Source: Leucobacter komagatae
GTDB lineage: Bacteria; Actinomycetota; Actinomycetes; Actinomycetales; Microbacteriaceae
Direction: 5' to 3'
Assembly (NCBI RefSeq): GCF_000834055.1
Contig: NZ_JXSQ01000003.1
Span: 62,001 to 126,000 of the forward strand
DNA: 64,000 bases
Position 1 is the first letter of the stretch; each line of letters begins with the position of its first letter. The position numbers and the translations under genes were made by a program. Shown one piece after another: positions 1 through 64,000 of the stretch. The notes beneath the pieces are model-generated. The model saw nothing but the letters and a program-made list of their open reading frames with translations, was not told where the DNA came from and searched no databases.

Positions 1-622
1 GTACGAGCGCGATCGAGAGGACGCCCATCGCAGCACCGGCGACGAACAGGTAGTGCCACGACGTGTGCTCGACGATGACGCCGCCGATGACCAGCGCGGC
101 ACCGGCGCCGAGGCCGAGCGTGCCGCTGAGCCAGCCTGTTGCGCTGCGCTGACGCTGACCGTCGGTGTGGCGGCGCACGATCGCGAGCGCGAGCGGGAAC
201 GTCGCAGTGCTCGCACCCTGGAGTACGCGGCCGACGAGCAGCGCGGGGAGCGACCAGGCGAGTGCGGCGAGCACGCCGCCGGCTACGAAGATCGCGAGCG
301 TGAGGAGCAGGATCCTCCTGTGCCCGTAGCGGTCGCCGAGGGATCCGAGGATAGGGGCCGCGACCGCGCCGCAGAGCAGGTAGCTCGTGAGTATCCATCC
401 GGCGAGGGAGGCGTCGATGTCGAACTCGCGCATGAATGTCGGGAGCGCGGGAACGAGCAGCGTCTGCATCATCGAGAAGCCGAGCACCGCAATCGCGAGC
501 GAGAAGACGAGGCCGCGCGACGTGGGCACGGGCCCTACCCTCTTGGGCGCAGGCTGGCGCGTGCCGCCGCCGACCGTTGGGGTGGGCGCGGTGCTGGGGG
601 AGTGTGCTTGGGTGTTCTGCAT
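1..622 (-). CDS. MFS multidrug-type transporter, N-terminal part (cut by window edge)
   Basis: Reading the minus strand from the ATG at 622-620 gives 207 codons open to the window edge. After a polar 37-residue tail come hydrophobic segments typical of the major facilitator superfamily, with the loop motif GDRYGHRR at residues 96-103 between the second and third helices. The start and spacing resemble the drug:proton antiporter families of 12 or 14 helices. It would export small toxic compounds across the membrane. It is divergent from the TetR gene at 724, with a palindrome between them, so it is the probable target of that regulator. The substrate cannot be told. Confidence 0.88.
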   Translation of the reverse strand, partial: MQNTQAHSPSTAPTPTVGGGTRQPAPKRVGPVPTSRGLVFSLAIAVLGFSMMQTLLVPALPTFMREFDIDASLAGWILTSYLLCGAVAAPILGSLGDRYGHRRILLLTLAIFVAGGVLAALAWSLPALLVGRVLQGASTATFPLALAIVRRHTDGQRQRSATGWLSGTLGLGAGAALVIGGVIVEHTSWHYLFVAGAAMGVLSIALV

Positions 623-662
623 GGCTGCTCAACTTCTCTTCGCGGGCAGCGACGCCCTTAGT

Positions 663-690
663 TATCGGAACGGAATGCTTCGTTCCGATA
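663..690. promoter_or_regulatory. Palindromic operator between MFS and TetR genes
   Basis: Perfect inverted repeat: TATCGGAACG at 663-672 and CGTTCCGATA at 681-690, with an 8-base spacer. It lies in the 101-bp gap between the divergent transporter and TetR genes and overlaps the expected -35 region of the TetR gene. Long-armed palindromes of this kind are normal TetR operators. Binding by this TetR is inferred. Confidence 0.7.
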
Positions 691-711
691 GAAGTGTATG
701 GCAAATCGCGG

Positions 712-717
712 TAGCTT
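712..717 (+). promoter_or_regulatory. -10 box TAGCTT of the TetR gene, leaderless start
   Basis: TAGCTT fits TANNNT and ends exactly 6 bases before the GTG at 724, so transcription would start at or next to the start codon. Confidence 0.45.
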
Positions 718-723
718 GGAAGC

Positions 724-1404
724 GTGAGTTCCCCCGACACCGAAGCAGACGCGACACCGCTGCGCGGACGCGCCCGCGAGGCGCAGAGCAACGACGGCGC
801 GATCCTGCGCGCAGCGCGCGAGGTGTTCAGCGAATGGGGGTGGGGTGCGCCCATGTCTGAGGTCGCTGCACGCGCGAACACCGGTGTCGCCAGCATCTAC
901 CGCCGCTACCCAAGCAAGACCGAACTCGTCAACGCGATCCGCGTGATTGCGCTGGAAAAGATCTGCGAACTCGCCGAGGACTGCGCCGCGACGGCTGGCA
1001 CCAACGACAACCCTGCGTCTGCGGTCGAGCACTTCCTGCGCAGGCACATCTCCGAGGCAAACGGGCCCCTGATGCCGCTCCTCGGCAGGCGGGTGGGATC
1101 GACAGACGAGATCGACGCGCTCTCAGACAGGCTCGAGGTCGCGCTCGCCGCAGTCATCGCGATCGACCGCAGGCTGGGGCTCGCCCCAGACCATTACGGG
1201 CCTGGCGACCTCATGCTCACCGTCACCCACCTCAGGCCAGCGCTCACGCTCGACCGCGAACGGGCAAACGAGATCCACCTCCGCGAGCTCGACTATGTGC
1301 TCGCAGGCATCCGCGCGTTTGCTGCGAGCGGCGCGGAGCCCAGTGGCCGCGCCTCTGACTGGGACGAATGGCTGCGGATGAACAACGCAGATGAACGAGC
1401 ATAG
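724..1404 (+). CDS. TetR-family transcriptional regulator
   Basis: 226 residues. An N-terminal helix-turn-helix (about residues 22-70: ILRAAREVFSEWGWG, then IYRRYPSKTELV) is typical of TetR repressors. The rest is a variable helical ligand domain. The GTG start at 724 is chosen because a -10 box lies 6 bases before it. It most likely represses the divergent MFS pump and itself through the palindrome at 663-690, and releases DNA when the pump substrate binds. The ligand is unknown. Confidence 0.88.
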   Translation: MSSPDTEADATPLRGRAREAQSNDGAILRAAREVFSEWGWGAPMSEVAARANTGVASIYRRYPSKTELVNAIRVIALEKICELAEDCAATAGTNDNPASAVEHFLRRHISEANGPLMPLLGRRVGSTDEIDALSDRLEVALAAVIAIDRRLGLAPDHYGPGDLMLTVTHLRPALTLDRERANEIHLRELDYVLAGIRAFAASGAEPSGRASDWDEWLRMNNADERA

Positions 1405-1732
1405 CCATTCCTGTGAAGACGTCCAGTGTGGATATTGGAGATCAGTGTCGGGGTGAGGGGAAGCTTGCCCAGGCGTGAGGTCGCTGTCGACGTAACCCGG
1501 TAGTGTCCTGGCCTGCATCGCAGGCGTTGCTCGCAATGACAGGGGAGAAGCTTGACAACCAGTTGGTCGGCCACCGAAACTCGTCAGGGCGGACGCAGGG
1601 TTTCTCCGTTTCGCACAGTGAGGAACAACCGGGGCTCGAAACTGAGTCGCCGCGCTCAGCGCGGCCGTAGCTCTCGTCGCGGGATCACTCGTCGTCGCTG
1701 CGCCACTGCTCACCCCCGACCCTGCGCAGGCG

Positions 1733-4700
1733 GTGTTCGCCGAGGGCGGCGAGGGCAAGTACCGCTCATCGATCGACTGGTTCTCCTTCGGGCAGGAGGG
1801 GCCGATCGTGCCAGCCGCGGACGGCACCGTGAGCTACTCGAACGACCGCGTCGTCGGGCACCACACGCTCCGCACCACCTGCACCATCGGCAACATCGTC
1901 GAGGCGGCACCCACGCCAGGCGCGCAGGCGCTGTCGACTTACCGCTCTGGCTGGTACCAGGGCGACGGACTCTCGCAGCTCTACAACATCGGCGGAGCTG
2001 GGTGGAGTAACCAGCTCGTCAACGGCATCACGAACACCACGAGCGGAGCGAACGTCACGTTCCGCATCCTCTGCGGCGCCGAGATCATCGACGAACAAGG
2101 TGGAAGAAGCACCCCGATTCAGCTGCAGGGCCCCGTCGTCGCAGACGCGGAGTCCAGCAACGAGGTCTCGGGGGAGTACATCGAGGTCTCCCCGATCACG
2201 AACACCGCAATGGCAGGCGCTGCGGAGCCAGCACTGGACGCAACCTGGCGCGTCATCGACCGCTATCGCCCAGCGGCGTGCGCCACAAACGTCTACGCCG
2301 TCGTGACCGAAGGCACGAACGGGCTCCGCTTCCAGCCGTCAGGAAACGAGTGCATCGGGTTGCCAGAGGGCAACCCCGGCAGGGGCCCAGGGCCCATGGC
2401 GATGGGGTTCATGGAGGGCGCGACGAGTGCTGACGTGATCCTCCAGGGCGGCGGCGCAAGCGCCGTGGCGATCGGCATGGTCATCGACACCGACTTCGCT
2501 GACGCCCCCGAGAGCTACGGTGAAGCCGGCGCACTGTTCTCACCAACGTGGTCGGGCGGGGAAATCCCCGTCGGTACCGGGCAATACGTCTCAGGTGACG
2601 ACTTCGTGCTCGGCACGCCGGGAGACCCAGCACAGATGCTCGGCACCCGCATCGACTCCGAGGTTGAGCACGTATTCAGCTGGGACGCCCTGCTCGACGA
2701 CGAGAGCCCGGCCGGGAGCGAATCCGACGAGGATGCGCTCGACGTCGACAACCCGCCAACCGTGAACTACGGCGCGGGAGAGACCACTCAGATTACGCTG
2801 GCGTGCACGGTCGCCGAAGGTGCCGAGGGGCATATTGCCGGCTGGATCGACTGGGCGCGGGACGGCGTATTCTCGGACGGCGACAAGTCTGACCCTGTGC
2901 AGTGTGTCGGTGGCTCGGCGACACTCACGTGGGTCGCCCCGGAAGGGTCCACCGCGCCGGTCGCAGGCGAACAGACGTTCCTCCGCCTCCGCATCGCCGC
3001 GGACCCCGGAGAACTCCTCCCCGTCGGAATGAGCAGCACTGGTGAGGTGGAAGACTACGCGCTCGATGCGCCGCTCATCACCGCAGTGAAGACCTCGGAC
3101 CCGGTGCAGGGAAGCGTGCTGTACCCCGGCAGCGAGGTCACCTACAGGCTCACCTTCCATAACGAGAGCGAGGTGGCAGGCCCGATCCTCTACAGCGACC
3201 AGCTCGCCCAGGTCTTCGACAACGCCACCCTCATCGCCGGGCCAACGGTTTCGGGCCCGCCGGGCGTCACCGCGACGCTTGCTGGGACCCAAATCGACGT
3301 GGCAGGTACGCTCGCGAAGGGCGAAATTGCCACGGTGAGCTACACCGTGCGCGTCGATGAGACGGCAGAGCACGGCCAGCGTCTCACCAACCACCTGCTC
3401 CTCAACGATGGTGCTGGCGGCATCATCGAGGAGCCACAGCCGGTGTGCCTCCCAGAGAACCCGCGGTGCACGGATCATCCGATCGCAATCCCGGAGCTCG
3501 AGGTCACCAAGATTGCCAACCCGCCGAGCGGTGAATCCGTCAGCGAAGGCCAGCGGATCACCTACCAGGTGCTCTTCCATAACTGGGGCACTGCCGCGGC
3601 GCAGATCGACTGGGTTGATAACCTCAGCGACGTCCTTGACGATGCCGACTGGGGCGACAGCCTGAAGCTAAGCGGCGGTCTCAACGCAAACTTCGACCCG
3701 GCCGCGAAGGAGATTGCGGTCACCGGCACGCTCGGTGCGGGGGAGTACTCCGTCATGCGCTACACCGTGATCGTGAAAGATGACGACGCCCGCGACGGCA
3801 ACAACCACCTCGCAAACTACGTGCTTGAGGCCGGGGAAACCCCGCCGGAGGTGTGCGATCCAGCAACGCGTACCTGCACCGAACACGAGATCCTCGTCGA
3901 CGACATCACGGCCGTGAAATCCGCAGACCCGGCAACCGGCGAAGCTGTCGTCGCGGGGCAGGAACTCACGTACTCGCTCGAGTTCACGAACAACGGCGCC
4001 ACGGGCGGCGAAGTCTCCTACATTGACAACCTCACCGCCGTGCTCGACGACGCAGACTTCGTCGCCGGCTCGGTCACTGCCCCAGACAACTGGACGATCG
4101 CTGGGCCGGAAGACGGCAAGCTCGCCATTGCGGGGTCGCTCGCAGCGGGCGAGACGGCGACCGTCAGCTACAGGGTAAAGGTCAAGGCGGAGGGCGAGCG
4201 TGGCGATGACACGCTCGCGAACTTCCTGTTCGAGGAAGGCGTCGAACCTCCGACGACGTGTGAGCCTGGAGACGACAGTTGCACCACGCACCCGGTCGGC
4301 AAGCCAGCACTGGTGATCTCGAAGCAGACCGACCCTGCGAACGGCAGCGTCGTCGCTGCGGGAGACAAACTCACCTACACGCTGACCTTCGACAATTCAG
4401 CCGGTGGCGCCCCCGCCCCGGTCGCGCACGTCGACGACCTGTCGGGCGTGCTTGACGACGCAACGCTCGACACCGGGTCAATTGTCGCCGGCGACGGGCT
4501 CACCACCACTGGCCCCGCTGCTGACGGGCTGTTGCACGTTAGCGGCGAGGTCCCAGCGGGCGAGACCGTCACGGTGACCTACGAGGTCACGGTGAACGCA
4601 GATGGCGCGGGCGAGGGTGACCACCTGCTCGCGAACTTCCTGTTTGAAGAGGGTGTGGATCCGCCAACCACGTGCGAGCCGGGCGACGACACGTGCACGA

Positions 4701-4786
4701 CGCATCCGGTCGCTGAACTCGTCGTGACGAAGACGTCGAACCCGGATTCGGGTGAGGCCGTCGCGGCAGGTGACGAGATCACGTAA
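1733..4786 (+). CDS. Adhesin fragment 1: N-terminal domain, GEVED domain, repeats 1-5
   Basis: Open frame of 1017 codons up to the TAA at 4784. The listed GTG falls just after the AQA signal-cleavage site, so it is not the natural start. Residues 1 to about 300 resemble the non-repeat head of Gram-positive fibril adhesins. Residues about 330-440 match a GEVED domain: GWIDWARDGVF, then LRLRI and the closing GEVEDYAL. From nucleotide 3073 come DUF11-like repeats of about 130 residues, each with the motif DDLSGVLDDA or a variant. The fifth repeat is cut by the stop. Without the signal peptide and C-terminal anchor this fragment should not reach the surface. Confidence 0.6.
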   Translation: MFAEGGEGKYRSSIDWFSFGQEGPIVPAADGTVSYSNDRVVGHHTLRTTCTIGNIVEAAPTPGAQALSTYRSGWYQGDGLSQLYNIGGAGWSNQLVNGITNTTSGANVTFRILCGAEIIDEQGGRSTPIQLQGPVVADAESSNEVSGEYIEVSPITNTAMAGAAEPALDATWRVIDRYRPAACATNVYAVVTEGTNGLRFQPSGNECIGLPEGNPGRGPGPMAMGFMEGATSADVILQGGGASAVAIGMVIDTDFADAPESYGEAGALFSPTWSGGEIPVGTGQYVSGDDFVLGTPGDPAQMLGTRIDSEVEHVFSWDALLDDESPAGSESDEDALDVDNPPTVNYGAGETTQITLACTVAEGAEGHIAGWIDWARDGVFSDGDKSDPVQCVGGSATLTWVAPEGSTAPVAGEQTFLRLRIAADPGELLPVGMSSTGEVEDYALDAPLITAVKTSDPVQGSVLYPGSEVTYRLTFHNESEVAGPILYSDQLAQVFDNATLIAGPTVSGPPGVTATLAGTQIDVAGTLAKGEIATVSYTVRVDETAEHGQRLTNHLLLNDGAGGIIEEPQPVCLPENPRCTDHPIAIPELEVTKIANPPSGESVSEGQRITYQVLFHNWGTAAAQIDWVDNLSDVLDDADWGDSLKLSGGLNANFDPAAKEIAVTGTLGAGEYSVMRYTVIVKDDDARDGNNHLANYVLEAGETPPEVCDPATRTCTEHEILVDDITAVKSADPATGEAVVAGQELTYSLEFTNNGATGGEVSYIDNLTAVLDDADFVAGSVTAPDNWTIAGPEDGKLAIAGSLAAGETATVSYRVKVKAEGERGDDTLANFLFEEGVEPPTTCEPGDDSCTTHPVGKPALVISKQTDPANGSVVAAGDKLTYTLTFDNSAGGAPAPVAHVDDLSGVLDDATLDTGSIVAGDGLTTTGPAADGLLHVSGEVPAGETVTVTYEVTVNADGAGEGDHLLANFLFEEGVDPPTTCEPGDDTCTTHPVAELVVTKTSNPDSGEAVAAGDEIT

Positions 4787-7700
4787 GAGCTGACGTTTGA
4801 GAACCGTGGCGGAGCAGCAGCGGCGGTGGACTACACGGATGACCTGTCTGGTGTGCTCGACGATGCTGACCTCGTTGGTGACCCGACGGTGACGCCAGCG
4901 GGTTCTCTCACGGGCAACGTCGTTGACGGAAAGCTCGGGATCACCGGCAGTGTTCCGGCCGGTGTGACGGCCGTCGTTTCGTACCCCCTGAAGGTGAAGG
5001 CGGACGGGGAGCGCGGCGATAACACTCTCGCGAACTTCCTGCTCGCGGGCGACGAGGAACCCCCGACGACGTGTGAGCCCGGCAGCGACCTCTGCACGGT
5101 CCACCCCGTGCCAGAGCTGACGGTGACGAAGACCTCGAACCCGAACTCGGGTGAACCGGTCATCGCGGGCCAGGAGCTCAGCTACACGCTGACCTTCACG
5201 AACGCGGGAACCGCTCCCGCGACCGTCGACCACCTCGACGACCTCACGGGCGTGCTCGACGACGCGGCGGTGAGCGCGGAGCCCGCCTCCGACCTCGCAT
5301 CGGTCGAAGCGAAACGTGACGGTGCGAAGCTCACGATCACGGGCTCCGTGCCTGCCGGGGCAACCGCGAAGGTCACCTACTCCGTGACCGTCGGGGCCGA
5401 CGGCGAACGCGGAGACGACGTGCTCGCGAACTTCGTGATCGGTGACGGTGAGACACCGCCGACCGAGTGCCTCCCCGGCGACGACAACTGCACAACCCAC
5501 CCCGTGCTCCCAGCCGACGTCGGCGTCGTGAAGACCGCGACACCCGGCTCGGGCGAGGAAGTCGTCGCAGGCCAGGCCGTTAACTACACGCTCACGTTCC
5601 ACAACGCGGGCGAGGCCCCCGGTGACGTTGACTACACCGACGACCTTTCTGACGTCCTCGACGACGCCGGCCTCACGATCCAGCCAGCCGCCTCCGACGC
5701 GGCGCTCACCCCCGCACTGACGGGCAGCGACCTCAGGGTCATCGGCAGGCTCCAGGCCGGTCAGACCGTCACGGTGACCTACCAGGTGACCGTGAACGCC
5801 GACGGTGAGCGCGGCAACGACCAGCTCGGCAACGTCGTCGTCGTGACGGGTGAGGATCCGCCGACAACGTGTGAGCCGGGAGACGATTTCTGCACAACGC
5901 ACCCCGTCGTTGCCCCCGACATCAGCGTCGAGAAGTCGGCGAACCCCGAAAGCGGCACCGTGCTGCTCGCGGGCGACGCGGTCGAGTACACGCTCACGTT
6001 CCGCAACGACGGCGACGGTGCGGGCGACGTGAACTTCACGGACATTCTCGCCTCGGGCGGCAACAACGCTGACCTGCAGGGGAGCATCGCGGTCTCTGAT
6101 CCGTCGCTCACCGCAACGGCGGGCCAGGGCACGGCAGGTCAACCGGAAGTGATCGTGACCGGCACCCTCGCCCCTGGCGCGGAGGTCACGGTGACGTACA
6201 CGTACCGCCTGCACGCAGACCTGCCGCACGGCGCGCGACTCACGAACTTCCTCATAGAGGAGGGCGAGACGCTGCCGGGGCTGTGCCTGCCGGAGAACCC
6301 GCGCTGCACCGATCACCCGACCGTGATGCCTGGCCTGGAAACGGGCAAGTCCTCGACGCCGGCCTCGACCGAGGCGGTCGCAGCTGGCGACGAGATCACC
6401 TACACGCTCACGTTCTCGAGCTGGGGCCCAGCCGACAGCTTCGTCGACTTCCGTGACTCGCTGAGCGACGTGCTCGACGATGCCGATCTCACGGCCGGGC
6501 CGACGGTTTCTGGCACCGAGCTGCGCGCAACGGTTGAGGGTGGCACCATCAGGGTGCTCGGCACCGTACTGGCCGGTCAGACGGTGACCGTGAGCTACAC
6601 GGTGACCGTGAAGAGCGACGCGGATCGTTTGGAGGGCGGCAACAACCTCCTCGCGAACTACCTCATTGCCGACGGCGAAACGCCGCCGACCGAGTGCCTC
6701 CCCGAGGACTGGAACTGCACCGTGCACTCCGCGCCGAACGTGCAGGCGAAGAAGAGCTCGGACCCCGCAAACGGTGAGGCCGTGACCGAGGGGCAGGAGC
6801 TGAGTTACACGCTCACCTTCGAGAACTTGGGAACCGCGCCTGGCCCGGTCGCCTACCGCGACTCGCTCGCCGATGTGCTCGACGACGCGAACTACGTCGC
6901 CGGCTCGCTCACCGCGACCGGCGGCCTGACCGCAACGGGCCCGACGGGCGAGGAGATCGTCGTCACCGGCGAGCTTGCCCCCGGGGCGACCGCGCAGGTC
7001 ACGTACCGCGTCACGGTCAAGCCAGACGCGGAGCGCGAGAGCGAGGGCAACAGCTCGCTCGCGAACTACCTGTTCGAGGACGGCGGGGAACCGCCGACGA
7101 CGTGTGAGCCGGGCGACGACAACTGCACGGTGCACCCGACACCCGACCTCGTCGTCGAGAAGAGCGCCGACCCGGCAACGGGATCCGCGGTCATCGCCGG
7201 CCAGGAGCTCAGCTACACGCTGACCTTTGAGAACCGCGGGACCGCGGCGGGCGCCGTCGCCTACGAGGATCGCCTCGCCGGCGTGCTCGACGACGCGGAC
7301 CTCGTCGGTGAGCCGCAGGTCGACGCTGACGCGCTGAGCGCGACGATCTCGGGCGACGTGCTCGCGGTCGCTGGCACCCTCGAACCCGGCGCGAAGGTGC
7401 ACGTCACCTACACGGTGCGCGTGAAGGCAGACGGTGAGCGCGGCGACGACCTGCTTGCGAACTTCTTGCTGCGGCCCGGCCAGGATCCGCCACCCGTGTG
7501 TGACCCTGCGGTCACCGCGTGCACGGAACACCCCGTCGGGCAGATCGTCGCGAAGAAGAGCGTCGACCCCGCGAGTGGCACCGAGGTTGTTGCGGGGCAG
7601 AAGCTCACCTACACGCTGAGCTTCGAGAACGTGGGGCGCGGCGACGCCGCCGTCGCGTTCGTTGACGACCTCAGCGACGTGCTCGATGATGCGACGCTCA

Positions 7701-7934
7701 CCGGCGGGCCGACCGCAACGGGCGGGCTCACCGCCTCCGGGCCCGAGGGTGACGCGCTGACGGTCTCTGGCACGCTCGCGGCTGGCGAGCGCGCGACGGT
7801 GCAGTACGAGGTGACCGTCTCCGCGGCCTCCGACGCTGGGAACGGGAAGCTCGCGAACTTCCTCGTCACCGACGGCCAGCAGCCGCCGACGACGTGCGAG
7901 CCAGGCAGCGACACCTGCACGGAGAACCCCGTGC
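3073..7934 (+). repeat. Twelve DUF11-like protein repeats, about 390 bp each
   Basis: Each unit opens with a variant of V-K-x-x-(N/D)-P-x-x-G-x-x-V-x-x-G-x-x-x-x-Y-x-L-x-F, has a central (D/N)-x-L-(S/A)-x-V-L-D-D-A, then ANFL, and ends with C-x6-C followed by T-x-(H/N)-P. I count 12 openings, the fifth interrupted by the stop at 4784. The C-x6-C pair recurs in almost every unit, so a disulfide clasp in each repeat is likely (inference). DNA identity between units is partial, so this is an old array rather than a fresh duplication. Confidence 0.8.
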
Positions 7935-8128
7935 GGCCGCCCGTCACGCCTGGCAAGCCCAGCCCGCCCGTCATCGGTGAGACGGGCGGCGCAAGTCAGC
8001 TGCCGTGGCTCCTCGGCGGGGGAGCGGTGGTGCTCCTCGGCGCCGCGCTGCTCACGATCCGGGCCATGCGCAAGCGTTCGGCAACGACCGCCGGCAGCAA
8101 CGACGCGGAAGAGAGCACCGAGCTCTAA
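4826..8128 (+). CDS. Adhesin fragment 2: repeats 5-12 and cell-surface anchor
   Basis: Same frame as fragment 1, resuming 13 codons after its TAA; the GTG at 4826 is only the first available start. It holds the rest of repeat 5 and repeats 6-12. The C terminus has a proline linker, a degenerate sorting motif (IGETG), one membrane helix (WLLGGGAVVLLGAALLTI), the basic RAMRKR and a short acidic tail. This layout is that of sortase substrates, but the motif is not a clean LPxTG or LAxTG, so simple membrane anchoring is possible. No export signal is present in this fragment. Confidence 0.6.
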   Translation: MDYTDDLSGVLDDADLVGDPTVTPAGSLTGNVVDGKLGITGSVPAGVTAVVSYPLKVKADGERGDNTLANFLLAGDEEPPTTCEPGSDLCTVHPVPELTVTKTSNPNSGEPVIAGQELSYTLTFTNAGTAPATVDHLDDLTGVLDDAAVSAEPASDLASVEAKRDGAKLTITGSVPAGATAKVTYSVTVGADGERGDDVLANFVIGDGETPPTECLPGDDNCTTHPVLPADVGVVKTATPGSGEEVVAGQAVNYTLTFHNAGEAPGDVDYTDDLSDVLDDAGLTIQPAASDAALTPALTGSDLRVIGRLQAGQTVTVTYQVTVNADGERGNDQLGNVVVVTGEDPPTTCEPGDDFCTTHPVVAPDISVEKSANPESGTVLLAGDAVEYTLTFRNDGDGAGDVNFTDILASGGNNADLQGSIAVSDPSLTATAGQGTAGQPEVIVTGTLAPGAEVTVTYTYRLHADLPHGARLTNFLIEEGETLPGLCLPENPRCTDHPTVMPGLETGKSSTPASTEAVAAGDEITYTLTFSSWGPADSFVDFRDSLSDVLDDADLTAGPTVSGTELRATVEGGTIRVLGTVLAGQTVTVSYTVTVKSDADRLEGGNNLLANYLIADGETPPTECLPEDWNCTVHSAPNVQAKKSSDPANGEAVTEGQELSYTLTFENLGTAPGPVAYRDSLADVLDDANYVAGSLTATGGLTATGPTGEEIVVTGELAPGATAQVTYRVTVKPDAERESEGNSSLANYLFEDGGEPPTTCEPGDDNCTVHPTPDLVVEKSADPATGSAVIAGQELSYTLTFENRGTAAGAVAYEDRLAGVLDDADLVGEPQVDADALSATISGDVLAVAGTLEPGAKVHVTYTVRVKADGERGDDLLANFLLRPGQDPPPVCDPAVTACTEHPVGQIVAKKSVDPASGTEVVAGQKLTYTLSFENVGRGDAAVAFVDDLSDVLDDATLTGGPTATGGLTASGPEGDALTVSGTLAAGERATVQYEVTVSAASDAGNGKLANFLVTDGQQPPTTCEPGSDTCTENPVRPPVTPGKPSPPVIGETGGASQLPWLLGGGAVVLLGAALLTIRAMRKRSATTAGSNDAEESTEL

Positions 8129-8142
8129 CGACCACGACAACC

Positions 8143-8180
8143 GACGAGGGGTGGGGCGGATAACCGCCGCACCCCTCGTC
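8143..8180 (+). terminator. Hairpin after the adhesin gene
   Basis: GACGAGGGGTG at 8143-8153 pairs with CACCCCTCGTC at 8170-8180; an inner GGCGG/CCGCC lengthens the stem. No clear T-tract follows. Confidence 0.65.
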
Positions 8181-8405
8181 GTCGTTGCTGCGCGGCATGG
8201 GTATGTTCGCCGCTCCAAATACTTGTCCTGAACTTGGCCGTCAGAGCAGTGGTCTTTCACTACTGGCCGCGATAGTGTGAGGCCTGCAAGTGATCCTTGC
8301 ACGTGCTTCGACGGCGAAGACAACCACTCTTTGTTGCCGCGGCGCAGAGCGCCGACGGGTGCTCTAACTCCACACAAGCATTCCAAACAAGGAGCGTGAG
8401 CGAAA

Positions 8406-9569
8406 ATGGGGATCAACATCAGTGATCCAGAACCCATTCAGTTTCTCGATGCAGACGGCGCATTTGCGCCCAACGAAAGTGCTGCAGAGTATCTGAGCGA
8501 GATAGAAGATCTCACACTCGAAGAAGTCCAGGAATGGTACCGCTCGATGGCGCGCAGTCGCGCATTCGACACCGAGTGCACCAACCTCCAGCGACAGGGT
8601 CAGCTGGCCCTGTGGGCGCCGAACCTCGGGCAGGAGGGCTGCCAGGTTGGGCTCGCGTACGCGACCGAACCGGAAGACCACCTGTTCCCGACGTACCGCG
8701 AACACGCTGTCGCCGATGTGCGCGGCGTACCCCTGCTTGACCTCGCAGCACAGTTCCGTGGGCTCACCCACGGCGGCTGGGACGTCAACGACCCCAAAAA
8801 CGGCAACTTCCACCTGTACACGGTTGTACTGGGTGCGCAGGCGCAGCACGCGCAGGGCTTCGCGCTCGGCATGCTGCTCGACGCGAAGCGGAAGGCTGGC
8901 AACACCGCGCTCGACCCGAACGAGCCGGGCACCGCGACCGATCGCGCCGTCATGTGCTTCTACGGTGACGGCACCACGAGCCAGGGCGAGGCCAACGAGG
9001 CCCTCGTCTTCGCGCAGAGCTACCAGTCGCCCGTCGTGTTCGTCGTGCAGAACAACCAGTACGCGATCTCCGTGCCCGTCGCACGCCAAAGCCGCACCCC
9101 GCTGTACAGGCGTGCCCTCGGTTTCGGCATCCAGTCGGTGCAGATCGACGGCAACGACGCGCTCGCAGCGTACGCCGTCGGCCGTCGCTTCATGCGCGAC
9201 GCCCGTGCTGGCCGCGGCCCCGGCTACATCGAGGCCCTCACCTACCGCATCGGCGCGCACACGACGAGTGACGACCCGACCCGCTACCGCGAGAACGAAG
9301 AGCTCGAGCAGTGGAAACTGAAGGATCCGCTTCGGCGCATCGCCGGCTACCTGCGCTCGCGCGGCGTCTCAGACGACACGATCTCCGAGATCGACGCTGA
9401 GGCCGCAGCGCACGCCCGCGTCGTGCGCGAGCAGATCCTCGCGCTGCCAGCATCGCAGCCGGACGAAATGTTCGACTACGTCTATGCGGAGCAGCACCCG
9501 CGCATCGAAGAGCAGCAGACCTGGTTGCACGCATACGAAGCATCGTTCGCAGAGGAGGTGGCTTCATGA
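8406..9569 (+). CDS. 2-oxo acid dehydrogenase E1 component, alpha subunit
   Basis: 387 residues, normal for the family. With the beta subunit it decarboxylates a 2-oxo acid (pyruvate or branched-chain) and passes the acyl group to lipoyl-E2. The thiamine diphosphate motif is clear: YGDGTTSQGEANEAL with GDG at 187-189, and VQNNQYAIS about 27 residues later supplying the asparagine. LQRQGQLALWAPNLGQE and FPTYREH are typical of actinobacterial BkdA/PdhA proteins. AAGGAG at 8389-8394 supports the ATG at 8406. It is first in a three-gene operon and overlaps the beta gene by 4 bases. Branched-chain versus pyruvate specificity cannot be told from sequence. Confidence 0.93.
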   Translation: MGINISDPEPIQFLDADGAFAPNESAAEYLSEIEDLTLEEVQEWYRSMARSRAFDTECTNLQRQGQLALWAPNLGQEGCQVGLAYATEPEDHLFPTYREHAVADVRGVPLLDLAAQFRGLTHGGWDVNDPKNGNFHLYTVVLGAQAQHAQGFALGMLLDAKRKAGNTALDPNEPGTATDRAVMCFYGDGTTSQGEANEALVFAQSYQSPVVFVVQNNQYAISVPVARQSRTPLYRRALGFGIQSVQIDGNDALAAYAVGRRFMRDARAGRGPGYIEALTYRIGAHTTSDDPTRYRENEELEQWKLKDPLRRIAGYLRSRGVSDDTISEIDAEAAAHARVVREQILALPASQPDEMFDYVYAEQHPRIEEQQTWLHAYEASFAEEVAS

Positions 9570-10558
9570 GCCAGTCGCACGAAACCACATCACTCGCCAT
9601 CGCGCGCGCCATCAACGCTGGGCTCCGCGAGGCGCTCTCTGGCGACGACAACGTCGTGTTGCTTGGGCAGGACATCGCCTCGCTCGGCGGTGTCTTCCGC
9701 GTCACGGAGGGGCTCGCGAAGGACTACGGCACCGCCCGTGTGCTCGACACCCCGCTCGCTGAGGCTGCCATCCTCGGCTCAGCCGTTGGCCTCGCCATGA
9801 GCGGGTTCCGCCCGGTCGCCGAGATCCAGTTCGACGGCTTCGTGTTCCCCGCGATGAACCAGATCGTCACGCAGCTCGCGAAGCTCCGCAACCGCTCGGC
9901 CGGCACCATGAACATGCCCGTCGTGCTGCGGCTGCCATACGGCGGCCACATCGGCGCCGTCGAGCACCACCAGGAGAGCCCCGAGGCTTACTTCGCGCAC
10001 ACCGCGGGTCTGCGTGTCGTCAGCCCGGCGAACGCGAACGACGCGTACTGGATGATTCAGCAGGCGATCAAGTCTGACGACCCGGTCATCTTCCTCGAAC
10101 CGAAGGCGAAGTATTGGCAGAAGGGTGAGGTTCGCCTCGATCGCCCCGCAGCAGCGCTCCACGAGACGCTCGTCGCGCGCGAGGGCAGCGATGTCACCCT
10201 CATCGGTTTCGGTGCGATGGTGACGACGCTGCTGCAGGCGGCGGAGATCGCTGGCGGCGAGGGTGTGAGCGCCGAGGTCATCGACCTCCGCACGGTCTCG
10301 CCGATCGACTACGGCCCGATTGTCGCGTCGGTGCGCAAGACCGGCCGCGTCGTCGTCGCACAGGAGGCCCCGGAGAACGCGAGCGTCGGCTCGGAGATCG
10401 CCGCGACCCTCAGCGAACGCTGCTTCCACTCCCTCGAAGCGCCGGTGCTGCGCGTGTCAGGCTACGACACTCCGTTCCCGCCGGCCGGCAACGAGGCACA
10501 CTACCTACCCGACGCCGATCGCGTGCTTGCAGCCGTCGACCGCGCAATGAACTACTAA
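9566..10558 (+). CDS. 2-oxo acid dehydrogenase E1 component, beta subunit
   Basis: 330 residues, the usual length. The start overlaps the alpha stop as ATGA, suggesting translational coupling and 1:1 subunit supply. Typical motifs: LGQDIASLGGVFRVTEGL, DTPLAEAAILGSAVGLAMSGFRPVAEIQF, LRLPYGGHIGAVEHHQESPEAYF, and the C-terminal VVVAQEAPENASVGSEIAA and GYDTPFPP. The beta chain completes the thiamine diphosphate pocket and the active-site channel of the E1 heterotetramer. The E2 gene follows 29 bases later. Confidence 0.93.
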   Translation: MSQSHETTSLAIARAINAGLREALSGDDNVVLLGQDIASLGGVFRVTEGLAKDYGTARVLDTPLAEAAILGSAVGLAMSGFRPVAEIQFDGFVFPAMNQIVTQLAKLRNRSAGTMNMPVVLRLPYGGHIGAVEHHQESPEAYFAHTAGLRVVSPANANDAYWMIQQAIKSDDPVIFLEPKAKYWQKGEVRLDRPAAALHETLVAREGSDVTLIGFGAMVTTLLQAAEIAGGEGVSAEVIDLRTVSPIDYGPIVASVRKTGRVVVAQEAPENASVGSEIAATLSERCFHSLEAPVLRVSGYDTPFPPAGNEAHYLPDADRVLAAVDRAMNY

Positions 10559-10587
10559 GCGGCGCGCAGGCGCTGAGAGGGTAAGAC

Positions 10588-11985
10588 ATGAGTAACAACG
10601 AATTCGCGCTCCCCGACGTGGGAGAGGGCCTCACCGAGGCCGAAATCGTGAGCTGGGCCGTGAAGCCCGGCGACACCGTTGAGCTGAACCAGGTGATCTG
10701 CGAGATTGAGACAGCGAAGTCGCTCGTCGAGATCCCGTCGCCGTTCGAGGGCGAGATCGCAGAGCTCCTCGTCGAAACCGGGACGACGGTGCCGGTTGGT
10801 ACGGCGATCCTCAGGATGGTCGGCGACGGCGATGGCGGCGACGCTGCGCCAGCAGGCGGAACGGAGCGGGCTACGGCGCCCGCTGACGCCCAGGCGGCAG
10901 ACTCAGCCACGGGCCAGGTAGCCGACACAGCAGCGGCGCCGGCAGCGCCCGCTGCGGACGATGAGGAGAACTCCGGCGCGGTACTCGTCGGCTACGGCAC
11001 TGGCGGCGCTGTCAAGAGCAGGCGCCGGCCTGGCGGGCAGCCGGTGATCAGCGTTGGTAAGGCCGAGACCGAGGAGCCCCCGGTTGCCGGCAAAGTGTAT
11101 GTGAAGCCTCCGGTGCGCAAGCTCGCGAAGGATCTCGGGGTGGACCTCGCGCGCGTGCCGGGCTCCGGCGCTGGCGGCGAGATCCTCCGCGACGACGTGC
11201 TCGCAGCCGCGAACGGCAGCGCTGCACCGAGCGCCGCGGGGGGCGCGGCCGCAGCCACGATCCACACCCCTGCGAGCGGCTTCGGCGCCGGCCAGCCGCG
11301 CGAAGAGCGGATCCCAGTGAAGGGCATCCGCAAGGTCGTCGCGCAGGCGATGGTCGCGAGCAAGTTCTCCGCGCCGCACACCTCAGTGTTCGTCGAGGTC
11401 GATGCGACGCGCACCATGAAGCTCGTGCGACGCATGAAGGCGTCTGACACGTTCGCGGGGGTCCGCGTATCTCCGATGCTCATCATGGCGAAGGCCATCA
11501 TCTGGGCGCTCGCGCGCAACCCAGAGGTGAACTCGGCATGGGGTGGCGACGAGATCATTCGCCGCAACTACGTGAACCTCGGTATCGCGGCCGCAACGCC
11601 GCGCGGGCTCGTCGTTCCCAACATTCGTGACGCACACCAGCTCTCCCTCGTCGAGCTCGCCGAGGCCATCGGCACGCTCACACAGCGCGCACGCGACGGG
11701 CTCACGCAGCCCGCCGAGATGCAGCAGGGCACGATCACGCTCACTAACGTCGGCGTCTTCGGCGTCGACTTCGGCCTGCCCATTCTCAACCCGGGCGAGA
11801 CGGCAATCGTCGCGATGGGCTCGATCAAGGAGAAGCCGTGGGTGGTGAAGGGCAAGGTGAAGCCGCGCATGGTCACCACCGTTGGCGGATCGTTCGATCA
11901 CCGCGTCATCGACGGCGACGTCATCAGCCGCTTCGTGTCCGATATTGCGGCCGCACTTGAACGGCCGGAACTACTCATCGGCTAA
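10588..11985 (+). CDS. Dihydrolipoamide acyltransferase (E2) of the 2-oxo acid dehydrogenase complex
   Basis: 465 residues in standard order: one lipoyl domain (about 4-80, lipoyl lysine K44 in [10 protein letters not shown]), an Ala/Pro linker, a peripheral subunit-binding domain (about 170-205, [18 protein letters not shown]), a second linker, and the catalytic acyltransferase domain ending with DHRVIDG, which carries the catalytic His and Asp. It moves the acyl group from lipoate to CoA and forms the core of the complex. No E3 (lipoamide dehydrogenase) gene is nearby, so a shared E3 encoded elsewhere is likely. Confidence 0.93.
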
Positions 11986-11991
11986 TTTCGG

Positions 11992-12052
11992 GCAGCGGTC
12001 AAGAGGATGTGTACATTCCTGTTGACCGCTGCGCGGGTCGCTCTCGTAGGAT
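11992..12052 (+). promoter_or_regulatory. Inverted repeat and promoter before the enoyl-CoA hydratase gene
   Basis: GCAGCGGTCAA at 11992-12002 and TTGACCGCTGC at 12022-12032 are a perfect 11-bp inverted repeat with a 19-base loop. TTGACC (12022-12027) could serve as -35 for the -10 box TAGGAT at 12047-12052, spacing 19. The -10 ends 6 bases before the ATG at 12059, so the mRNA may be leaderless. The repeat could be an operator, the terminator of the E1-E2 operon, or both. Confidence 0.5.
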
Positions 12053-12058
12053 CGCAGT

Positions 12059-12814
12059 ATGACTGATGCAGTGTTGCTCACTATCGACAGCGGGATTGCC
12101 CGAATCACCCTGAACCGGCCCGAGCGGCTGAACGCGTTCAACGACGAGATGGCCGAGGGGTGGACGCGCGCAGCTGAGGCTGCCGTGCAGTCCGACGAGG
12201 TGCAAGCGATCATCATTGATGCGGCGGGGCGCGCGTTCTGCGCCGGCGGCGATGTTCAGGCGATGGCCACCATGGACGATCGCGGCGACATGATCCAGCG
12301 CCTGGCGCACCGCATCAACGTCGGCATCCTTGCCCTCACCGAATCGGCGAAGCCCGTCGTCGCGGCCGCGCACGGCACCACTGCCGGAGGCGGCCTCGGG
12401 ATACTGCTCTGCAGCGACTACGCGGTGATCGGTGAATCGTCGCGTGTTGGCAGCGTGTACGGCGGCGTCGGGCTCACCCCCGACCTCTCGGTCTCGGCGC
12501 AGCTCGCAGCCGCGGTCGGGCAGCGCAGGGCACTGCAGCTGTTGTTGCAGGAGCGTCTCCTCTCCGCAGAGGAGGCGGTCGCCTGGGGGATCGCAGCGGA
12601 GAAGGTCGCCGACGACGACGTGCGCGGTCGAGCTGAGGCCATCGCGGCGTTCTGGGTGCAGAACGCGCACGCGTACGGTGAGGCGAAGCGGCTCATCCGC
12701 TCCCGCCCCGAGCGCAGCTTCACCGAGCAGCTCGCGGAGGAGGCCCGCACCATTGGGATCGCTTCGCAGAGCCCTGAGGGCGACAAGCGCATCAGGGCGT
12801 TCGCGGCGCGCTAG
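12059..12814 (+). CDS. Enoyl-CoA hydratase/isomerase family protein
   Basis: 251 residues, one crotonase fold. The oxyanion-hole signatures are AFCAGGDVQAM (about 60-69) and HGTTAGGGLGILLCSDYAV (about 105-123). At the second acidic position it has GLTPDLS, with D142, and the first catalytic glutamate of true hydratases is not obvious. This resembles PaaG-type isomerases rather than EchA hydratases (inference from the family). It acts on acyl-CoA in the cytoplasm, perhaps in fatty acid or aromatic acid breakdown. Its place behind the E1-E2 operon, with its own promoter, suggests related carbon use. Confidence 0.88.
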   Translation: MTDAVLLTIDSGIARITLNRPERLNAFNDEMAEGWTRAAEAAVQSDEVQAIIIDAAGRAFCAGGDVQAMATMDDRGDMIQRLAHRINVGILALTESAKPVVAAAHGTTAGGGLGILLCSDYAVIGESSRVGSVYGGVGLTPDLSVSAQLAAAVGQRRALQLLLQERLLSAEEAVAWGIAAEKVADDDVRGRAEAIAAFWVQNAHAYGEAKRLIRSRPERSFTEQLAEEARTIGIASQSPEGDKRIRAFAAR

Positions 12815-12859
12815 CTTCTGCCGTTGGCGCCGGCTGCTCGCGGCTGGCACCTCCCGGCG

Positions 12860-13399
12860 TCAGACGATGCTGTGCTCGGTGACCTGGCTCGCGAATGACG
12901 AACCGTTGCAGTCGACGTAGAGCTGCCCCTCGGTGAGGGAAACGGTCATCGTGTTGCGGCGGGCGAGCGTGCCGACGATGCCGTCGATGAACCCGGCGTC
13001 GAACGACCGCACGACAATTCGCTCCGCCTCGTGGATTGTCTTGCCCGCCCACGCGGTGAGGAGCTTCTCTGGCTCGCGATGCGTGTAGACGGCGGTGCGG
13101 TCTGCAAGCTTGCTGCCGTAGTGCAGCCGGTCGGCGTCTGGCGCACCGATCTCGATCCACGCGGTGATGGTTCCGGTGAGATCGCGCACCAGCACAGCGG
13201 GCTCGTCCGTCGAAGACACTCCCGCGCTGAACGCGATGCCCTCCTCGTATTCGAGGCAGTAGGCGAGCAGGCGCGTGACCATGAAGCGGTCGGTCTCGGA
13301 CGGGTGGCGGGCTACGCGGAGCGACAGCTCGTCGTAGACCCCGCGATCCACATCTGCCAGCTGTATTTCGAAGGTGTGGATCGTTGCGCCTATTGCCAT
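12860..13399 (-). CDS. yaeQ: YaeQ family protein
   Basis: 179 residues, the usual YaeQ length. Characteristic text: THTFEIQLADVDRGVYDELSLRVARHPSET near the start, LLAYCLEYEEGIAFSAG, and WIEIGAPDADRLHYGSKLADRTAVYTH. The fold belongs to the PD-(D/E)xK nuclease group, but a nuclease activity is not established. The E. coli relative was once linked to suppression of rfaH loss; the role here is unknown. It starts 11 bases after the HAD gene stop on the same strand, so the two are probably cotranscribed. Confidence 0.9.
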   Translation of the reverse strand: MAIGATIHTFEIQLADVDRGVYDELSLRVARHPSETDRFMVTRLLAYCLEYEEGIAFSAGVSSTDEPAVLVRDLTGTITAWIEIGAPDADRLHYGSKLADRTAVYTHREPEKLLTAWAGKTIHEAERIVVRSFDAGFIDGIVGTLARRNTMTVSLTEGQLYVDCNGSSFASQVTEHSIV

Positions 13400-13410
13400 G
13401 GTTCCCGAGC

Positions 13411-14091
13411 TTAGCGGGCGGAGGGGCGCCGCAACTCGGCGACGAGCCGCGGCAGCTCACGCATATCCGTGAAAACCCGCACGCGGTCGCCCGAAGGAAA
13501 GTCCTTAGCGGTGAACTGGTCGGCGAATGCGAGCACGAACATTCCCGCGCGCTGCGCGGCGAGCACACCGGTCGGGCTGTCGTCCACCGCGATGCAGCGC
13601 CCCGGCGCAACACCGAGGAGGCGCGCGGCCGACAGGTAGACGTCGGGGGCCGGCTTGCCGTTCGCCTCGTCCTCCGCGCTGCAGATGCGACCCTCGAACC
13701 GGTCGAGCAGGCCGACGGTGGCGAGGCTCGACCGAATGCGTGCGGTGCGGCTGTTTGACGCGACCGCCCACGGGAGATCAATCCCGTCGAGCGCCGCAAC
13801 GATCCCGGGGATCACCTCGAGGCGCCCAGCGAACGCGTCCTCGCGCCAGCCAGCGTAGGGCGCATCCCAGCCGGGCTCAAGCTTCCTGCCGAGGTGCTCT
13901 TCGAGCGTCGCAAGGAAGAACTCCGACGAGCAGCCGATGAGGAGCCGGCCAAGGCTCTCGACGTCGGTCTCCCACCCGAGGTCGGCGACAATGCGGTGCG
14001 TGACCTCGACCGCGAGTCGCTCGCTGTCGACCAGCACGCCGTCGCAGTCGAACACGACCGCGTCGTAGGCTGGCTTAGCAAGAAGCGTCAT
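13411..14091 (-). CDS. HAD-superfamily hydrolase (beta-phosphoglucomutase-like phosphatase)
   Basis: 226 residues from the ATG at 14091. Motif I is FDCDGVLVDSE with nucleophile D15 and acid/base D17; motif II is VASNSRT; the lysine is in GKPAPDVYL; motif IV is AVDDSPTGV. The helical cap between motifs I and II is subclass I, as in phosphoglycolate phosphatases and beta-phosphoglucomutase. It probably removes phosphate from a small metabolite; the substrate is unknown. A longer GTG start at 14148 would read into the tandem repeats upstream and is rejected. Confidence 0.88.
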   Translation of the reverse strand: MTLLAKPAYDAVVFDCDGVLVDSERLAVEVTHRIVADLGWETDVESLGRLLIGCSSEFFLATLEEHLGRKLEPGWDAPYAGWREDAFAGRLEVIPGIVAALDGIDLPWAVASNSRTARIRSSLATVGLLDRFEGRICSAEDEANGKPAPDVYLSAARLLGVAPGRCIAVDDSPTGVLAAQRAGMFVLAFADQFTAKDFPSGDRVRVFTDMRELPRLVAELRRPSAR

Positions 14092-14098
14092 AGCTGCC

Positions 14099-14104
14099 AC
14101 CCTA
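14099..14104 (-). promoter_or_regulatory. -10 box TAGGGT of the HAD gene
   Basis: On the minus strand TAGGGT ends 7 bases before the ATG at 14091, a leaderless arrangement that would give HAD-yaeQ its own promoter. Confidence 0.35.
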
Positions 14105-14124
14105 GGCCTCCCCGCTGGGCGCCC

Positions 14125-14176
14125 GGTAGGGGCACCCGGTAGGGGCACCCGGTAGGTGCACCCGATACGTGCACCC
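14125..14176. repeat. Four tandem copies of a 13-bp unit
   Basis: GGTAGGGGCACCC at 14125-14137 and 14138-14150 (identical), GGTAGGTGCACCC at 14151-14163, GATACGTGCACCC at 14164-14176. The array fills the gap between the DapA-like and HAD genes. Copy number may vary by slippage. Confidence 0.9.
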
Positions 14177-14199
14177 GCAGTGGGGCGAGGGAGGAAGGG

Positions 14200-15102
14200 C
14201 TACCGCGGCCGGGCGACGCCCGCGTGCGCGAGCGCCGCCGCGACCGCCAACCTGCCTGCCGGCTCGATCCCGCGCACCGGGTGCGGCAGCGTCCCCGGTG
14301 CGACGAGCCCCAGATCCTCAGCGACCGCTGCGGCCACCCGGTAGCTCCCATAGCGGGCGAACAGCGCGAAGAGCGGATCGAAGCGTGCCGAGAGCGTGCT
14401 CGCCGTCCCCGCGTCGCCAGCGAGGGCCGCCCGAGTGAGCGCGAGGCTCTCAGCCGGGAGGAGGCCCCCGAGCACGCTGTACCAGGCGTCGCAGCCGGCG
14501 GTAAGTCCCGCCGCCGCAGTGCCGTCGCCGCTGACGCCGAGGGTGACGGAATCAGGCAGGTGCGCACGGTAGGACGCCACCCGCGCCCGCGCCTCCGCCG
14601 GCGCGGTCGGCACGGCAGGAATCTTGATCGACGCGACGCTCGGGAGCGCGGCGACGCGTGCGTGGAGCTCACGCTCGAACGTGAAGCCGGTCGTGACGGG
14701 GTTGTCGTAGACGACGAGCGGCACCGAGAGCTCCGCGTCAACCGCCTCGAACAGCCCAAACGCCTCGTCCTGCGTGAGCGGCTGGTACGTCATCGGGGCG
14801 AGGAGCACGGCCGCCGCACCGGCAGATTGCGCTGCGGCGACGTTCGCGAGCACCTCACGGGTGCGGATCGCGCTCACCCCGACGATGACGGGAACCGGGC
14901 CCGCGTGCGCGACGGTGAGCGCTGCGGCGCGTGCGCGCTCCGCCGCTGAGAGATACGCGTAGCCGCCAGTGGATCCGAGGGCGCAGATCGAATCGACCCC
15001 GGCCGCCGCGCTGCGCTCGACAATGCGCGCGTAGTCGGACTCGTCGACCCCGGACGCGGTGATCGGGGTGAACGGAAAGGCGCTGAGGCCGGTGAACTCC
15101 AC
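14200..15102 (-). CDS. Dihydrodipicolinate synthase/N-acetylneuraminate lyase family aldolase
   Basis: 300 residues, a TIM barrel of the DapA class I aldolases. The Schiff-base lysine is K160 in SIKIPAVP and the catalytic tyrosine is Y132 in VVYDNPVTTGF. The substrate loop reads GSTGGYAYL instead of the GTTGE of true DapA, so lysine biosynthesis is unlikely; a 2-keto-3-deoxy acid or similar substrate is more probable. The GTG at 15102 follows the EamA stop by 2 bases, so the two are cotranscribed, pairing a transporter with a catabolic aldolase. Confidence 0.85.
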   Translation of the reverse strand: MEFTGLSAFPFTPITASGVDESDYARIVERSAAAGVDSICALGSTGGYAYLSAAERARAAALTVAHAGPVPVIVGVSAIRTREVLANVAAAQSAGAAAVLLAPMTYQPLTQDEAFGLFEAVDAELSVPLVVYDNPVTTGFTFERELHARVAALPSVASIKIPAVPTAPAEARARVASYRAHLPDSVTLGVSGDGTAAAGLTAGCDAWYSVLGGLLPAESLALTRAALAGDAGTASTLSARFDPLFALFARYGSYRVAAAVAEDLGLVAPGTLPHPVRGIEPAGRLAVAAALAHAGVARPR

Positions 15103-15104
15103 GC

Positions 15105-16037
15105 TTACCCCCGTCCAGCCGCGCCGCGGCCCCTGGTGCGTACGGCGATGGCCGCGCACGCGATCACGGCGAGCGCGCCGACCACGGTGCCCCAGCTGAA
15201 GGGCTCCCGCAGCATGAGGGCTGCCCAAGCGAGCGTGAGTACTGGTTGCACGAGCTGCACCTGGCTCACCTGCGCCATCGGCCCGATCTGGAGCCCGCGG
15301 TACCACGCGAAGAAGCCGAGGAACATGCTCACGACGCCGAGGTACGCGAACGCGGCCCACTGCGCTGGCGTCGCGCTCGGCGGCTGCTGGGCAACGGCGA
15401 CGGCCGTGAGCACCGCCATGAGTGGGGCGGCGGCGACAAGTGCCCACGAGATCGTCTGCCATGCCCCGAGCTCGCGCGCGAGCAGGCCACCCTCCGCGTA
15501 ACCGAACGCGGCCGCAATGACCGCGGCGAACAGCAGGAGGTCGTGCCAGGAGAGGCCCTCGAAGCCGCCGCCCTGGATCGCGACGAACGCGACGGTGACA
15601 GCGGCGCCGGCACAGGCCGCCACCCAGAATCCGGTGCCGGGCCGCTCGCCCGATCGCAGCACCGTCACCACGGCCGTGGCCGCGGGCAGCAGCGCGATGA
15701 CCACGGCGCCGTGGCTCGCCGACGCGGTCTGCAGCGCGAATGAGGTGAGCAGCGGGAAGCCAGCGACGACGCCCGCAGCAACGACGGCCACCTTGAGCCA
15801 TTGCCTGCCGCGCGGGAACTGCTGCCGGGTGAGCGCGAGCGCCGCGGCCGCGAGGAGCGCAGCGAGCACCGCGCGCCCCGAGGCGATGAACAGGGGAGAG
15901 AGCGCTTCGACGGCGATGCGGGTGAACGGCACCGTGAACGAAAACGCGAACACGCCAAGCAGTCCCCAGAGGAGGCCCGCACGAGAGCGTGATATCGCAG
16001 GCCGTTCAAGGACAGTAGCGCTACTATGTTGTCTCAT
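15105..16037 (-). CDS. EamA/DMT-family transporter
   Basis: 310 residues from the ATG at 16037, with about ten membrane helices in two EamA halves (for example GLLWGLLGVFAFSFTVPFTR and, in the second half, AYLGVVSMFLGFFAWYRGL). Such proteins move small metabolites across the membrane. The start codon shares the palindrome CATG with the start of the divergent MocR gene. A -10 box TATCAT on the minus strand (16048-16043) lies 5 bases before the ATG, so the mRNA is probably leaderless. Regulation by the neighbouring MocR protein is likely. Confidence 0.85.
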   Translation of the reverse strand: MRQHSSATVLERPAISRSRAGLLWGLLGVFAFSFTVPFTRIAVEALSPLFIASGRAVLAALLAAAALALTRQQFPRGRQWLKVAVVAAGVVAGFPLLTSFALQTASASHGAVVIALLPAATAVVTVLRSGERPGTGFWVAACAGAAVTVAFVAIQGGGFEGLSWHDLLLFAAVIAAAFGYAEGGLLARELGAWQTISWALVAAAPLMAVLTAVAVAQQPPSATPAQWAAFAYLGVVSMFLGFFAWYRGLQIGPMAQVSQVQLVQPVLTLAWAALMLREPFSWGTVVGALAVIACAAIAVRTRGRGAAGRG

Positions 16038-16048
16038 GAATGATGATA
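16014..16048. promoter_or_regulatory. Divergent leaderless promoters for MocR and EamA with a 12-bp palindrome
   Basis: The perfect palindrome AGTAGCGCTACT is at 16014-16025. Plus strand: -10 TACTAT at 16022-16027, 8 bases before the MocR ATG at 16036. Minus strand: -10 TATCAT at 16048-16043, 5 bases before the EamA ATG at 16037. Each -10 box sits at the edge of or inside the other gene, so a protein bound at the palindrome could block both. Confidence 0.55.
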
Positions 16049-17445
16049 GCAGTTCGCGGATCGTCGCCGGCCTGCTCGACTGGATCTCCGCGGCGCCCGC
16101 GGGGGCTCGCCTGCCGGCAACGCGCGCCCTCGTCGCCGAATACGAGGCGAGCCCCGTCACCGTGCAGAAGGCGCTCCGCACGCTCAGCGCTCGCGGACTC
16201 ATCGAGACCAGGCCAGGAGTCGGCACCTTCGTTCGCGCCGTCCGCACCGCTCGACCACTCGACTACAGCTGGCAGACCGTCGCGCTGCGCTCGCCGCAGC
16301 ACCGGCTCACAGAACCATCGGCGACGATGCGATCGGCGACGCCGGGCGCGATCGCGCTCCACGCCGGCTACCCCGACCGTGAACTCCTCCCCGAGCGGCT
16401 CATTCGCGCGGCGCTCACCCGTGCTGGCAGGAGCGAGGTCGCCGTCACCCGATCGCCCGTGGCTGGGCTGCCCGAGCTGCAGTCCTGGTTCGCCAGCGAA
16501 CTCGCCGCTGCGATGCCGGTCGGCGTGACGCCCCCAACGGCGAACGACGTGATCGTGTTGCCCGGCAGCCAGAGCGGACTGAGCTCGACGTTTCGCGCGC
16601 TCGTCACCGCTGGCCAGCCGCTGCTCATCGAGTCGCCAACCTACTGGGGCGCGACCCTCGCCGCGGCACAGGCCGGCGTGCAGCTCGTGCCGGTGTCGAG
16701 CGGGCCGCACGGCCCCGATCCCGACACGCTCGCCCGAGCGTTTGAAGAGACAGGCGCGCGCGCCTTCTACGCGCAGCCCAACTACGCCAACCCGACGGGC
16801 GCACAGTGGCCGAAGGCGCGGGCGAAGGAGATCCTTGACGTCGTGCGCGCGCACGGCGCCTTCCTCATCGAAGACGATTGGGCGCACGACTTCGGCATCA
16901 CGTCGGACCCGACCCCCGTCGCGGCGCAGGATGACGCCGGCCACGTCGTCTATTTGCGGTCGCTCACCAAGAGCGTGTCACCCTCGCTCCGGGTTGCGGG
17001 CGTGATCGCGCGCGGCCCAGCGCGTGAGCGGATTCTTGCCGACAGGAGCGCCTCGTCAATGTATGTGAGCGGAATCTTGCAGGCCGCGGCGCTCGACGTG
17101 GTCACCCAGCCTGGCTGGGGAACGCACCTGCGCGGCCTGCGGCAGCAGCTGCTTGCGCGACGAGACCTGCTCGTCGACAGCATTCGCAAGCACGCACCGG
17201 CGGCGCACATCACGGCGATCCCACACGGTGGCCTGAACCTCTGGGCGCAGCTCGCCGACGGGGTGGATCTTCCGCGCCTCGTGCGCGAGTGCGAGGATGC
17301 GGGCGTGCTCATCGCGTCGGGGAGTGAGTGGTTCCCCGCTGAGCCATCCGGAACGTTCGTGCGGCTGAACTACTCCGGCCCGAACCCGGGAGCGTTCCCC
17401 GAGGCCGCGAGGATCATCGGGCAGGTACTCGAGCGCCTGGAGTAG
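16036..17445 (+). CDS. MocR-type regulator: GntR DNA-binding domain fused to an aminotransferase-like domain
   Basis: 469 residues. Residues about 5-75 are a winged helix of the GntR family (LPATRALVAEYEASPVTVQKALRTLSARGLIETRPGVGTFV). The rest is a fold type I aminotransferase domain with SPTYWG, AFYAQPNYANPTG and the PLP lysine in SLTKSVSPSLRV. MocR proteins usually sense PLP plus an amino acid or amine and control a neighbouring gene. Here the divergent EamA-DapA pair is the natural target. The ATG at 16036 is chosen because of the -10 box before it; the longer frame runs antisense to EamA. Confidence 0.9.
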   Translation: MNDDSSSRIVAGLLDWISAAPAGARLPATRALVAEYEASPVTVQKALRTLSARGLIETRPGVGTFVRAVRTARPLDYSWQTVALRSPQHRLTEPSATMRSATPGAIALHAGYPDRELLPERLIRAALTRAGRSEVAVTRSPVAGLPELQSWFASELAAAMPVGVTPPTANDVIVLPGSQSGLSSTFRALVTAGQPLLIESPTYWGATLAAAQAGVQLVPVSSGPHGPDPDTLARAFEETGARAFYAQPNYANPTGAQWPKARAKEILDVVRAHGAFLIEDDWAHDFGITSDPTPVAAQDDAGHVVYLRSLTKSVSPSLRVAGVIARGPARERILADRSASSMYVSGILQAAALDVVTQPGWGTHLRGLRQQLLARRDLLVDSIRKHAPAAHITAIPHGGLNLWAQLADGVDLPRLVRECEDAGVLIASGSEWFPAEPSGTFVRLNYSGPNPGAFPEAARIIGQVLERLE

Positions 17446-17591
17446 CGCACGCGCGCGTGTTACGCTACATCTGATGAATAGCGTATCGTGGTCGGCCCCT
17501 CGCTCGTTCCTCGGTGGCCGGTGCGAAACGACCCCGCCGCACGGGCCCGTTCGTCCGGGGATCGTCGCTTCGAACGAGACGAGGCAAGCGA

Positions 17592-18827
17592 ATGGACCCG
17601 ACACCCGCATCCCCAGGCGAGGGGCGGACACAGGTTCCACTGCTGCTCGCGATCGTCTTCCTCGTGTACCTCGCCCAGATGACGCTCAATCCCATCATCG
17701 CACCGCTTGCGCGCGAAGCGGGGCTCGCTGAGTGGCAGATCGGCGTCACGATCAGCACCGCGGCGGTGATGGTCGTGCTCGCGAGCCAGTGCTGGGGACG
17801 GCGCTCCCAGCGGCGCGGCGCGAAGTCGGTGCTGACGTCGGCACTCGTGCTCGGCGCGACAACCATGGGGCTCTTCGCGTGGATCGCCGCGCTCGGCATG
17901 CGCGGTGCTCTCGTCGGAGCCACCCTGTTCGCCCTCTTCGTCGTGCTCCGCGGCGTGGGTTTTGGCATTGCGATCTCTGCAGTCGCGCCGACCGCGCAAA
18001 CCTACATCGCACGCGTGACGACGAGCGAGGAGACTCGCGTGCGCGGCATGGCCGGCGTCGGCGCGGTGCAGGGTGTCGCGATGATCGCGGGTGCGGTCGC
18101 CGGGGGAGCACTCGCGGTGTTCGGGCTGCTCGTGCCGCTCGTTGTCATCCCCGCACTGCTTGCCCTTGGGGCTGTGCTCGTCGCGGCAAGGCTGCGACCA
18201 GAACCGCGAAGCGATCTCATTGAAAACCCGGCGCGCATCCGCCCGAGCGATGGTCGCGTCTGGCCGTTTCTCCTCGCGGGGTTCGGCATGTTCACTGCGC
18301 TCGGGTTCTTCCAGATCATCGCCGGCTTTCTCGTGCAGGACAGGTTGGGGCTCAACGCGAACGAGACCGGCCTCACAACGGGCGCCGTGCTCCTCGCAGC
18401 CGGTGTCGGCATGGTGCTCGCGCAGGGCGTCATCGTGCCGCGCTCCGGGTGGGCCCCTGCGGTGCTGCTGCGCGTTGGCACGGTGATCGCCGCGCTCGGC
18501 TTCGCGGCGCTCGTGCCCGACGCCGGGCTTGCGCTCCTGATCGTCGGGACCTTTCTCATCGGCCTCGGTGTTGGCATCGCCATGCCCGGCTACACCGCAG
18601 GCCCGACGCTCCTCATGCGCCGCGACGAACAGGGCGGGCTCGCGGGGCTCATCGGGGCGACCAATGGGCTGACGTTCGTGCTCGCGCCGACGCTGAGCAC
18701 GCTGCTCTACGGCGTCTGGCCGCTCCTGCCCGTGCTCGTGGCTGGGGCGATCATGGTGCTCGTCGCCGTCTTCGTCTTCACGCACCGCAGGTTTAGGCTG
18801 CTGCCGGAAGTCGCCGCTGCCACGTGA
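17592..18827 (+). CDS. MFS transporter
   Basis: 411 residues with 12 predicted helices and the loop GRRSQRRGAKSV after the second helix. GAGG at 17581-17584 supports the ATG at 17592. An upstream GTG at 17514 would add 26 basic residues and is less likely. A -10-like TACGCT at 17461-17466 would give a leader of about 118 bases that contains an ATG at 17474 in another frame. The substrate is unknown. The gene converges on the MMPL gene, with a strong hairpin between them. Confidence 0.88.
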   Translation: MDPTPASPGEGRTQVPLLLAIVFLVYLAQMTLNPIIAPLAREAGLAEWQIGVTISTAAVMVVLASQCWGRRSQRRGAKSVLTSALVLGATTMGLFAWIAALGMRGALVGATLFALFVVLRGVGFGIAISAVAPTAQTYIARVTTSEETRVRGMAGVGAVQGVAMIAGAVAGGALAVFGLLVPLVVIPALLALGAVLVAARLRPEPRSDLIENPARIRPSDGRVWPFLLAGFGMFTALGFFQIIAGFLVQDRLGLNANETGLTTGAVLLAAGVGMVLAQGVIVPRSGWAPAVLLRVGTVIAALGFAALVPDAGLALLIVGTFLIGLGVGIAMPGYTAGPTLLMRRDEQGGLAGLIGATNGLTFVLAPTLSTLLYGVWPLLPVLVAGAIMVLVAVFVFTHRRFRLLPEVAAAT

Positions 18828-18839
18828 GCCTCGGCAGCT

Positions 18840-18872
18840 CGGCGAGGGGCACTGCGTTGGTGCCCCTCGCCG
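18840..18872. terminator. Bidirectional hairpin between MFS and MMPL genes
   Basis: A 13-bp perfect stem (GGCGAGGGGCAC at 18841-18852 with GTGCCCCTCGCC at 18860-18871, plus one outer pair) and a 7-base loop, placed between convergent genes. Confidence 0.8.
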
Positions 18873-18884
18873 CTGGCTGCATGC

Positions 18885-21179
18885 TCAGCTTCCGGCGCCC
18901 GGTTCGCCGTCGGCCGCCGTGCCGGGCTCGGTGCCGGTTTCGGCACCGCGGGAGAGTTTCGACGGCCACCAGATCTTCTTGCCGATGTCGTAGGTCAGCG
19001 CTGGCACGAGTAGCGAGCGCACGATGAACGTGTCGATGAGTACGCCGAAGGCGACGATGAATGCGATCTGCACGAGGAACAGGATCGGGATCACCGCGAG
19101 CGCCGCAAAGGTCGCTGCGAGCACAAGCCCAGCCGAGGTGATCACGCCGCCCGTGATGGTGAGGCCGCGGACAATCCCGTCCCTGGTGCCGTGCTTCACC
19201 GATTCCTCCCGCACGCGGGTCATGAGGAAGATGTTGTAGTCGATGCCGAGCGCGACGAGGAAGATGAACCCGAACAGCGGCACAGCCGGGTCTGCGCCGG
19301 GGAACTGGAAGATGCCGTTGAACACGAGCGCGGAGACGCCGAGCGCCGTGCCGAACGAGAGCACTGTGGTGAGCACGAGCAGGATCGGCGCGACGACCGA
19401 GCGCAGCAGCAGCATGAGGATCACGAGGATCACCGCGAGCACGACGGGGATGATGAGGTTGCGGTCGTGGATCGATGCCGTGTTCGTGTCGATCGCTGTC
19501 GCGGTCACGCCGCCAACCAGGGCGCCCGGCACGGTGTCGGCGAGCTCGGTACGCAGCTCGCGCACGGTGTCTGCCGCAGCGTCGGAGTCTGCCGCTGCGG
19601 TGAGGGTTGCCTGCAGCATGACGTCGCCTTCGACAACGGTCGGCGCGGGCGCCGGCGTTCCCGGAGGGCCGAACGCGGAGATACCTTCGGCCGTCACCGG
19701 CGCGGATCCGCTCGGCGAATCCTTAGACACGACAGAGACACCGTCGATGCCCGAGTGGGCGAGCAGCGTATCGGCTGCGGCCTGCAGGTCGCCCTCGGGC
19801 ACGACGACCTGGGCGGGGCTGCCCGACCCGCCAGGGAAGTGCTCGCCGAGCGCTGCCTGGCCGTCACGCGCCTCAGAGGAGCCGATGACGAGATCGGACT
19901 GCGGAACACCAACCGCGTTGAGCTGCGTGACGCCGAGGGCGCCGACGGCGAGCACGATCGCGGTGGTCACCCAGATCGCGCGCGGCCGTTTGCGGATGAG
20001 GCCTGCGAGCTTTGCCCACACGCCGTGCTTCGGCACCCCGTGCTCTTCGGCGACGACCGCGGGTTCGTACTTCGGTCGGCGCGGCCAGAATGCTGCGCGG
20101 CCAAACGCAAACAGCAACGCTGGGAGGAGGGTGAGGGCCGCGAGCATCGCGAAGACGATGCCGATCGCGGCGACTGGGCCGAGCGTGCTGTTCGACTTCA
20201 GGTCGCTGAGCAGCAGGCACAGGAGGCCCGCGATGACCGTGCCGCCCGAAGCGGCGATCGGTTCGAGAGAGGCGCGGACGGCGCGCATCGTCGCCTGCCA
20301 CTTGTCGGTGGTGATCCGCAGCTCCTCGCGGAAGCGCGCAACGTACAGCAGTGAGTAGTCGGTTGCGGCGCCGATGACGAGGATGAACAGGATGCCCTGC
20401 GTCTGCCCGCTGAGCAGGATCACTCCCGCCTTCGCGAGCCACCAGACCGTGAGGAGTGCCACGCAGAGCGCGAACATGCTCGTCGAGAGCACCGCAACGG
20501 GCAGCAGGAGCGAGCGGTAAACGATGATGAGGATGACGAACACGGCGATGAGGGCAACACCGAGCAGCAGGCCGTCGATGCCCGAGAACGCGGCAGAGAG
20601 ATCGGCGCTGAAGCCCGCCGGGCCGGTGACGTACACGGAGACCCCTGGTGGGGCCGCAGAGCGCAGCGAATCCCCGAGCGCGCCGACGACGTCGCTGAGT
20701 TCTGCGTTCGAGTCGATCGGTACGAACGCCTGCACCGCCTTGCCGTCCTTCGACGGGAGAGCGGGGGAGATGCCGTCTGCGATGCCGTCCGTGCCTGCGA
20801 GGTCGGTGAGCTGGGCCGAGATGCCGTCGAGTTCAGTGGTGGAGAGCTGCGCCTCGCCGGCGAATACGACAATCGCGGGGATCGTGTCGCTGTCACTGAA
20901 CTCGGTGAGGAGCTTGCGTACCTGGGTCGCGTCTGCCGACTCGGGGAGGTAGGCCGTCGGGTCGTTCGATGAGACCTCGCTCACCTTGCCAAAGTACGGG
21001 CCGCCGATGCCCGCGCCGGCGAACCAGACGAGGATGAGGAGCGCAGGGAGCAAGATCCGCAGCCAGCGTGGGACGCGGCTGCGGTGCGCCGGGGTTGTGT
21101 CGGCGCGACGCTCGGTTGCCGGGCCGGCGTTAGGCTCGCCCTCGCCGGTCGCTGGCTTGAATGAGTGCTTCGGCCGCAT
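18885..21179 (-). CDS. MMPL/RND-family transporter
   Basis: 764 residues from the ATG at 21179, which has GAGAGG a few bases upstream. One N-terminal helix is followed by an outer loop, then six helices, then the same pattern again; each half carries an MMPL domain (for example GAATDYSLLYVARFREE and VALGIDYNIFLMTRVREE, both with the conserved Asp-Tyr pair of the proton path). Family members export lipids or drugs using proton force. It is divergent from a MarR gene with a palindrome between them, which suggests inducible export. Confidence 0.92.
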   Translation of the reverse strand: MRPKHSFKPATGEGEPNAGPATERRADTTPAHRSRVPRWLRILLPALLILVWFAGAGIGGPYFGKVSEVSSNDPTAYLPESADATQVRKLLTEFSDSDTIPAIVVFAGEAQLSTTELDGISAQLTDLAGTDGIADGISPALPSKDGKAVQAFVPIDSNAELSDVVGALGDSLRSAAPPGVSVYVTGPAGFSADLSAAFSGIDGLLLGVALIAVFVILIIVYRSLLLPVAVLSTSMFALCVALLTVWWLAKAGVILLSGQTQGILFILVIGAATDYSLLYVARFREELRITTDKWQATMRAVRASLEPIAASGGTVIAGLLCLLLSDLKSNSTLGPVAAIGIVFAMLAALTLLPALLFAFGRAAFWPRRPKYEPAVVAEEHGVPKHGVWAKLAGLIRKRPRAIWVTTAIVLAVGALGVTQLNAVGVPQSDLVIGSSEARDGQAALGEHFPGGSGSPAQVVVPEGDLQAAADTLLAHSGIDGVSVVSKDSPSGSAPVTAEGISAFGPPGTPAPAPTVVEGDVMLQATLTAAADSDAAADTVRELRTELADTVPGALVGGVTATAIDTNTASIHDRNLIIPVVLAVILVILMLLLRSVVAPILLVLTTVLSFGTALGVSALVFNGIFQFPGADPAVPLFGFIFLVALGIDYNIFLMTRVREESVKHGTRDGIVRGLTITGGVITSAGLVLAATFAALAVIPILFLVQIAFIVAFGVLIDTFIVRSLLVPALTYDIGKKIWWPSKLSRGAETGTEPGTAADGEPGAGS

Positions 21180-21207
21180 GCTGCATCCTCTCTCACGGAA
21201 CACGATA

Positions 21208-21278
21208 TTGCTAGCTTAGCAAGAAACATGAAAGGGTTGTAGATAGGACAGCTTGAAGTATTCGCGCTGGGCTAGAAT
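21208..21278. promoter_or_regulatory. MarR operator and MarR -10 box
   Basis: TTGCTA-GCT-TAGCAA at 21208-21222 is a perfect palindrome of the TTGC/GCAA type favoured by MarR proteins, set just before the MMPL gene. On the plus strand TAGAAT at 21273-21278 ends 6 bases before the MarR ATG at 21285, a leaderless start. Confidence 0.6.
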
Positions 21279-21284
21279 CGTGTT

Positions 21285-21857
21285 ATGCAAGAGAGCCAAG
21301 GAAACGCCGAGGCGACGTCGTCGAACATCTACGACCTCGACTCGAGCGATCCCGACGGCAGGCTCGTCGACCGCGGGGGCCTTGATCAGGCTCACGTCCA
21401 ACAAATCGGGCTGCTCATGGGAGCGCTCGGTCGGCTACGCAACGCAGAGCAGGAGCTCTCCGACGCTTCGCTCAAGTACATGAAGCTCAACGAGACCGAT
21501 ATGCGCGCGCTGCACTTCCTCATCGTGCTTGGCAACCGCAGTGAGATCGCGACGCCCGGGGCCATCGCCGGACACCTGAAAATCTCAAGCGCCTCCACAA
21601 CGAAACTCCTCGACCGCCTCGAGCGCGGCGGTCATATCCAGCGCCGCCCCCACCCAACCGACCGCAGGGCGCTCGCGATCTCCATCACGCCGGAGACCCA
21701 CGAGGCCGCCATGAACACGGTCGGCAAGCAGCACGCCAAGCGGTTCCACGCGGCTGCCAGGCTCACGCCGGAGGAGCGCGAAGTGGTGATCCGCTTCCTC
21801 GACGACATGGCCGCCGAGATCAAGATCGAGCCAGGGGATTGGCCCCAGCTCGGCTGA
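21285..21857 (+). CDS. MarR-family transcriptional regulator
   Basis: 190 residues. The winged helix spans about 70-140, with LKISSASTTKLLDRLERGGHIQRRPHPTDRRALAISITP showing the recognition helix and the DxR wing. An N-terminal extension of about 40 polar residues precedes the first dimer helix. It is divergent from the MMPL exporter and very likely controls it through the palindrome at 21208-21222. The inducer is unknown. Confidence 0.9.
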   Translation: MQESQGNAEATSSNIYDLDSSDPDGRLVDRGGLDQAHVQQIGLLMGALGRLRNAEQELSDASLKYMKLNETDMRALHFLIVLGNRSEIATPGAIAGHLKISSASTTKLLDRLERGGHIQRRPHPTDRRALAISITPETHEAAMNTVGKQHAKRFHAAARLTPEEREVVIRFLDDMAAEIKIEPGDWPQLG

Positions 21858-21915
21858 CTGGCGTGGCCAACGCCGGGGCTGGCAGGGCCATGGCGCTGCC
21901 TGGGGCACCGATCGG

Positions 21916-23913
21916 CTAGCTCGGGGAAGGAAACGCGGGGATTCGGGCGGGCCGCGCCGCGCGGCCGATCCGTGCCGCGCGCAGCCCGTTTGCGATCACC
22001 GCGACCTCCGCGAGCTCGTGCACGAACACCACAGCCGCGAGGCTGAGCACCCCGGTGATCGCGAGCGGCACGAGGACCGCAATGATCGCGAGCGAGAGGC
22101 CGATGTTCTGGGTGATGATGCGGTGACCGGCCCGTGCGTGCGCGAGGGCCTCAGGGATGCGCCTGAGGTCGTGCCCCGTGAAGGCGACGTCCGCCGACTC
22201 GATCGCGGCGTCGGAGCCGGTCGCGCCCATCGCGATCCCGACGCTCGCAGCCGCGAGGGCTGGCGCGTCATTGATCCCGTCACCGATCATCGCGGTCGGG
22301 GCGGTGCTCGCGAGCTCCTCGACGAGCCGCGCCTTGTCTTCCGGCCGAAGCTCGGCGTGCACGCTGCTGATGCCTGCCTGCTCGGCGAGCGCACGCGCGG
22401 TGCGGGCGTTGTCGCCGGTGAGCATCGTGACGTCGATGCCCGCTGAGCGCAGCGCGCTCACCATGTCCTTGGCCTCGTCACGCAGTTCGTCGCGGATGCC
22501 GACCGCGCCGATCACCGTGCCGTCGCGCGACACCACGACGACGGTCTGCCCGAGCGCTTCAAGCTCGGCGACGCCCGCCGAGAGCGCGCCGGGAGCGATC
22601 CAGCGCGGGCTCCCCGCGGCGATGCGTTGCCCGCCGAGGAGCCCGGTCATGCCCTTCCCCGGAAGCTCCGCGACATCGTAAGCGCCAGGGGTGCTGTCCG
22701 CGATCCCGGGCGCCGCGGCGCGAATGGCCGCGGCAAGCGGGTGGGTCGAGTGCCGCTCGACCGCGGCAACCGCGGTGAGCACCTCAGCCTCCGTTGCGCC
22801 CGCGCTCGTGAGCACAGCCGTCACCGATGGTGCGTTGCGGGTGAGCGTGCCGGTCTTGTCGAGTGCGACGCGGCGGATCGTGCCCATCCGCTCGAATGCC
22901 GCACCGCTCTTCACAATCACCCCGAAGCGACTCGCGCCGCCAATCGCCGAGACGACCGTGACTGGCACCGAGATCGCGAGCGCGCACGGCGAAGCGGCGA
23001 CGAGGACAACGAGGGCGCGCGTGATCCACATCTCGGGGTCGCCGAAGAGTGCGCCGAACACGACAACCGCGAGCGCGAGCAGCAGTACGCCTGGCACGAG
23101 CGGTCGTGCGATGCGATCGGCGAGCCGCGCGCGCTCGCCCTTCACCGCCTGCGCCTGCTCGACGAGCGCGACGATCTGGGTGAGCGAGTTGTCCGTGCCG
23201 GCGGCCGTCACGGTGATCTCGAGGACGGAGGACGTGTTGATCGATCCGGCGGCAACCCGGTCGCCCACACCAACGGAGACGGGGATCGACTCGCCTGTCA
23301 CGGCGGAGGTGTCGAGGGCGGACGAGCCCGTCGCAACGATGCCATCGGTCGCGAGCCGCTCGCCTGGGCCGAGTATGAGCAGTTGGCCTGGTTGCAGTTC
23401 GGTCGCGGGGATGCGCGAGTGGGTGGAACCGGCGGGTCCGCCGGTTGCAATGGTTGCGGTCTCGGGGACGAGGTCGAGGAGGGCGCGCAGGCCGCCGCGC
23501 GCTCGGTCCATCGCGCGGTCTTCAAGGGCCTCGGCGAGTGAGTAGAGGAAGGCGAGCGCCGCAGCCTCCTGCACGTAGCCGAGGAGCACTGCGCCGATCG
23601 CGCTGATCGTCATGAGGAGCCCGATGCCGAGTGCGCGGCGCACAAACAGGCGTCGCACGGCGCCGGGAACGAACGTCGCTGCCCCAGTGAGGAGGCCGGC
23701 CCAGTAGGCGACGACCGCGACGGCGGGGAGCGCGAGCGCGTCGAACGACAGGCCGGCGAGAAATAGCACGCCCGAGGCTGCGGGCACGATGATCTGCGCA
23801 TCGCGCCACCACGGCGTTGGCCGGTGCGGCGCGAGGGCTTGGCTCCCTTCGGGGGGAGCGGCGCCAGCTGCCGTGGCCGTTGCGGTATCGGGGGCGCAGC
23901 ACTCGACGCTCAC
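21916..23913 (-). CDS. Heavy-metal P1B-type ATPase, SPC type
   Basis: 665 residues, no N-terminal metal-binding domain beyond a CC pair at residues 5-6. The actuator motif TGES is at 206-209, the membrane metal site SPC at 308-310, DKTGTLT at 352-358 with phospho-Asp D352, then the HP locus in ERHSTHP, TGDN and GDGINDAPAL. An SPC rather than CPC motif points to the P1B-4 group (cobalt, iron or zinc export). It starts inside the CmtR stop (ATGA overlap), so the regulator and pump are translationally coupled. It exports toxic metal from the cytoplasm. Confidence 0.92.
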   Translation of the reverse strand: MSVECCAPDTATATAAGAAPPEGSQALAPHRPTPWWRDAQIIVPAASGVLFLAGLSFDALALPAVAVVAYWAGLLTGAATFVPGAVRRLFVRRALGIGLLMTISAIGAVLLGYVQEAAALAFLYSLAEALEDRAMDRARGGLRALLDLVPETATIATGGPAGSTHSRIPATELQPGQLLILGPGERLATDGIVATGSSALDTSAVTGESIPVSVGVGDRVAAGSINTSSVLEITVTAAGTDNSLTQIVALVEQAQAVKGERARLADRIARPLVPGVLLLALAVVVFGALFGDPEMWITRALVVLVAASPCALAISVPVTVVSAIGGASRFGVIVKSGAAFERMGTIRRVALDKTGTLTRNAPSVTAVLTSAGATEAEVLTAVAAVERHSTHPLAAAIRAAAPGIADSTPGAYDVAELPGKGMTGLLGGQRIAAGSPRWIAPGALSAGVAELEALGQTVVVVSRDGTVIGAVGIRDELRDEAKDMVSALRSAGIDVTMLTGDNARTARALAEQAGISSVHAELRPEDKARLVEELASTAPTAMIGDGINDAPALAAASVGIAMGATGSDAAIESADVAFTGHDLRRIPEALAHARAGHRIITQNIGLSLAIIAVLVPLAITGVLSLAAVVFVHELAEVAVIANGLRAARIGRAARPARIPAFPSPS

Positions 23914-24341
23914 GTGTGGCTCGCCGGTGTTGGTGAAGCGTCCGAGCGTGCGGTTTCCGCGGCAGGCACACGCTCGCCCCCGAGCTCAGCGGGTTCAGTG
24001 TCGCAGCACCCGGGAACGGCGCACCCTGGGTCGACGCACGTCGCGCCTTCGTCAATGGCGAGGGTGACGTCGACGAGCGCAGTCAGCGCCGCAGTCAGGT
24101 GTGGATCCGCGATCTCGTACCGCGTCTTTCGGCCCTCGGGCTCAGCGACGACGATGCCGCAACCGCGCAGGCACGCGAGGTGATTGGACACGTTAGTGCG
24201 GGTGAGGCCGAGCGCTGCCGCGAGTTCGGCCGGGTAGCCTGGCCTGCCGGTGAGGGCGAGGAGGATCTGCGAGCGGGTCGGGTCGGCAAGGGCCCGCCCG
24301 AGCCGGTTCATGGCGTCGAGACGAGAGCTATTAGTCAGCAT
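23910..24341 (-). CDS. cmtR: ArsR/SmtB-family metal sensor, CmtR type
   Basis: 143 residues from the ATG at 24341. With this start the cysteines of CVSN-like helix NHLACLRGCG fall at C57 and C61 and the C-terminal one at C102, the same numbers as the cadmium/lead ligands of Mycobacterium tuberculosis CmtR (family knowledge). More cysteines follow (residues 107, 112 and 113), possibly extra metal contacts. It represses itself and the ATPase and lets go when metal binds. The longer GTG/ATT-side frame to 24377 is rejected because the -35 box lies inside it. Confidence 0.9.
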   Translation of the reverse strand: MLTNSSRLDAMNRLGRALADPTRSQILLALTGRPGYPAELAAALGLTRTNVSNHLACLRGCGIVVAEPEGRKTRYEIADPHLTAALTALVDVTLAIDEGATCVDPGCAVPGCCDTEPAELGGERVPAAETARSDASPTPASHT

Positions 24342-24377
24342 GTGCTGACTATACAGTGAATGCTGACCAAATATCAA
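24334..24377 (-). promoter_or_regulatory. cmtR promoter with operator covering the start codon
   Basis: Minus strand: -35 TTGATA at 24377-24372, 18-base spacer, -10 TATAGT at 24353-24348, then 6 bases and the ATG at 24341, a strong leaderless promoter. The perfect palindrome GTCAGCATGTGCTGAC at 24334-24349 overlaps the -10 box and the start codon. A further half site TGCTGAC is at 24361-24367 in the spacer. Confidence 0.75.
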
Positions 24378-26200
24378 GAGGGGGTTTGCGCCCGCGACTC
24401 GCCCGTGCCGGGAGGTCGAGCGCCCACCGCGTCGAGCAGCATCGCCTCGTCGAGCGTTGCCTCGGCCGCGGTGATGTGGACCGGCTCGGTGAGCCTGTCG
24501 AGCGCCGCAGCGACGTCGCTGCGAGAGACGCCAGGGACGCGGAGGGTGCGCCCGTCGAGGAGCACGGGAAAATCCGCCGCCCGCAGTAGTGTGAAGGCGC
24601 GCTCCCAGTGTGCGCTCTCAACGGTGAGCGATGTGTGCTTTTTGGTGATCTCTTCGACGGTGCCCGCCGCGGTCACGGTGCCGGCAGTGAGGATCACCAG
24701 ACGATCGCACTGCGCAGCCTCCTGCATGTAGTGCGTGGTGACGAGGATCCCGGCGCCGGTATCCGCCTGAGTGCGCAGCTCTCGCCACAGCCTGGCGCGA
24801 GCGAGCGCGTCCATGCCCGAGGTCGGCTCGTCGAGGACGAGCAGTTCGGGGGCGTGCCCGGCGGCCGCGAGGTAGGCGAGGATGCGTTGGGCGCCGAGGG
24901 GAAGCGCCGAGATTGGAGCCTTTCCGAAGCGTTCGGCGAAGCGCCTGGACGCTGGAACGACCGGGGCACCGTTCACGGCGGCAGCAAACTCGAGGTTTTC
25001 CACAGCGGAGAGCGCCGCATAGAGTCCGAGGCCCTGTGCGACGTACCCGATCCGCCGGCGGGTTTCGAGCTCGGGGCGTGCGCCGAAGAGCTTCGCGCTG
25101 CCAGCAGAGGGCACCTCGAGTCCAAGCAGGATGCGCATGAGCGTCGTCTTGCCAGCCCCGTTGCCGCCGAGCAGCCCGACGACCTCGCCAGGCGAGACGT
25201 GGAGTGAGACCCCGGAGAGCGCCGCGAACGCGCCGTAGCTGCGTCGAATGTCGCTGCCCTCGACGAGCCGGTGCCGAGGTGCTGCGGCCGTGCCACGTGC
25301 TCGGAGCTTAGCGGGCGCGGACCCGCTGCCCGTCGCGGCGAGCGTCGTCGGAGCATCGGCCGCGAGCAGCGCGATGCTCGTGTTCTCGAGGTCGTCCGGT
25401 GCCGACCGGAACCCTGGGGGAGCTGCGGCGTCTGCCGAGGGGTCCCAGGCGTACACGGTGTCGCCGCGCCGCCACGCCTGTCGTGTTTCGAGCGCGAGTC
25501 TCGCCGACTGGTGCGACGCCGGGGCCTGCCAGATGCGTCCGGGCGTCTGCGTAACCACGGCCTCCGGCGTCCCCGCCGCGATGAGGGTGCCGCCGCTCAA
25601 GAGAAAGAGCTTGCTCGCGCGCTCCGCCTCGTCGAGGTACGTGGTCGCAAACACCACGGTTGCGCCGTCTGCGGCGGTCGCGGCGATCAGCGTCCACAAT
25701 TCTGCGCGACTGATCGGATCGACCCCGGTCGTCGGCTCGTCGAGCAGCACCAGGCTCGGCCGGTGGAGCGTCGCGAGCACGACGCCGAGCTTCTGGCGCA
25801 TGCCGCCAGAGAGCTTGCCCGCGACGCGATCGGTCACGCCCCCGAGGCCGGCGCGCTCAAGCAGGCGGCGCGTGTGTTCGGTCGCTTCTGCCCCCGTTGC
25901 GCCGTACGTACGGGAGACGAACTCGACGTTCTCCGCGACCGAGAGGTTTCGCCACACGCCGGCGTCTGCGGGCTGGTACCCGACGCGACGCTGGTCGACG
26001 GGGAGGCCCTCGGCCCTGGTCGCGTGAAGCGGGACCCGGCCAGCGAGCCCGCGCAGCAGCGTCGACTTGCCCGCCCCGTCGCCGCCGATGAGCGCACTCA
26101 CTGTGCCTGGCGCGAATGCGCCGGTGAACTCGCGGAGCGCCTCGGCCGGCCCGAAACGCACCGCCGCGTGCTCGAGTGAGATGTGCACCCCGGCGCTCAT
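24374..26200 (-). CDS. ABC transporter ATP-binding protein with two fused nucleotide-binding domains
   Basis: 608 residues, YbhF-like. Domain 1: Walker A GGDGAGKS (39-46), signature LSGGM, Walker B LVLLDEPTTG. Domain 2 (from about 310): Walker A GGNGAGKT, Walker B LLVLDEPTSG, but the signature reads LPLGA instead of LSGGQ, so one of the two ATP sites is likely weak or inactive. A linker of about 80 residues joins them. It powers the permease encoded just downstream (4-base overlap) in an ABC-2 type exporter. Its last bases overlap the cmtR promoter region. Confidence 0.9.
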   Translation of the reverse strand: MSAGVHISLEHAAVRFGPAEALREFTGAFAPGTVSALIGGDGAGKSTLLRGLAGRVPLHATRAEGLPVDQRRVGYQPADAGVWRNLSVAENVEFVSRTYGATGAEATEHTRRLLERAGLGGVTDRVAGKLSGGMRQKLGVVLATLHRPSLVLLDEPTTGVDPISRAELWTLIAATAADGATVVFATTYLDEAERASKLFLLSGGTLIAAGTPEAVVTQTPGRIWQAPASHQSARLALETRQAWRRGDTVYAWDPSADAAAPPGFRSAPDDLENTSIALLAADAPTTLAATGSGSAPAKLRARGTAAAPRHRLVEGSDIRRSYGAFAALSGVSLHVSPGEVVGLLGGNGAGKTTLMRILLGLEVPSAGSAKLFGARPELETRRRIGYVAQGLGLYAALSAVENLEFAAAVNGAPVVPASRRFAERFGKAPISALPLGAQRILAYLAAAGHAPELLVLDEPTSGMDALARARLWRELRTQADTGAGILVTTHYMQEAAQCDRLVILTAGTVTAAGTVEEITKKHTSLTVESAHWERAFTLLRAADFPVLLDGRTLRVPGVSRSDVAAALDRLTEPVHITAAEATLDEAMLLDAVGARPPGTGESRAQTPS

Positions 26201-27351
26201 CGCGCGCCCCCGTGAGAGAGTGAGCGGCGCATTCGCCAGGTCGCGGCGCCGAAGGCGAGGACCGCCATGATTGTGAGGATGACGAGCGGGAACCAGAGGC
26301 TGTCGATCTCAGCCCCGCGCACCATGACACCCTGGGTGATCTCGCGGAACCAGGTGAGCGGAAGGATGTACCCGATCCAGCGGACCCCGATGGGCATCGA
26401 ATCGAGCGGGAAGATGAGCCCCGAGAGGAGCACCTGTGGCACGACGAAGAGGATCGCGAGTTGGATCGCTTGCCCGGTGTTGTGGGAGACCGAAGAGATG
26501 AGCACCCCGATCCCGAGCACGACAAAGAGGAACACGATGCCGGCGAGGCTGAACAGGAGCCAGCTCCCGGCGAACGGCACGCTGAAGAGCCACCAACCGA
26601 GGGCTGTGATGACGGCCATGTCGATGAGGGCGAGGAGAAAGTACGGGGTGATCTTGCCGAAGATGATTGCTGAGGGGGGCAGCGGCATGACCGCGAGTTG
26701 TTCGAGGGTGCCCGTCTCGCGCTCCCTGACAAGCCCGATGCTCGTGATGAGTGCGCCGATGAATAGCAGGATGAGGCCGATGAGGCCAGGAACCATCACC
26801 CACGACGTCTTCAGGTCTGGGTTGAAGAGCACGGTGACAAACTCGTCTGGGGCGAGGTCTGGCGCGGTGAGCTCTGGAGGGGAACCGGTCGCGAAGGCCT
26901 CGGCGATCCGATCGCCGAGGTCGTCGAACTGCTGCTGCATGTCCTCCGCAGCGAGGGCGACGAACATGCCCTGCGCGGTCTGGGTGGTGAAGAGGCTGCT
27001 GCCGTCGAGGTAGACGCGCATGCGCTCGCTGAGCGGGGCGCCGCTGTCGCTGTAATCCGCGAGGATTACCGCGTTAGCCTCCCTGTCGCGAAGCAGCACT
27101 TCGGCGTCGGCTGCCCCGAGTTCGGTGTCGACGACTTCGATGTCGAGATCCTCGGCTGCCTCGTAGCCTGCTAGGTCATCGACGAGCTCTTGCGCGTTCG
27201 GGCCGACGGCGATCGCTGTGACGCGATCCACCGAAAAGTTCGCCGCGTAGCCGAAGATGACGAGCAGCAGGATTGGCAGCACGACGAGCATCGCAAGCGT
27301 GCGGTGGTCGCGCGCAAGCTCGCGAAACTCCTTAATGATCAGTGCCCGCAT
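26197..27351 (-). CDS. ABC-2 type transporter permease
   Basis: 384 residues, YhhJ/YbhR-like: one N-terminal helix (LAMLVVLPILLLVIFGYAA), a long outer domain to about residue 180, then five or six helices with the ABC-2 signature RERETGTLEQLAVMPL. AGGGAGG before the ATG at 27351 supports this start over the GTG six bases earlier. With the fused ATPase it forms a drug or lipid exporter. It is first in the operon and divergent from a TetR gene. Confidence 0.9.
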   Translation of the reverse strand: MRALIIKEFRELARDHRTLAMLVVLPILLLVIFGYAANFSVDRVTAIAVGPNAQELVDDLAGYEAAEDLDIEVVDTELGAADAEVLLRDREANAVILADYSDSGAPLSERMRVYLDGSSLFTTQTAQGMFVALAAEDMQQQFDDLGDRIAEAFATGSPPELTAPDLAPDEFVTVLFNPDLKTSWVMVPGLIGLILLFIGALITSIGLVRERETGTLEQLAVMPLPPSAIIFGKITPYFLLALIDMAVITALGWWLFSVPFAGSWLLFSLAGIVFLFVVLGIGVLISSVSHNTGQAIQLAILFVVPQVLLSGLIFPLDSMPIGVRWIGYILPLTWFREITQGVMVRGAEIDSLWFPLVILTIMAVLAFGAATWRMRRSLSHGGAR

Positions 27352-27367
27352 GGACACACCTCCCTAT

Positions 27368-27444
27368 TTCATCGTTTGATGAATTGGAGTGTACGCGAAA
27401 AGCAACAGGTGTGGAAGAGTAAAGTTAGATTGGTAGGCTTTTCG
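27368..27444. promoter_or_regulatory. Two inverted repeats between ABC exporter and TetR genes
   Basis: TTCATC-GTTT-GATGAA at 27368-27383 is a perfect palindrome 17 bases before the permease start. CGAAAAGC at 27396-27403 and GCTTTTCG at 27437-27444 form a wider pair. The first is the better candidate TetR operator. Confidence 0.5.
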
Positions 27445-27469
27445 TGTTGAGGTGACCAAGGAGGGGCCT

Positions 27470-28135
27470 ATGGCTGGCGCTGACACCGGTGGTTCGGAGT
27501 CCCATTCCGCGGGGCGCGGACGACGGCCTGGCCCGCCGCGCGGAAGGCACCTCGTGCTCGCCGCTGCGCACACGCAGTTCGGGGAGCACGGCTACCAGGG
27601 GACAACGATCCGTGGGATCGCTGCAGCCGCCGGCGTCGACCCGAAACTGGTCCACTACTACTACGGCACGAAAGCCGAACTGTTCACCGCGGTCATCGCC
27701 GAGACCTTCAGCACCAGGGGCCTGCCAGACATCCTCGCGGAGCAGGTGAACGACGGCCATGGGTCCGTTGGCATACGTTACGTGAACACGGTGCTCACCG
27801 CGCTTGAGCACTCCGACATGGGGCCGGCCTTCATCGGCCTCGTCCGCAACATCGGCACCCACGAGGAGTCACGGCAGATCTTTCTCAACTTCGTCTCCCG
27901 CGAACTCATCAGCAAGCTCGCACCGCGGCTCGACGCGGATCGGCCGGAGACGCGGGTGTCGGTTGCTGGCTCGCAGATGCTCGGCTTCGTCATCGCCCGC
28001 TACGTGCTCAGAGTCCCGCACGTCGCGGAGATGAGCATTGCCGAAGCCGCGAACGCGATCGGGCCAACCATGGACCGCTACATTGTTGGCGACATTGCCT
28101 GGGGTGGCCAGAACGGCGCTGCTCCACCACCCTGA
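27470..28135 (+). CDS. TetR-family transcriptional regulator
   Basis: 221 residues from the ATG at 27470, which has AAGGAGGGG at 27458-27466. Helix-turn-helix at about 28-75: LAAAHTQFGEHGYQGTTIRGIAAAAGVDPKLVHYYYGTKAELF. The C-terminal half matches the TetR_C domains found with ABC exporters (MLGFVIARYVL). It is divergent from the exporter operon and probably represses it. Confidence 0.9.
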   Translation: MAGADTGGSESHSAGRGRRPGPPRGRHLVLAAAHTQFGEHGYQGTTIRGIAAAAGVDPKLVHYYYGTKAELFTAVIAETFSTRGLPDILAEQVNDGHGSVGIRYVNTVLTALEHSDMGPAFIGLVRNIGTHEESRQIFLNFVSRELISKLAPRLDADRPETRVSVAGSQMLGFVIARYVLRVPHVAEMSIAEAANAIGPTMDRYIVGDIAWGGQNGAAPPP

Positions 28136-28165
28136 CCCTGCGCGAGCGGGGGCGGGTGGCGGAGC
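28121..28165. terminator. Imperfect hairpin between TetR and acyl-CoA ligase genes
   Basis: GCTCCACCACCC at 28121-28132 pairs with GGGTGGCGGAGC at 28154-28165 with one mismatch. It overlaps the end of the TetR gene, between convergent genes. Confidence 0.4.
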
Positions 28166-28184
28166 AGCGACGAGCTTGGTTCAC

Positions 28185-29675
28185 CTACACCGTGGTGAGC
28201 GTGATCTCTCGTTTGAGAATCTTGCCCGTCGCGCCCTTGGGGAGCGCCGCGACGATCTCCACGACGCGCGGGTACTTGTAGGCGGCGAGGCGTTCCTTCA
28301 CGAACTCCCGAAGCTCGGAAGCCGCAACCTCCGAGCCAGGCTTGAGCGCGACAACCGCCGCAATCTCGTCGCCGAACTCCGCGTGCGGAAACCCGATGAC
28401 GGCGGCCTCGGCAACCGCTGGGTGCTCGTAGAGCACCTCTTCGACCTCGCGTGGATACACGTTGTAGCCGGAGCGGATGATGAGATCCTTCTTCCGGTCC
28501 ACGATATACAGGAAGCCGTCCTCGTCGTGCTTCGCAAGATCGCCGGTGCGGAACCAGCCATCGGGAATCGCCTTCTCGGTCTCCTCCGGCTTGCCCCAGT
28601 AAGCCTTCATGACGTTGTGGCCGCGCACGATGAGCTCGCCGATATCGCCTACCGCAACGTCAACGGATGATTCGTCAACGATGCGCACGTCGACGCCGGA
28701 GACGGGCAAGCCGATCGATCCGGCGCGGCGCTGATCCAGCCGGTTGATGGCGACAACGGGAGACGTCTCCGACAGCCCGTACCCCTCGAGCACGATGCAC
28801 GTGTAGGCAGCCTCGAAGGCCCCAAGCACCTCGACGGGAAGCGCGGCTCCGCCCGAGACGCAGACGCGTAGCGAGGTGGTGTCGTAGCTTTCACGGTCGG
28901 GGTAGCTCGCGAGCACCGTGAACATCGTGGGGACCCCCTCGAAGACGGTTACCCGGTCGCGCTGCACGGTTTCGAGTGCGCCCTGCGGGTCGAACTTTGG
29001 CAGGAGCGTGAGGCAGGCGCCGGCATAGACGGATGCGTTCAGGCTGGCCGTCTGCCCAAACACGTGGAAGAGCGGCAATCCGCCGAAGAGCACATCCTCT
29101 TCGGTGAGGAAGATGAGTTCGTCAGCGCAGATTTCCACGTTGCGTGCGATGTTTGCGTGGGTGAGCTCCGCGCCCTTTGGCTTGCCCGTTGTGCCAGAGG
29201 TGTAGAGGATGACCGCGGTGTCACCGGCCGCGCTGTCGATGACCTCGGCGACCGGTGCGAGGCCAGCGAGGAGACCGGGCCAGGTCGCCGGGTCGACGAC
29301 GATCGCTTCAGCGCCGGCGAGGGCGGCTCCGGCTTCGCCTGCCTGGTCGAATCCCGTCCATACGAACAATAGCTTCGCGCCGGAGTCACTCAGGTGATAG
29401 CTCACCTCGCGCTCCTTCAGCAGCGGGTTCATTGGCACCACGACGGCGCCGATCCGCAGTGCCCCGTAGTAGAGCAAGGCGAAGTGCGGCACGTTGGGGA
29501 GCATGAGCGCGACCCTGTCGCCCGGCCCGACGCCGTGCTTGTGGAACAGTGCTGCGACGAGTTGGGTGGCCTGTTCGAATTGGCCGTAGTTGAGAACCGC
29601 GTCTCCGAGGCGAATCGCCGGGCGATCCGCGTGCAGTTCGGTGGTGTTGACGAGATTCATCGCAAGGTTGGTCAT
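28185..29675 (-). CDS. AMP-forming acyl-CoA ligase (long-chain fatty acid type)
   Basis: 496 residues of the adenylate-forming family. The P-loop is YTSGTTGKPKG, then GYGLSETSP, GWFRTGDL, the hinge DRKKDLIIRSGYNVYP, and the C-terminal PKGATGKILKR with the catalytic lysine. It activates a carboxylic acid to acyl-AMP and then acyl-CoA in the cytoplasm. AGGAGAG lies just before the ATG. It is divergent from the broken carbonic anhydrase gene. Fatty acid as substrate is a family guess. Confidence 0.92.
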   Translation of the reverse strand: MTNLAMNLVNTTELHADRPAIRLGDAVLNYGQFEQATQLVAALFHKHGVGPGDRVALMLPNVPHFALLYYGALRIGAVVVPMNPLLKEREVSYHLSDSGAKLLFVWTGFDQAGEAGAALAGAEAIVVDPATWPGLLAGLAPVAEVIDSAAGDTAVILYTSGTTGKPKGAELTHANIARNVEICADELIFLTEEDVLFGGLPLFHVFGQTASLNASVYAGACLTLLPKFDPQGALETVQRDRVTVFEGVPTMFTVLASYPDRESYDTTSLRVCVSGGAALPVEVLGAFEAAYTCIVLEGYGLSETSPVVAINRLDQRRAGSIGLPVSGVDVRIVDESSVDVAVGDIGELIVRGHNVMKAYWGKPEETEKAIPDGWFRTGDLAKHDEDGFLYIVDRKKDLIIRSGYNVYPREVEEVLYEHPAVAEAAVIGFPHAEFGDEIAAVVALKPGSEVAASELREFVKERLAAYKYPRVVEIVAALPKGATGKILKREITLTTV

Positions 29676-29705
29676 GCATCTCTCCTATGAGCTGTAAGCG
29701 AAGCC

Positions 29706-29731
29706 TTGGTTACTCCGCGTTGAGTTACCAA
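29706..29731. promoter_or_regulatory. Long inverted repeat before the acyl-CoA ligase gene
   Basis: Arms TTGGTTACTC (29706-29715) and GAGTTACCAA (29722-29731) match in 9 of 10 positions with a 6-base spacer. It lies 31 bases before the ligase start, a place and form expected for a TetR-type fatty acid repressor. The regulator is not identified. Confidence 0.5.
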
Positions 29732-29869
29732 TTCATTATCGCCGCAATGTGCTGAAAGGGCGTACAGCTACCTCGCGCAGTGCGAAGACCGTGCGTCGGC
29801 ACATCGAAGGCACATCGCCCGCGCGAATTCGCTCTGGCCGAGCCCGCAATCTGAAGCCACGATCTAACT

Positions 29870-30762
29870 ATGAATACTTCATCAGAGGCGGAACCGGTGG
29901 CTCACGGCGGCGGAGCGGATGCGCAAGGGCGCGACAACGTGCTGCAAATTCGGTGGATCGCGCAGTCGGACAGGCCGGCCCCGGTCGCAGCAGCCTCGGC
30001 GGCGGAGGCCCTCGAGCTGCTCAACCGTGGCAGCGAGGCCTTTGGTGCGCTCGGCACAACGGGCGGTGACGTCGAAATGCGGCCCGACCCCGAGGCCTTC
30101 GGCTTCGTGAACTCGTCCGACGAGGACGGGATTCTCAACCAGGACCCCTTCGCTGCGGTGCTGAGCTGTTCGGATGCACGCGTGCCCATCGAGCTCGCGC
30201 TTGGTCGCGGCGCGAACGACCTGTTCGTCGTGCGGATTGCGGGCAACGTGCCCGGCGCCGAGTGCTTGGCAGCCTGCACTATGCGTCTGATCATCTGCCG
30301 CGCGTGCAGCTGTTCTCGGTGATCGGGCACTCGCAGTGCGGGGCGGTCACGGCAGCCGTCGACGCGTTCCTCGATCCCGGCAGCTACCTCCCCGTCGCGC
30401 AGCTCGCGCCGCTGCGCGAGATCGTCGATTCGCTGTTTGGGAGCGTGCGACTTGCGGCCAACGCCCTGCAGCAGATCACCGGCAGGGCGGTGCTCCCAGC
30501 CGCAGCAGAGTCGGCTGAGCTGCGCGATGCGCTTATCGGCGTGAGCGCCGTCGCAAACGCCGCGCTGAGCGCAAACGTCGTGGCGCGCAACCTCGAGCGG
30601 GAGGCGGCGTTCGGGGTATACGACCTCGCGCAGCACACCGTGGGCACGATGACCGCAACGGGCTGGAAAACAGGGTTGCAGCCCGCTCCGAAAGACGACG
30701 AGGAGCTGCAGGCGGTACTCGCTGACGCTGCTGCGGGGTACTTCTCACCCGCAGCTGGATAG
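29870..30762 (+). pseudogene. Beta-carbonic anhydrase, frameshifted
   Basis: The first part (29870 to about 30258) encodes LSCSDARVP with two zinc-site residues and ends [14 protein letters not shown]. The second part, in another frame from about 30260, continues [28 protein letters not shown], with the other zinc His and Cys, and runs to 30762. Restoring one base (GAGTG to GAGGTG near 30261) joins them into about 297 residues. All four active-site positions are intact otherwise, so the event is recent or a sequence error. A second, intact beta-carbonic anhydrase lies at 62236. The enzyme interconverts CO2 and bicarbonate. Confidence 0.85.
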
Positions 30763-30784
30763 CTGTCCTGCCGACACTGTTTGC

Positions 30785-30813
30785 TTGACGCCCCCTGTCT
30801 TCCGACATAGTGT
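30785..30813 (+). promoter_or_regulatory. Promoter of the RCC1-repeat gene
   Basis: -35 TTGACG at 30785-30790, 17-base spacer, -10 TAGTGT at 30808-30813. It follows the carbonic anhydrase stop and precedes the ATG at 30841. Confidence 0.5.
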
Positions 30814-30840
30814 GAGGCAAGGCGTAAATTGGCGGAATCA

Positions 30841-32831
30841 ATGATTAAGACGTCAATTCGCAATGGAGCGATTGGACTGGCGACCGTTGCACTGCTCGTC
30901 GCCGCGCCCGCGGCCGCGCTCGCGAACCCTGCTCCGGATTCGGGGCCCATCGACGGGGGAACCACCGTGACGGTGCCGGCTCCGGAGGGGGTGACGTTCA
31001 CCGAACTGTATGCCGGAGGCTTCCACACACTCGCCACTGGATCCGACGGCAACACCTATGCGTGGGGGTACAACGAGGAGGGTCAGCTCGGCATCGGCGA
31101 CAAAAGCGCCGCGAACCGGGTCAAGCTACTCCCCGTCCCCGTTGCCCAACCGGACGGCGTGAAGTTCACCGATATCCAGCCGGGCGGCTACCACACGCTC
31201 GCGCTCGGCGACGACGGCAGCCTCTACTCCTGGGGCAGAATGAGAAAGGGCAGCTTGGCACGGGCGACACCACAGCGTTGAACCTGCCGACGAAGCTCGC
31301 CGTACCCGGCGACCCGAAGTTCACCGAGATCAGCGGCGGTGAGTTCTACTCGCTCGCGCTCACCGACGCGGGTGTCGCCTACGGTTGGGGATTCAACCGT
31401 TCCGGCCAGACGGGCACGGGACTCGCGGCACAGTCCGTGCTTGAGCCGGCGCCCATCGCCGCACCCGACGGCGCCAAGTTCACACAGCTCAGCGCGGGCT
31501 CGCACCACTCGCTCGGCATCGCCGACAACGGCAAGGCGTACGGTTGGGGCAGCAACTCGAACGGTGCGCTCGGGAACGGCACGCCGATTCCCTCACCGAC
31601 CCCGGTTGCCGTGCAACTCCCGGAGAACGTGGAGTTCACCATGATCGACGCCGGCGGGCAGCACTCGCTTGCCCTGGGCAACGATGGCCTTGTCTACGCC
31701 TGGGGCGGTGGCTCGCTCGGCCAAATTGGCAACGGCACCGGCACCGGGAGCCTGATCCCTGGGCCGGTCGACCTGCCGAGGGGGCTGCAACTTGTTGCGC
31801 TCGCGGCGAGCGGGTTCCAAAACACCGACGATGAGACACGCATCGACGACGCAACGCTCGGCGGCTACCACTCGCTCGTAATCACGGCCGACGGCAAGAC
31901 CTGGGCTTGGGGCGGGAACCAGAACGGCCAGCTGGGCGATGGGAGCGTCGGCACGGCCGCGCTGGCCCCCGTCGAGGTGACGTTGCCAGCTGGCGTCGCC
32001 TTCACCTCGGTGTGGGCCGGCATATTCCATTCGCTCGCGCTCGGCGACGACGGGAAGACCTACGGGTGGGGCCACAACAGCTTCGGCCAACTCGCGCTCG
32101 GCGGAAACCAGGATGCCTATGTTCCAACGGAGATGCGGACCGCCCCGACGGTGACGGAGATCGACTTCGACGGAGTCGCTGGCACCGACCTCACACAGGC
32201 CGAAGACGGCTCGTGGTCGGTTGTCACCCCGGCACACGCCGCTGGCCCAGTCGACGTCACGGTCGCGTGGGAGCAGTTTGGTGTCGCGCAGGAGCCCATT
32301 GTCTACGCTGACGGCTTCACCTATGTCGCTGATGGGCCGACCGTGTCTGATCCGGCTGACGTCACCGTCACAGCAGGCAGCTCCGCAAGCTTCACCGTCG
32401 AGGTGACAGGGTCGCCGCAGCCCGTGGTGAGCTGGGAAGTATCGACCGATGGTGGCGAGACGTGGGGTCCGGCCCCGGACGAGTGGAGCGTTGTCGTTGA
32501 CGGAAGTTCATCGACCCTGAGCTTTCCCGCCTCTGTGACACAGTCGGGGATGCTCGTGCGCGCCGTCGCAGACGACGGAGTGAACGAACCTGTCATCAGT
32601 GCCACGGCGAAGCTGACAGTGACTGAGGTTCCCGGTGAAGGGGGCAACGGAAACGGTAACGGAAACGGAAACGGAAACGGCAACGGGAACGGGGCTGGCG
32701 GCGGCGGTGGCTTGGCCGAAACGGGCAACACAAGCACTCCGTGGGCAACGATGCTCGCCGGGCTCCTCGTGGCGCTGGGTGCAGGCGCTGCGGCGCTGAG
32801 CGTCGTGCGTTCGAAACGAAACCGAGCGTAA
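30841..32831 (+). pseudogene. RCC1-repeat cell-wall-anchored protein, frameshifted
   Basis: The signal peptide (IKTSIRNGAIGLATVALLVAAPAAALA) is followed by seven RCC1-like blade repeats with the pattern HSLALGxDGxxYxWGxNxxGQLGxG. Near 31235, in repeat 2, one base is missing: the frame from 30841 runs into RMRKGSLARATPQR and stops at 31281, while the next frame continues QNEKGQLGTGD. One added C (GGCAG to GGCCAG) restores about 664 codons. Then come an Ig-like domain, a Gly-Asn linker, the sorting motif LAETG, one helix and RSKRNRA. It would be a surface protein with a beta-propeller that binds an unknown partner. Either phase-off, decayed or an assembly error. Confidence 0.82.
32643..32690 (+). 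repeat. Hexanucleotide repeat coding the Gly-Asn linker
   Basis: Eight consecutive GGNAAC units. They encode (GN)8 just before the wall-sorting signal. Slippage would change linker length in steps of two residues without a frameshift. Confidence 0.85.
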
Positions 32832-32845
32832 ACTACGGTGTTGCG

Positions 32846-32879
32846 CGCTGCGGCACCGAGAGACCTCGGTGCCGCAGCG
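32846..32879 (+). terminator. Hairpin after the RCC1-repeat gene
   Basis: A 15-bp perfect stem at 32846-32860 and 32865-32879 (inner arm GGCACCGAG/CTCGGTGCC) with the loop AGAC. Confidence 0.75.
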
Positions 32880-32911
32880 GGACACGCACCGATCGCATAC
32901 GAAGGAGCAGA

Positions 32912-33100
32912 ATGCGCGAATACTCATTTGTTCGTGTCGCGGTGAAACGACGCCGCGAAGGGTCCGTCATGCAGAAGGACTACCGGGAGATCATCACCGA
33001 GCAGGCCGCAGCAGGCTGGAAATTTGTTCAGGCTATCCCGCTCGAGTCGCACTCAGAACCGCGACTCGACCTCGTGTTCACGCGAAAGGTAAAAAAATGA
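32912..33100 (+). CDS. Small DUF4177-like protein
   Basis: 62 residues: MREYSFVRVAVKRRREG, then DYREIITEQAAAGWKFVQAIP and LDLVFTRKV. The short beta-helix-beta plan with AAAGWKFVQ fits the DUF4177 family. GAAGGAG at 32901-32907 supports the ATG at 32912; the open frame upstream runs inside the previous gene and its hairpin. It overlaps the next gene by ATGA. Function unknown. Confidence 0.75.
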   Translation: MREYSFVRVAVKRRREGSVMQKDYREIITEQAAAGWKFVQAIPLESHSEPRLDLVFTRKVKK

Positions 33101-33612
33101 AGCATCCCCTCCGCCTGCTCCAGGCGTTTACTCTCTTCCTCGCCGGCCTCTTCGGCTTCTTCGTGTTCCTCGGCAACCTCATGGACTACGACTCGAACTT
33201 TCAGTTCGTGAAGCACGTGCTCTCCATGGACACCACGTTTGAAGGAAACGCCCTCATGTGGCGATCCATCACCACACCGTGGGTGTGGACGGTCGGCTAC
33301 ATCGGGATCATCATCGCCGAGGGCGCCTTTGCGGCGATCGCGATCACCGGCGCCGTCAAGCTCTTCCTCCGCCGCGACGCGAGCATCGCGAGCTACGACC
33401 GCGCACGCGGCTGGGGCTACACGGCATACGGTCTGGGATTTGCGATCTGGTTCATCGGCTTCATCATCATCGGCTCGGAGTGGTTCGCGATGTGGCAGTC
33501 GAGCACGTGGAACGGCAAGGAGACCGCGATGGGCATCGTGACGCTCTGGGCTGGCTTCGCCGTGCTCCTCGCGATGAACGAGCCCGCGCGTGAGGCCGAA
33601 ACGCGGGTATGA
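33097..33612 (+). CDS. DUF2165-like small integral membrane protein
   Basis: 171 residues with four helices: the first (LFLAGLFGFFVFLGNLMDY) is followed by a conserved outer loop FQFVKHVLSMDTTF, then helices around 70, 115 and 145. The FVxHVLxMDTTF text is typical of DUF2165 proteins. It is translationally coupled to the DUF4177-like gene. The role is unknown. Confidence 0.8.
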   Translation: MKHPLRLLQAFTLFLAGLFGFFVFLGNLMDYDSNFQFVKHVLSMDTTFEGNALMWRSITTPWVWTVGYIGIIIAEGAFAAIAITGAVKLFLRRDASIASYDRARGWGYTAYGLGFAIWFIGFIIIGSEWFAMWQSSTWNGKETAMGIVTLWAGFAVLLAMNEPAREAETRV

Positions 33613-33619
33613 TCGCACA

Positions 33620-35014
33620 GTGAGCTCAGATCGGGAAGCGGCGGAACAGCCCGCGCCCGAGCACATTTCCAAGCGCCGTTTCGCGCTGCAGATGCAGCAG
33701 CCGCTGCCGCGCTCAACGGTGTTCGATCGCCTCGCCTTCCTCGTTGGCGCGGTCGCGGCTGGCTGGCTCGCCGTCATCATCTCGATCCAGAGCGTGCGCT
33801 CGCCTTGGGCGCTGTTCCTCTTCATCCCGGTGTGGGCGATCACCGCGTACTTGGTGCTGCCTCGGCTGCACAAGATGCTGTCTGACCTGTACGTTCCCGA
33901 CTACTTTTTTGGTCGAACGCGCACGGGTGACGGGCTGCTCGGCGACCCGGTCAACCTCGGGGTTGACGGCGGCGCGGAGCAGCTCGACACCGTGATGCGG
34001 CGCGCGGGGTGGCACAGGGCCGACGAGATCACGCTCCGCTCAACGTGGGGAATCATCTCGTCGACGCTCACCCGCAAGAGCTATCCGACGGCACCGGTCT
34101 CACCGCTCATGCTCTTCGGCAGGCGGCACGACGTTGCCTACCAGCAGGAGGTTGCCGGGAACCCGAAGCAGCGCCACCACGTGCGCTTCTGGCACTGCCC
34201 GCCCGGCTGGCTGCTGCCAGGTGGCGCCCGCACCGACTGGCTCGGCGCAGGAACATACGACACCGATGTTGGCCTGTCGCTGTTCACCCTGCAGGTCACG
34301 CACCGCATCGACGAGAACACGGACGAGGAGCGTGACTTCGTCGTGTCGAGCGTGCGTGAGGCATCGCCGGAGATCACGGTGCGCACGCTGCGCGATTTCA
34401 CGACGGGCTACCACTCGCGCAACGGCGGGGGCGACCAGTTCATCACCGACGGCCACTTGCCAGTGATCAACGTTGGCGAGGTGCAGCCAGACGGCGAGGA
34501 GCCCGACCGCACGCCCATCGCGCCGCAGACGGCGCAGGAAGTGGTGGATCGGGCACCGCTCAGCATCGCGCTCGCCGTGTTGCTCATCGGCGTCGGCGCG
34601 ATCGTCGACGTGTTCGCGCTCATCTTCGAGCCCGAGCTGCGCAAGCTCTGGGGCGCCGAGGCCGGCAGTTTCGAGCAGATCTTCGCGGTCGGCCTGACGG
34701 GCGTTGGTGGGCTGCTGACCCTCGGGCAGCTCTTCCTCGCATGGCGGCTGCTCAGGCGCGGGCATCGCGCCCGCGTGCTACTCATCGTGTTGCTCGTGTT
34801 CACGATCCTTGGCACAGCCGTCGGCTACGTGCAGGGGCTTGAAGCGATCGGTTTGAACGGCACGCTGTTCTCGGCCTCCCTCATGTGCCTCGCGCTGCTC
34901 GCGCTGACGAGCGAGTCAGCCGCGGCGTGGACGCGCAGGCACAGTAAGCGCAGGCGCCGCCGCGACACCAGACTGCACACCCCCAACGGCGAAAGCGAGT
35001 CCACCCATGACTGA
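33620..35014 (+). CDS. LssY C-terminal domain membrane protein
   Basis: 464 residues from the GTG at 33620. Two helices near the N terminus (about 45-85), then a soluble LssY_C-like domain (RRAGWHRADEIT, FGRRHDVAYQQEV, RHHVRFWHC, WLGAGTYDTDVGLS), then four helices (about 310-440) and a basic tail. LssY domains occur in membrane proteins often linked to PAP2 phosphatases or export; no activity is known. It follows the DUF2165 gene by 7 bases and overlaps the GNAT gene by 8. Confidence 0.8.
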   Translation: MSSDREAAEQPAPEHISKRRFALQMQQPLPRSTVFDRLAFLVGAVAAGWLAVIISIQSVRSPWALFLFIPVWAITAYLVLPRLHKMLSDLYVPDYFFGRTRTGDGLLGDPVNLGVDGGAEQLDTVMRRAGWHRADEITLRSTWGIISSTLTRKSYPTAPVSPLMLFGRRHDVAYQQEVAGNPKQRHHVRFWHCPPGWLLPGGARTDWLGAGTYDTDVGLSLFTLQVTHRIDENTDEERDFVVSSVREASPEITVRTLRDFTTGYHSRNGGGDQFITDGHLPVINVGEVQPDGEEPDRTPIAPQTAQEVVDRAPLSIALAVLLIGVGAIVDVFALIFEPELRKLWGAEAGSFEQIFAVGLTGVGGLLTLGQLFLAWRLLRRGHRARVLLIVLLVFTILGTAVGYVQGLEAIGLNGTLFSASLMCLALLALTSESAAAWTRRHSKRRRRRDTRLHTPNGESESTHD

Positions 35015-35705
35015 CACGAATGAGTTCGGTCAGCCGGTCGGGGAGGCCGTCGACCTCGCGCTCCCCAGGCCAGCTCCGGGCCGCGTCACGCTGCGCGGGG
35101 AGTTCTGCACGCTGCAGCCGCTCGATGCCTCCGAGCACGCTGCCGCGCTGTTCGCGGCCTACGATGCGGCGGCCGACGACAGCGCTTGGACGTACATCGG
35201 CGTTGGGCCGTTCGGCACCCCAGCGGAGTATCGCGCGTGGGCCGATGGGGCTGCGGCGTCGGCGGATCCGCTGCACTTTGCAGTCATCGACAACGCGAGC
35301 GGAGCTCCCCTCGGAACGCTTTCTCTCATGCGGATCGACAGCGCGAACGCAGTGATCGAGGTCGGCTTCGTCGTGTTCTCTCCCGCAATGCAGCGCACGG
35401 CGCTCTCGACCGAGGCGCATGCGTTACTCATGCGATACGCCTTCGACGAGCTGGGATACCGGCGCTACGAGTGGAAGTGCGACGCGCTGAACGAACCGTC
35501 TCGCCGCGCTGCGGAGCGGCTCGGGTTCAGCTACGAGGGCACCTTCCGCCAAGCGGCCGTCGTGAAGGGCCGCTCGCGCGACACCGCGTGGTTCTCGATC
35601 GTCGATGCCGAGTGGCCTGCGCTCAGCGCGGCGTTCGATCGCTGGCTCGATCCCGCGAATTTCGGGCCGGCTGGCGAGCAGCTCAGCCCGCTGCGCGCTC
35701 GCTGA
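35007..35705 (+). CDS. GNAT-family N-acetyltransferase (RimJ/RimL-like)
   Basis: 232 residues. The core shows VIEVGFVVFSPAMQRTALSTEAHALLMRYAFDELGYRRYEWKCDALNEPSRRAAERLGFSYEGTFRQ, the acetyl-CoA binding and C-terminal parts of RimJ/RimL relatives. It transfers acetyl groups to a protein N terminus or a small amine. It closes the DUF4177-DUF2165-LssY_C run and overlaps the opposite flavoprotein gene by 23 bases at its end. Confidence 0.88.
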   Translation: MTDTNEFGQPVGEAVDLALPRPAPGRVTLRGEFCTLQPLDASEHAAALFAAYDAAADDSAWTYIGVGPFGTPAEYRAWADGAAASADPLHFAVIDNASGAPLGTLSLMRIDSANAVIEVGFVVFSPAMQRTALSTEAHALLMRYAFDELGYRRYEWKCDALNEPSRRAAERLGFSYEGTFRQAAVVKGRSRDTAWFSIVDAEWPALSAAFDRWLDPANFGPAGEQLSPLRAR

Positions 35706-36756
35706 TTCGCAGGTAGTCCCGGACGCCACGCGCCGCGGTGCGGCCCGCGCGGTTCGCGCCGATCGTGCTCGACGACGGGCCGTAGCCGACGAGTTGCACG
35801 CGCGGGTCGGCAACGGCCGCGGTGCCGCGGCCAGCGCTGTCCAACTGGATTCCACCGGCAGGGCTGCGCAGGTGCAGCGGCGCGAGGTGCGCGATGGCCG
35901 GCCGAAACCCCGTCGCCCAGATGATGGCGTCGACCTGCTCGAAGTCGCCGTTTGGCCAGCGCACGCCGGTTTCTTCGATCGCCTCGAACATGGGCATGCG
36001 GGCGCTGTAGGCGCCGAGTCGTTCCGCCTCGCGCTCCTGTTCGCGCAGCGCGAGGCCGGTGACGCTCACGACGCTCTCGGGTGGGAGCCCGACGGCGACG
36101 CGCTGTTCGACGAGCGCGACGGCCGCAGCCCCCGCCTCGGGCGTGAAGTCGTCCGTGCGCCAGACTGGCTCGCGGCGCGTCACCCAGAGCGTGTCGGTGA
36201 TGGGTGCGAGCGCGCCGAGAAACTGCACGGCGGAGGCGCCCCCGCCGACAATGATGGTGCGCTTGCCGACGAAGTGCTCTGGCCCGGGGTACGCGCTGGT
36301 GTGGAACTGCTCGCCGCGGAACCGGGCAGCGCCTGGATAGTGGGGGAGGAATGGCTGCGTCCACGTGCCCGTCGCGTTCACGATCGTGCGCGTGCGCCAC
36401 AGCCTGTCGCCTGCGTGTACCGCAAGCATCCCGCCGTCGTCCTCAACACGGTCGACCCTGACGGGGCGGAGAACGGGGAGCTCGTGCGCGCGCTCATACT
36501 CCGCGAAGTACGCTGGCACGGCCGCGTTTGCGCGGGCCTTCGTGAGCGGCGGCGGTGTCGATCCTGGCAGCTCAGCGACACCGTGGACGTCGCGCATCGT
36601 GAGCGCGTCCCACCGGTGCTGCCACGCGCCGCCCGGAGCGCTGTTCGCGTCGAGCACGACGTGGTGCACGCCGAGCCGGCGAAGATGAAAGGAGGCGGAC
36701 AGTCCTGCCTGGCCAGCGCCTATTACGACGCTGTCGAACACCTCGGCTTGAGTCAT
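35683..36756 (-). CDS. NAD(P)/FAD-binding flavoprotein monooxygenase (CzcO-like)
   Basis: 357 residues from the ATG at 36756. FAD site GAGQAGLSASFHLRR near the N terminus, NAD(P)H site VGGGASAVQFLG around 170, and IWATGFRP near 280, as in flavin-containing monooxygenases of the CzcO group. It probably oxidises a small substrate with NADPH and O2. The gene starts 7 bases after the AhpD-like stop, so the two are cotranscribed. The longer frame upstream overlaps that gene and is rejected. Confidence 0.87.
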   Translation of the reverse strand: MTQAEVFDSVVIGAGQAGLSASFHLRRLGVHHVVLDANSAPGGAWQHRWDALTMRDVHGVAELPGSTPPPLTKARANAAVPAYFAEYERAHELPVLRPVRVDRVEDDGGMLAVHAGDRLWRTRTIVNATGTWTQPFLPHYPGAARFRGEQFHTSAYPGPEHFVGKRTIIVGGGASAVQFLGALAPITDTLWVTRREPVWRTDDFTPEAGAAAVALVEQRVAVGLPPESVVSVTGLALREQEREAERLGAYSARMPMFEAIEETGVRWPNGDFEQVDAIIWATGFRPAIAHLAPLHLRSPAGGIQLDSAGRGTAAVADPRVQLVGYGPSSSTIGANRAGRTAARGVRDYLRISERAAG

Positions 36757-36763
36757 TTGACAG

Positions 36764-37219
36764 TTATGCCTTGCGCTGGCGAACGGGGTGTTCGCTGAGG
36801 ATCGAGATTCGGTTGAACAGGTTGATTGTTGCCGCCACCCACTCCGCGGCCACGAAGGCGTCGTCACCGAGTACGGTGCGTGCGCCGAACAGATCGGCCT
36901 GTGACTCCTCGCTCAGCGGAAGCAGCGTTGCCGCCTCGGCAACCGCGAGTGCTGCCCGCTCCCGCTCGGTGAAGAGTGACGTTTCTCGCCACGCGGCGAG
37001 GAGGTCGAGCTGTTGCTGGGAGACCCCAGCCTCGCGTGCCTCGTTCGTGTGAAGATCGAGACAAAACGCGCAGCCGTTGAGCTGCGATGCGCGCACTTTG
37101 ATGAGCTCGCCCTCTGTCGCGAGCAGTCCACCGTCTGCCGCTGCCTTCGCTATGGCCTGGGAGTAGGCTCCCGCTGCCTTCCAGGCTTGGGGGGCGGCTT
37201 TGTCAAGATACGGGCGCAT
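36764..37219 (-). CDS. Carboxymuconolactone decarboxylase/AhpD-like protein
   Basis: 151 residues. The redox motif is CAFCLDLHT with C50, C53 and H57, as in AhpD-type alkylhydroperoxidases. GGAG before the ATG at 37219 favours that start over the GTG at 37231. It likely reduces peroxides or protects against oxidative stress, in one operon with the flavoprotein. Confidence 0.9.
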   Translation of the reverse strand: MRPYLDKAAPQAWKAAGAYSQAIAKAAADGGLLATEGELIKVRASQLNGCAFCLDLHTNEAREAGVSQQQLDLLAAWRETSLFTERERAALAVAEAATLLPLSEESQADLFGARTVLGDDAFVAAEWVAATINLFNRISILSEHPVRQRKA

Positions 37220-37317
37220 GGTGCTCCTCACTCTGGGTGGCGGTGCTCTCCAGTTAACCAGAGCCGCGCGCGATCCATGCTGGGCGGCTGCTGGGTGGGG
37301 ACTTGGATGCTGCTGTG

Positions 37318-38136
37318 TTAGGCGCTGTGCTCGTGCGAGTGCACGCGCGCCCGTGGGGTTCTCGCGAGCCAGCGTCCCGCCGTGCGCTCGATGGCGATCG
37401 GGTAGTCGAAGCTCTGCGACACGAGTTCGGTGGTGAGCGTCTCAGCGACATCCCCGGCCGCGAGAACCGCGCCATCGCGCAGCAGCATCGCGTGCGTTGT
37501 CGTCTCGGGGAGTTCCTCGAAGTGGTGGGTGACGAGCACCGTGGCGAGCTCGGGGTGGGAATCGTGGAGGTCGTCGAGCGTGGCGAGGAGCTGCTCGCGG
37601 GCGGCAACGTCGAGGCCTGTTGACGGCTCGTCGAGCAGCAGCAAGGGAGGGTCGGGCAGCAGCGCCCTTGCGATGAGCGCGCGACCGCGTTCGCCCTGCG
37701 ACATGGTCGGCCAGCGTGCCTCGCTGCGGTCGCCGAGCCCGAGGGTGTGGATCAGGGCGTCTGCCCGCGCGACGAGCGCTGAGTCTGCCTGCCAGCCCAT
37801 CATGAGTTCCGTTGTGCCGGTCGCGCCAGTGAGCACGACCTCACGCACCGTGAGTGGCGAACGCAGCGGGTGTCTCGGGTTGACGTGGCCGATCTGTTCG
37901 CGGAGCTTGCGGATCTCGACTCGGCCGAGCTGCTGACCGAGCACGTATACGGCACCGCGGGTCGGGTGCCGTTCGGCGCCGCAGAAACTCAGAATCGTGC
38001 TCTTGCCAGCGCCGTTTGGCCCGATGAGTGCCCAGTGCTCGCCCGCGCCGATGGTGAATGACACGTCGCTGAGGATCGCGCGACCCTCGCGCACGAAGTT
38101 CACCTGCTCGAGCCGCAGCACCTCGCGCGCGGTCAC
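37318..38136 (-). CDS. ABC transporter ATP-binding protein (stand-alone)
   Basis: 272 residues. Walker A GPNGAGKS (39-46), Q-loop near 85, signature MSQGE, Walker B LLLLDEPSTG and the switch histidine in LVTHHFEE. The C-terminal HSHEHSA is histidine-rich. No permease is next to it. The GTG start overlaps the stop of the broken GntR gene by 4 bases, so regulator and ATPase were coupled. ModF-like relatives act alone in gene control or transport; the role here is open. Confidence 0.87.
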   Translation of the reverse strand: MTAREVLRLEQVNFVREGRAILSDVSFTIGAGEHWALIGPNGAGKSTILSFCGAERHPTRGAVYVLGQQLGRVEIRKLREQIGHVNPRHPLRSPLTVREVVLTGATGTTELMMGWQADSALVARADALIHTLGLGDRSEARWPTMSQGERGRALIARALLPDPPLLLLDEPSTGLDVAAREQLLATLDDLHDSHPELATVLVTHHFEELPETTTHAMLLRDGAVLAAGDVAETLTTELVSQSFDYPIAIERTAGRWLARTPRARVHSHEHSA

Positions 38137-38853
38137 GCTTTCGCCTCGGCGCCGTGTGCGGTGTGCGGGGCTGCGATCGCCTCGCCGAGGGATCTGAGGT
38201 GAGCGCGGCTGAGCGCCGCGGCGCCGGACGCATCGCGGTCCGCGATTGCCTGCGCGAGCTCAACGTGGTGGCCGTGATCGCGCGAGCCACTGAAGTCGTT
38301 GCTGCCGAACGTGCCGCGGAGCCTGAGCATCTCGATCATCGCGGGGCGGATGCGCGGGGTGAAACCGTCGAACAGTTCGAGCAGAATTGGATTGCCAGCG
38401 GCCTGAACGACCGCGCGGTGGAACGCGGTGTCTGCGTCGACGTGGGCTGCGATATCGTCGCGGTGGACGCCGCGGCCCTCGAGCGCGCGGCGGATCGCGC
38501 GGAGGTCTGCCGGGGTGCGCCTCGACGCCGCGAGCTCGGCGCTCTCCGCCTCGATCGCGGTGCGCGCCTCGATCACCGCGAGAATGTCTGAGCGGCGCAG
38601 CACGAGATCCCAGTCGTCGCGGGCGTCGAGGGCGGTCACGAAGACGCCCGATCCCTGGCGAGAGCTGAGCACGCCGAGACCGGCGAGCTGTCGTATTGCT
38701 TCGCGAGCGGTCGATCGGCCGACGCCGAGCTGTGCGCGCGAGCGTCGTCTCGCCCGGCAGTTTTGCGCCGAGTACCCACTCGCCCGCACGGATGCGGTCG
38801 AGCAGCACGTCGGCTGCCTGGTCGGCGAGCGAGGAGCGTTGCACCTGGGCCAT
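38133..38853 (-). pseudogene. GntR/FadR-family regulator, frameshifted
   Basis: The N-terminal frame from the ATG at 38853 reads QVQRSSLADQAADVLLDRIRAGEWVLGAKLPGETTLAR, then loses frame. From about 38735 down, another frame continues LGVGRSTAREAIRQLAGLGVLSSRQGSGVFVTAL and a complete FadR-type helical domain (FCD) to 38133. Removing one base near 38733 (CGCACAG to CGCCAG) restores the usual LARQLGVGRST of the recognition helix. The lesion lies in the DNA-binding domain. It may have controlled itself and the ATPase downstream, or leuA upstream. Real decay or sequence error. Confidence 0.8.
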
Positions 38854-38938
38854 GAGCGTCTCGTTTCGGTCTGGTCGTTGCGCGCATCTCGGTGGCAGAG
38901 TGCCGACCGAAGTGCGCTACTTGTCTGAGGAGTTGTGT

Positions 38939-38944
38939 TACAGT
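38939..38944 (+). promoter_or_regulatory. -10 box TACAGT before the leuA leader
   Basis: TACAGT ends exactly 6 bases before the ATG of the leader peptide at 38951, so the leader mRNA should begin at its start codon. A TTGTCT at 38921 is too close for a normal -35. Confidence 0.6.
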
Positions 38945-38950
38945 CTACGC

Positions 38951-38995
38951 ATGTTCTTCCACGGACTCCTTCTTCGCCGCCACGGCGGGGCGTAG
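38951..38995 (+). CDS. leuA leader peptide (leucine-rich, 14 residues)
   Basis: Reads MFFHGLLLRRHGGA, with three leucine codons in a row (CTC CTT CTT) and then TAG at 38993. Two of the three use CTT, a codon uncommon at this GC content. It lies 72 bases before leuA, behind a leaderless promoter and before a stem-loop. Stalling at these codons when charged leucyl-tRNA is low would change RNA folding downstream. Such leaders control leucine genes in Actinobacteria and other bacteria (family knowledge). Confidence 0.75.
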   Translation: MFFHGLLLRRHGGA

Positions 38996-38998
38996 CCA

Positions 38999-39035
38999 GA
39001 CCGGCTCCCCGGCGTGGGGAGCTGTCGTGCCGGTC
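38999..39035 (+). promoter_or_regulatory. Attenuator-like stem-loop before leuA
   Basis: Inner stem GCTCCCC at 39004-39010 with GGGGAGC at 39016-39022, loop GGCGT. Alternative outer arms GACCGGC at 38999-39005 and GCCGGTC at 39029-39035 compete for the same bases. No T-tract follows closely, so control could act on termination or on access to the leuA ribosome site. Confidence 0.6.
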
Positions 39036-39067
39036 ACCGTTTGCTTCGCAGAACAGGAACCGACCTC

Positions 39068-40864
39068 ATGACCACGCCCACCGCCCCAGCAGCAGCCCCA
39101 TTCTGGAACCGGCAGCGCCCCTCCGGCATGCCCTCGAATCGCTACCGCGACGCCCACGCCCGCGTCGACCTGCCGCTCACCGAGCGCGAGTGGCCCACCA
39201 AGCGGCTCACCCAGGCGCCGCTCTGGGTGCCCGTCGACCTCCGCGACGGCAACCAGGCGCTCGCCGAGCCCATGGACCCCGAACGCAAGCGCCGCTTCTT
39301 CGAGCGCATGGTCGCGATGGGCTACACAGAGATCGAGGTCGGCTACCCGTCGGCATCGCAGACCGACTTCGACTTCGTGCGGCTCATCGCAGAAACCGAC
39401 ATCGCGCCAGACGACGTCACAATCGTCGTGTTCACGGCCGCAAGGCGCGACCTCATCGAGCGCACGGTCGCCTCGATCGCTGGGATCTCGAACCCGGTCG
39501 TGATCCACATGTACACCGCGACCGCCCCCATGTGGCGCGACGCCGTCCTCGGGCACAGCCGCGAGTCGCTCAAGGAGCTCATCCTCGCAGGCGGCCGCGA
39601 CATGCTCGAGCTCGCCGGGCACCTGCCGAACGTGCGCTTCCAGTTCAGCCCGGAGGTCTTCAACCTCACCGAACCCGACTACGTGCTCGACGTGTGCGAC
39701 GCGATGACCGAGCTGTGGGATGCGCGGCCAGAGCGCCCCGTGATCCTCAACCTGCCGGCGACCGTCGAGATCGCCACCCCGAACATCTACGCCGACCAGA
39801 TCGAGTACATGCACAAACGGCTTGCGCGCCGCGACGGCGTGATCCTCTCGGTGCACCCGCACAACGACCGCGGCACCGGAATCGCGTGCGCGGAGCTCGC
39901 CGTGCTCGCCGGAGCGCAGCGCGTCGAGGGCTGCATCTTCGGCAACGGCGAGCGCACGGGCAACGTCGACATCGCAACCCTCGCCCTCAACCTCCACGCG
40001 CAGGGCATCGATCCACAGATCGACTTCTCCGACATCGACGAGATCCGCCGAACCGTCGAGTACTGCAACCGCATCGAGGTGCACCCGCGGCACCCCTACG
40101 TCGGCGACCTCGTGCACACCGCGTTTAGCGGCACGCATCAGGACGCGATCAAGAAGGGCTTCGCCGAGCACCGCTCGCGCGCTGCTGCAGCGGGGCTTCC
40201 CGAGAGCGACATCGAGTGGCGGGTGCCGTACCTGCCGATCGACCCGGCAGACATCGGGCGCAGCTACGACGCTGTCATCCGCGTGAACTCGCAGTCGGGC
40301 AAGGGCGGCATCGCCTACCTGCTCGAAAGCGAGTACGGGATCGAGCTGCCACGCAGGCTGCAGATCGACCTTGCGCGTCGCGTCCAGCAGCACACCGACG
40401 CGAGCGGCGAGGAGGTGACCGCGGCAGCGATCTGGGAGATCTTCACCGAGGCCTACCTTGGCCGCGCCGCCGGTGCTCGCCCGAGCGGAAGCGCGGAACC
40501 TGCCCCGATCGCGCTTGCCGCGTTCGCGAGCTCAGAGGCCGGCGGAAAGCCCAGCACATCCCTCACGCTGAGCGTCTCTGGCGAAGCGGTCTCGAGCGAA
40601 CACGAGGGCGTCGGCCCCGTCGAGGCCCTCACAGCGGCCCTCACGGCCTGCGGCGTCGCGATCGAAGTGCTCGAGCTCCATCAGAGCAGCGTCGGCGCGG
40701 GCAACGCGAGCGAGGCGATCACGCTCATCGAATACCGCACCCAGCGCGGGGACGCTTGGGCGGCCGGGCGCGACCGGTCAACGCTCGCGGCGACGCTTGC
40801 AGCGGTCGTTGCGGCCGCGAACCGCGCGAGCGCGAACCGCGGGAGCGCGGGCACCGTCTCCTAG
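39068..40864 (+). CDS. leuA: 2-isopropylmalate synthase
   Basis: 598 residues, the long actinobacterial type. It joins acetyl-CoA to 2-oxoisovalerate in the first step of leucine synthesis. The N-terminal extension SNRYRDAHARVDLPLTEREWP is followed by the TIM barrel with WVPVDLRDGNQALAEPM, the metal ligands in VHPHNDRGTG and GNGERTGNVD, and a C-terminal regulatory domain (about 480-590) that binds leucine in this family. The ATG at 39068 is preceded by a weak AGGA. A leader peptide rich in leucine and a stem-loop lie upstream, so both attenuation and feedback inhibition are likely. Confidence 0.95.
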   Translation: MTTPTAPAAAPFWNRQRPSGMPSNRYRDAHARVDLPLTEREWPTKRLTQAPLWVPVDLRDGNQALAEPMDPERKRRFFERMVAMGYTEIEVGYPSASQTDFDFVRLIAETDIAPDDVTIVVFTAARRDLIERTVASIAGISNPVVIHMYTATAPMWRDAVLGHSRESLKELILAGGRDMLELAGHLPNVRFQFSPEVFNLTEPDYVLDVCDAMTELWDARPERPVILNLPATVEIATPNIYADQIEYMHKRLARRDGVILSVHPHNDRGTGIACAELAVLAGAQRVEGCIFGNGERTGNVDIATLALNLHAQGIDPQIDFSDIDEIRRTVEYCNRIEVHPRHPYVGDLVHTAFSGTHQDAIKKGFAEHRSRAAAAGLPESDIEWRVPYLPIDPADIGRSYDAVIRVNSQSGKGGIAYLLESEYGIELPRRLQIDLARRVQQHTDASGEEVTAAAIWEIFTEAYLGRAAGARPSGSAEPAPIALAAFASSEAGGKPSTSLTLSVSGEAVSSEHEGVGPVEALTAALTACGVAIEVLELHQSSVGAGNASEAITLIEYRTQRGDAWAAGRDRSTLAATLAAVVAAANRASANRGSAGTVS

Positions 40865-40920
40865 CCTGCGCGCGTGCGACGCGGGTGGCTCCGGAGCGCA
40901 CGGGGTGCACGCGGGGTGTG

Positions 40921-40945
40921 AGCGGGGCGTAATGAACGCCCCGCT
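40921..40945 (+). terminator. Hairpin after leuA
   Basis: AGCGGGGCGT at 40921-40930 pairs perfectly with ACGCCCCGCT at 40936-40945, loop AATGA. Confidence 0.75.
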
Positions 40946-40960
40946 GGCGCCCTGCGCCGC

Positions 40961-40966
40961 TACAGT
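40961..40966 (+). promoter_or_regulatory. -10 box TACAGT for the aldo-keto reductase gene
   Basis: TACAGT lies 36 bases before the ATG at 41003, giving a short leader that contains GGAGA. Confidence 0.4.
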
Positions 40967-41002
40967 GGAAAGCACACCCAGCAACGAAGTGGAGACGACG
41001 CC

Positions 41003-41908
41003 ATGAGTGACGCCGCACGTATTGGTCTCGGTATGATGCGCATCGAGACCCTCAGCCCCGACGAGATCCGTGAGCTCTACGCAGGAGCGCGCGAGGCCGG
41101 CGTGACGCTGTTCGACCACGCAGACATCTACGGCGGCGGCGAGCACGGGTGCGAGCGCCGCTTCGGCGAAGCGCTGCGGCTCACCCCAGCGGAGCGCGAG
41201 GAGATCGTGCTGCAGTCGAAGTGCGGCATTCGCCCAGGCAAGCACGGCTTCGACTTTTCCGCTGAGTACATTGTTCGGCGTGCGGAGGAATCGCTCGAGG
41301 CGCTCGGCACCGAATACCTCGACGTACTCATGCTCCACAGGCCCGACACGCTCGTCGAGCCAGAGGAGGTCGCCTCGGCGTTTGACCAGCTCGAGCGCGC
41401 GGGCAAGGTGCGCGCGTTTGGGGTGTCAAACCACACCTCGCGACAGATCGAGCTATTGAAGACGAGCGTGACGCAGCCCATCGAGGTGAACCAGGTGCAG
41501 TTCGGTCTGGGGCACGCGGCGCTCGTTGCGCAGGGCATCGCTGCAAACATGGAGGGCCTGAAGCAGTCAGCCGACCGCGACGGCGGCCTCCTCGAGTACG
41601 CCCGCATCAACGGGATCACGCTTGAGGCGTGGTCGCCGTTCCAGCGCGGGTTCTTCAGCGGATCGATTTTCGAGCAGGGCGGGCTGCGCGACCTGCAGAC
41701 AGTGCTCGGCAGGATTGCTGCGGAGCGCGGCACCACGCCAACCGCGATCGCGACGGCGTGGATCACCAGGCACCCGGCACGCATGCGCGTGGTGCTCGGC
41801 ACGACGAAGGTACACAGAGTGGCCGAGGCCGTCGCCGGCGCGCAGATCGTGCTCACCCGTGCGGAGTGGTACGAACTCTTCGTCTCGGCTGGCTACGAGG
41901 TTCCCTAG
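41003..41908 (+). CDS. Aldo/keto reductase (YdhF-like)
   Basis: 301 residues, TIM barrel. The catalytic tetrad is visible: Asp and Tyr in FDHADIYGGGEHG, Lys in LQSKCGIR and His in LMLHRPD. The NADPH site is near LGTTKVHRV. It reduces a carbonyl compound of unknown identity. It is a single gene with its own promoter, followed by the phosphoribosyltransferase gene. Confidence 0.92.
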   Translation: MSDAARIGLGMMRIETLSPDEIRELYAGAREAGVTLFDHADIYGGGEHGCERRFGEALRLTPAEREEIVLQSKCGIRPGKHGFDFSAEYIVRRAEESLEALGTEYLDVLMLHRPDTLVEPEEVASAFDQLERAGKVRAFGVSNHTSRQIELLKTSVTQPIEVNQVQFGLGHAALVAQGIAANMEGLKQSADRDGGLLEYARINGITLEAWSPFQRGFFSGSIFEQGGLRDLQTVLGRIAAERGTTPTAIATAWITRHPARMRVVLGTTKVHRVAEAVAGAQIVLTRAEWYELFVSAGYEVP

Positions 41909-42020
41909 GGTTCCGCCCGCTGCCGGGGTGCGCGTGCCGCGCCGTGGCCGCCCGTTGAAGTACACTTGACCCCCGAGACAGCGCACGCTGTCACCCGTGT
42001 TCGTCCAAGGGGGATCCCGC

Positions 42021-42524
42021 ATGACCGCTGACCGTGAAGTACTCACCTGGGACGGGTTCGGAGCTGCCACACGCGAGCTTTCGCGTCAGATCGTCGCCGA
42101 CGGTTTCGCGCCGGAGGTCGTCGTGGCCATCGCCCGCGGAGGGCTGCTCCCCGGGGGCGCGATCGCCTACGGCCTCGGCGCCAAGAACTGCGGCGCGCTC
42201 AACGTCGAGTTCTACACGGGCATCGGCACCGTACTCGAGAACCCAGAGGTGCTGCCTCCGGCGCTCGACATGGGGTACCTCAAGGGGCGGCGCGTGCTGC
42301 TCGTTGACGACGTAGCCGACTCGGGCCGCACGCTCAAGCTCGCGGTTGAACTGCTCACGGCAGAGGGCGCTGACGTGCGCTCCGTGACGATCTACACGAA
42401 GCCTTCGACGGTGATTTACCCTGACTACGCGTGGAAGGACACCGACGCGTGGATCGACTTCCCGTGGTCGGCCGAGGGATCCGTCATCGAAGAGGACGCG
42501 AACGCCGCAACCCGCAGCGCCTAA
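42021..42524 (+). CDS. Phosphoribosyltransferase
   Basis: 167 residues from the ATG at 42021, preceded by AAGGGGG. The PRPP loop is VLLVDDVADSGRTL and the N-terminal part has VVVAIARGGLLPGG, as in small type I phosphoribosyltransferases (xanthine/guanine type). It would make a nucleotide from a base and PRPP. It is short for a Gpt protein and could also be a regulatory relative. Its stop overlaps that of the PucR gene by 4 bases. Confidence 0.88.
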   Translation: MTADREVLTWDGFGAATRELSRQIVADGFAPEVVVAIARGGLLPGGAIAYGLGAKNCGALNVEFYTGIGTVLENPEVLPPALDMGYLKGRRVLLVDDVADSGRTLKLAVELLTAEGADVRSVTIYTKPSTVIYPDYAWKDTDAWIDFPWSAEGSVIEEDANAATRSA

Positions 42525-43990
42525 GCAAGCTCCTCAGCGCGCAACGCGAACCAGAGTTCCGCGCGATCCGCCGCGCTTGCGAGCGACCTCCCGGTCAGGC
42601 GCTCGATGCGGGTGACGCGGTCGCGCAGGGTGTTGCGGTGGATCCCGAGCGCCGCCGCCGCGGGGCCGCGCTGACCGTCTGAGGCGAACAGCGCGGCAAG
42701 CGTGTCGCACAGCAGGTCGCGGTCGGGCTCCGCCGCGGCATCGCCACCCGCTGCGGCTGCCGACAGCGGGCCGAGCACCTCGCGGCTGAGCGCGACGGCC
42801 CCGTGCTCACGCGAGTGGCCGAGCGCGAGCACCGCCTCCAGAAACGGGGAATCCCTGTCGGCCCAGATGGCGTGTGCTCTGCGCGGTTCGGCGTAGAGCG
42901 ACGCCCGGCCTGGGAGATCGCGCAGCCGAGAAACGGCGGAGCGCACGCTCAGTGGGAGGCCGCTCGGGGCGACCGCCCGACCCACGACGAGGTCAAGCCC
43001 GTGCTGTTCGATCCTGGTGACGGCTGGCTCAGGGAGCTCCCCGTCGACAATCTGCCAGGCGCGCGCGAGGCCGCCCGCGAGTTCCTCGGTCGACCCGATG
43101 AGCCTGTCGATGCCGAGCCGTGGCTCACGTCGCCAGGCCGAGATGTCCTCAGGGGCTCCCTGCACGGCAACGGCCCGGACGGTCGCGGGGAGGGAGAGTC
43201 CGGGGGAGAGGACTTCGGCGGTCTCCGCTGGGAAGGTTCCGTCGAGGATCCGCCCGGTGAGAAGCTCCCACCGTGCGCGTTCGGCGCGGTCCGACGCCCG
43301 GTCGCTGCGGACGCTGAAGCCGAGCGCCATCGCGCCAGCTGCGATCACTGAGCTCCCCTCCGGCGTCAGCGGGCCCGATCCAGCGATCGCGAGTCGCAGC
43401 GAGCCGTCCGTGTCGAGCGCGACGAGCTCGGCGCCGTCCCGCTCGAAGCCCTGCGTGCTTGCGAGGACCCGGTCCGGGCCAGAGAGGAGCGCGAGCTGTC
43501 GCCCGGTCGCCTGCGAGATGCTCGCGAGCACCTCGGCCGGGTCCTGGGTGCCGCGCGCGCTGTCGAGCAGCCGTAGCTGCACCTGCAGTGCGGATCGAGC
43601 CGCGCGGAGCTCGTCAGAGCGGAGGAGGCCCGCGACGGCCTTGCTCACCGCAATGAAGGGCACGGGCAGCGGGATCTCGAAGAGCGCGACGCGGTATGCA
43701 CTTGCGGCGTGCAAGAGTGGCGCTGGCACGGTGTCGTGGTTCACTCCAACCCCGAAGCCGATGGCCGCGACCCGCGCACGGCTGAGGCCCGCGACAAAGT
43801 CGCGCCAGCCGGGATCGTCCGCGCCGAGTGAGAGCCCCGTTGTCATGATGATCTCGCCGCCCTCGAGATAGTCGCTCAGGCTGAGGAGCTCGGTGATGGA
43901 GACCCAGCTGAGCTCGGGATCTCCCGGGCCGGCCTGCAGGAGCGAGAGCCCGAGCGAGGGAACTTCGAGCAGTTGAGAGAGCGTCGCCAT
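42521..43990 (-). CDS. PucR-family transcriptional regulator
   Basis: 489 residues from the ATG at 43990. The N-terminal PucR domain (about 1-120) has WVSITELLSLSDYLEGGEIIMTTGL; a GGDEF-like middle part follows, and the C terminus is the helix-turn-helix ALFASDGQRGPAAAALGIHRNTLRDRVTRIERLTGR. PucR proteins often control purine or amine catabolism. It is divergent from the CoA-transferase gene and probably regulates it. The long frame upstream to 44680 is antisense to that gene and rejected. Confidence 0.9.
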   Translation of the reverse strand: MATLSQLLEVPSLGLSLLQAGPGDPELSWVSITELLSLSDYLEGGEIIMTTGLSLGADDPGWRDFVAGLSRARVAAIGFGVGVNHDTVPAPLLHAASAYRVALFEIPLPVPFIAVSKAVAGLLRSDELRAARSALQVQLRLLDSARGTQDPAEVLASISQATGRQLALLSGPDRVLASTQGFERDGAELVALDTDGSLRLAIAGSGPLTPEGSSVIAAGAMALGFSVRSDRASDRAERARWELLTGRILDGTFPAETAEVLSPGLSLPATVRAVAVQGAPEDISAWRREPRLGIDRLIGSTEELAGGLARAWQIVDGELPEPAVTRIEQHGLDLVVGRAVAPSGLPLSVRSAVSRLRDLPGRASLYAEPRRAHAIWADRDSPFLEAVLALGHSREHGAVALSREVLGPLSAAAAGGDAAAEPDRDLLCDTLAALFASDGQRGPAAAALGIHRNTLRDRVTRIERLTGRSLASAADRAELWFALRAEELA

Positions 43991-44002
43991 GATTGCATTC
44001 TC

Positions 44003-44068
44003 GCACAGTCTCGAAGAATTCGGCTGTGCAACTCTTGCGGAATATTGCGCCCCAAACCCGCATACAGT
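44003..44068. promoter_or_regulatory. Inverted repeat and CoA-transferase promoter
   Basis: GCACAG at 44003-44008 and CTGTGC at 44024-44029 flank an inner CGAA-GAA-TTCG. On the plus strand TACAGT at 44063-44068 ends 6 bases before the ATG at 44075, a leaderless start. The repeat is a candidate PucR operator. Confidence 0.5.
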
Positions 44069-44074
44069 TGAGCT

Positions 44075-45256
44075 ATGACAACACCAGGTCCGCTCGCGGG
44101 AATTCGCGTCGCTGACTTCTCGCGCGTGCTCGCTGGCCCTCACGCCACGATGCTGCTCGCAGACTTCGGCGCCGACGTTATTAAGATCGAGAGCCCCGAG
44201 GGCGACGGCACAAGGCAGTGGTCGCCACCGGAGAACGCAATCGGCCAGAGCACGTACTTCGCTGGAGTGAACCGGGGCAAGCGCTCGGTCGTCTGCGACC
44301 TGCGCAGCGAGGACGGCCTCGCCAGCGCCCGCGAGCTTGCCGCGACCGCCGACGTCGTCATCGAGAACTTCAAGCCGGGCACCATGGACAAGTTCGGCCT
44401 GAGCTATGAGGCACTCGCCGAGCAAAACCCCGGCGTCATCTACTGCTCCATCTCGGGCTTCGGTGACGCAGAAGGCCGCGACCTGCCCGGCTACGACCTG
44501 CTCGTGCAGGCCGTCGGCGGGCTCATGAGCATCACCGGACAGGCCGACGATGCTGGCGGTGAGCCGACCAAGGTTGGCGTCGCGCTCGTCGACATCCTCA
44601 CCGGCCTCAACGCGGTCATCGGCATCCAGGCCGCCCTGCGCGCCCGCGACGGCGAGGGCGGGACGGGCCGCGGCCAGCACGTCAAGGTCACCCTGCTCGG
44701 GTCGCTGCTGTCGGCGCTCGCGAACCAGGCCTCGTCAACGCTCGAGACCGGCGCTTCGCCTGGCCGCATGGGCAACGCGCACCCATCGATCGCGCCCTAC
44801 GAAACGTTCCACGCCGCCGACCAGTCCGTCGCGCTTGCTGTCGGCACCGACGGCCAGTTTGCGAGGCTCTGCGAGGTGCTCGGCATTGCCGAGCTCGCGA
44901 CTGATGCGCGCTTCACTAACAACCCGGCACGCGTCGCAAACCGCGTCGAGCTTCGCTCGGCGCTCGAGGAGCGCCTGCGCACCCGTAACGCAGACGAATG
45001 GATCACCGCGTTCACCGCCGCAAATATTCCGGCAGGGCGGGTGAACACCATCGCACAGGCGATCGAACTCGCCGAGTCCCTCGGCATCGACGCCGTCGCA
45101 GAAACGACCGGCATCGCCGCGGACGGCAGTGAGCACACGCTGCGCTCGATTGCGGCCCCGATCCACTTCTCTGCAACCCCAGCACGTTACACGTCGCCGC
45201 CTCCCGGCGTCGGCGAGCACCAGGGCGCAACCTGGCTTCCCCGCTCAACCCGCTAG
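44075..45256 (+). CDS. CaiB/BaiF family CoA-transferase
   Basis: 393 residues, class III CoA-transferase. LAGIRVADFSRVLAGPHATMLLADFGADVIKIE opens the family fold and the catalytic aspartate is D141 in GYDLLVQAVGG. It moves CoA between acids. The next gene encodes a glutaryl-CoA dehydrogenase, so a glutarate:CoA transferase role is plausible (compare SUGCT). The start is supported by a -10 box 6 bases before it. Confidence 0.9.
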   Translation: MTTPGPLAGIRVADFSRVLAGPHATMLLADFGADVIKIESPEGDGTRQWSPPENAIGQSTYFAGVNRGKRSVVCDLRSEDGLASARELAATADVVIENFKPGTMDKFGLSYEALAEQNPGVIYCSISGFGDAEGRDLPGYDLLVQAVGGLMSITGQADDAGGEPTKVGVALVDILTGLNAVIGIQAALRARDGEGGTGRGQHVKVTLLGSLLSALANQASSTLETGASPGRMGNAHPSIAPYETFHAADQSVALAVGTDGQFARLCEVLGIAELATDARFTNNPARVANRVELRSALEERLRTRNADEWITAFTAANIPAGRVNTIAQAIELAESLGIDAVAETTGIAADGSEHTLRSIAAPIHFSATPARYTSPPPGVGEHQGATWLPRSTR

Positions 45257-45287
45257 ACCCGCTGCACACCCCGAACAAAGGAAACTC

Positions 45288-46451
45288 ATGACCACCACGA
45301 TCGACCAACTGTTCAACGTCGCCGACTTCGTAACCGAAGAAGAGCGCGAGTGGCAGCTACGGGCCCGCGAGTTCGCACAGACCAAGATCAACCCGATCAT
45401 CGACGAGGCGTTCGAAGACCGCCGCCTCCCCGTCGAACTGCTGCCCGCCGTCGGCGAGTTCGGCGCGTTCGGCATGTACATGGAGGGCTACGGCCTGCGC
45501 GGCGCGTCCTCGGTCGCGTACGGCCTCGTCGCGATGGAGTTCGAGGCGGCAGACTCCGGCTTCCGCACCGCGCTCTCCGTGCAGGGCTCGCTCGCAATGG
45601 GCGCGATCTACAAGTTCGGCTCCGAAGAGCAGAAGCAGCAGTGGCTGCCAGCAATGGGCCGCGGCGAGGCCATCGGCTTCTTCGGCCTCACCGAGCCGCA
45701 GGGCGGCTCCGACCCCAACACGATGCTCACCTCGGCACGCCGCGACGGCGACCAGTGGGTACTCAACGGCAAGAAGCGCTGGATCGGCCTCGCAACCATC
45801 GCGCAGGTCGGCGTCATCTGGGCGAAGGACGAGGAGGGCGTCGTCCGCGGCTTCGTCGTGCCGACCGAGACCGAGGGCTTTAAGGCGACCGCTATCGAGA
45901 ACAAGCTCTCGATGCGTGCCTCGCTGCAGACCGAGATTGAGCTCACCGACGTGCGCCTGCCAGCAGACGCGATCCTCCCCGGAGCGAAGGGCCTCTCGGC
46001 TCCGTTCAAGTGCCTGAACGAGGCGCGCTACGGCATCGCCTGGGGCGTCATGGGCGCCGCGCGCTCGTGCCTCGAGGCCGCTGTTGAACGCTCGCAGACC
46101 CGCGAGGTCTTCGGGGCTCCGATCGGTTCGAAGCAGATCATCCAGGCGCAGCTCGCCGACATGTTCGTCGAGTACGAGAAGGGCATGCTGCTCGCACTGC
46201 ACCTCGGCCGGCTCAAGGACGCGGGCCAGCTGACCTACGGCCAGATCTCGGTCGGCAAGCTGAACAACGTGCGCGAGGCTATCAAGATCGCCGGCAACTG
46301 CCGCTCGATCCTCGGTGGCGACGGCATCACGAGCGATTTCCCCGTGATGCGCCACATGGCGAACCTCGAGTCGGTCCGCACCTACGAGGGCACCGACGAG
46401 GTCCACCAGCTCGTCATCGGCCGCGAACTCACCGGCATCGCAGCCTTCTAA
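45288..46451 (+). CDS. gcdH: Acyl-CoA dehydrogenase, glutaryl-CoA type
   Basis: 387 residues from the ATG at 45288, preceded by AAAGGAAAC. GFFGLTEPQGGSDPNTM binds flavin; the C-terminal RTYEGTDEVHQLVIGRELTGI holds the catalytic base E367 in the glutaryl-CoA position. GCDH oxidises glutaryl-CoA to crotonyl-CoA with loss of CO2, in lysine and tryptophan breakdown. It lies 31 bases after the CoA-transferase gene, forming an operon that could activate and oxidise glutarate. Confidence 0.88.
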   Translation: MTTTIDQLFNVADFVTEEEREWQLRAREFAQTKINPIIDEAFEDRRLPVELLPAVGEFGAFGMYMEGYGLRGASSVAYGLVAMEFEAADSGFRTALSVQGSLAMGAIYKFGSEEQKQQWLPAMGRGEAIGFFGLTEPQGGSDPNTMLTSARRDGDQWVLNGKKRWIGLATIAQVGVIWAKDEEGVVRGFVVPTETEGFKATAIENKLSMRASLQTEIELTDVRLPADAILPGAKGLSAPFKCLNEARYGIAWGVMGAARSCLEAAVERSQTREVFGAPIGSKQIIQAQLADMFVEYEKGMLLALHLGRLKDAGQLTYGQISVGKLNNVREAIKIAGNCRSILGGDGITSDFPVMRHMANLESVRTYEGTDEVHQLVIGRELTGIAAF

Positions 46452-46461
46452 GCTGTCACGC

Positions 46462-46497
46462 GAAGTGCCCGTTGCCCCTCGGGGTGGCGGGCACTTC
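46462..46497 (+). terminator. Hairpin after gcdH
   Basis: GAAGTGCCCG at 46462-46471 pairs with CGGGCACTTC at 46488-46497; an inner CCCC/GGGG lengthens the stem. Confidence 0.8.
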
Positions 46498-46519
46498 TGC
46501 TGTTCCTGGGCGCAGCTGC

Positions 46520-46547
46520 GCTGCGCGCTGCGCGCTGCGCGCTGCGT
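46520..46547. repeat. 7-bp tandem repeat, four units
   Basis: GCTGCGC three times and GCTGCGT once, with a partial unit before. It follows the gcdH terminator. Confidence 0.85.
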
Positions 46548-46583
46548 GGACAATTTGGCCTGCTCGGCGGCGATATCTCTGAA

Positions 46584-46635
46584 ATCTGCGATTCCAAGGC
46601 AAAACTTCCGGATTTTTGGGTGAGTAATCGCAGAT
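46584..46635. repeat. Large inverted repeat in the spacer after gcdH
   Basis: ATCTGCGATT at 46584-46593 and AATCGCAGAT at 46626-46635 are perfect complements around a 32-base loop. The loop has its own CCAA/TTGG and AAAA/TTTT pairs. The segment is AT-richer than its surroundings. It could be a mobile footprint or a structured RNA; I do not recognise it. Confidence 0.6.
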
Positions 46636-46728
46636 CCCCTATGAATTGCCGCGAGGACCGGGTGCTCCGCCGCCTCAGCCCGCTTCCGAGACCACCGCTG
46701 ACGCCGCCCACACTCCGCCCGCCCGCCG

Positions 46729-46783
46729 CCCACGGAGCTTCCACAAACAACCCACGGAGCTTCCACAAAGAACCCACAAAGAA
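46729..46783. repeat. 22-bp tandem repeat, two and a half units
   Basis: Two units (46729-46750, 46751-46772) starting CCCACGGAGCTTCCACAAA differ by one base; a shortened copy follows to 46783 and CCCACGGAGC recurs at 46805. It lies in the spacer after gcdH. Confidence 0.85.
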
Positions 46784-46912
46784 CCAACAAACCTCCCACA
46801 AACCGCCCACGGAGCACCCAAAGACGCGTCGCGCATCGTCCGCGGGCACACCCTTTGGCAGCCCGCAGGCGTTTCCTTCGGCGACCCGTGGCCAGCCGAG
46901 GGCGTTCTACTC

Positions 46913-46932
46913 GGGGGGGGGGGGGGGGGGGG
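46913..46932. repeat. Run of 20 consecutive G
   Basis: Positions 46913-46932 are all G. On the minus strand this is a C20 tract starting 12 bases after the stop of the sugar dehydrogenase gene. It could be a slippage-prone tract or a sequencing/assembly artefact. Confidence 0.95.
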
Positions 46933-46943
46933 TAGGGTGCTCT

Positions 46944-48071
46944 CTACTCGATGAGGCCGGAATCGATAAAGCGGTCGTCGTTCTCGCGCGGGTCCACCCT
47001 GCCGTCGGTGTTGTTGCTCAACAGCCAGAGCTTCCCGTCAGGCGACACCACGACGTCGCGGATGCGGCCGTACTCCTCGACGAAGTGGTCCTGGCTCGCT
47101 GTGAGGTCGGCGAGCGGAACGGTGCGCACCCGCTGCCCACGTAGGTTCGCGATGTAGATCGTGTCTCCCGCGATCGCGATGCCGCTCGGGCTCGCGTCTG
47201 CCGGCCGCCACTGCTGCACGGGGTCGACGAAGCGCTCGTCGCCCGCGATGCCCTCGACCGTCGGCCAGCCGTAGTTCGCGCCGGCCGTGATGACGTTGAG
47301 TTCGTCCCAGGTGTCCTGGCCGAACTCGCTCGAGTACATGGTGCCGTCTTTCGCCCACGCGATGCCCTGCGGGTTGCGGTGCCCGTAGCTGTACACGGGC
47401 GAATCGTCGAACGGGTTGTCGGACGGGATCTCGCCTTCCGGTGTGAGCCTGAGGATCTTGCCAGCTGGGCTGGAGAGATCCTGGGAGAGCTCGGGCTGCG
47501 AAGCGTCGCCAGCTGTGACGTAGAGCATCCCGTCTGGGCCGAAGGCGATGCGGCCGCCGTTATGCGAGGACGCGCTCGGGATCCCCTGGATGATCGACGT
47601 CGGTTCTCCGATCGCGAGGCTTCCTGGCTCACCCGTGATGGGGAAGCGCTGCACGCGGTTGCCCTCGGCCGCGGTCGAATACGCGTAGAGGAACTCGGGT
47701 TGCTCGCCATCGGTCGCCGGGGAGACGGCGAGCCCGAGCAGCCCGCCCTCGCCGCCGTGGACGACGCCGGCGATGGTCGCAACCTCGCGCACCTCCCCGT
47801 CTTCCGTGAGTTCGAGGAGACGCGCGCTGTCGCGCTCGCTCACGAGTGCGGAGTTGCGCACGAACGCGACAGACCACGGCGCTCCGAGGTTGAGTGAGGG
47901 CTCGCGCGGGCCGAGAGGCTCGGGCGTCGCCGGTGCTTCCTCGCTCGGTGATGGCGTAGTCGTCGGTGTCTCCGCGGGCGGCGGAGTGGGCGTAGCCGTG
48001 CACGCGCTGAGCGCGAGAAGCAGGCCGGCCGAGGCTGCGATGAGCCCGAGTGTGCGTCGCGAAGTAGTCAT
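46944..48071 (-). CDS. PQQ-dependent sugar dehydrogenase-like lipoprotein
   Basis: 375 residues from the ATG at 48071, with GGAGGA just before it. The lipoprotein signal has lipobox LSAC near residue 23, then a Thr/Pro linker. The propeller matches the glucose/sorbosone dehydrogenase family: GGEGGLLGLAVSP, HNGGRIAFGPDGMLYVTAGD, YGHRNPQGIAW, and NYGWPTVEG. It would oxidise a sugar outside the membrane if supplied with PQQ, but many actinobacterial relatives lack a known cofactor. Confidence 0.9.
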   Translation of the reverse strand: MTTSRRTLGLIAASAGLLLALSACTATPTPPPAETPTTTPSPSEEAPATPEPLGPREPSLNLGAPWSVAFVRNSALVSERDSARLLELTEDGEVREVATIAGVVHGGEGGLLGLAVSPATDGEQPEFLYAYSTAAEGNRVQRFPITGEPGSLAIGEPTSIIQGIPSASSHNGGRIAFGPDGMLYVTAGDASQPELSQDLSSPAGKILRLTPEGEIPSDNPFDDSPVYSYGHRNPQGIAWAKDGTMYSSEFGQDTWDELNVITAGANYGWPTVEGIAGDERFVDPVQQWRPADASPSGIAIAGDTIYIANLRGQRVRTVPLADLTASQDHFVEEYGRIRDVVVSPDGKLWLLSNNTDGRVDPRENDDRFIDSGLIE

Positions 48072-48139
48072 AGTGTCCTCCAACAACACACGGTACTTCA
48101 TCGGGGTGTGATCCCACGCAGGATTAGTTATAGTTGAAA

Positions 48140-48145
48140 TAGAAT
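48140..48145 (+). promoter_or_regulatory. -10 box TAGAAT of the GntR/DUF1648 operon
   Basis: TAGAAT at 48140-48145 is followed by AGGGAGGG at 48155-48162 and the ATG at 48166. The AT-rich stretch before it may hold a regulator site. Confidence 0.45.
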
Positions 48146-48165
48146 TACTGGCGTAGGGAGGGTGC

Positions 48166-48582
48166 ATGCTCATCAGAATCGACGAGGCGAGCGACCGCGA
48201 TATCTACGCGCAGATCGCCGACTCCGTGCGCGCTGACATTGCGAGCGGAAGGATGGTTGCGGGCGCGACGCTCCCCGCAGCCAAGCGGCTCGCGGAGGCG
48301 CTCGACATCAACGTGCACACCGTGCTGCGTGCTTACCAACAGCTCCGCGACGAGCGGCTCATCGATTTGCGCCGCGGCCGGGGCGCGGTTGTCACACAAC
48401 TAGCCGGCACGCTCGTCGAGCTGTCTGGCGAGGTGCGCGCGCTCGTCTCCCGCGCCCAGTCGCTCGGCGTGAGCCAGGAGACCGTCGCCGCGATGGTTGC
48501 CCACGTCGGCCCTGACGCGCCACCGCCCGCTGGCAACGAACCCGTCCCACTCCGCCTCGCCGAGGGGCTGGCCGCCGCATGA
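48166..48582 (+). CDS. GntR-family regulator, YtrA type
   Basis: 138 residues. A GntR winged helix (about 10-75: IYAQIADSVRADIASGRMVAGATLPAAKRLAEALDINVHTVLRAYQQLRDERLIDLRRGRGAVV) with only a short C-terminal tail, as in YtrA regulators that usually control transporter or membrane-protein genes next to them. It overlaps the first DUF1648 gene by ATGA and probably autoregulates the whole operon. Confidence 0.9.
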   Translation: MLIRIDEASDRDIYAQIADSVRADIASGRMVAGATLPAAKRLAEALDINVHTVLRAYQQLRDERLIDLRRGRGAVVTQLAGTLVELSGEVRALVSRAQSLGVSQETVAAMVAHVGPDAPPPAGNEPVPLRLAEGLAAA

Positions 48583-49700
48583 GCGCACAGGCATCATCGC
48601 CCGCCGAGCCCGCCGAGCCCGCCGAGCACCCGGAGCTGCCGCGTGCCCGCACGGCCGCGCGAGTCATTGGCCTCTACATCCCGCTCGGGCTCGTCGTCAC
48701 CGAGGTCATGGTGTTTCTCCTCTGGCTGCCCCGGCTGCCCGACGAAGTCGCGGTGCACTGGAACGGCGCGGGCGTCGCAGACGGCTTCGCGAGCCCGATC
48801 CTTTCGCTCGTCATGTTCCCGCTCAGCGGCCTCATCATCGCGTCGCTGTTCTTCACGACGAAGGTGTTCGACCTGCAGGCGAAGCTGTCGCCGAGCCGGG
48901 GCCGCGACGTGTGGGGGCCCATAAACAGGATCCTGCCAGCGATCATCCTGAGCTCTGCCGTGGGGATCTTCCTCCTCGGGATGATCACCACCTGGCTGCA
49001 GCTCGACCTTGCCGACGGCCGCGACCTCGCGCCGAACGCGGCCGCCATGATCGTGCCCTGGGCTATCGCCGTCCCCGTCGGCGCGCTCGCGTATTTCGCG
49101 CAGCCCAAGCTCGTGGTGCGCGCAGACGTCGCAGCTGACCGGGGCGAGCCGCTCGAGCTCGCCAGGCAAGAACGCGTCGCCTGGCTTGGCACGGTGGCCG
49201 CCTCGAAGCCCTACCTGTGGGTGATGGCCTCGGCGCTCGTCGTTGTGGTGGCGAGCCTCATTTTCTCACTGTCCCTCCGGCCGCTGAGCCTGGCCGTACT
49301 AGTGGTGAACATCGCGGCGCTCGTGCTCGTGCTCGTGCTCACGGTGACGGGCCTGCGCTTCAACGTGCGGATCGACGAGCGTGGCTTCGAGGCCCGATCG
49401 TTCATCGGCTGGCCGGTGGTTCGCGCGACAGCGGCGAACGTCGCCGACGTGGCCGTCGGTGACGTGGACCCCTTCGGGGAGTTCGGCGGCTGGGGGCTCA
49501 GGCTCTCGGTCGACGGAAAGGTCGGCATTGTGATGCGCAGGGGAGAGGGGCTGCGGATCGAACGGCGCACGGGGCGCCCGATCGTCGTAACGCTCGACGA
49601 CGCCGATACCGCAGCCGCGGCGCTCGCGACCGCCGCACAGTCCGCGCACACGCAGCACACGCAGCAAACGCAGAACCCAGGAGATCACCATGAGTCTTAG
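48579..49700 (+). CDS. DUF1648 membrane protein, first copy
   Basis: 373 residues. After a Pro-Ala-Glu repeat, the first helix is followed by RLPDEVAVHWNGAGVADGF, the DUF1648 motif. Six or so helices are followed by a C-terminal cytoplasmic domain with GFEARSFIGWPVVRATAANVADVAVGDVDPFGEFGGWGLR, like a bacterial PH domain. Function is unknown; relatives include the SdpI family for toxin immunity. It overlaps the second copy by 11 bases. Confidence 0.82.
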   Translation: MSAQASSPAEPAEPAEHPELPRARTAARVIGLYIPLGLVVTEVMVFLLWLPRLPDEVAVHWNGAGVADGFASPILSLVMFPLSGLIIASLFFTTKVFDLQAKLSPSRGRDVWGPINRILPAIILSSAVGIFLLGMITTWLQLDLADGRDLAPNAAAMIVPWAIAVPVGALAYFAQPKLVVRADVAADRGEPLELARQERVAWLGTVAASKPYLWVMASALVVVVASLIFSLSLRPLSLAVLVVNIAALVLVLVLTVTGLRFNVRIDERGFEARSFIGWPVVRATAANVADVAVGDVDPFGEFGGWGLRLSVDGKVGIVMRRGEGLRIERRTGRPIVVTLDDADTAAAALATAAQSAHTQHTQQTQNPGDHHES

Positions 49701-50781
49701 TCCACAGCTTGCGACCGCGAAGCGTGCGGCCCTCATCGTCGGCACCGCCCTGCCGCTCCTCATCCTGCTGGTCTCGGCGGCGCTGCAGCTTGCCTGGCTC
49801 CCGCGGATGCCGAGCCCTGCCGCCGTGCACTGGGGAGCGTCCGGGCTGCCTGACGGCTTCGGCTCTCCGTGGCAGAATCTGGGGCTTTTTGTGGGTGTGA
49901 ACGTGATGATGCTGGCGCTGCCGCTTGTCGGGCGCTTCCAGGCGAGCCGTCCGTCGACCGGGCTCCCGAAGGCGACCTGGGCGTCGGGGAGCAGGTTCTT
50001 GCCAGCGTTTGTACTTGGCATGACGGTTTCGTTGCAGACGCAGGCCATCGGGGTCTCCCTCGCGCAGCTCGACGCCGCAGACGCCCGCGACACGGGTTCG
50101 ACGCTGTGGGCCCTCATCGGCGGCTTCGCGGGCGGCGCAATCGTTGGTGTTGTCGCGTATCTGTTGCAGCCGAAGCTGCAGCTCGACCCTGAGACGGGTG
50201 AGCCGGCCGCAGAGCCCCTCCCGCTCAGCGGCGCAGAGCGCGCGGTGTGGGTGGGGGACGTCACCCCGTCGCGCACAATGTCGCTGGTCGTCACGAGCAT
50301 CCTTGTGCTGCTCGTAGCGCTCAGCGTCTGGATGTTCACGATCGAGGCCGTCGCAGGGTGGATCACGCTCGGCACGCTCGTGTTCTTCGCCGCACTCATG
50401 CTCATGGGAATGCGCTTCAGGGTGCGGATCGGACCGCAGGGCTTCGAGGCGAAGTCGGTGATCGGCTTCCCAGTGTTCCGGGTGCCGGCGGCGGACGTCG
50501 CCGGCGTCGTTACCGCCGAGATCAACCCACTCGGCGAGTTCGGCGGCTGGGGGCTGAGGTTCTCTGGCAACCGCACGGGCATCGTGCCTCGCGGTGGTGA
50601 GGGGATTGTCATCACCAGGCGCGACGGCCGCGTGCTCGTCGCCACGCTCGCGGGGGCAGAGGAGGCAGCCGCCGTGCTGAGCGCCGCAGCCGCCGGCGCG
50701 AGCACACAGCAGACAGGACCCGCGCCAGGTCCGCGCGGGGTACTCAGCATCGCACCAGAAATCGAAGGAGATTCGCAATGA
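49690..50781 (+). CDS. DUF1648 membrane protein, second copy
   Basis: 363 residues, a clear paralogue of the gene before it: PRMPSPAAVHWGASGLPDGFG near the N terminus, several helices, and a C-terminal GFEAKSVIGFPVFRVPAADVAGVVTAEINPLGEFGGWGLR. The pair suggests a heteromer from tandem duplication. It ends 4 bases into the CPBP gene. Function unknown. Confidence 0.82.
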   Translation: MSLSPQLATAKRAALIVGTALPLLILLVSAALQLAWLPRMPSPAAVHWGASGLPDGFGSPWQNLGLFVGVNVMMLALPLVGRFQASRPSTGLPKATWASGSRFLPAFVLGMTVSLQTQAIGVSLAQLDAADARDTGSTLWALIGGFAGGAIVGVVAYLLQPKLQLDPETGEPAAEPLPLSGAERAVWVGDVTPSRTMSLVVTSILVLLVALSVWMFTIEAVAGWITLGTLVFFAALMLMGMRFRVRIGPQGFEAKSVIGFPVFRVPAADVAGVVTAEINPLGEFGGWGLRFSGNRTGIVPRGGEGIVITRRDGRVLVATLAGAEEAAAVLSAAAAGASTQQTGPAPGPRGVLSIAPEIEGDSQ

Positions 50782-51797
50782 GTTTGGATCCACACGCCGC
50801 GCAGCAGGTGCCGCCGGTGCACACCCAGGTGCCGCCCGTGCACCAGCCAGCACAGCCAGCGCCCGAACCGCTCACGCGGGTGCCCTGGGGGAGCGTTGGG
50901 CTCTTCGTTGCCCTCGCGCTCGGCCTCGCGTGGATCGTCGCGCTGCCGATCTGGCTCCTCGACCTGAGCAACCCCGCTGGCATAAGCATGGGCACGCAGC
51001 TGCTCATCCAGTTCACCCCCGTTGCGATGATGTTCACCCCGGCGATCGCGATGCTCGTTGTCGTGTTCCTCGCGCAGACCCCGCGAACCGGGCGGGCGCG
51101 CTTCCTCGGACTGTGGCCGCTGCGGCCGGCGAAGCGTGTGGTCTGGTTTATCGTGCTTGGCGCGCTCGCGCCCGCCCTGCTCGTCGCCCTCGCGCTGCTT
51201 GTCGCGACCCTGTTCGGATGGTTCACCCCAGATTTCGAGAACCTCTCGGGGTTCACGGCGGCGCTCGGGCCAGCTGCGACGTCTCCGGAGGCTGTGCGAA
51301 CGATCCTTTACGTGCAGCTCGCGATGCTTCCGATAGCCGGACTCCTCAACCTGCTGCCCGCCTTCGGTGAGGAGATCGGCTGGCGCGGCTGGCTCCTCCC
51401 CGCGCTGCGGCCGCTCGGCACCTGGCGCGCGCTGGTGCTCAGCGGAGTGATCTGGGGTGTGTGGCACGCGCCGCTCACCCTCATGGGCCACAACTTCCAG
51501 CTCTTCGACTGGCGAGGCGTCGCGCTCATGACCGTCGGCAGCGTGATCTTTGGCGTGCTGTTCGGGTGGCTGCGCCTGCGCAGCGGCTCGGTGTGGCCTG
51601 CCGTCCTCGCGCACGGAGCCCTCAACGGGGCTGGGGCGCTGTTCGCGCTGTTCGCAATGGCTGGCGTCGAGCAGCCGCTCTGGCTCGTGAACCCGCTCGG
51701 GGTGTCCGGGTGGATCGCTGGCGCGATCGTTATTCTCGTGCTGTTCGTCACCAAGCAGTTCGGCAAGGAGCCTGGGCTCGCGCCGCCGCGTCGCTAG
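50778..51797 (+). CDS. CPBP-family intramembrane metalloprotease
   Basis: 339 residues with about eight helices. The three family motifs are present: EEIGWRGWLLP (EExxxR), GVIWGVWHAPL (FxxxH-like) and AHGALNG (HxxxN). The proline-rich N-terminal tail is cytoplasmic. Such proteins cleave prenylated or membrane peptides, or give bacteriocin self-immunity. As the last gene of the GntR-DUF1648 operon it may process or protect a membrane target with those proteins. Confidence 0.87.
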   Translation: MSLDPHAAQQVPPVHTQVPPVHQPAQPAPEPLTRVPWGSVGLFVALALGLAWIVALPIWLLDLSNPAGISMGTQLLIQFTPVAMMFTPAIAMLVVVFLAQTPRTGRARFLGLWPLRPAKRVVWFIVLGALAPALLVALALLVATLFGWFTPDFENLSGFTAALGPAATSPEAVRTILYVQLAMLPIAGLLNLLPAFGEEIGWRGWLLPALRPLGTWRALVLSGVIWGVWHAPLTLMGHNFQLFDWRGVALMTVGSVIFGVLFGWLRLRSGSVWPAVLAHGALNGAGALFALFAMAGVEQPLWLVNPLGVSGWIAGAIVILVLFVTKQFGKEPGLAPPRR

Positions 51798-51820
51798 GGA
51801 ATCCTCGCGGTAGCGCACAC

Positions 51821-51862
51821 AACAGCAGGAGCCCCGACGAATTCGTCGGGGCTCCTGCTGTT
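51821..51862. terminator. Perfect 42-bp palindrome between convergent genes
   Basis: Two 21-base arms (first arm AACAGCAGGAGCCCCGACGA plus A) meet without a spacer at GAATTC. Strong bidirectional terminator between the CPBP and TetR genes. Confidence 0.85.
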
Positions 51863-51882
51863 CGTGGTGGCTGTGCGGCTGC

Positions 51883-52449
51883 CTAGCCGTTGTCTGAGGC
51901 GAGGAACCAGGCAGGAAGCAGCTGCGGGAGGTTCTCGAAGAAGCGCTCGCGCGACATGTCGCCCTCGAGGATCCACACGCGGATCGCTCCCGTTGCGCCG
52001 TTCGCGAGGAACGCGGCCGCGACGTCGAGGTCGATGTCGGGAACCGCTGGCTTCCGCTTGCGGCGCTTCGTGAGGTACGTCTCAGCGATGTTCGTGAGGA
52101 AGCGCGAGAGCATCATGGGCACGGTGCCGTCGACCTGATCGTTGAACGCGATCGTGTACAGCTCGCGTCGCGCCTCGAGGTGATCGAGCGCGGTGTAGAT
52201 GCAGTGCGTGAACGGATCGACCGAACCGTTCGGAGCCGCAGCGTCGCAGGTCTCCTTGAGTTCTGTTTGCAGGGCGTCAGCGAGGGCCTCGGCCGGGGTC
52301 GTGTAGTGCTTGTAGAAGGTCACACGGTTAATTCCCGCGGTTTCCGCGAGTTCGGAGACGGTGATTTCTCCGACAGGCTTTTGGGTGGCAAGATCGGTGA
52401 TCGCCCCATGGAGAGCGGCACGGGTCCGCAGGATGCGCGCGTCAGTCAT
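51883..52449 (-). CDS. TetR-family transcriptional regulator
   Basis: 188 residues. The helix-turn-helix is at about 7-50: RTRAALHGAITDLATQKPVGEITVSELAETAGINRVTFYKHYTTPAEAL. The C-terminal half has the TetR_C 7-like pattern of actinobacterial regulators. A -10 box 6 bases before the ATG makes the mRNA probably leaderless. No target gene is adjacent except across the following spacer (PhoH). Confidence 0.88.
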   Translation of the reverse strand: MTDARILRTRAALHGAITDLATQKPVGEITVSELAETAGINRVTFYKHYTTPAEALADALQTELKETCDAAAPNGSVDPFTHCIYTALDHLEARRELYTIAFNDQVDGTVPMMLSRFLTNIAETYLTKRRKRKPAVPDIDLDVAAAFLANGATGAIRVWILEGDMSRERFFENLPQLLPAWFLASDNG

Positions 52450-52455
52450 AGCCTT

Positions 52456-52461
52456 AGCCTA
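52456..52461 (-). promoter_or_regulatory. -10 box TAGGCT of the TetR gene
   Basis: On the minus strand TAGGCT ends 6 bases before the ATG at 52449; TTGCAA at 52481-52486 may be part of the -35. Confidence 0.45.
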
Positions 52462-52822
52462 GCGGGGATTCATGGAGGAATTGCAATACAGGAAAACTTT
52501 TCTGTTGTCGGATATGTAGGAAATCTACGAACAAGTCCGGTTACGGTTGTTGAGTTCTCATGTTGCCACTGTTGTTGCCTTGTGAAGGCGGGCCCCCAAG
52601 TGGCGCGCCACAGCGCACCGGCGCTGCGTAGACAGTGCGCCGCGTGTCGCCGCCGCTCAACGCCTTACCCCCTCGTCAGCGTGTCGACAGCTCCCATTTA
52701 CCTTCGAAGCGTACCGTGTGCTGTACCGGGCACCGTGCCCGGTTGAGGAGGCCGCAGCCACCCTCGTAAGCTACGGCCGACTCGTTTCGCCGGGGCCGCC
52801 CCGGCAGAACGAAGGAGCCGCC
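52462..52822. other. Spacer between TetR and PhoH genes
   Basis: No gene seen. It holds a quasi-palindrome at 52488-52505 (ACAGGAAAACTTTTCTGT) near the TetR promoter and a perfect hairpin CCGGGCA-CCG-TGCCCGG at 52726-52742 in the phoH leader, preceded by two copies of GTACCG. GAAGGAG at 52811-52817 serves the PhoH start. Confidence 0.5.
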
Positions 52823-54172
52823 GTGGCAGATATCCGAGAAACTATCCAGCAGCCTTCGGTCGGCCTGAGCGATTCGCTCGCGCAGGCAGAGCGCACGTAC
52901 GTGCTTGACACGTCGGTGCTGCTCAGCGATCCAGCTGCGATCTTCCGGTTCGCGGAGCACAGCATTGTGCTTCCCGTCGTCGTGGTCACCGAACTGGAAA
53001 AGAAACGGCACGACCCCGAGATCGGGTACTTCGCGCGGCGGGCGCTTCGCCTGCTCGATGGGCTCCGCGAGAAACACGAGCGCCTCGATTTCCCCGTGCC
53101 GGTCGGTGAGCTCGGCGGTACGCTGCGAGTTGAGCTGAACCACTCGAGCGCAGAGGTGCTCCCCAGCGGGATGCGACTCGGCGACAACGACACCCGCATT
53201 CTCGCGGTCGCGCAGAGCCTCGCGGACGAGGGGCTCGCGGTCACCGTGATCTCCAAGGATCTCCCGATGCGGGTGAAGGCCGCAGCCCTCGGCCTTGGAG
53301 CTGAGGAATACCGCAACGACCAGACCGGCGATGACAGCTATCTCGGCACTGCCGCGGTGGAGCTTACCGACGCGCAGATGGACGCGCTCTGGGAGGACGA
53401 GCAGCTCGATGACGTGCTCGCGGTGCGGGAGCTCACCCCGGGTATCGGGCTCATCATGAGCTCGCCGGGTGGTGGATCGGCGCTCGGTCGCGTCGATGGC
53501 GAGACGTCGCTCCGGCTCGTCCGCGGAGACCGCGACGTATTCGGGTTGCACGGCAGAAGCGCAGAACAGCGATTGGCCATCGACCTGCTCCTCGACCCAG
53601 ACGTTGGGATCGTCTCGCTTGGTGGGCGCGCAGGGACCGGCAAATCGGCGCTCGCGCTCGCCGCCGGCCTCGAGGCGGTGCTCGAGCGGCAGCAGCATCG
53701 CAAGGTGATGGTGTTCCGGCCGATGTACGCGGTGGGTGGCCAGGAGCTCGGGTACCTGCCTGGCGACCAGCAGGACAAGATGAACCCCTGGGGTCAGGCG
53801 GTGTTCGACACGCTGGGCTCGATCGTCTCGCAGAATGTGCTTGATGAGGTCGTCGCACGCAACCTGGTTGAGGTGCTGCCACTCACGCACATCCGCGGGC
53901 GTTCGCTGCACGATGCCTTCGTGATCGTTGACGAGGCGCAGTCGCTCGAGCGCAACGTGTTGCTCACCATGCTCAGCCGGATCGGTCAGCGATCGCGCGT
54001 CGTGCTCACCCACGATGTTGGGCAGCGTGACAACCTGCGGGTCGGTCGCCACGATGGCATCGCCGCCGTGATCGAGAAGCTCAAGGGACACTCGCTGTTT
54101 GGTCACGTGACGCTGACTCGCAGCGAGCGAAGCGACATCGCGGCGCTCGTGACGGAGTTGCTCGACTTCTAA
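52823..54172 (+). CDS. PIN-domain and PhoH ATPase fusion (PhoH2-type)
   Basis: 449 residues from the GTG at 52823, with GAAGGAG 6 bases before. The N-terminal PIN domain (about 26-160) shows [19 protein letters not shown] and [10 protein letters not shown] with its acidic residues; the C-terminal PhoH domain (from about 240) has Walker [10 protein letters not shown] (268-275) and Walker B VIVDEAQ. PhoH2 proteins unwind and cut RNA. The gene stands alone and converges on the GntR gene at 54228. Confidence 0.93.
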
Positions 54173-54180
54173 GGAGTGCG

Positions 54181-54252
54181 CCGCCGCGATCCGTTCGCGG
54201 CGGCGGTAGCTGCCCTGCGGGCCAGCGTTAGCGTAAAGCTGCGCTGGCCCGC
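54181..54252. terminator. Two hairpins between PhoH and GntR genes
   Basis: CCGCCGCGA at 54181-54189 with TCGCGGCGG at 54195-54203, and GCGGGCCAGCG at 54217-54227 with CGCTGGCCCGC at 54242-54252. The second overlaps the 3' end of the GntR gene. Confidence 0.6.
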
Positions 54253-54938
54253 TCCGTTTCATCCCAGCGTTCGGTTGCCGCAAGGTTGGCAGCGGCGCTC
54301 TCTCCCGCTGCGTCGCTGTCGCGTCTGCGGATCGCATCGAGCACTTCTTCGTGGCCGCGAGGGTCGTTGCGGGAGAAGCCGTCACGGGTGATCGCGGCGC
54401 GAACGGACTCCTGGAGGCGGGGGAGGAGTGCGGTGTAGACCTCGAAGAGGATCGGGTTGTGGGCCGCGCGCGCGATCTCCTCGTGCACAGCTGAGTCTGC
54501 GGCTGCCCAGAGCGCGGCTGAGGCTGGGGTGGGGTGCTCCGAGGTGACCCGCGCGCGGTGTTCGAGTGCTGCCTTGATGCGCGCGATGTCTGCTGCGTCG
54601 GCGCGCTCCGCAGCGAGCCTCGCGAGCTGCGGTTCGATTGCTGCGCGTGCCTCGAGTACGTCGCCGATGGTGCCTCCCGAGCGTGCGAGTGCGCCGGGGA
54701 CTTCACTGCGCGCGCTCACGAAGGTCCCGTCACCGCGGCGGATGTCGAGCATGCCGCTGTACTGGAGTGCGCGGAGCGCTTCCCTGAGGGTGCCGCGGGC
54801 GATGCCGAGCTTGGCGATGAGTTCGGGTTCGGGTGGGATCCGTTCGCCGACCGCCCAGCGCCCCTCGACGATCTCCGCGCGGAGGCGTTCGACGACCTGA
54901 TCGCTGAGTGACGACTGGCGTACCGGTTCGAGGCTCAT
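54228..54938 (-). CDS. GntR/FadR-family transcriptional regulator
   Basis: 236 residues from the ATG at 54938. Winged helix at about 10-75: SLSDQVVERLRAEIVEGRWAVGERIPPEPELIAKLGIARGTLREALRALQYSGMLDIRRGDGTFV. The FCD helical domain follows, with D and H residues (HEEIARAAHNP, RGHEEVLDAI) that bind metal and a carboxylate ligand in this family. It is divergent from the CynX-type MFS gene and very likely controls it. Confidence 0.9.
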   Translation of the reverse strand: MSLEPVRQSSLSDQVVERLRAEIVEGRWAVGERIPPEPELIAKLGIARGTLREALRALQYSGMLDIRRGDGTFVSARSEVPGALARSGGTIGDVLEARAAIEPQLARLAAERADAADIARIKAALEHRARVTSEHPTPASAALWAAADSAVHEEIARAAHNPILFEVYTALLPRLQESVRAAITRDGFSRNDPRGHEEVLDAIRRRDSDAAGESAAANLAATERWDETERASAALR

Positions 54939-54945
54939 GTATGCA

Positions 54946-54978
54946 ATGATAGTACGGCCCAAAGGTTAGACGTTAGAT
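54946..54978. promoter_or_regulatory. Divergent leaderless promoters for GntR and MFS genes
   Basis: Minus strand: TATCAT at 54951-54946, 7 bases before the GntR ATG. Plus strand: TTAGAT at 54973-54978, 6 bases before the MFS ATG. TTAGA occurs twice (54965, 54973) and CCAAA/TTTGG flank them, possible GntR contacts. Confidence 0.5.
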
Positions 54979-54984
54979 GTTTGG

Positions 54985-56214
54985 ATGAATATGCCCCTCT
55001 CCACCCGTGCCCGCAGTCAACGCGGGCGCAGCGCGCTCATGATCCTCGCGCTGATCCTCGTCGCGCTCAATTTGCGCCTCGCGATCACCAGCGCGGCTGC
55101 GCTCCTCACGCTCCTCACCCAGGCCGGAGCGCTCAGCCCGGCAACGGTGGTGCTCATCCCTGCCATCCCCACAGCGGTGTTTGCGATCGCCGGCGTGAGC
55201 ACCGCACGTATCGCCGCTCGCTGGGGCGCGGAGCGTACCGTCGCCGTCGGGATGGCCATGCTCGTCGCGGGCCTCATCATCCGGGCGATCCCGCTGCCGG
55301 CCGTCGTGGTGCTCGGCACCGTGATCGCGACCGGCGGACTCGCAGTCGTGAACATCCTGCTCCCCGCCGTGGTCCGCGCCCATTTCGGCAGAAACATCAG
55401 CGCCATCACCACCGTCTACTCGACATCCATGTCGCTCGGAGCGGCGACCGCGGCCGCGACCGCCGTTCCGATCGCGCAGGCGATCGGAAGCCCATCGCTC
55501 GGCCTCGCAGCGTGGGCACTGCCAGCGCTCGCGGGCCTCGCAGTCTGGGTGCTCGTCATGCCGCTCGCTCGGCCGAAAACCGTGCGGGAAACACCGCTCG
55601 ATTCCGGGAACGCACCCGGCGCGGCGGAGGCTCCCAAAACACAGCCGCTGCCCGCAGGCACCTGGCTTCTTGCCGGATTCTTCTCGATCCAATCCCTGCT
55701 GAGCTACGTCATCATGGGGTGGCTGCCGAGCATCGCAACAGGTGCCGGGCTCACCGCTGAGCGCGCGGGCCTCCTGCTCGGTATCGCGATGGCCGTCGGG
55801 GTTCCCGCGACCGTGCTGATCGTGCCACTGACACGCGGCCCGCACCGGATGCGGGCAGGCTTCGCGCTTGTCGGTGCGGCGAGCATCACGGGTGTGCTCG
55901 GGTTCCTCATCGCCCCCGCAGCCATTCCCGAGGTGTGGGCAGCGTTCCTCGGGCTCGGCATGTGCGCGTTCCCGCTCGCGCTCGCGCTCATCGCGAGCCT
56001 CGGTAGTAACGCCGCGGAGGCAGCTCGCGTCTCCACGACGGTGCAGTCCATCGGGTATACGGTCGCGACGCTCGGCCCCCTCGGCGCCGGCGCCATGCAT
56101 CAGGCGACGGGGACGTGGACTCCGGTGCTGGTGCTGCTGCTCGTCGGCGCGACCGCGCAGGTTGCGGTCGGCGTGGTACTCACGGGTGTGGTCTGGCGGC
56201 AGCGCTCCGCGTAA
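54985..56214 (+). CDS. MFS transporter, CynX/NimT type
   Basis: 409 residues, 12 helices. LNLRLAITSAAALLTLL at the first helix, IPTAVFAIAGVSTARIAARWGAERT and VLLPAVVRAHFGRNISAITTVYSTSMSLGAATAA fit the cyanate/nitroimidazole transporter group. It may export a small anion or drug. The divergent GntR protein is the likely regulator. The ATG at 54985 is chosen by its -10 box. Confidence 0.87.
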   Translation: MNMPLSTRARSQRGRSALMILALILVALNLRLAITSAAALLTLLTQAGALSPATVVLIPAIPTAVFAIAGVSTARIAARWGAERTVAVGMAMLVAGLIIRAIPLPAVVVLGTVIATGGLAVVNILLPAVVRAHFGRNISAITTVYSTSMSLGAATAAATAVPIAQAIGSPSLGLAAWALPALAGLAVWVLVMPLARPKTVRETPLDSGNAPGAAEAPKTQPLPAGTWLLAGFFSIQSLLSYVIMGWLPSIATGAGLTAERAGLLLGIAMAVGVPATVLIVPLTRGPHRMRAGFALVGAASITGVLGFLIAPAAIPEVWAAFLGLGMCAFPLALALIASLGSNAAEAARVSTTVQSIGYTVATLGPLGAGAMHQATGTWTPVLVLLLVGATAQVAVGVVLTGVVWRQRSA

Positions 56215-56240
56215 GAAACACGCGGAGCGCGCAGACGCCA

Positions 56241-56282
56241 ATGGGCGGGGGCACCGGCAAATTCGCCGACACCCCCGCCCAT
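56241..56282. terminator. Bidirectional hairpin between MFS and phosphatase genes
   Basis: ATGGGCGGGGG at 56241-56251 with CCCCCGCCCAT at 56272-56282, inner CCGGC/GCCG. Confidence 0.75.
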
Positions 56283-56292
56283 CGCTGTCGGG

Positions 56293-59085
56293 TTAGACGC
56301 CGTGGTCGTCCGACGCCGCAGCGTTCGCGAGGATCCTGCGTCGCGACACGAGCAACGCCGCACCGGCGGTGAGGAGCACGGCAGCAGCGATCCCGATCGG
56401 CAGGAACATGCTCACGCCGGTCTGCGCGAGCGGTGTCCCGTCGCTGCCTGAGCCCTTGCCGCTTTCGGCGCCGGTTCCGGCATCCGGCGTGGGGGAACCC
56501 TCGCCCGGCTTGGTTCCGCCCTCGCCCGGGTTGGTTCCGCCTTCGCCCGGGTTGGTTCCGCCTTCGCCCGGTTCAGGCTCTCCTGTGCCAGCTGCGGTCA
56601 CCGTAAGCGGCGTCGAAAGTGACTTCCCATTCGGGAGCACAACGACAAGAGCGTGCTCGGTGTCTGTCGCTGTGTCGGCTGGAATGGTCACGCGCGCAGT
56701 GAACGCGCGATCCGCTCCCACCTCGACGGTCCCAAGCGACACTGGGTCGGAGTGCAGCTCGATGGCGAGCTTCGATCCCGGGGCGAAGCCGGAGCCGGAG
56801 AGCTCAAGCGTCTCTCCCTGCTTCACCGAGGCAGCGCCGAGGGTGAGCGACGGACCCGCGGGGGCGACGAGGCCAGCCTCGGTGACCCACTTCTCGCCGG
56901 TGTCGTACTTGGTGACAGTGAATTCGTCGTACAGGTCGCCGACGTTTGGCACGTCCTGCGCTGCATACACTGGCCGCTCGCCGCTCGCGTCAGCGAGCTT
57001 GAAGCTCTTCGCGCCGTTCCCCTTCTCCGCGACATACGAACGGTAGACAAGCTGGTCGCCCGACACATCGATGACCTGGTACGTCGTCACCTTTTCGCCG
57101 CGCAGCACCTGCGTCGCGCCGTTGTTTGTCCACACGTTCTTCTGCTCGGTCTCGAGGTTGTAGTGCTTCGCGCCCGAGTTCGAGACGGCGTAGACGGGGC
57201 CGACGGTCTGGCCGACCGTATCGGTCGTATCGGCGTTGTTGTAGCCGCGGCCGTAGGTGTGATCGTGGCCCATGAGCACGAGGTCGATGTTGTTCTCCTC
57301 GAACACGGGGACCCAGTGCTTGCGCAGCACAGCCTCGTCGCGGCCCTCCGACGTCGAGTAGACCGGCTGGTGGAAGGTCACAACGTTCCACTTCGATGGG
57401 CTCTGCTTGAGCACGAAGTCGAGCCAGGCGGCCTGGTACTCGGTCCACAGCTCCTGCACCTTCGCGCTTGGGCAGGCGCCGCCGGTGCAGCCCGGGAGAT
57501 CATTCGGCTTGAGGAACGCGGTGTCGCGCGTGGCGTTGAGCGTGATGAAACGCACGCCCTGGTAGTCCGTGTAGTAGACGGTCTCGGCCGCGAACTCTGC
57601 CCAGTGCGCGAAGTAGGACGCGTACTGGCGCGCCTCGTCGGTGTCGCCCTGCGCGAGCTTCGCGAGCTCGCCGATGGTCTCGGTCGACGGCTGGTTCAGC
57701 GGGTACTCGAAGTGCGCCTTCCAAGCGGCGAGTGTCTTGTCGCCGGAGTATTCGTGGTTCCCTGGGGCGGCCATGACGTTCGTGCTCGTCGCCGACTTCT
57801 CCATACCCTTGAACCAGTTCCTCCACTGGGTGTCGTCGTTGCTCTTATCGATGAGGTCGCCAGCGTGCACCGAACCGATCGAACGCGTCGCGCGCTCCTC
57901 GGCCTGCTTCACGACCGCCGGCCACGTGCTGTCGAGGCCGATCTGGGCGTCACCGTAGTAGACGAACTGGAAGTCGGTCGCGCCCGGAGTCTCCGTCGTG
58001 AAGGTAAACCATTCGCTCCAGCTGCCGGACAGGCCGACGCGGTAGCGGTACGCCGTCGCGGGCGTGAGCTCGGTCACTGTGGCGGAGAAGTGCTGGTTCG
58101 GGTTGCTGCCAGCGGTGCCCGCAGAATACGCGTCGACGGTGCGAGTGTCGCCGCCTGCTGCGAGGCCGATCTCGACCTTGCGTTCGCCGTGCGACGTGTC
58201 ACCAGCGAGCCAGGAGAACGACTGCGACACGGACGGCGTCTCGGTCGGGGTGAGGATCACGCGGGTCGGCGCGGCAACAACCGGGCCGGTCTCTCCCGGC
58301 TGCGAACCGGGGTCGCTCTTCGCGGTGAGCGCGAACCGCGTCATATCGAAGTAGATGTCCGATGAGCTCGCACGATCCTGGTAGAGCGCAACAGCGATGG
58401 TGTTGGTGCCGTCCTTCAGCAGCGACGGGTCAATGGTGAAGTCGCTGACCACTGGGTCGCCCTTCGACTCGCCTGCGTACTGCAGATTCGTTGACAGCGT
58501 GTCGTCGACGCGCGAGTCGAGGAAGTTCGCGGCGAGCGTTCCGTTGACGAAGACGCGCAGCGCATCATCGTGGATCGCGGTCGAGGCGACAGCAGCGACC
58601 TGGTCGGCGACGCCCTCCGCCAAATCGAATGAGGTGCGGAAGAAGTAGGTTGGTACCGTGTTCTTCGAGTCGCCGTCGATGTAGTGAGCGAGCTTCGTGA
58701 CGGGCATGTTTGGCCCCACAGCGATGAGCTGGTTCTGCTTCGCGCCGAACCCACTCGGCGCGGACGGCCACGTTGAGTCGTCAAACGCGGGGGCTGCCCA
58801 CGCGTTCCGATCAGCTGCCCCTGCGGCAGGGTCAACGTTCGTGTCGAGATACTTCCACTTTGTACCGGTGCTCACGAGCGAGTTCTTCGGCACCTCGGGT
58901 GGCTGGGCAGCGGCGGTTTCCGCCGGCTCCGCAGCGTTTTGGGGCGCCAATGTGGCTGGAGTTTCTGTCGTAGTCGCGGTCGCTGGGCTGGCCATGGGAA
59001 TGGCCAATCCGCTTCCGACGAGGGCGGCAAGCGCAATGGCGGTGGATCCCCGCCGCAGCCGCGATACGCGGGCTGGGTTCGTCAT
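56293..59085 (-). CDS. Cell-wall-anchored metallophosphatase (purple acid phosphatase type)
   Basis: 930 residues. The signal peptide ends near MASPATA. A beta-sandwich domain (about 70-250) and a fibronectin-like PAP N-domain (about 275-370) precede the metallophosphoesterase: YYGDAQIG, SVHAGDLID, AAPGNHEYS, VTFHQPVY and LMGHDHTYGRG, which supply the two-metal site. Then comes an Ig-like domain, GEGGTNP repeats, the sorting motif LAQTG, one helix and RRRILANAA. It would hydrolyse phosphate esters at the cell surface. AAAGGAAC serves the ATG. Probably induced by phosphate limitation (inference). Confidence 0.92.
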   Translation of the reverse strand: MTNPARVSRLRRGSTAIALAALVGSGLAIPMASPATATTTETPATLAPQNAAEPAETAAAQPPEVPKNSLVSTGTKWKYLDTNVDPAAGAADRNAWAAPAFDDSTWPSAPSGFGAKQNQLIAVGPNMPVTKLAHYIDGDSKNTVPTYFFRTSFDLAEGVADQVAAVASTAIHDDALRVFVNGTLAANFLDSRVDDTLSTNLQYAGESKGDPVVSDFTIDPSLLKDGTNTIAVALYQDRASSSDIYFDMTRFALTAKSDPGSQPGETGPVVAAPTRVILTPTETPSVSQSFSWLAGDTSHGERKVEIGLAAGGDTRTVDAYSAGTAGSNPNQHFSATVTELTPATAYRYRVGLSGSWSEWFTFTTETPGATDFQFVYYGDAQIGLDSTWPAVVKQAEERATRSIGSVHAGDLIDKSNDDTQWRNWFKGMEKSATSTNVMAAPGNHEYSGDKTLAAWKAHFEYPLNQPSTETIGELAKLAQGDTDEARQYASYFAHWAEFAAETVYYTDYQGVRFITLNATRDTAFLKPNDLPGCTGGACPSAKVQELWTEYQAAWLDFVLKQSPSKWNVVTFHQPVYSTSEGRDEAVLRKHWVPVFEENNIDLVLMGHDHTYGRGYNNADTTDTVGQTVGPVYAVSNSGAKHYNLETEQKNVWTNNGATQVLRGEKVTTYQVIDVSGDQLVYRSYVAEKGNGAKSFKLADASGERPVYAAQDVPNVGDLYDEFTVTKYDTGEKWVTEAGLVAPAGPSLTLGAASVKQGETLELSGSGFAPGSKLAIELHSDPVSLGTVEVGADRAFTARVTIPADTATDTEHALVVVLPNGKSLSTPLTVTAAGTGEPEPGEGGTNPGEGGTNPGEGGTKPGEGSPTPDAGTGAESGKGSGSDGTPLAQTGVSMFLPIGIAAAVLLTAGAALLVSRRRILANAAASDDHGV

Positions 59086-59259
59086 TTCGTTCCTTTGGAA
59101 TTCGCAGGCGTCGTGTTCGGGCGGCCCAACAGGGCGGCCCCACCTATTCCATCGAGCCCAGGTGGCTCTGCGATCTCCGACAGGTAGCGGCGTGCTGTCT
59201 CGGAGGTGCCTCCTGGGTGAACGAGCCTTCGCGAGCGTGCGTCGCTTGCCCGCAGCTGG
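59086..59259 (-). other. Leader region of the phosphatase gene with stem-loops
   Basis: 174 bases without a gene. In RNA of the minus strand CTCCGAGACAG/CTGTCGGAG (59205-59175) make a bulged stem, enclosed by CCCAGG/CCTGGG (59217-59212, 59162-59157). I do not recognise a known riboswitch. Confidence 0.35.
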
Positions 59260-60066
59260 CTAGCGTGCCGGGCTGGGGGCCCCGTCCGCGTCCGCGTCGT
59301 CTTCGTCTTCGTCTTCGTCAGCTTCGTGCGATCCGCCAAGGTCTGGGAGCACGATGACGCCCGTCTGCAGCGCCTCATCGATGACCGCCTCGACCTGGCG
59401 CTGGCGGCGCAGCTGCACACGGCTGAGCGCTCGCTGCTCGGGGAGGCTCCAGCCGAATCGCACGGCGAGCAACCGGAGGAGCGTGGTGACGACGACGCAG
59501 GCGATGCCGGCGATGAGCACTGGAACGTCGAACGCGAGGAGCCCAAGCATCACCACGATGCCGCCCATCGACGCAACGGCGTAGAAGGAGCCGACGTGCA
59601 TGAGTGCGATCGGGATGTTGAGGATGAGGTCGCGGAGTACGCCACCACCGACCGCGGATACGGTACCGATAAACAGCGCTGGGATGACGGGCAGCCCGAA
59701 CGACAACGCCTTGGTTGCGCCGATCGCGCCAAACATGCCGATGCTCACGGCGTCGAGCAGCGAGACGACCGGGTCAACCTTGCGAAACAGTCGCGGCACG
59801 AGCATGCCAACGAAGGCCGCGAGTGTTGCGGTGATGAGGTACCAGTCGATCGAGAACGCGGCGGGGGTGGTGCTCAACAGAATGTCGCGGAGGAAGCCGC
59901 CGCCGATACCTGACGCGATCCCGAGGATCGCTACGCCGAGCAGGTCGAGCCGCTTGAATCCGGCGGCAAATAGCGCGCCCTGGAGGCTTCCAACGCCGAC
60001 CGCGGTGAGCTCTGCCCAGAGTGGCAGCGTGAATGTTTCGTCGAGCACACCACCATTCTCCCGCAT
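59260..60066 (-). CDS. TRIC-like/UPF0126 membrane protein
   Basis: 268 residues, seven helices in two repeated halves, each with the motif GGGFLRDILL or GGGVLRDLIL. Prokaryotic TRIC proteins are cation channels (family knowledge), acting in the membrane. A C-terminal acidic tail rich in Asp-Glu pairs is unusual. A GTG start 18 bases later, nearer to GGGAG, is also possible. Confidence 0.88.
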   Translation of the reverse strand: MRENGGVLDETFTLPLWAELTAVGVGSLQGALFAAGFKRLDLLGVAILGIASGIGGGFLRDILLSTTPAAFSIDWYLITATLAAFVGMLVPRLFRKVDPVVSLLDAVSIGMFGAIGATKALSFGLPVIPALFIGTVSAVGGGVLRDLILNIPIALMHVGSFYAVASMGGIVVMLGLLAFDVPVLIAGIACVVVTTLLRLLAVRFGWSLPEQRALSRVQLRRQRQVEAVIDEALQTGVIVLPDLGGSHEADEDEDEDDADADGAPSPAR

Positions 60067-60102
60067 TGCCGGGGCGGCTCTGGGTATGCGTTGCCGATCG
60101 AG

Positions 60103-60645
60103 CTACGCGCCTGCGGCGCTGGCGCCGCGCTCGCGCCTGTCCTCGTCGAGCCTGAGCTCGGCCGCGTAGCCGGTGAGCGAGCGGTGGTACTTCGGGAGGA
60201 ACGGAATGAGCGCCTCAAGCGCCACGGCAAGCGCATCTCCTGGCCGGCCCGCCGAGTGGAGTGCGAGCGCGAGGAACGCGTCGGGGGCGGCGCCCAGTTC
60301 TGGAGTCCTGTGCGACCCCTCGAGGACGGCAATTGCCTCGGCCATGCGCCCGAGGTTGCGCAGCGTCGACGCGTACTGAATGTCGAGTTCGGCGCGAGAG
60401 ACTCCAGAGAGTCCGAGCTCGATGGCGCGTTCATAGAGTTCGGCGGCGGCTGCCTCGTTTCCCGCTGAGTCGTTCGCACCGCCAAGCTCGAATGGGCCGC
60501 GCGGGTCGTCTGCCGGGAGCTCGGCCACGAGCGCGAAGATGCGATCGAGCACCTCCTGCTCATTCGCCGCGGGATCCGCCCACACCGCGTCCACCCTGGA
60601 CTGCCACGTGCTTTCCGCTGCGCTATCGCCGCCTGTGCTTTCCAT
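60103..60645 (-). CDS. TPR-like hypothetical protein
   Basis: 180 residues, mainly helical: residues about 60-160 hold repeats such as EAAAAELYERAIELGLS and ALALHSAGRPGDALAVALEAL, compatible with tetratricopeptide repeats. A polar N terminus and RLDEDRRERGASA tail follow. It may bind a partner protein. TACGCT 6 bases before the ATG suggests a leaderless mRNA. The function is unknown. Confidence 0.8.
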   Translation of the reverse strand: MESTGGDSAAESTWQSRVDAVWADPAANEQEVLDRIFALVAELPADDPRGPFELGGANDSAGNEAAAAELYERAIELGLSGVSRAELDIQYASTLRNLGRMAEAIAVLEGSHRTPELGAAPDAFLALALHSAGRPGDALAVALEALIPFLPKYHRSLTGYAAELRLDEDRRERGASAAGA

Positions 60646-60651
60646 CCCTCA

Positions 60652-60657
60652 AGCGTA
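60652..60657 (-). promoter_or_regulatory. -10 box TACGCT of the TPR-like gene
   Basis: Minus strand, 6 bases before the ATG at 60645. Confidence 0.4.
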
Positions 60658-60732
60658 ATGGAGTGTGCTGGCGTGACGCGAAGGCCAACACGCGCTGCTG
60701 CGGCATGCCGCTCCAGGCCGTGGCAGCAGAAA

Positions 60733-60762
60733 AGGGGTGCCGGGCATAAGCCCGACACCCCT
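60733..60762 (-). terminator. Intrinsic terminator after fumC
   Basis: AGGGGTG/CACCCCT with inner CGGGC/GCCCG and loop; on the minus strand it is followed by TTTT, a true T-tract. Confidence 0.85.
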
Positions 60763-60790
60763 CCTGCGACGACTCAGTGCGTCGAATGAA

Positions 60791-62197
60791 CTACTTTGCG
60801 ACGCCCGGGTGGGTCATCGAGAGCAGGTCGAGTGCCTTGTCGAGGTCGGCTTCGGTGACCTCGCCGCGCTCCACGTAGCCGAGGTCGATGACTGCCTCGC
60901 GCACGGTGATGCCAGCAGCAACCGAGTGCTTGGCGATCTTCGCCGCGGCCTCGTAGCCGATGAGGCGGTTGAGCGGGGTGACCGTCGACGGGCTCATGCC
61001 AGCAAGCGTCGCCATGCGCTCAGTGTTCGCTTCGAGTCCGGCGATCGTCTTGTCGGCGAAGACGCGCGACACGTTCGACAGCAGGCGGATCGACTCGAGC
61101 AGCGCGGTGCCCATGACGGGGATCATCACGTTGAGCTCGAAGTTCCCGCGTGCGCCGCCCCAGGCGATGGTTGCGTCGTTGCCGATGACCCGAGCGCAGA
61201 CCATGAGGGTTGCCTCTGGGATGACCGGGTTGACCTTGCCCGGCATGATCGATGAGCCGGGCTGCAGGTCGGGGATGTGGAGCTCACCGAAGCCGGTGTT
61301 CGGGCCTGAACCCATCCAGCGGACGTCCTCGGCGATCTTCGTGAGCGACACCGCGATGGTGCGCAGCGCGCCCGACGCCTCGACGAGGCCGTCACGGTTC
61401 GCCTGTGCCTCGAAGTGGTTGCGTGCCTCGGTGATCGGGAGGCCGCTCGAGGCGGCGATCTCAGCGATGACCTTCTCGGGGAAGCCGAGGGGCGTGTTGA
61501 TGCCGGTGCCGACGGCGGTTCCGCCCTGCGGAACCTCTGCGACGCGGGGGAGTGCTGCGTCGATGCGCTCGATGCCGTAGCGGATCTGCGCTGCGTAGCC
61601 ACCGAACTCCTGGCCGAGGGTGACCGGGGTCGCATCCATGAGGTGTGTGCGGCCGGGCTTCACGGCCGACTTCCACAGCTCCGCCTTCTCCTCGAGCGCC
61701 TCAGCGAGGTGTGCGAGTGAGGGCTTCAGCTGCTCAATGAGCGCACCGGTCACGGCGACGTGAACCGAGGTCGGGAAGACGTCGTTTGACGACTGCGACG
61801 CGTTCACGTGGTCGTTCGGGTGCACGGGGGCGCCGAGGTGCTTCGTCGCGAGCGCGGCGAGAACCTCGTTCGTGTTCATGTTCGACGAGGTGCCAGAGCC
61901 GGTCTGGTAGGTGTCGACGGGGAACTGGTCGTGGTGCGCGCCGCCGATGACCTCGTCGGCTGCGGCCTCGATCGCCTTTGCGATGTCGGCTTCGAGGATG
62001 CCGAGCTCAGCGTTCGCCATCGCAGCTGCGCGCTTGATGCGAGCGAGTGCGACGATCTGGGCTGCCTCGAGGCCCGAGCCCGAGATGGGGAAGTTCTCGA
62101 CGGCACGCTGCGTCTGCGCCGCGTAGAGCGCGTTCTTCGGCACTCGTACCTCGCCCATCGTGTCGTGCTCGATGCGGTACTCGATCTCTTCGGTCAC
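60791..62197 (-). CDS. fumC: Class II fumarate hydratase
   Basis: 468 residues. It converts fumarate and malate in the TCA cycle. The superfamily signature [11 protein letters not shown], the active-site loop, [14 protein letters not shown] and [16 protein letters not shown] are all present. The GTG start at 62197 follows AAGGACA. It is the last gene of a run with carbonic anhydrase, DUF4245 and xseB, 38 bases after the carbonic anhydrase stop. Confidence 0.96.
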
Positions 62198-62235
62198 AAT
62201 TGTCCTTTGCTTGTCGTGCTTCGGTGTATGGAGAA

Positions 62236-62916
62236 CTAGTTCAGGGGTGCGAGCTCAAGCTCGACGGGTCCAACGACGGTGTACGGGACGGCGCGCCCCT
62301 CAGTAAGCCGGTACTGGCAGCCGACGATGGCGAGCTTGCCGGAGTCGACAGCGTCGCTGATCGCCCGCGAGGTCCGCAGCAGCTCGTTCACGGTCGCGGA
62401 AAGGTGGAGCCTGCCGACGGCGTTCGCATCGATCTTCGCTGCGTCGGCGTACGGTGTGTCGGTGTTGTCACGCAGCCACAGCTGCTGCACGGCTGGCTGT
62501 ATCGGGGCGAGCGTGTGCTTCACCGACTTTGTCGTCGCGGCGGGGGTGCGGCTCGACTGGTCGATCGCCGCCGCAACCGCGCCGCACGAATCGTGGGCGA
62601 GGACGACGATGAGTGACGCGCCGAGCTCGGTGACGGCGTACTCCATCGAGGCGGTGATCGACTCTGCGACAACGTGGCCCATGTTGCGGGCAATGAAGAG
62701 GTCGCCGAGGCCACAGTCGAAGATGATTTCGGCCGCGAGACGTGAGTCGGAGCAGCCAAAGAGTGCGACGTCTGGGGTCTGCTGGTTTACGAGCTCGCTG
62801 CGGCGCTCAACGTTTTGGTTCGGGTGGGCTGAGCCCCCCGTGATGAAGCGTTCGTTTCCGGAGATCAGTGTGTCCCACGCCTGCTGGGGTGTGACACGAG
62901 GTGACTTGTCGCTCAT
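62236..62916 (-). CDS. Beta-carbonic anhydrase
   Basis: 226 residues. Zinc ligands C55 (in CSDSR), H108 and C111 (HDSC), with D57 and R59 as the acid pair. It interconverts CO2 and bicarbonate in the cytoplasm, which feeds carboxylases. The ATG overlaps the DUF4245 stop as ATGA. A second copy at 29870 is frameshifted, so this may be the only working one here. Confidence 0.95.
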
Positions 62917-63599
62917 GCTGCTCCCTCACTCGTTTCGGTACTGTTCTTGTGTTCGAAGTCGGCGAGCGAGTCACCAACTTGCGTTGCGAGGACGCGGATC
63001 GTTGCCGCGTCGTCGGTGCCGTAGACGAGCACCGAGTTCGTCTCGACCGTGCCCGCGAGGCCGAAGCGCATGTTCACCTGATCCGCCTTGCGGTTCTGGT
63101 GGTCGTAGACCTGCCAGTCGATACCGCCGAGCTGTTCGGTGCCCGTGGCCTGCTGCTCCTCAAGCTTGCCTGCGATCCACTTCGCGGGAACCGGGTCCCC
63201 GTTCACGGTGTAGGCCTGCACGACAGTGGCGTAGGCGTTGTTGTCGGTGGTGTAGTGGATCTGCCAGAAGGTCACTCCACCGTTGATGGAGAGCGATGCC
63301 TGCTTGGCTTTCCACGTGTCTGGCACCGCAGGAACCGCGAGCGTGTAGTCGGCCCCTGCTGTGGCTGCGGCCTGCGCAACATCGACGGATCGTTCGGCGT
63401 AGTCGCCGACGCCGCGTGGCACCATGAGGTAGATCACGAAGACGAGCCCCACGGTCACGAGCAGTGAGAACACCAGGTTGTTCACCGTCTTGCGCGACCG
63501 GTACAGGCGGCTACCCTCCGCCTTGCGCGCGGCCGTCTCTGCCGCCGTCTCTGGCCGGCCGAGCTCCGCGACAATGTTCCGACGTTTCTGTTTCGCCAT
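62913..63599 (-). CDS. DUF4245 family membrane protein
   Basis: 228 residues from the ATG at 63599. One helix (NLVFSLLVTVGLVFVIYLMVP, about 41-61) anchors a C-terminal outer domain with YTLAVPAVPDTWKAKQASL and NGGVTFWQIHYTT. The pattern and position after xseB are typical of actinobacterial DUF4245 proteins. Function unknown. Confidence 0.85.
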   Translation of the reverse strand: MAKQKRRNIVAELGRPETAAETAARKAEGSRLYRSRKTVNNLVFSLLVTVGLVFVIYLMVPRGVGDYAERSVDVAQAAATAGADYTLAVPAVPDTWKAKQASLSINGGVTFWQIHYTTDNNAYATVVQAYTVNGDPVPAKWIAGKLEEQQATGTEQLGGIDWQVYDHQNRKADQVNMRFGLAGTVETNSVLVYGTDDAATIRVLATQVGDSLADFEHKNSTETSEGAA

Positions 63600-63601
63600 A
63601 G

Positions 63602-63868
63602 TTAGAATTCTTCGCCGTTCTCGGGCTGGGTTGCGGTGCGCTCTGCACCGGAAGCTGCGCCGCCCTGGCGCGCGTCTTCGAGTCGTTTGCGGGCGCCAAT
63701 GAGCCACTCTTCGCAGCGGGTGGCGAGGGCTTCGCCTCGCTCCCACAGTTGGAGCGATTCCTCGAGCGTGGCGCCACCCTGTTCCAGGCGGCTTACCACC
63801 TGGATGAGTTCGTCGCGGGCCTGCTCATAGGAGAGCGAGGCGACGTCTGCATCGTGCTGGGCAGTCAT
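63602..63868 (-). CDS. xseB: Exodeoxyribonuclease VII small subunit
   Basis: 88 residues from the ATG at 63868. [45 protein letters not shown] is the family helical hairpin. It joins XseA in cutting single-stranded DNA; xseA is not in the window, though it is often next door. A -10 box 7 bases upstream suggests a leaderless mRNA. DUF4245 follows after 2 bases. Confidence 0.93.
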
Positions 63869-63875
63869 GCATGCA

Positions 63876-63881
63876 AGTCTA
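63876..63881 (-). promoter_or_regulatory. -10 box TAGACT of xseB
   Basis: Minus strand, 7 bases before the ATG at 63868. Confidence 0.4.
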
Positions 63882-64000
63882 CCCGCAGCGCTTGGGGGCT
63901 CGTGATACGTCGATTGCGGGCGTGATCGCGGTACAGTGGGAGCTAGCATTGCGCCGCACTCCGTCCCGCCTACTGCTTCTGCACCCCAGGGCTCCACAAC
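63882..64000. other. Window end after xseB
   Basis: No gene is confirmed. On the plus strand TACAGT at 63932-63937 could be a -10 box for a gene that starts near or beyond the edge (possible TTG at 63949). Confidence 0.3.

Follow-up and report, generated by a model that had tools for sequence, protein, structure and literature searches.

A LEU element with a predicted leaderless leucine leader before leuA of Leucobacter komagatae

How does a short reading frame with three successive leucine codons, placed before leuA, take part in the control of leucine biosynthesis? The locus considered here lies in a window of 64,000 nucleotides from Leucobacter komagatae (contig NZ_JXSQ01000003.1, positions 62,001 to 126,000). 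Elements of this kind were described by Seliverstov et al. in 2005 as LEU elements, before leuA in most of the Actinobacteria then studied, and they combine a leader peptide carrying a leucine run with a pseudoknot and with a base stem in which the leucine codons pair with the Shine-Dalgarno (SD) sequence of leuA (PMC1262725). The positions given in the available text of that paper are before leuA and in one transposase (PMC1262725). Because leader mutations in Streptomyces coelicolor, as cited there, did not fit classical attenuation, the authors set this mechanism aside and, in the same available text, proposed a protein-binding site and a helicase (PMC1262725). The mechanism of the LEU element was left open at that time, and the comparative data presented here point back to ribosome sensing.

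The leader reading frame and its start

The leuA gene of the window encodes 2-isopropylmalate synthase ("leuA1"; NF002991, 765 bits) and occupies 39068-40864 of the plus strand, with its ATG at 39068. Its SD sequence, AGGA at 39055-39058, is the proposed partner of the leucine run. On the same strand, a leader ORF of 14 codons (38951-38995 in the ORF listing, ATG at 38951) encodes MFFHGLLLRRHGGA up to its stop codon, and the leucine run CTC CTT CTT within it (38966-38974) is the proposed sensor and anti-SD sequence. This confirms the ORF with three consecutive leucine codons that an earlier note on this DNA had picked out. A -10-like box, TACAGT, at 38939-38944 of the plus strand ends six bases before the leader ATG, so that, by the spacing between a -10 box and the start of its transcript, transcription is predicted to begin at the leader ATG itself and the leader to be leaderless. 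A consensus scan called no sigma-70 promoter at 38850-39120.

Loci of leuA were taken from named genomes (the best 80 of 334) together with 29 further loci of the same genus, in which a search gave a DNA match in 36 of 54 genomes. The nearest named locus among the best 80 of 334 belongs to Leucobacter sp. G161 (87% identity). The window and loci L002-L110, after removal of L005 (contig end) and 11 duplicates, make up 98 distinct regions. A leader ORF with leucine codons is present in 89 of them; 87, the window included, were aligned, and L098 and L107 stayed unaligned. By this rule, nine regions are without a leader: L012, L037, L042, L044, L067, L077-L079 and L090, which is incomplete. L042 keeps the leucine codons and helix A of the structure described below, and its frame runs on. 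In L037, L067 and L077-L079, the element is absent and leuA starts just 3' of the conserved promoter, which, as far as the sequences can tell, is a natural deletion of the switch. The typical leader peptide of the relatives ends in LLLRRHGGA. Because a stop codon directly follows LLL in L003 and L006 while the structure is kept, the RRHGGA tail is not needed as a peptide.

The 87 aligned sequences had been selected because they possess a leader ORF containing leucine codons. In 86 of them the leader start is preceded by a TANNNT box that ends 5-9 nt upstream, as a single box at 6 nt in 55, and this bears out the start at the predicted +1 that had been read from the window. The same box test gave 0/87 before the leuA start and 45/8588 before the remaining positions of these elements. 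SD-like 4-mers precede the leuA start in 72/87 and the leader start in 1/87. By the same box test, leaders found before leuC (29/29) and before a gene for an MFS transporter (13/14) also appear to be leaderless.

A published counterpart is LeuL1 of the Streptomyces lividans leuA leader, MRFGLLLLSCRGEGL, which is read from a leaderless transcript and, in the available text, is without a typical terminator (PMC8079986). Two matches of the covariance models introduced below, L302 and L305, encode exactly this peptide and serve as a positive control. The comparison with relatives and LeuL1 together support the earlier suggestion of a leaderless leucine leader before leuA. Short leucine-rich ORFs before leuA, called leuL, have been described in S. 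lividans and Corynebacterium (PMC8079986, PMC4046766, PMC5784534, PMC3890552, PMC6892785), and the S. lividans leuL shares with the window both the leaderless start and the terminator-free leader (PMC8079986). As far as their available text goes, however, these papers class leuL as transcriptional attenuation, and a pseudoknot and an anti-SD role are absent from their discussion. In Mycobacterium abscessus, a uORF before leuA is listed by ribosome profiling (PMC4974804, available text). Leaderless polycysteine ORFs of mycobacteria attenuate the downstream operon (Canestrari 2020, as cited in PMC9031893 and also named among the references of PMC13236596, each available in part). These ORFs resemble the present leader in being leaderless and in carrying a codon run for the regulated amino acid, but the amino acid is cysteine and the available text of PMC9031893 describes no pseudoknot or codon-SD pairing.

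The pseudoknot and the LEU family

The earlier note had described competing stem-loops after the leader ORF. These are better described as a pseudoknot of two interleaved helices between the leader ORF and leuA. Helix A pairs 38980-38990 with 39007-39017 and helix B pairs 38999-39005 with 39029-39035, all on the plus strand. In the window, helix A forms 10 of 11 pairs, with one G-G mismatch, and helix B forms 7 of 7. The covariation search in relatives that had been suggested gave compensatory changes in both helices: over the 87 sequences, 96.9% of 1563 cells are paired with 28 two-sided changes, a number equalled in 0/500 shuffles, and slid versions are 39-58% paired. A wider set comprised 59 model matches (56 distinct), the weak antisense match L129 (27.8 bits) being counted among them, and its alignment was fitted to helix A. 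Here 97.7% of 616 helix A cells are paired, with 62 two-sided changes.

Helix B was also examined by swapping linkers. In the leuA1 set, linkers pair with their own partner at -17.04 versus -16.12 when swapped, and 0/1000 swaps were as good; the leuC set (n=9) gave 7/1000. The swaps did not reach significance with the second leuA (n=8, 365/1000) or the MFS gene (n=4, 660/1000), nor in the larger sets of leuC (n=29, 282/1000) and MFS leaders (n=13, 318/1000). When 38951-39080 is folded without a pseudoknot, the result does not stand out from shuffled sequences (z -0.93, 34/200 shuffles as good), so that folding of the single sequence tells nothing about the element.

The leader peptide with its leucine run, the pseudoknot and the position before an actinobacterial leuA are all found in the window. 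The fourth feature, a base stem between the leucine run and the SD sequence, is supported by the pooled family, but the window shows it weakly, and neither the leuC nor the MFS sets reach significance for it. The window feature is almost certainly a LEU element whose leader ORF is leaderless; it is a real, further member of a family that was itself published in 2005. As in the available description of the LEU element (PMC1262725), a leucine-run leader and a pseudoknot, with a putative leucine-SD base stem, stand before leuA and no terminator was found. Whereas that description favours a protein-binding role and reports the element before leuA and in one transposase, here leuC, leuB and an MFS gene are preceded by it as well, the start is predicted to be leaderless throughout, and at the window leuA the element is additionally accompanied by a GntR-linked motif. 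The published LEU element with its pseudoknot, a divergent GntR-type gene and a conserved upstream motif go beyond what the earlier note had recognised.

The strong conservation of helix A would suit the proposal of 2005 (PMC1262725, available text) that a regulatory protein, or some other factor acting in trans, binds the element, translation of the ORF being incidental. Two covariance models, R1 and R2, bear on this proposal. They were built from the elements, begin at the leucine run and require no start codon. Among 100 distinct R2 matches, from which L129 was excluded and of which some loci were hand-picked (mostly second matches in multi-match genomes) and some also trained R2, an ATG or GTG lies 5-9 nt after a TANNNT box and in frame with the run in 94, and such a start is out of frame in 2. 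Such maintenance of start and frame, together with the changed residue set of the leuB elements, L-I-L or V-I-L, argues against incidental translation, and we regard a protein-binding site as improbable.

At gathering score, Rfam gave no family match in the window and five secondary loci. On the minus strand of 38961-39037, two subthreshold HDV-ribozyme matches (26 bits versus 50 gathering, E 0.042; and RF02682, 22.5 bits versus 44, E 0.022) were observed. The HDV-ribozyme reading was rejected. Seven other LEU loci gave no such match, in a search that was less sensitive because more bases were searched at once; the matches are taken as the complement of a GC-rich pseudoknot.

Leucine codons as a proposed sensor and lock

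On balance, and with moderate confidence in the mechanism as a whole, we favour a leucine-responsive translational attenuator in which the leucine codons act both as the sensor and as an anti-SD lock. When charged tRNA-Leu is sufficient, ribosomes would complete the 14-codon ORF and then leave. In the leader free of ribosomes, the pseudoknot would form and the leucine run would pair with the leuA SD, a pairing that is proposed to result in poor translation of leuA. When leucine is short, a ribosome would stall on the CTC/CTT codons and cover the run, and the SD would be freed. The same codons would thereby be sensor and lock simultaneously. The two roles are separable by codons that keep leucine and break the SD pairing, and the reverse, which makes the mechanism testable.

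Pairing of the run with its own SD region amounts to -6.49 versus -5.86 when swapped (sd 0.13), with 0/200 swaps as good. Among 31 representatives of less than 70% identity, the values are -6.11 and -5.46 (10/1000), and over 108 elements 0/1000 swaps were as good. With the second leuA (n=8) the swap test gave a borderline 55/1000, and it was not significant for leuC (n=9, 729/1000; n=29, 314/1000) or the MFS gene (n=4, 486/1000; n=13, 62/1000). The best run-SD duplex of the window is weak, at -5.0 kcal/mol with an interior loop. In L160, an element before leuB, the changed run CTCATC faces a GATGAG that adjoins the following start (-8.4 kcal/mol).

The third codon of the run is CTT in 106 of the 108 elements, and CTG stands 7 times at codon 1, 7 times at codon 2 and never at codon 3; among the 4161 leucine codons of the downstream genes, CTT is found 100 times (2.4%) and CTG 1919 times. 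CTCCTT, which we take to match the 3' end of 16S rRNA, is present in 66/108 runs versus 2.3 expected from gene codon usage. Against synonymous draws, the pairing of the run is better than the mean of its own controls in only 71/108 elements; against mixes of CTC and CTT, it is better than the mean of the mixes in 63/108. The CTY codons may instead, or also, serve one tRNA-Leu isoacceptor. The strict CTT at codon 3 is not fully explained. A description of this anti-SD codon bias was not found in the literature searched, most subscription papers being outside that search.

Accessibility of the SD was computed in a pseudoknot-free model, in which masking of -14 to +20 around the run raised it from 0.238 to 0.455 (of 108 elements, 76 went up and 11 down). 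With a control mask it was 0.249, with 28 up and 31 down. In the window, masking the run left the SD accessibility unchanged (0.405 to 0.397).

Classical leu, trp and ilv attenuators sense the amino acid by ribosomes stalled on regulatory codons and end in a terminator hairpin with a U-tract. The window likewise has a leader peptide with regulatory codons, and sensing would again be by stalled ribosomes, but a terminator hairpin with a U-tract was not found: a scan of 38850-39120 gave 0 terminator-like sites, so that the missing T-tract pointed out in the earlier note is correct. A T-rich stretch precedes the downstream gene in 15/108 elements. Translation control, which the same note had raised as possible, is the better supported option in view of the missing terminator and the masking model, although it is not proven. 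The leaders of trp, leuS and ilvB are covered in PMC1262725, which is available in part.

The main rival is a transcriptional attenuation via Rho or another factor, in which translation of the leader would decide the passage of RNA polymerase into leuA and the SD pairing would be secondary. Leader-peptide attenuators are common in this group; in the available texts, Rho has been raised for the cys leaders (PMC1262725), and the leuA and leuL transcripts of C. glutamicum rise together early in starvation (PMC6892785). However, no terminator was found at 38850-39120, a typical one is also missing, according to the available text, from the published S. lividans leuA leader (PMC8079986), and in the pooled data leucine run and SD covary. 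A Rho-type effect is judged unlikely, and translational attenuation, which rests on comparison and inference, appears to be the most likely mechanism.

The GntR-type regulator and the wider set of LEU elements

A gene for a GntR/FCD-type regulator (Pfam FCD and GntR) is located at 38133-38853 on the minus strand, divergent from leuA. The assembly breaks it into two frames, with ORFs at 38260-38853 and at 38133-38789 (minus strand), owing to either a sequencing error or a pseudogene. Of the 79 named leuA loci (among the best 80 of 334), 71 have a homologue in the same divergent position upstream. A conserved, putative operator-like motif, CTTGTCTGAGGAGTTGTG, at 38920-38937 of the plus strand overlaps the promoter region. 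TTGTCTGA is found just upstream of the -10 box in 84/87 regions and is absent from 21/21 leuC, second-leuA and MFS loci checked. L078 carries the palindrome CTTGTCTGACAAG, presumably the kind of site expected for a GntR-class regulator. To judge by these conserved sequences, the GntR-type regulator, perhaps acting at the motif, is probably a second control layer on this leuA, and transcription from the same promoter would probably be controlled by it as well.

An extension of this idea is that the window leuA is mainly under the GntR-type regulator and that its LEU element is decaying. The GntR gene and the motif are conserved with this leuA, also in the element-less L037, L067 and L077-L079, and the leucine-SD pairing of the window is weak. 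However, the start, the frame, the leucine run, helix B and 10/11 pairs of helix A are intact in the window, and the broken-looking part in the assembly is the GntR gene. This reading is very improbable, and translational attenuation remains the preferred one.

LEU elements are widespread in the class. R1 matches were found in 54/54 genomes of the same genus, one to four in each, and in 240/249 genomes of the family, and R2 matches in 262/296 genomes of the class; in a phylum sample of 197 genomes, matches were found in 15, of which only two lie outside the class. The window genome has three LEU matches, namely the window leuA, leuC (G000:C9; leader MRQRHLLLRGRDGI) and a second leuA (G000:C16; leader MLFGSLLLSCRDESSTSN). 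In G000:C16:1859-1947 (L136) and in L143, the element before the second leuA is longer by 16-17 bases in the helix A loop. The second leuA product scores 824 bits with TIGR00970, above the cut-off of 697, and the window leuA scores 664 bits, below it; regulation or feedback may differ between the two copies.

The element is present at leuC in 26/30 of the closest family loci and in 3/29 further class loci, all three of the same family, and in 0/26 outside the family. The MFS transporter gene is situated between murG and murC (L111-L115, L138, L150, L204-L233). A homologue exists in 31/54 genomes of the genus, and the element was found at 14/30 fetched loci; the homologue of the window genome itself (L225) is without a LEU element. 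The substrate of this transporter is perhaps leucine or a keto acid. A second set of 58 elements, from which L129 was left out, comprises 52 before two leuA types, 2 before leuC, 1 before leuB and 1 before a bacterial-type leuA (L159), and L170 and L189 (1061-1132) are without an assigned downstream gene.

These elements tentatively suggest, at somewhat less than an even chance, a class-wide leucine regulon in Actinobacteria, which would join leuA of several types, leuB, leuC and the MFS transporter under one translational switch. Codons imitating the 16S anti-SD (CUCCUU) would both sense and lock, and leaderless initiation would bring the sensing ribosome. If this is true, the non-classical behaviour of the Streptomyces leader mutants would be explained, as the mutations would damage the sensor and the lock together. 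Leucine control of leuC, leuB and the MFS transporter is predicted, which is relevant to amino-acid producing actinobacteria. The literature search, again with most subscription papers outside it, did not turn up any description of such elements ahead of leuC (one family), leuB or an MFS transporter gene.

Elements before leuB were found in three genomes (L160, L299 and L307), with the runs L-I-L, L-I-L and V-I-L, respectively, and two of the three loci were confirmed to encode 3-isopropylmalate dehydrogenase. Between the LEU element and leuB, all three carry a small ORF with a similar end, R-Q-A-(I/L)-Q-E-S-M-D, which is possibly a conserved small protein.
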